The position numbers and the translations under genes were made by a program. The notes under the pieces were generated by a model that saw only the letters and a program-made list of their open reading frames with translations, was not told where the DNA came from and did not search any database. 13,775 bases of DNA from Candidatus Atribacteria bacterium (GTDB lineage: Bacteria > Atribacterota > JALVIU01), in contig JALVIU010000157.1 of assembly GCA_027028665.1 (NCBI GenBank), forward strand, positions 1 through 13,775. Reading direction: 5' to 3'. Positions 1 through 13,775 of the stretch are shown piece by piece; within the stretch, counting starts at the first letter, position 1, and every line of letters starts with the position of its first letter.

Positions 1-821
1 CCATTTACAGGGTTATCTACATAGCAACCTGTTTTCTCCTCTGCCTCTTGCATTTTATCATCATTTATATCTTCGTATTTTACGGGGTCTATCCATAGAC
101 CCTCTATAGAGACATTACTTGCATTTATTATTATAGCTTTCCTTATTAGAGTCCTCGGACCACTTATCCCATCTCCGCTATATCCACCTGTAGGTTTATA
201 TACACCTACTATATGAACAGGCTTATCTATAACTATAGGGTCTCCACCTTCTCTATCTTCCTTAGATGTCTGAACAACGATTATTGTATCCCCAGGATTT
301 GCGTTATTTATAGCATCTTGGAGCTTCTGACTGGCCTTTCTATGGCCTGAATTTACCACTGTCCCTGATGTAGGTGAAGGTGTAGGCGAAGGTGTAGGCG
401 AAGAAGTAACAGGTATTGCATTTACAAGGATCTTACGTGTAATGAATCCCTCCTCATTACCCTTTTTCTTACGAATTGCCTTCCCTAAAAACTCAATAAC
501 TGAAGGATTAGAATCATTATACATTCCTACAAAAGTAGCATCTTCTACAGGTTCTGTAATTAGTGTCTTAAAGTTATCCTCTGGTTGATTAGATACATCT
601 TTCCATGATACAATCTTTACTGGACCTGTCTGCTCTTTATATATAGCTATTGCCATTCTCGCCCCACTTTCTGCGAGATAGTGGAGTTCTTCTCCGCGTA
701 TCTCATTTGAGGCAACAAGGGTATTTGTACTTGAGGTAATATAAAAGGCTATCCCAAATGCAGCAAGTGCACCCATTATAAGAAGTGAAGTAATAAGTAT
801 AAAACCTTTTTCTCTATTCAT
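1..821 (-). CDS. PilX-like minor pilin with Ser/Pro/Thr linker and predicted beta-helix domain (3' end outside window)
   Basis: Open from the ATG at 821 to the window edge, 273 codons seen and no stop. The ATG is preceded by GAGG about 8 bases upstream. Residues 1-6 (MNREKG) form a short prepilin leader. Residues 7-28 are a hydrophobic helix starting FILITSLLI, and residues 44-58 (EELHYLAESGARMAI) match the PilX/GspK-type N-terminal pattern. The residue at +5 after the predicted cleavage is Thr rather than Glu, as in GspK/PilX-type tip subunits. Residues 138-152 are a Ser/Pro/Thr linker (SPTPSPTPSPT). From about residue 164 the sequence reads LQDAINNANPGDTIIV, then VIDKPVHIVG, then ASNVSIEGLWI, which resembles the entry strands and rungs of right-handed parallel beta-helix proteins. 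It is the last visible gene of the pilus operon, 13 bases after the PilW-like gene. Pilin-like membership is likely; the beta-helix and a tip or adhesin role are inferences from a partial protein. Confidence 0.75.
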   Translation of the reverse strand, partial: MNREKGFILITSLLIMGALAAFGIAFYITSSTNTLVASNEIRGEELHYLAESGARMAIAIYKEQTGPVKIVSWKDVSNQPEDNFKTLITEPVEDATFVGMYNDSNPSVIEFLGKAIRKKKGNEEGFITRKILVNAIPVTSSPTPSPTPSPTSGTVVNSGHRKASQKLQDAINNANPGDTIIVVQTSKEDREGGDPIVIDKPVHIVGVYKPTGGYSGDGISGPRTLIRKAIIINASNVSIEGLWIDPVKYEDINDDKMQEAEEKTGCYVDNPVN

Positions 822-834
822 AATATCACCCTCT

Positions 835-1407
835 TTACTTTTCATTAATAACCAATTTTCTTGAAAAGGCCTTTCCCTCTAATATAAAATTCCTCACATG
901 CCCCAGAGGGGTTTTTATTATTTTCTTCGCTCCCACATTAAATGGATATAACTCCAATTTTACATAAACCCCTATTGTTAAGGAAGGGGACTGTGTACTA
1001 TAAATCGGATTAAATATACACGTTTTTACATAAGTATCCGGTGATGTAACAGGATTGTAAGAAGTTTCTCCATTTTTTATTATACCACGACCAAGCACTT
1101 TTGAGCCATTAGAATCCATAACTTTATATTCTATACTATATGTAGATGTATCCCAAATAGTCAATATCTCTTGGTTCTGATTCACAGAGATGGTACTTGC
1201 CCCTCTTACATCTCTTACTATCCAGTCCATAGCAACACGGGCATTCTGTATAAGATTTTCCTCATATTGAGACTTTGTATATATAAAGTGGCCTGTAATG
1301 AAAACTTGATAAAGTGCCCCCATTAGGATGCCTGCCACCACTACAACAATAATAACCTCAATAAGTGTCATTCCTTGTTCACTCTTCTCTATATGCAATA
1401 AGTTCAA
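835..1407 (-). CDS. PilW-like minor pilin
   Basis: A type IV prepilin-like protein. From the TTG start the leader is 12 residues ending in Gly, followed by MTLIEVIIVVVVAGILMGALY. This has Glu at +5 and a single hydrophobic helix, the classic class III signal for prepilin peptidase. After the helix comes QNARVAMDWIVRDVRGAS, typical of PilW/GspJ-like subunits, then a beta-rich C-terminal part. I chose TTG at 1407 because AGGAG lies 7 bases upstream (1415-1419). An in-frame ATG at 1428 would lengthen the leader to 19 residues but has only a weak AAGG in front. Either start lies inside the 3' end of the PilV-like gene, so the two are probably translationally coupled. Assignment to PilW rather than GspJ rests on context and general pattern. 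Confidence 0.85.
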   Translation of the reverse strand: MNLLHIEKSEQGMTLIEVIIVVVVAGILMGALYQVFITGHFIYTKSQYEENLIQNARVAMDWIVRDVRGASTISVNQNQEILTIWDTSTYSIEYKVMDSNGSKVLGRGIIKNGETSYNPVTSPDTYVKTCIFNPIYSTQSPSLTIGVYVKLELYPFNVGAKKIIKTPLGHVRNFILEGKAFSRKLVINEK

Positions 1408-1777
1408 CCCCTTTCTCCTTATTGTCATTTGCCTTATGCACTCTTACCTTTATCTTGTAGTAAATTATGGACTTGGAACCTGCAGGCTGAGATATCTGTG
1501 TAGCACGAGGAATTACAACATATGAATACTTAAATTTAAAGCTATTTATAGTGGTCTCTTCTTCTTCTGGTTCAATAGGTCCAATTTCTGATATAGGCAT
1601 TGCTAAGGCCTCTTCTAATTTAGCCCTTGCGATATTAAATTCAAGTGTTTTGATCTTCGCATAAGTATCTGATTTAACATATGTGCTATAGGCCCCAATA
1701 AGTGCCATTATGCCTATGGCAAGAATCATTATAGAAATTATCACCTCTATAAGGGAAAAACCCTTATCTCTTTTCAA
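1379..1777 (-). CDS. PilV-like minor pilin
   Basis: A 132-residue prepilin-like protein. MKRDKG is the leader, cleavage is predicted after Gly6, and FSLIEVIISIMILAIGIMALIGAY is an N-methylated helix with Glu at +5. The ILAIGIMAL core and the following ARAKLEEALAMP are characteristic of PilV/GspI-type minor pilins. An acidic stretch (EPEEEE) sits near residues 69-74. The start codon is TTG (1775-1777), supported by GGAGG (1784-1788) 6 bases upstream; the only in-frame ATGs (1717, 1711, 1600) fall inside or beyond the pilin helix. It follows the GspH-like gene by 17 bases, and its last 29 bases overlap the PilW-like gene. Minor pilins of this class prime pilus assembly together with the PilW-, PilX- and FimT-like partners encoded alongside. 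Confidence 0.85.
   Translation of the reverse strand: MKRDKGFSLIEVIISIMILAIGIMALIGAYSTYVKSDTYAKIKTLEFNIARAKLEEALAMPISEIGPIEPEEEETTINSFKFKYSYVVIPRATQISQPAGSKSIIYYKIKVRVHKANDNKEKGVELIAYREE
1415..1419 (-). promoter_or_regulatory. Ribosome binding site that decides the PilW-like start
   Basis: AGGAG on the minus strand, 7 bases upstream of TTG at 1405-1407 and within the 3' coding end of the PilV-like gene. It supports the 12-residue prepilin leader over the longer one from ATG 1428. Confidence 0.6.
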
Positions 1778-1794
1778 AATTCACCTCCCAAATT

Positions 1795-2247
1795 TTACCT
1801 ACTTACTCTTATCCTCCCTACCACTGCCTCCACCTTGACAAATATAATATTACCCATCTTATCCTTAATAGTTATAGTACCCCCCGATGAAGGTGTACCA
1901 TTAGGATAGAAACATAAGTTATTAGACCAGTTTGGAAAATTGACATTTATTATATGGGCCATCTTACCAAAACTAATTCTCTTTAATTCCTTTAAATCAT
2001 CACCTCTTATTATTCTATATTCCCATTCCTTTTCTTCATATCCTGACCAAAACTCTATCTTGTAATATACCCCTTCATTTATAGAAGAAAAACGGGCCCA
2101 TAATAAATCTGATGCTAAGGTTTTTGCATAAATATCTTCCTGGTGATTCATATAAGTATTAAAACTTTCTATTATAACACTAAAAAGTATACCAAAAATT
2201 GCTATAACAATTATAAGTTCTATGAAGGTATAACCCGTATATTTCAT
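1795..2247 (-). CDS. GspH/FimT-like pseudopilin
   Basis: A 150-residue pseudopilin. The leader MKYTG is followed by YTFIELIIVIAIFGILFSVI, with Glu at +5 and a hydrophobic helix. The C-terminal half has the GspH/FimT signature: FYPNGTPSSGG, then beta strands, ending in a GRIRVSR-like strand. These subunits sit in the minor-pilin complex that initiates type IV pili or type II pseudopili; the neighbouring pilT favours a pilus. The start is ATG (2245-2247), 13 bases after the pilC stop. No clear Shine-Dalgarno is visible, only A/T-rich sequence, so translation may depend on coupling to pilC. FimT versus GspH naming cannot be settled from sequence alone. Confidence 0.85.
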   Translation of the reverse strand: MKYTGYTFIELIIVIAIFGILFSVIIESFNTYMNHQEDIYAKTLASDLLWARFSSINEGVYYKIEFWSGYEEKEWEYRIIRGDDLKELKRISFGKMAHIINVNFPNWSNNLCFYPNGTPSSGGTITIKDKMGNIIFVKVEAVVGRIRVSR

Positions 2248-2260
2248 TTTTATTAAAATT

Positions 2261-3514
2261 TTACTTTATCGTACCTATCATACTAAATACTGGAAGATAT
2301 ACTGCCATTCCTATAAATAGTACAATAGCACCTAATATAGTAATCATAAATGGCTCTATCATAGAGGCAAGATTATCAGTCATATATGTAACTTCTTTTG
2401 TAAAGAAATCGGAGACCTTCTCTAACATATCTTCCAGGTGCCCTGTCTCTTCGCCCACGGAGATCATATATACTACCATAGGAGGAAAAACACCTGTGTC
2501 TTTTAAAGGAGCTGCAATTCCTTCTCCTCTACTTACTCTATCTCTTGCCGTTGCTATTGCCTGTGAAAATACAATATTATTTACTGTTTTTTCTACTATC
2601 TCCAAAGATTGAAGGATAGGAACGCCGCTCCTTACAAGTGTTGCAAGGGTCTGAGCAAATCTTGCCACAGCCATTTTTAAAAACAATTCTTTAAATATTG
2701 GAACTTTCAAGGAAAATCTATCAAAGAAATTTTTTCCGGGTTTTGTTTTATAAAACGCATATGGAAAAATCATCAAAAAAATAAGTCCCCCTAAGAATAA
2801 AGGTAAATGTTGGTTTACTGCATCAGTTACCCTCATAAGCATTATAGTAGCAAAGGGTAACTTTATATCAAAACCTTTAAATATGCCTAAAAATCTTGGA
2901 AGTATAAAGAATACTGCAAGAGCCACAACTGCAAGAATCAATACACCTACTATTGCAGGATAAGAAAGTGCAGATTTCACTTTCATTCTAAGATCATAAT
3001 CTCTCTCAAGATGATCAGCCAACCTCTCTAAAACCTCATCCAATGTACCACTTACTTCTCCAGCAACTACTAAATTTATGTATAAATCTGTAAATACATT
3101 CTTATATTGACTCAAAGAATCAGAAAGAGAATTGCCTGATTCTATATTTTCTCTTATTGCTCCTATCACTCTTCGCAGATATTTATTTTCTGTCTGTTCT
3201 TCTAATATGCCCAGACACTGAATAAGTGTAAGACCTGCTCCTATCATAGTAGCAAATTGTCTTGAGAATATCACCATATCTCTGGGCTTTACACGTTTTC
3301 CTATAAAGAAATATCTATCAAGGGAAAAACTTCCCATAGAGGAGGTATCTGTATTTCTACTTGCATTACCTCTCGCTTTTATTTCCCTTACAGATACAGG
3401 AAAATAACCCATATTTTGTAAACTTCTTACTACTTCACGCTCATTTTCTGCTTCCATAGTTGCCTCAACTCTTTGTCCTCCTCTGTCTCTGGCAACATAT
3501 AGATAAAGAGGCAT
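2261..3514 (-). CDS. pilC: Type IV pilus inner-membrane platform protein PilC (GspF family)
   Basis: A 417-residue polytopic protein of the PilC/GspF family, the membrane platform on which PilB and PilT act. The opening MPLYLYVARDRGG is typical of the family. Two repeated T2SSF domains are visible, about residues 82-205 and 285-407. Each begins with an F-R/AQ-hydrophobic pattern (FSRQFATMIGAGL; FAQTLATLVRSGVP) and contains a conserved GE turn (VVAGEVSGTLDE; ISVGEETGHLEDM). Membrane segments are about 186-208, 234-256 and 388-412. Length is normal for the family. AGGAG lies just upstream of the ATG. The gene follows pilT by 16 bases. Confidence 0.95.
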   Translation of the reverse strand: MPLYLYVARDRGGQRVEATMEAENEREVVRSLQNMGYFPVSVREIKARGNASRNTDTSSMGSFSLDRYFFIGKRVKPRDMVIFSRQFATMIGAGLTLIQCLGILEEQTENKYLRRVIGAIRENIESGNSLSDSLSQYKNVFTDLYINLVVAGEVSGTLDEVLERLADHLERDYDLRMKVKSALSYPAIVGVLILAVVALAVFFILPRFLGIFKGFDIKLPFATIMLMRVTDAVNQHLPLFLGGLIFLMIFPYAFYKTKPGKNFFDRFSLKVPIFKELFLKMAVARFAQTLATLVRSGVPILQSLEIVEKTVNNIVFSQAIATARDRVSRGEGIAAPLKDTGVFPPMVVYMISVGEETGHLEDMLEKVSDFFTKEVTYMTDNLASMIEPFMITILGAIVLFIGMAVYLPVFSMIGTIK

Positions 3515-3530
3515 AATTATCTCCTAATTT

Positions 3531-4643
3531 TCAAAATTTCTTAATATTGTTTAAATCTCTAGGGATGTCTCTTCCCGTCCTTTTTAAAAGTCTTAGTAAT
3601 TCTTCTTGATTCATAGCACGCTCCAATGCAGTTTCCAAAGATATTTTGCCATCTCCATAAAGTTCACTTAAAGAATAGTCCATTGTCCTCATACCATCTT
3701 TTAGAGAAGTCTGAATTACTGTAGTCAATTGATGAGACTTACCTTCTCTTATAAGATTCCTTACAGCAGGTGTTGCCATCATGATTTCTGTAGCCACCAC
3801 TCTACCTTCTACATCGGATCTTAATAGAAGTTGTTGTGTTATCACGCCTTCTATTACTTCTGATAATTGAATTCTTATCTGTTGTTGCTGATGAGGAGGA
3901 AAAACATCTATAATTCTATCTATTGTTTGAGGTGCAGAAGACGTATGGAGTGTAGAAAACACAAGGTGTCCTGTCTCTGCCGCAGTAATAGCCATTGCTA
4001 TTGTTTCAAGGTCCCTCATCTCTCCTACCAATATTACATCCGGATCTTGACGAAGGACATGTTTTAATGCATTCGCAAAAGAAAGGGTATCCTCTCCTAA
4101 TTCTCTCTGGTTTATAATACTATTTTTATGTTTATGTAAATATTCTATAGGATCTTCTACTGTCATAATATGACACTGCCTCTCCTGGTTTATTATATCT
4201 ATCAAAGAGGCAAGAGTTGTAGATTTACCAGAACCTGTGGGTCCTGTAACCAATACAAATCCCCTTGGTTTTCTTGCAAGCTTTAATAGTGGCTCTACAG
4301 GGAGGCCAAGGGTTTCAAGTTTTGGTATATCCATTGGAATAGATCTAAGAGCAGCTCCCAAGCTACCTCTCTGGTAATATACATTTACCCTGAATCTTCC
4401 TACACCAGGAATTCCATAGGATATATCAAGCTCTTTATCTCTTTCAAATCTTTTTTGGTGTTCCTCACTTAAAATTTCATATAATAATCTTTTTATATCA
4501 GGGGGCGTAAGAGGTGACATATCTACTTTTAAAGGTTTTACAAATCCATGAATCCTCACCATAGGAGGAAGACCAGCTGTTATGTGAATATCAGATGCTC
4601 CCATATTCACAGCTTCTTTTAAGTATTCATCTATAGCAGGCAT
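3531..4643 (-). CDS. pilT: Type IV pilus retraction ATPase PilT
   Basis: A 370-residue hexameric secretion ATPase, cytoplasmic, which powers pilus depolymerisation. It shows MGASDIHIT near residue 14, Walker A GPTGSGKS (134-141), an Asp box VEDPIEY (162-168), Walker B VILVGEMRD with catalytic Glu208, and a His box TGHLVFSTLHT (224-234). The C-terminal AVRNLIREGK (293-302) is the PilT hallmark needed for retraction, and DVFPPHQQQQIR is likewise PilT-type. There is no MshEN domain and no zinc-binding Cys pairs, which separates it from PilB. The ATG is preceded by AAGGAG at 6-base spacing. It lies 26 bases after pilB. Presence of pilT implies dynamic, retractable pili (twitching or DNA uptake). 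Confidence 0.96.
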   Translation of the reverse strand: MPAIDEYLKEAVNMGASDIHITAGLPPMVRIHGFVKPLKVDMSPLTPPDIKRLLYEILSEEHQKRFERDKELDISYGIPGVGRFRVNVYYQRGSLGAALRSIPMDIPKLETLGLPVEPLLKLARKPRGFVLVTGPTGSGKSTTLASLIDIINQERQCHIMTVEDPIEYLHKHKNSIINQRELGEDTLSFANALKHVLRQDPDVILVGEMRDLETIAMAITAAETGHLVFSTLHTSSAPQTIDRIIDVFPPHQQQQIRIQLSEVIEGVITQQLLLRSDVEGRVVATEIMMATPAVRNLIREGKSHQLTTVIQTSLKDGMRTMDYSLSELYGDGKISLETALERAMNQEELLRLLKRTGRDIPRDLNNIKKF

Positions 4644-4669
4644 AAAAATCTCCTTCCTTTTAGAATAAT

Positions 4670-6370
4670 TTAGGAAACAACTCTTAAGGCTTCATCGAAA
4701 CTTGTCACAGCCTCTAATACCTTTCTCATTGCATCTTCTCTTAAGGTAATCATACCCTTTTCTCTTTTGGCATACTCTTTTATTACATCGGAAGATTTTT
4801 TTTCAAGCACCATAGCTCTTATCTTATCATCCATTACCAATATCTCACCCACAACGGTCCTTCCTCTAAATCCTGTATTATTACAATAACTACATCCCTT
4901 CCCTTTTGAAAGTTTAAAATTTTCACTATCCTTTATAAGGCCTAACTCTTTAAATTCAAGTTTTACATCATCTGTAGGTTCGTACTCATATTTACAACGA
5001 GGACAAATCTTTCGCACAAGTCTTTGGGCTATTATACCAAGCACAGAAGATGCTACCATAAAAGGCTCAACTCCCATTTCTACCAAACGTGTAAGGGCAC
5101 TTGCTGCATCATTTGTATGCAAGGTGCTCAAGACAAGATGTCCAGTAAGTGCTGCCTGAATAGCTATTCTTGCCGTCTCCAAATCCCTAATTTCTCCTAT
5201 TAATATTATATCTGGATCCTGTCTCAAGATAGATCTGAGGGCAGTAGAAAATCTAAGATCTATCTTTGGGTTTACTTGGACTTGATTTATACCTTCTATT
5301 TCATACTCTACTGGATCCTCAACTGTAATAATATTTCTCTCAGGAGTATTTAAGACTTGAATAGCAGAATATAGACTTGTAGTTTTACCAGAACCCGTAG
5401 GGCCTGTAACAAGGATTATTCCGTAAGGTTTTTTTATGAGTTCTTTAAATCTATCATAGTTATCCTTAGAATACCCCAGTTCTTCTAATGTCAAAAGGGC
5501 AGCACTCTTATCCAAAAGTCTTATTACAATTTTTTCTCCATAGATAGTAGGAAGGGAAGAAATTCTCAAATCTACTTCCCTATTTCCCACTCCTGTAACA
5601 TATCTCCCATCCTGAGGAAGTCTCCTCTCTGCTATATCCATACCTCCTAAAATCTTTATTCTGGATACTACAGCTGGATGAAGTTCTTTAGAAGAATCAA
5701 ACATATCTCTTAATATACCGTCTATCCTATATCTTACACGCACAATATTTTTTCTTGGCTCTATATGGATATCACTTGCCCTTTCCTGAATAGCTCTGGC
5801 AAGTAAGAGATTTACAAACTTTACAACAGGGGTCTCCTCTGCCATTTCTCTTAATCTATTTACCTCTACATCTTCTTCATTTTGATAATCTTCTCCTATT
5901 TCTCTTACTACATCTTCAAAAGAGTTACTTACATTAGTTCCATAATATTGATCAATTATCCTTTTTATCTCATCTTCAGAAGCTATAACAGTTCTTGTAG
6001 GCATTCCTGTTATAGAACGTATGTGATCTATTGCTCTCACATCCCAGGGGTGTGCCATCGCAATAATTAATTTATCACCATCTTTTCCTATAGGTACAAG
6101 CATGTATTTCTTTGCAAGTTCCCTGGGAACATATGTTATAGCTTCAGGATCTATAATATAATCATCAAGCGATATGTATGAGACCCCAAGTTGAGAAGAG
6201 AGTGCCTTCATTACCTGATCTTTTGTAACCAAACCCATATCTACAAGGATTTGACCCAGAGAACCTTTTGTTTTTCTCTGAATTTCTAAGGCTTTTTCTA
6301 AGTCCTCTTTTGTAATAAGGCCTGCATCAACCAAAATCTCTCCCAGCCTTTTCTTTACAATACCAGCCAA
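4670..6370 (-). CDS. pilB: Type IV pilus extension ATPase PilB with N-terminal MshEN domain
   Basis: The assembly ATPase, 566 residues from the TTG start. Residues about 8-60 form an MshEN domain with two tandem motifs: RLGEILVDAG...Q31 and LGQILVDMG...Q60. This is the arrangement known to bind cyclic di-GMP in this family. The catalytic half has Walker A GPTGSGKT (323-330), Asp box VEDPVEY, Walker B IILIGEIRD (Glu393), and His box TGHLVLSTLHTNDA (409-422). Two Cys pairs (456/459 and 493/496) are the tetracysteine zinc site of PilB/GspE enzymes. I chose TTG at 6370 because the in-frame GTG at 6379 sits inside the Shine-Dalgarno AGAGGTG; the TTG then has 8-base spacing. It is the first gene of the pilus operon. 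Confidence 0.95.
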   Translation of the reverse strand: MAGIVKKRLGEILVDAGLITKEDLEKALEIQRKTKGSLGQILVDMGLVTKDQVMKALSSQLGVSYISLDDYIIDPEAITYVPRELAKKYMLVPIGKDGDKLIIAMAHPWDVRAIDHIRSITGMPTRTVIASEDEIKRIIDQYYGTNVSNSFEDVVREIGEDYQNEEDVEVNRLREMAEETPVVKFVNLLLARAIQERASDIHIEPRKNIVRVRYRIDGILRDMFDSSKELHPAVVSRIKILGGMDIAERRLPQDGRYVTGVGNREVDLRISSLPTIYGEKIVIRLLDKSAALLTLEELGYSKDNYDRFKELIKKPYGIILVTGPTGSGKTTSLYSAIQVLNTPERNIITVEDPVEYEIEGINQVQVNPKIDLRFSTALRSILRQDPDIILIGEIRDLETARIAIQAALTGHLVLSTLHTNDAASALTRLVEMGVEPFMVASSVLGIIAQRLVRKICPRCKYEYEPTDDVKLEFKELGLIKDSENFKLSKGKGCSYCNNTGFRGRTVVGEILVMDDKIRAMVLEKKSSDVIKEYAKREKGMITLREDAMRKVLEAVTSFDEALRVVS

Positions 6371-6378
6371 TAGATTCA

Positions 6379-6382
6379 CCTC
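6379..6382 (-). promoter_or_regulatory. Ribosome binding site that decides the pilB start
   Basis: GAGG (read on the minus strand) lies 8 bases upstream of TTG at 6368-6370. The same sequence forms part of an in-frame GTG at 6377-6379, which would have no Shine-Dalgarno of its own. I therefore prefer the TTG, which shortens the protein by three residues. Confidence 0.6.
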
Positions 6383-6410
6383 TTTATTTTTCTTTAATTT
6401 TTCTTTAGTA

Positions 6411-6439
6411 ATTATAACATTTTCAATATGTTAAGTAAA
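6411..6439 (-). promoter_or_regulatory. Sigma-70-type promoter of the pil operon
   Basis: On the minus strand TTTACT (6434-6439), a 17-base spacer, and a perfect TATAAT (6411-6416). The transcript would start near 6404, giving a leader of about 35 bases before pilB. The -10 box is consensus and the -35 weaker (4 of 6), which fits a promoter open to regulation. Confidence 0.7.
6415..6433. repeat. Inverted repeat inside the pil promoter (candidate operator)
   Basis: TAACAT, 7 bases, ATGTTA: 6-bp perfect arms. It lies between the -35 and -10 boxes and overlaps the first two bases of the -10. The position would suit a repressor binding site. In such A/T-rich DNA a 6-bp repeat can arise by chance. 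Confidence 0.35.
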
Positions 6440-6474
6440 GGTGGGAAAAATAATTTATATGGAAATTTATACTT

Positions 6475-6507
6475 AATTTAGATAATTTTTTAAAATTTAT
6501 CTAAATT
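6475..6507. repeat. 11-bp perfect inverted repeat upstream of the pil promoter
   Basis: Arms AATTTAGATAA and TTATCTAAATT around an 11-base A/T loop. It sits about 70-100 bases upstream of the pilB transcription start and just downstream (minus strand) of the possible small ORF at 6509-6622. It has no following T-run in either direction, so an operator or weak hairpin is as likely as a terminator. Confidence 0.45.
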
Positions 6508-6508
6508 G

Positions 6509-6622
6509 TTAAAATGATGAAATGATATACAACTTATAATTACTTAGAAAATAACTACTTAAGAAAACTTCAGAGGCAATCTTTGGTTGTTGATACATAC
6601 ATAAAGCAATAGCAAATACCAT
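6509..6622 (-). CDS. Possible small ORF, 37 codons, function unknown
   Basis: ATG (6620-6622) to TAA (6509-6511) encodes a 37-residue peptide starting MVFAIALCMYQQPK. The start has a strong Shine-Dalgarno, AAAGGAGG, about 9 bases upstream, as good as those of the real genes here. The peptide is rich in Ser, Tyr and hydrophobic residues and has no recognisable domain. No convincing consensus promoter is visible just upstream, and I know of no homologue. It could be a genuine small protein, a leader peptide or a gene remnant, or the purine-rich run may be accidental. Confidence 0.3.
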   Translation of the reverse strand: MVFAIALCMYQQPKIASEVFLSSYFLSNYKLYIISSF

Positions 6623-6783
6623 CCGAAGACTCCTCCTTTAGAAACTAAAAAAGATAGACATAAAAGCCAAAATATTAATTATAGTTTTATAATAGTACAA
6701 ATCTATCTACTACATCCATATAACACACATAACTCTAACAATATATGTTTTTTTATCTATAGAAGCTTTTATTATATAAACTA

Positions 6784-6812
6784 TTGACAATCTTTTGAAT
6801 AAATAATAATAT
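6784..6812 (+). promoter_or_regulatory. Sigma-70-type promoter of lysA
   Basis: TTGACA (6784-6789), a 17-base spacer, TAATAT (6807-6812). Transcription would start near 6819, leaving about 18 bases of leader with GGAGG (6826-6830) 6 bases before the ATG. Such a short leader leaves no room for a lysine riboswitch. Confidence 0.8.
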
Positions 6813-6836
6813 TAAAAACAAAAACGGAGGTTATCT

Positions 6837-8075
6837 ATGTTGGATTACAAAAATAACATGCTGTACATAGAAAATGTAAGTATAGAGGAGTTAGCAGAAA
6901 AACATAAAACCCCCCTTTACATATATAGTATGGATCAGATAAATAGGAATATAGAAAAAATAAAAAAGGTATTTGAGGATCTGCCTTTAAAAATAGTGTT
7001 TGCCGTAAAGGCAAATAATAATATCAAAATCCTAAAGAGATTAGGAGATATGGGCATAGGTGCAGATGTAGTAACCATTGGAGAGATTGAAGCAGCCAAA
7101 AGAGCAGGAATTTCTTTTAAAGACATGGTAATAAATGGAAATGCAAAAACAGAAGAAGAGATAGAGTTTGCAATTAGAAACGATTTCTTTATGATCAATG
7201 TAGATTCTCCGGATGAATTCGAAATAGTAGAAGATTTTGCAAAAAAGTTAGGCAAAAAACCTAATATATCATTTAGACTAAATCCAGATGTAGACCCAAA
7301 AACACATCCCCATATATCTACGGGCTTAAAAAAGAATAAATTTGGTATAAACTTTGAAGTAGGGTATTTATTAATAAAAGAAGCACATAAAAGTCCTTAT
7401 GTGAATTTTAAGGGCGTACATACTCATATAGGTTCTCAAATATTAGAAGTAAGCCCATTTTACGATGCTTTCACCAAGGTAAAAGAACTTATATCAAGAC
7501 TTAAGAGGAAAAGGATATCCCTTGAGTATTATAATATAGGGGGAGGATGGGGAATAGATTACAAAAGGACAGGGGAAGGATTAGACCTTAATGAATATAA
7601 AGAAAAGGTAATTCCCATTTTAAAAAGTATGAATGTTAAGATTATATTTGAACCTGGAAGGTTTCTTATAGGCAATGCAGGGGCCTTAGTGGGGAAAGTA
7701 CTTCTTACCAAAATAAATGAAGGAAAAAGATTTATTTTTGTAGATATAGGTATGAATGACCTGATAAGACCATCTCTATATGATGCATATCATCATATAC
7801 TACCAGTTAAAAAAGTGAAAAGACCAGAAATCGTAGCAGATATAATGGGACAGTTATGTGAAAGTGGAGATAAAGTAGCAGAGGGTAGAAAGATACCCGA
7901 AATGGAAAAGGATGAATATTTAGTAGTATGTGATACAGGAGCGTACGGCTATTCCATGGCGTCAAACTATAATTCACGCCCCAAGCCTGAAGAGATACTT
8001 ATAGAGGGAGATAAGGTTTCTATAATAAGGAAAAGGGAAACAATAAACGATATGTTCTCTCTTATCCCAGATTAG
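6837..8075 (+). CDS. lysA: Diaminopimelate decarboxylase LysA
   Basis: Catalyses the last step of lysine synthesis, meso-diaminopimelate to L-lysine plus CO2, in the cytosol with pyridoxal phosphate. The 412-residue protein is full length for this fold-type III enzyme. PLP-binding Lys58 sits in FAVKANNN; HTHIGSQ (195-201), GGGWGIDY (235-242) and EPGR (272-275) bind cofactor phosphate and substrate. The catalytic Cys341 from the partner subunit is in CESGD, and the C-terminal GAYGYSMASNYN (368-379) is the usual closing motif. HTHIGSQ and CESGD are as in LysA rather than ornithine decarboxylases. It is a single-gene unit, and its stop codon lies inside its own terminator hairpin, overlapping the cyclase gene by 14 bases. 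No other dap gene is visible. Confidence 0.95.
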   Translation: MLDYKNNMLYIENVSIEELAEKHKTPLYIYSMDQINRNIEKIKKVFEDLPLKIVFAVKANNNIKILKRLGDMGIGADVVTIGEIEAAKRAGISFKDMVINGNAKTEEEIEFAIRNDFFMINVDSPDEFEIVEDFAKKLGKKPNISFRLNPDVDPKTHPHISTGLKKNKFGINFEVGYLLIKEAHKSPYVNFKGVHTHIGSQILEVSPFYDAFTKVKELISRLKRKRISLEYYNIGGGWGIDYKRTGEGLDLNEYKEKVIPILKSMNVKIIFEPGRFLIGNAGALVGKVLLTKINEGKRFIFVDIGMNDLIRPSLYDAYHHILPVKKVKRPEIVADIMGQLCESGDKVAEGRKIPEMEKDEYLVVCDTGAYGYSMASNYNSRPKPEEILIEGDKVSIIRKRETINDMFSLIPD

Positions 8076-9198
8076 AGAGGCTATCCTCTCTAATCTGGGC
8101 TTTTTTCTCTTTATATGCTTTTTTATCTTCATACATTCTCTCATCTGCTAATTCTATTAAAGCTTCAGGAGTTTTTACTTCATTTATATCTGCCCAGCCT
8201 GCACTTATGGTCACCTCTCCGTTAAAACCATCGATGGGAGATGTAGCACTCCATTCTTTCAATTTCTTTCTTATTTTATTAACAATCAACTTTGTATCGA
8301 AAAAAGAGGTTTCTGGTAAAATTAAAACAAGTTCATCTCCTCCATAACGTACAGGAATATCTATTGACCTTATATTTTCTTTTATAATTCTACTTATTTC
8401 ACGTAAAACCTTATCTCCAGTAAGATGACCAAAATTATCATTTATATATTTGAAATCATTTATATCAAATATTACCAAAGACAAATTTCTATTATATCTC
8501 TTTGCTCTTTCATATTCTCTCTTTAATGCCTCATCAAAAAACCTCCTATTATAAAGTCCAGTAAGGGTATCTATTACTGCCAAAGACATAACTTCATTAT
8601 ATAAAACACTCTGGGTTAAGGCATTGGAAAGGTAATTTAAGATACTATTAAAAATTTTCATCTCATGATCTGTAAATTTTATTTTCTCATTTCTCCAAAT
8701 AGCAAACATTACACCTCTAAATTTTTTCTTTTCGTAAAAAGGACCTATAAGAGACGAAGCAAAATCAAAAATATTACTATACGAATCATCTTCATCTATA
8801 AGAATATTCCACCCATCTACTATGTTCTCATCTATTTTTATAATCTCTTTTATTTTTGGAAAAAAGGATAATGGCATAAAGTTATAAGGCATAACAACTG
8901 CCTGTCTATCTTTTAAAAAGAAATCATCAAGTACAAGCCCCTCTTTTTCTTGATCCCACACATATATATCTACTTCATCACAATCAAAAACCTTTATAAC
9001 TGCATCGCCTATCTTTCTGTATATAGTGGTTTTGTCCTTTGTCTCGGAAAGTTCTTTGTTTAAATTAAAAAATACATGGTCAATATTTTTTATATATAAA
9101 ATCTCTATATTAGAAATCTCTGAACCCTCTGTGGAACAGATAAAAGAACGGACCCTATTAAGGATGCTTATAAGCCAATTCTTTAAGTTCATCTTCAT
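8062..9198 (-). CDS. GAF-GGDEF diguanylate cyclase
   Basis: A 378-residue predicted cyclic di-GMP synthase. Residues about 55-200 look like a GAF sensory domain (TTIYRKIGDAVIKVFDCDEVDIYVWD through FRGVMFAIW and FTDHEMKIFNSI). The GGDEF domain starts at DTLTGLYNRR (210-219), has metal-binding Asp245 in FDIND, the active site GGDEL (286-290, Leu for Phe, an allowed variant), and ADERMY (351-356). RSID (277-280) lies five residues before GGDEL and is an intact RxxD inhibitory site, so product feedback is expected. No clear transmembrane helix is seen; residues 5-20 may be an amphipathic helix. The start ATG lies 41 bases inside the upstream membrane-protein gene, so the two are probably coupled. 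The ligand of the GAF domain is unknown. Confidence 0.92.
   Translation of the reverse strand: MKMNLKNWLISILNRVRSFICSTEGSEISNIEILYIKNIDHVFFNLNKELSETKDKTTIYRKIGDAVIKVFDCDEVDIYVWDQEKEGLVLDDFFLKDRQAVVMPYNFMPLSFFPKIKEIIKIDENIVDGWNILIDEDDSYSNIFDFASSLIGPFYEKKKFRGVMFAIWRNEKIKFTDHEMKIFNSILNYLSNALTQSVLYNEVMSLAVIDTLTGLYNRRFFDEALKREYERAKRYNRNLSLVIFDINDFKYINDNFGHLTGDKVLREISRIIKENIRSIDIPVRYGGDELVLILPETSFFDTKLIVNKIRKKLKEWSATSPIDGFNGEVTISAGWADINEVKTPEALIELADERMYEDKKAYKEKKAQIREDSLSNLG
8066..8106 (+). terminator. Rho-independent terminator of lysA
   Basis: A perfect 15-bp stem, CCCAGATTAGAGAGG (8066-8080) and its complement (8085-8099), with a 4-base CTAT loop, then C and six Ts (8101-8106). The T-run exists only in the rightward direction. 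Read leftward, the same DNA codes for the last 12 residues of the GGDEF protein and could still form a hairpin, but without a U-tract. Confidence 0.9.
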
Positions 9199-10681
9199 AA
9201 TCCCTCACCTCTATTCTTACAAGCTCAGCATGTATTTTTAATGTAATAAGTTTTTTATTAAGTTCATCTTTTTTATCTAAAATTTTATTTACTGTTTTCA
9301 CAGAAAGCTTATTTCCTTTTAAAAATTCCTCTTTTATGCCTTCTAAGTTAGTGAGATAACCTATGAGGATAGCCCGTAATTCATAACTATTAAGCTCAGG
9401 AAAATTCTTATGAATATAGTCTTTTATGATACTAAGCTCTCTCCTTTTATTTTTAATATATTGCAATTCTCTGCGAATCCTATAAGATTCTAATCTCATT
9501 TCAGAAAGATATTCTTCATTTACCTCAAAGATAAAATCAGGATCAAATCTCTTTCTTATAGAAAAAGCATTTTCAAAGTTCCTTTTTTGAAATCTATTTA
9601 ATTTCCGTCTTCCCTCATAAATAGTTTTACCAAAAATCTCCTTAAGCAGTTTTTTTCTTGAGTTTTCGACTTCATCCTCTAAAGCACTATTGGCAAATGC
9701 ATTATGATCTGGCCAAAACAAATGTTCTGCATTTATTTCATATCCTGGAAACTTCTCATTTAATTGCAAAAGCACACGTCCTGTTCTTATTTCTATCGTT
9801 TTCATAATGGCCTTAAACCAGAGTTTTCCATCTATATTTACAATAGAAAGAGCGATCTTTTCAAAAGTAGGAATTTGCACCATATCCTTTATTTTTTGAA
9901 GCACTGCATTTCCTTTCATTTGCTCTGAAAGCTTATTATCATTTAGCGTAAAATAGGCACCATCATACCAATCTTCCAAAAGCTTTATATCATATCCTAT
10001 TAAGCGCTCTTCCTCATCAACCCTTAAAGGATGAGTAAGTGCAAACATAGAAGAAATCATAAATTCCTCTTCAGTCATAATCTTTCCATTCGAAGAAAGA
10101 GGGCGAAAAGCATCCATAGATTCAAGAAATGCCAATATATCCTCATCATTTGTGGGATCAAAATTAAGATAGTTTTTAGCAAGCTCAAGGGGAATATTTT
10201 TTAATATATTAAGAAGCTCTCTTCTATATCTTTCTATTTCCTCTTTTCTCTTTTTAAGTCTATTTTCATCGTAAAGTAACGAGGCCTCACGACTAAATAT
10301 ATATCTCCAAAGGTGTTCCAGGTGTTTCTTTCTTTTTGATTTCTTTTTGTCTTCCAATAAATTTAAAAAATTAGCCTGAGCCACAATCATACTCTTTGAT
10401 GCAAGTAAATTACCCACAAACTTAAAAACAAGACCAAGAATACTTGCCAAAATAAAGATGATAGAAAATCCTGCTATACCACTATATGGAAGGACAGCCT
10501 TTCCTATGATGATCTTCGTAAAAAGATTTACAAAATAACCCAGAAGGGCTATCATAGAGGTTCTCTTCAGGCCGTTTTTCCACAGAAAAGTACCTATAGA
10601 TGATAATATGTATGGCACGTCAAGAAGAGACTTTGCATCTAATATTCCATCTTTTATTGACCTAAAAAGACGAAAAACCAT
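9158..10681 (-). CDS. Unrecognised membrane protein with long charged helical C-terminal region
   Basis: I do not recognise this 507-residue protein. Two hydrophobic segments, about residues 41-60 and 66-92, probably form a membrane hairpin. A strongly basic patch follows (DKKKSKRKKH, 111-120), suggesting the rest is cytoplasmic. Beyond that it is highly charged and mostly helical, with Glu/Lys/Arg-rich stretches near 138-160 and 395-425 and another at 450-505 that look like coiled coil. No Walker, protease or nuclease motif is apparent. The ATG has GGGAGGG about 6 bases upstream and a consensus promoter close by. It is first in a two-gene unit and overlaps the GAF-GGDEF gene by 41 bases, so a role in c-di-GMP or envelope signalling is a guess from context only. 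Confidence 0.85.
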   Translation of the reverse strand: MVFRLFRSIKDGILDAKSLLDVPYILSSIGTFLWKNGLKRTSMIALLGYFVNLFTKIIIGKAVLPYSGIAGFSIIFILASILGLVFKFVGNLLASKSMIVAQANFLNLLEDKKKSKRKKHLEHLWRYIFSREASLLYDENRLKKRKEEIERYRRELLNILKNIPLELAKNYLNFDPTNDEDILAFLESMDAFRPLSSNGKIMTEEEFMISSMFALTHPLRVDEEERLIGYDIKLLEDWYDGAYFTLNDNKLSEQMKGNAVLQKIKDMVQIPTFEKIALSIVNIDGKLWFKAIMKTIEIRTGRVLLQLNEKFPGYEINAEHLFWPDHNAFANSALEDEVENSRKKLLKEIFGKTIYEGRRKLNRFQKRNFENAFSIRKRFDPDFIFEVNEEYLSEMRLESYRIRRELQYIKNKRRELSIIKDYIHKNFPELNSYELRAILIGYLTNLEGIKEEFLKGNKLSVKTVNKILDKKDELNKKLITLKIHAELVRIEVRDYEDELKELAYKHP

Positions 10682-10704
10682 CTATACCCTCCCTTTCTGT
10701 CCCT

Positions 10705-10733
10705 ATAATACCTTTTATAAATATAGTTGTCAA
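10705..10733 (-). promoter_or_regulatory. Sigma-70-type promoter of the membrane protein/GGDEF unit
   Basis: On the minus strand TTGACA (10728-10733), a 17-base spacer, TATTAT (10705-10710). The transcript would start near 10698, giving a leader of about 17 bases. Confidence 0.8.
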
Positions 10734-10816
10734 GGAAAACTATTAAAGAAATATATATTTTTAAATTTGTCGAATTATATTTTTTATCTATTAATAAAAT
10801 TTTTTATTTTTACAAG

Positions 10817-10867
10817 AAAAACCTATAAAACAAGGGAAAAATAGGCTAAAAAGCAAAAAGAATAAAA
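10817..10867. other. Phased A-tracts upstream of the permease promoter
   Basis: Runs of 4-5 As are centred near 10819, 10829, 10839, 10850, 10857 and 10866, the first four about one helical turn apart. They end just before the -35 box at 10869. Such phasing predicts curved DNA and an UP-element-like contact for RNA polymerase. The rest of 10740-10816 is plain A/T-rich sequence with no gene that I can support. Confidence 0.4.
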
Positions 10868-10868
10868 C

Positions 10869-10897
10869 TTGACTGGCCTTTCTCTATATGGTAAAAT
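10869..10897 (+). promoter_or_regulatory. Sigma-70-type promoter of the nucleobase permease gene
   Basis: TTGACT (10869-10874), a 17-base spacer, TAAAAT (10892-10897). Transcription would start near 10904, leaving about 125 bases of leader before the GTG start. Confidence 0.75.
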
Positions 10898-10903
10898 AAC
10901 TAC

Positions 10904-11028
10904 AAAATTTTCAATAATTTTTTAAAAAAATTACAAGGAGGTGATAATAGTTATCAACCAAAATTCTTCTGTCCTATTTTAATTTTCAACTATCTCAAAA
11001 TCTAAATCAAAGAAGGGAGGATTAGAAA
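10904..11028 (+). other. Long 5' leader of the permease mRNA with decoy-like Shine-Dalgarno
   Basis: The leader is several times longer than the others in this window (about 17-36 bases). It holds AAGGAGGTGAT (10935-10945), a near-perfect complement of the 16S rRNA tail. No ATG start follows it, only an ATA where a start would be expected and a 13-codon GTG frame (10941-10982) that overlaps the site itself. TGATAA-TAG-TTATCA (10942-10956) can fold over part of it. The real ribosome site, GGGAGG (11015-11020), is 8 bases before GTG 11029. It matches neither a purine riboswitch nor a PyrR site that I can recognise. Confidence 0.4.
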
Positions 11029-12402
11029 GTGGAAGAAAGACAACAAGCGAAACACATTGTTTACGGGCTTAACGAGAAGCCCCCATTTGGTCTTTGGGTT
11101 ATTCTGGGATTCCAGCATGTGTTAACACTATTTGGTGCAACTACTTTAGTACCTCTTATTTTGGGACCTGCAATAGGTATGAATCAGGTTCAAATTGGAC
11201 ACTTTATAAGTCAGGTATATCTCGCAATGGGTATCGCAACCTTTATCCAGGTATTTTGGTTAGGTAGTGGACTCCCAATTGTACAGGGTTCTTCGTTCTC
11301 ATTCTTACCCCCATTTTTCTACATCATTAGTAAAACAAAAGATGGCGGAGTTAACAATGTAATGCAGGCTATAAGTGGCGCGCTCATCATGGGCGGTGTA
11401 GTAGAAGCTCTATTTGGTTATGGTAAAATTATAGGACTCTTAAAAAAGGTTCTTACTCCTGTAGTTATTGGACCAGTAATTATGCTGATAGGTTTTGGCT
11501 TAGCACCTGTTGCAGTAAATACTGCATCAAGCTATTGGCCTATTTCAATATTGGTTGTTCTTTTAATATTCATTTTCTCTCTAAGAGCAAAATCAAAAAC
11601 TATAAACATACTTTCCATTATATCAGCTGTTGTTATAGGCTACTTAGTGGCACTTATCGGTACATTGGCTCATTGGTTCCCAGAAGGACACGCAGCATAT
11701 ATTAAACTTTCGACCATTTCTCAAACAGGTTGGTTTAACGCACCTAAACTCTTCCCATACGGTCCGCCAAAGTGGGATTGGGGATTTTTTGCCGCTATCC
11801 TTGCAGGTTACTTTGCATCCATGATAGAATCTGTAGGAGACTACCATTCTGTATCTTACGCAGCAGGCCTTCCTGATCCAGATGCAGATAAAATCAACAG
11901 AGGAATTGGAGCAGAAGGTCTGGCATGTATTATAAGTGGTATGGTTGGTGGTGTAGGAACCACAAGTTACACCGAAAATATTGGACTTATTAATATTACA
12001 GGTATTGCATCCCGTTACGTTGTAGGTATGGGTGCTCTAATCCTTATCCTCATGAGTCTTATTGGAAAATTCGGAGCACTTATTGCTACTATTCCTTCCC
12101 CTGTAATAGGTGGTGCATATATTGCACTCTTTGGTGTAATCGGTGGCCTTGGTATTCAAGTACTTACAAGAGCAGACCTAAAATCCCAGAGGAATATAAT
12201 GATTATAGGAATCTCTGTATTATTAGGGCTTGGTATTCCTGCATATATTGGTCAGCATCACCTCACATTCAATCCCAAGTGGCTATCAAGCATTATAGAT
12301 GCAATCCTTTCTACAGGTATGGCAGTTGCAGGTATAGTAGCTATATTCTTTGACCAGATCATCCCTGGTACCCCAGAAGAAAGAGGAATCAAAGAAAATT
12401 AA
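11029..12402 (+). CDS. NCS2-family nucleobase permease (uracil/xanthine permease type)
   Basis: A 457-residue inner-membrane transporter, predicted to import a nucleobase with protons. About 12-14 hydrophobic segments are visible. Family marks are GFQHVLTLFGATTLVP (27-42, the QH motif of helix 1), SGLPIVQGSSFSFLPP (80-95) at helix 3, and ENIGLINITG (316-325), the NAT signature whose first residue helps set specificity. The helix 8 region reads ESVGDYHS (267-274), an ES-x-GD form more often seen in purine, urate or ascorbate NATs than in classic UraA, so the substrate is unclear. The start is GTG with GGGAGG 8 bases upstream. Codon use looks somewhat different from neighbours, with more GGT and ATT/ATC, which could mean high expression or transfer. 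It is a single gene followed by a hairpin. Confidence 0.92.
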   Translation: MEERQQAKHIVYGLNEKPPFGLWVILGFQHVLTLFGATTLVPLILGPAIGMNQVQIGHFISQVYLAMGIATFIQVFWLGSGLPIVQGSSFSFLPPFFYIISKTKDGGVNNVMQAISGALIMGGVVEALFGYGKIIGLLKKVLTPVVIGPVIMLIGFGLAPVAVNTASSYWPISILVVLLIFIFSLRAKSKTINILSIISAVVIGYLVALIGTLAHWFPEGHAAYIKLSTISQTGWFNAPKLFPYGPPKWDWGFFAAILAGYFASMIESVGDYHSVSYAAGLPDPDADKINRGIGAEGLACIISGMVGGVGTTSYTENIGLINITGIASRYVVGMGALILILMSLIGKFGALIATIPSPVIGGAYIALFGVIGGLGIQVLTRADLKSQRNIMIIGISVLLGLGIPAYIGQHHLTFNPKWLSSIIDAILSTGMAVAGIVAIFFDQIIPGTPEERGIKEN

Positions 12403-12413
12403 TAGATATACAA

Positions 12414-12451
12414 TAGGAACAAGTAGGGGCAATAACCCTTACTTGTTCCTA
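12414..12451 (+). terminator. Hairpin after the permease gene, possible terminator
   Basis: A 16-bp stem with one G-U pair, left arm TAGGAACAAGTAGGGG (12414-12429) and right arm 12436-12451, with a 6-base loop CAATAA. No T-run follows; the sequence continues AATCCCC into the next promoter. It could act as a weak terminator or an mRNA-stabilising 3' hairpin. Confidence 0.6.
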
Positions 12452-12458
12452 AATCCCC

Positions 12459-12487
12459 TTGACTTATAAAAAAAATAGTGTTATTAT
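12459..12487 (+). promoter_or_regulatory. Sigma-70-type promoter of the arginine decarboxylase gene
   Basis: TTGACT (12459-12464), a 17-base spacer, TATTAT (12482-12487). The start would be near 12494, with AAGGAG (12515-12520) 9 bases before the ATG. It begins only 7 bases after the permease hairpin, so the two genes are separately transcribed. Confidence 0.8.
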
Positions 12488-12529
12488 CCTCTCTGTATAA
12501 AACCTCATACAAAAAAGGAGTAATGCAAA

Positions 12530-13033
12530 ATGTATGTTCCAAAAAAGGTATTTTTGACAAGTGGAGTAGGTATACATAAAGATAAACTAACAAGCTTCGA
12601 ACTTGCCCTTAGAGATGCAGGAATTTCCTCATTCAACTTGGTAAAAGTGTCAAGCATATTTCCACCACATGCAGAGCTTATAGAAAAAGAAGAAGGTTTA
12701 AAAGAACTAAAAGATGGGCAAATCGTTCACTGTGTAATGAGTGAAATATCTACGAATGAGCCAAATAGGCTAATTGTTGCATCAATAGGCCTCTCTCTCC
12801 CCAAAGAACCACATCTGCATGGTTACTTGGCAGAATACAGCGATTTTGGAGTAGATGAAACAACTGCAGGGGAAAAAGCAGAAGAGATGGCAAATTATAT
12901 GCTCCAAACACTTTTTGAAGAAAAAAAAATAGAAAGTCCTATAGCTATATCAAAAAGTGTAAAAAAATCAGCCTATGGAGACAAAGATAAAAGGTGGACA
13001 ACAGCCATCGCAGCTGCTATACTTGTCCCATAA
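12530..13033 (+). CDS. pdaD: Pyruvoyl-dependent arginine decarboxylase
   Basis: Converts arginine to agmatine plus CO2, the entry to polyamine synthesis in organisms lacking ornithine decarboxylase. The 167-residue length fits the PvlArgDC family. The self-cleavage site is in NLVKVSSIFPP: cutting between Ser41 and Ser42 would give a 41-residue beta chain and an alpha chain whose new N-terminal Ser becomes the pyruvoyl cofactor. Other family features are VFLTSGVGIHKDKL (7-20) near the N-terminus, a central segment ending in HLHGYLAEYSDFG, and a C-terminal AAAILVP. The ATG has AAGGAG at 9 bases. It is a single gene that ends with tandem TAA TAG stops inside a palindrome shared with the converging glutamate synthase gene. 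The family is most common in archaea and scattered in bacteria. Confidence 0.93.
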   Translation: MYVPKKVFLTSGVGIHKDKLTSFELALRDAGISSFNLVKVSSIFPPHAELIEKEEGLKELKDGQIVHCVMSEISTNEPNRLIVASIGLSLPKEPHLHGYLAEYSDFGVDETTAGEKAEEMANYMLQTLFEEKKIESPIAISKSVKKSAYGDKDKRWTTAIAAAILVP

Positions 13034-13066
13034 TAGATATTGAGGAATTTCCTCAATATCTATTAT
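13030..13066. terminator. Perfect palindrome holding both stop codons of a convergent pair (possible bidirectional terminator)
   Basis: The 18-bp arms ATAATAGATATTGAGGAA (13030-13047) and their exact complement (13049-13066) surround a single base, so in RNA the loop would open to about 5 bases. Each end carries TAATAG, so both genes stop with TAA TAG inside the palindrome. No T-run follows on either side. Its symmetry suggests it serves both directions, as a terminator or 3' stabiliser. Confidence 0.65.
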
Positions 13067-13775
13067 GTCCCTACAAGAGGTATATTTGTAATTTGTGATA
13101 CCTCCCATGTAAGTGCTCTTAAATCTTCTTTCTCTAAATTTCTTACATCTGTCTTCCCAAGTACCTGTGTAAGCATAGTAAGTTCATGTATTGTAGACTC
13201 AAGGAAATTTTCTATGCGCTTTGTAGATATATCTATCTTTAACCTCTTTCTCAATGTAGAATTTTGTGTAGCGATTCCCCAGGGACATTTTCCTGAATGA
13301 CATATACCACATCCCTTACAACCCATAGCTATTAAGACAGCTGTTGAAATTCCTACAGCATCCGCACCCAAGGCCAAGGCCTTTGCTATATCTGCGCCAT
13401 TTCTAATACCCCCTGAGACAATAAGACCTATATTATCTCTCATGTTTATTTCCATAAGTGCTTCATGGGCCTCAACTACAGCAGCCAATGCTGGTATACC
13501 TGTGTTTTCTAAAATTATATCAGGAGCCGCTCCTGTCCCTCCTTGAGCACCGTCTATAGTGATAATATCCGCACCTGCCTTAGCTGCAATCTTTACATCA
13601 TCCTTTACCCTTCCAGCTGCATATTTTATTATAATGGGAACTCTTCCCTCTGTAATCTCTCTTAATTGATCTATCTTCATCTTTAAATCTTCAGGTCCTA
13701 CAATGTCAAGGTGCCTGGAAGGGCTTACTGCGTCTGTCCCCATGGGTATACCTCTTATAGCAGATATTTCAGCTG
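13063..13775 (-). CDS. gltB: Archaeal-type glutamate synthase, FMN/Fe-S domain (5' end outside window)
   Basis: The C-terminal 237 residues of a single-domain glutamate synthase-related protein (COG0069 type), an FMN TIM barrel that makes glutamate from 2-oxoglutarate with ammonia or delivered nitrogen. The frame stays open past the ATG at 13743 to the window edge, and the residues there (AEISAIRGIP) continue the family alignment, so that ATG is internal. Visible marks are VPIIIKYAAGRVKDD (substrate/FMN), DGAQGGTGAAP, GLIVSGGIRNGADIAKALALGADAVG in the barrel's last strands, and CKGCGICHSGKCPWGIATQ, the Cys cluster expected to hold an iron-sulphur centre. The end LRALTWEVSQITNIPLVGT is typical of the archaeal-type family. 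Its promoter and any amidotransferase partner lie outside. Confidence 0.92.
   Translation of the reverse strand, partial: AEISAIRGIPMGTDAVSPSRHLDIVGPEDLKMKIDQLREITEGRVPIIIKYAAGRVKDDVKIAAKAGADIITIDGAQGGTGAAPDIILENTGIPALAAVVEAHEALMEINMRDNIGLIVSGGIRNGADIAKALALGADAVGISTAVLIAMGCKGCGICHSGKCPWGIATQNSTLRKRLKIDISTKRIENFLESTIHELTMLTQVLGKTDVRNLEKEDLRALTWEVSQITNIPLVGT

Follow-up and report, generated by a model that had tools for sequence, protein, structure and literature searches.

What is encoded by an open frame that begins as a pilin, follows directly on a set of type IV pilus genes and continues as a different fold until the sequence ends? This question is raised by the left end of the window, which is an entire contig (G000:C157; 13,775 bases) of a draft genome in 413 contigs (90%-complete, 1.79 Mb). 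The original prediction took the frame for a pilin-like protein that displays a beta-helix, possibly carbohydrate-binding, on the tip of a retractable pilus. Our own answer, which we consider somewhat probable, is a K-type tip pilin of a retractable pilus displaying a ligand-binding beta-helix module. The locus has the prepilin features, the gene order, the pilin homology, the linker and the predicted start of a beta-helix; ligand binding by the helix, and the chemistry of that binding, are what we infer. The features are listed in Table 1.

Table 1. Coordinates of the K-position prepilin gene, its parts and the adjoining pilus genes in the window (a slash marks the leader cleavage site)
Feature	Position	Strand	Basis
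K-position (PilX/GspK-like) prepilin with C-terminal beta-helix (predicted)	1..821	minus	open frame, ATG 821, GAGGGTGAT upstream
Class III leader MNREKG and hydrophobic N-terminal helix	732..821	minus	sequence; PilX_N match, subthreshold
Remainder of pilin module, through TRKILVNA	411..731	minus	alignment and phmmer against same-phylum K-pilins
Ser/Thr/Pro linker TSSPTPSPTPSPTSGT	362..409, bounds approximate	minus	translation
Right-handed beta-helix (predicted), first rungs, N-terminal cap LQDAINNANPGDTIIV	1..361	minus	TIGR04247, shuffles, AF2, fold neighbours
J-position prepilin, G/MTLIE, Glu5 present	835..1428	minus	N_methyl E 3.3e-7
I/PilV-like prepilin, G/FSLIE, Glu5 present	1379..1777	minus	N_methyl E 1.3e-8; PilV model E 1e-7, subthreshold
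H-like prepilin, G/YTFIE, Glu5 present	1795..2247	minus	N_methyl E 2.3e-5; GspH E 0.0046, subthreshold
pilC, platform protein	2261..3514	minus	T2SSF E 3e-68
pilT, retraction ATPase	3531..4643	minus	TIGR01420 494 bits, cut-off 319 exceeded
pilB, assembly ATPase, N-terminal c-di-GMP-binding (MshEN) region	4670..6379	minus	T2SSE E 4.6e-141; MshEN E 1.4e-22; NF053729 E 3.2e-20

The coordinates and reading frame first proposed for the gene hold. The ribosome-binding-like GAGGGTGAT precedes the ATG, and the frame meets no stop codon on its way to the window edge and is still open at base 1. A total of 273 residues is present, and the contig stops before the 3' end of the gene. No contig of the same assembly overlaps the left end of the window, and the remainder of the gene was not found there; searches of the genome for it with PF13229 and TIGR04247 returned only two self-contained beta-helix genes, on contigs C98 and C145. 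Because the module is cut in this way, any ligand-binding or catalytic residues and any further rungs would lie outside the available sequence. The gene on C145 (L306; positions 240-2456) encodes a putative lipoprotein, recognised by its GGC lipobox, in which a very long Thr/Pro linker precedes another right-handed beta-helix; within one genome it repeats the linker-plus-helix plan of the K-position prepilin, but on another anchor.

The protein starts as a type IV prepilin does, with a short basic leader of six residues ending in Gly and then a hydrophobic helix (MNREKG/FILITSLLIMGALAAFGIAFYI). The cleavage context is MNREKG/FILITSLLIMG, so the mature protein begins F1 I2 L3 I4 T5, with Thr at position +5 and without Glu5. 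The pilin part ends near TRKILVNAIPV and is followed by TSSPTPSPTPSPTSGT, LQDAINNANPGDTIIV and more beta-rich sequence as far as the window edge. Two elements of the original prediction, a PilX/GspK-like N-terminus lacking Glu at +5 and a Ser/Pro/Thr linker after the pilin part, are thus borne out, the former by the sequence together with a PilX_N (PF14341) match over residues 13-62 (E 0.0086) that scores 16.5 bits against a Pfam cut-off of 25.5. The curated GspK model NF037980, which is matched by 39 of 80 PilX_N-type proteins, has no match at E <= 5 in residues 9-159. In phmmer searches, PilX_N proteins of the same phylum match the K-position prepilin at E of about 1e-4, and the alignment with these K-pilins spans from the leader to TRKILVN / TRKIQVN. 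Despite the subthreshold profile score, the alignment to members that exceed the cut-off supports PilX_N homology. At the two loci read, the same-phylum PilX_N proteins sit directly after a J-like prepilin.

No close relative of the whole protein (P0001) was found among the genome contigs or plasmids searched, nor one of its helix part among the viral contigs searched. A scan of genome contigs with PilB retrieved Armatimonadota and cyanobacterial loci via unusual peptides and is uninformative on relatives. In PDB sequence searches, neither the protein nor its helix part, nor a K-pilin from the same phylum or a profile of K-pilins, found a meaningful match; these searches did not reach ComZ (see below).

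The genes on the minus strand follow the order pilB-pilT-pilC-H-I-J-K, in which the truncated gene encodes the fourth minor pilin. This is the H-I-J-K order of a K-type pilin, with profile matches to the H-type, I/PilV-type and general prepilin models. Glu5 is kept in the H, I and J prepilins and is absent only from the K-position one. We assign the protein as the tip-capping K subunit because it alone among the four minor pilins is without Glu5 and because it stands in the K position; the subthreshold PilX_N score and the missing GspK match speak against this. In other systems the K subunit caps the tip complex (PMC9934059), and by analogy with K-subunit biology (GspK, ComZ) and with modular pilins, this protein would be located at the pilus tip.

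That the pilus is retractable, as had been proposed, is supported by the adjoining PilT retraction ATPase, whose score exceeds the curated cut-off. Another contig (L308, G000:C221; positions 1-3971) carries one cluster encoding PilN- and PilO-like proteins, then a protein of 189 aa in the position of PilP, and lastly a PilQ-like secretin, the names PilN, PilO and PilP resting on gene position and general appearance. Given this cluster together with the operon, the organism has the components of a type IVa pilus that can retract. The PilQ-like secretin carries a Pro/Thr linker of its own. A search for PilY1 was uninformative, since the control genomes were silent. Close to pilB, with lysA in between, lies a GGDEF diguanylate cyclase gene (8062-9198, minus strand), and this proximity and the MshEN region of PilB make c-di-GMP control of the pilus possible. 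The GGDEF gene is overlapped by 41 bases by a gene (9158-10681, minus strand) whose 507-residue product matches nothing in NCBIfam at E <= 1e-10.

For the region after the linker, the first line of evidence for a beta-helix is a profile match. Positions 1-70 of the NosD profile TIGR04247 match residues 175-258 with E 4.6e-5 (1.3e-4 for the isolated 122 residues), so that the N-terminal cap and first rungs correspond to the start of the profile. The score is 22.2 bits against a curated cut-off of 300, in a truncated gene that covers 70 of the 377 profile positions. NosD is a periplasmic maturation protein of nitrous-oxide reductase. Nine shuffles of the helix segment gave no NosD match and one unrelated match (E 0.13).

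The original prediction had proposed a structure model as a check, and an AF2 model of residues 160-281 predicts the start of a right-handed beta-helix; block pLDDT reaches 80-91 for the cap helix and the first strands, the mean is 64 and the pTM is 0.58. Its input alignment included 18 viral beta-helix relatives; the model is partly circular because these were picked by the beta-helix cap motif, and the NosD profile match is independent of that choice. Run on the mature protein as a single sequence, AF2 gave an unusable model (pLDDT 36.6). When the model was compared with known structures, the top two Foldseek matches were PL6 alginate lyases, at weak E-values above 0.1. Nearly all VIA-align rows were right-handed beta-helices aligned mostly at the early rungs (best Z 3.7, which is low), and the neighbours were pectin methylesterase, pectate lyase, PL6 alginate lyases and the P22/Sf6 tailspikes. 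ComZ and tapirin are absent from these rows, an absence that does not exclude either. Profile match, clean shuffles, model and fold neighbours agree with the beta-helix originally suggested, as a predicted right-handed parallel beta-helix with an N-terminal helical cap, for its first rungs only.

The comparison that had been drawn with the tapirins of Caldicellulosiruptor finds no support. Tapirins have a C-terminal beta-helix domain, and their genes lie beside type IV pilus genes. The tapirin model NF051896 has no match at E <= 5 in either the pilin part or the helix part of the truncated gene. The nearest characterised analogue, and a closer precedent than tapirin, is ComZ of Thermus thermophilus, a GspK-like pilin with a large beta-solenoid, encoded next to three other pilin genes, that binds DNA and is the proposed tip receptor for transformation (PMC6561018).

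ComZ thus provides the main rival to our reading, namely that the tip pilin catches DNA via its beta-solenoid region for natural transformation. The plan of the two proteins is the same, and the genome encodes ComEC (PF03772, E 2.2e-47) along with the PilQ-like secretin. However, ComEC is weak support and does not discriminate, as it occurs in 42 of 50 genomes of the phylum regardless of the K-pilin module. Moreover, the ComZ solenoid is ice-binding-protein-like and is inserted, by short linkers, between the last two strands of the pilin sheet (PMC6561018), whereas the module here is of the NosD/pectate-lyase type and comes after a flexible Ser/Thr/Pro linker; any return to the last pilin strand would fall beyond the contig end. 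We regard a DNA receptor as a serious, if rather unlikely, alternative.

How common such an arrangement is can be judged from other K-pilins. PilX_N matches were found in 13 of 50 genomes of the phylum, the window's own counted. GspK/PilX_N minor pilins, among them DUF4900 and DUF7305 proteins, have the same PilX_N-type N-terminus and, at the two loci read, the same position after a J-like prepilin; the pilin module is common to the same-phylum members, and the C-terminal module differs. In the proteins of the phylum that were scanned, the shared pilin module is followed by matches of ice-binding-like, DUF4900, DUF7305 or bactofilin-like type, mostly below curated cut-offs, and a W-x-E-type motif often ends the protein. 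In a wider survey with one genome per species, 92 of 386 genomes had PilX_N matches, in frames of 121 to 2817 residues. Simple motif searches in a selection of 80 of these proteins found neither a pectate-lyase cap motif nor a long Pro/Thr/Ser linker in any of them (0/80), and a Pfam scan of 79 found DUF4900 in 10 and HHH_3 in 10. One other of these proteins, from a different lineage (L388; 286-2136, minus strand), has a subthreshold match to the right-handed beta-helix family PF13229 near its C-terminus (E 1.2e-4). Judged by these sequences, a solenoid-like module on a K-pilin appears to be ordinary, and a beta-helix of this type on a Ser/Thr/Pro linker appears to be rare in the sample. There are also very large PilX_N frames of 1441 and 1484 residues (L301 and L302), and a large PilX_N pilin of 827 residues (L294) with repeated Asp/Gly-rich (VCBS/FG-GAP-like) text, in which a propeller module was suggested by eye.

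The diversity of these modules lends something to a second rival, in which the K subunit serves only to prime assembly of the pilus and the beta-helix caps it sterically, with no specific ligand: across the 386 genomes it is common for K-like pilins to have C-terminal domains that differ greatly and often lack distinctive features. But a long flexible linker would be superfluous in a cap, and a pure cap hardly calls for so elaborate a structure as a beta-helix. We give this explanation rather little credence, less than the DNA receptor. Much less probable still is a polysaccharide-cleaving enzyme (lyase or esterase) on the pilus tip. The structural neighbours do include PL6 alginate lyases, pectate lyase and pectin methylesterase, but the fold is common to many non-enzymes, the catalytic rungs would fall beyond the contig end, and the isolated module matches no Pfam family at E <= 5. 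Finally, a chimeric contig end, at which the assembler misjoined an unrelated beta-helix gene to the pilin gene, is highly improbable: the feature does lie at the edge of one of the 413 contigs in a draft assembly, but the frame is unbroken from pilin through linker to helix, G+C is steady at 0.37-0.41 across bases 1-800, and PT-rich linkers are native to the genome (before the C145 beta-helix and in the secretin).

We thus return to a tip pilin with a ligand-binding head. The gene product would be the K-type minor pilin in a type IVa pilus that retracts. Cleavage by the prepilin peptidase would let it assemble with the H, I and J pilins into the tip complex, which, being bulky and without Glu5, it would cap. 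The pilin body would lead through the flexible Ser/Thr/Pro linker to the right-handed parallel beta-helix, displayed on the pilus tip, which would most likely bind an extracellular ligand (a polysaccharide or another surface polymer) for attachment and pulling. Such a ligand is favoured because of the fold class, and carbohydrate binding by the module, as originally suggested, is plausible. Right-handed beta-helices serve in polysaccharide binding or cleavage, but have other roles too. A more specific version, which we advance tentatively and think may well be wrong, is that this tip pilin has exchanged a solenoid of the ComZ/DUF4900 type for a flexibly linked beta-helix of the pectate-lyase type. 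The retractable pilus would thereby gain a head that binds or cleaves polysaccharide, and the K-pilin would be a conserved chassis whose effector site can be swapped.

Modular pilins are widespread, with 264 architectures (PMC8179133). In Streptococcus sanguinis, the tip pilins PilB (vWA) and PilC (lectin) likewise have a functional module joined by a loop to the pilin module and displayed at the pilus tip (PMC8179133, PMC9934059), with the differences that their modules are vWA and lectin and that PilB has Glu5. Literature searches on tapirin and type IV pili, NosD and pilin, and the pectin-lyase fold and type IV pili brought up no description of such a fusion. A functional module fused to a tip pilin is a known design, of which a beta-helix module of this kind is an unusual variant, and the novelty is modest. 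If our reading is true, a polysaccharide-lyase-type fold would join the modules known on pilus tips, and the K-pilin would be, as the comparisons suggest, a chassis that carries different solenoids among the lineages of one phylum. It would also hint at how uncultured bacteria may grip specific polymers with retractable pili.
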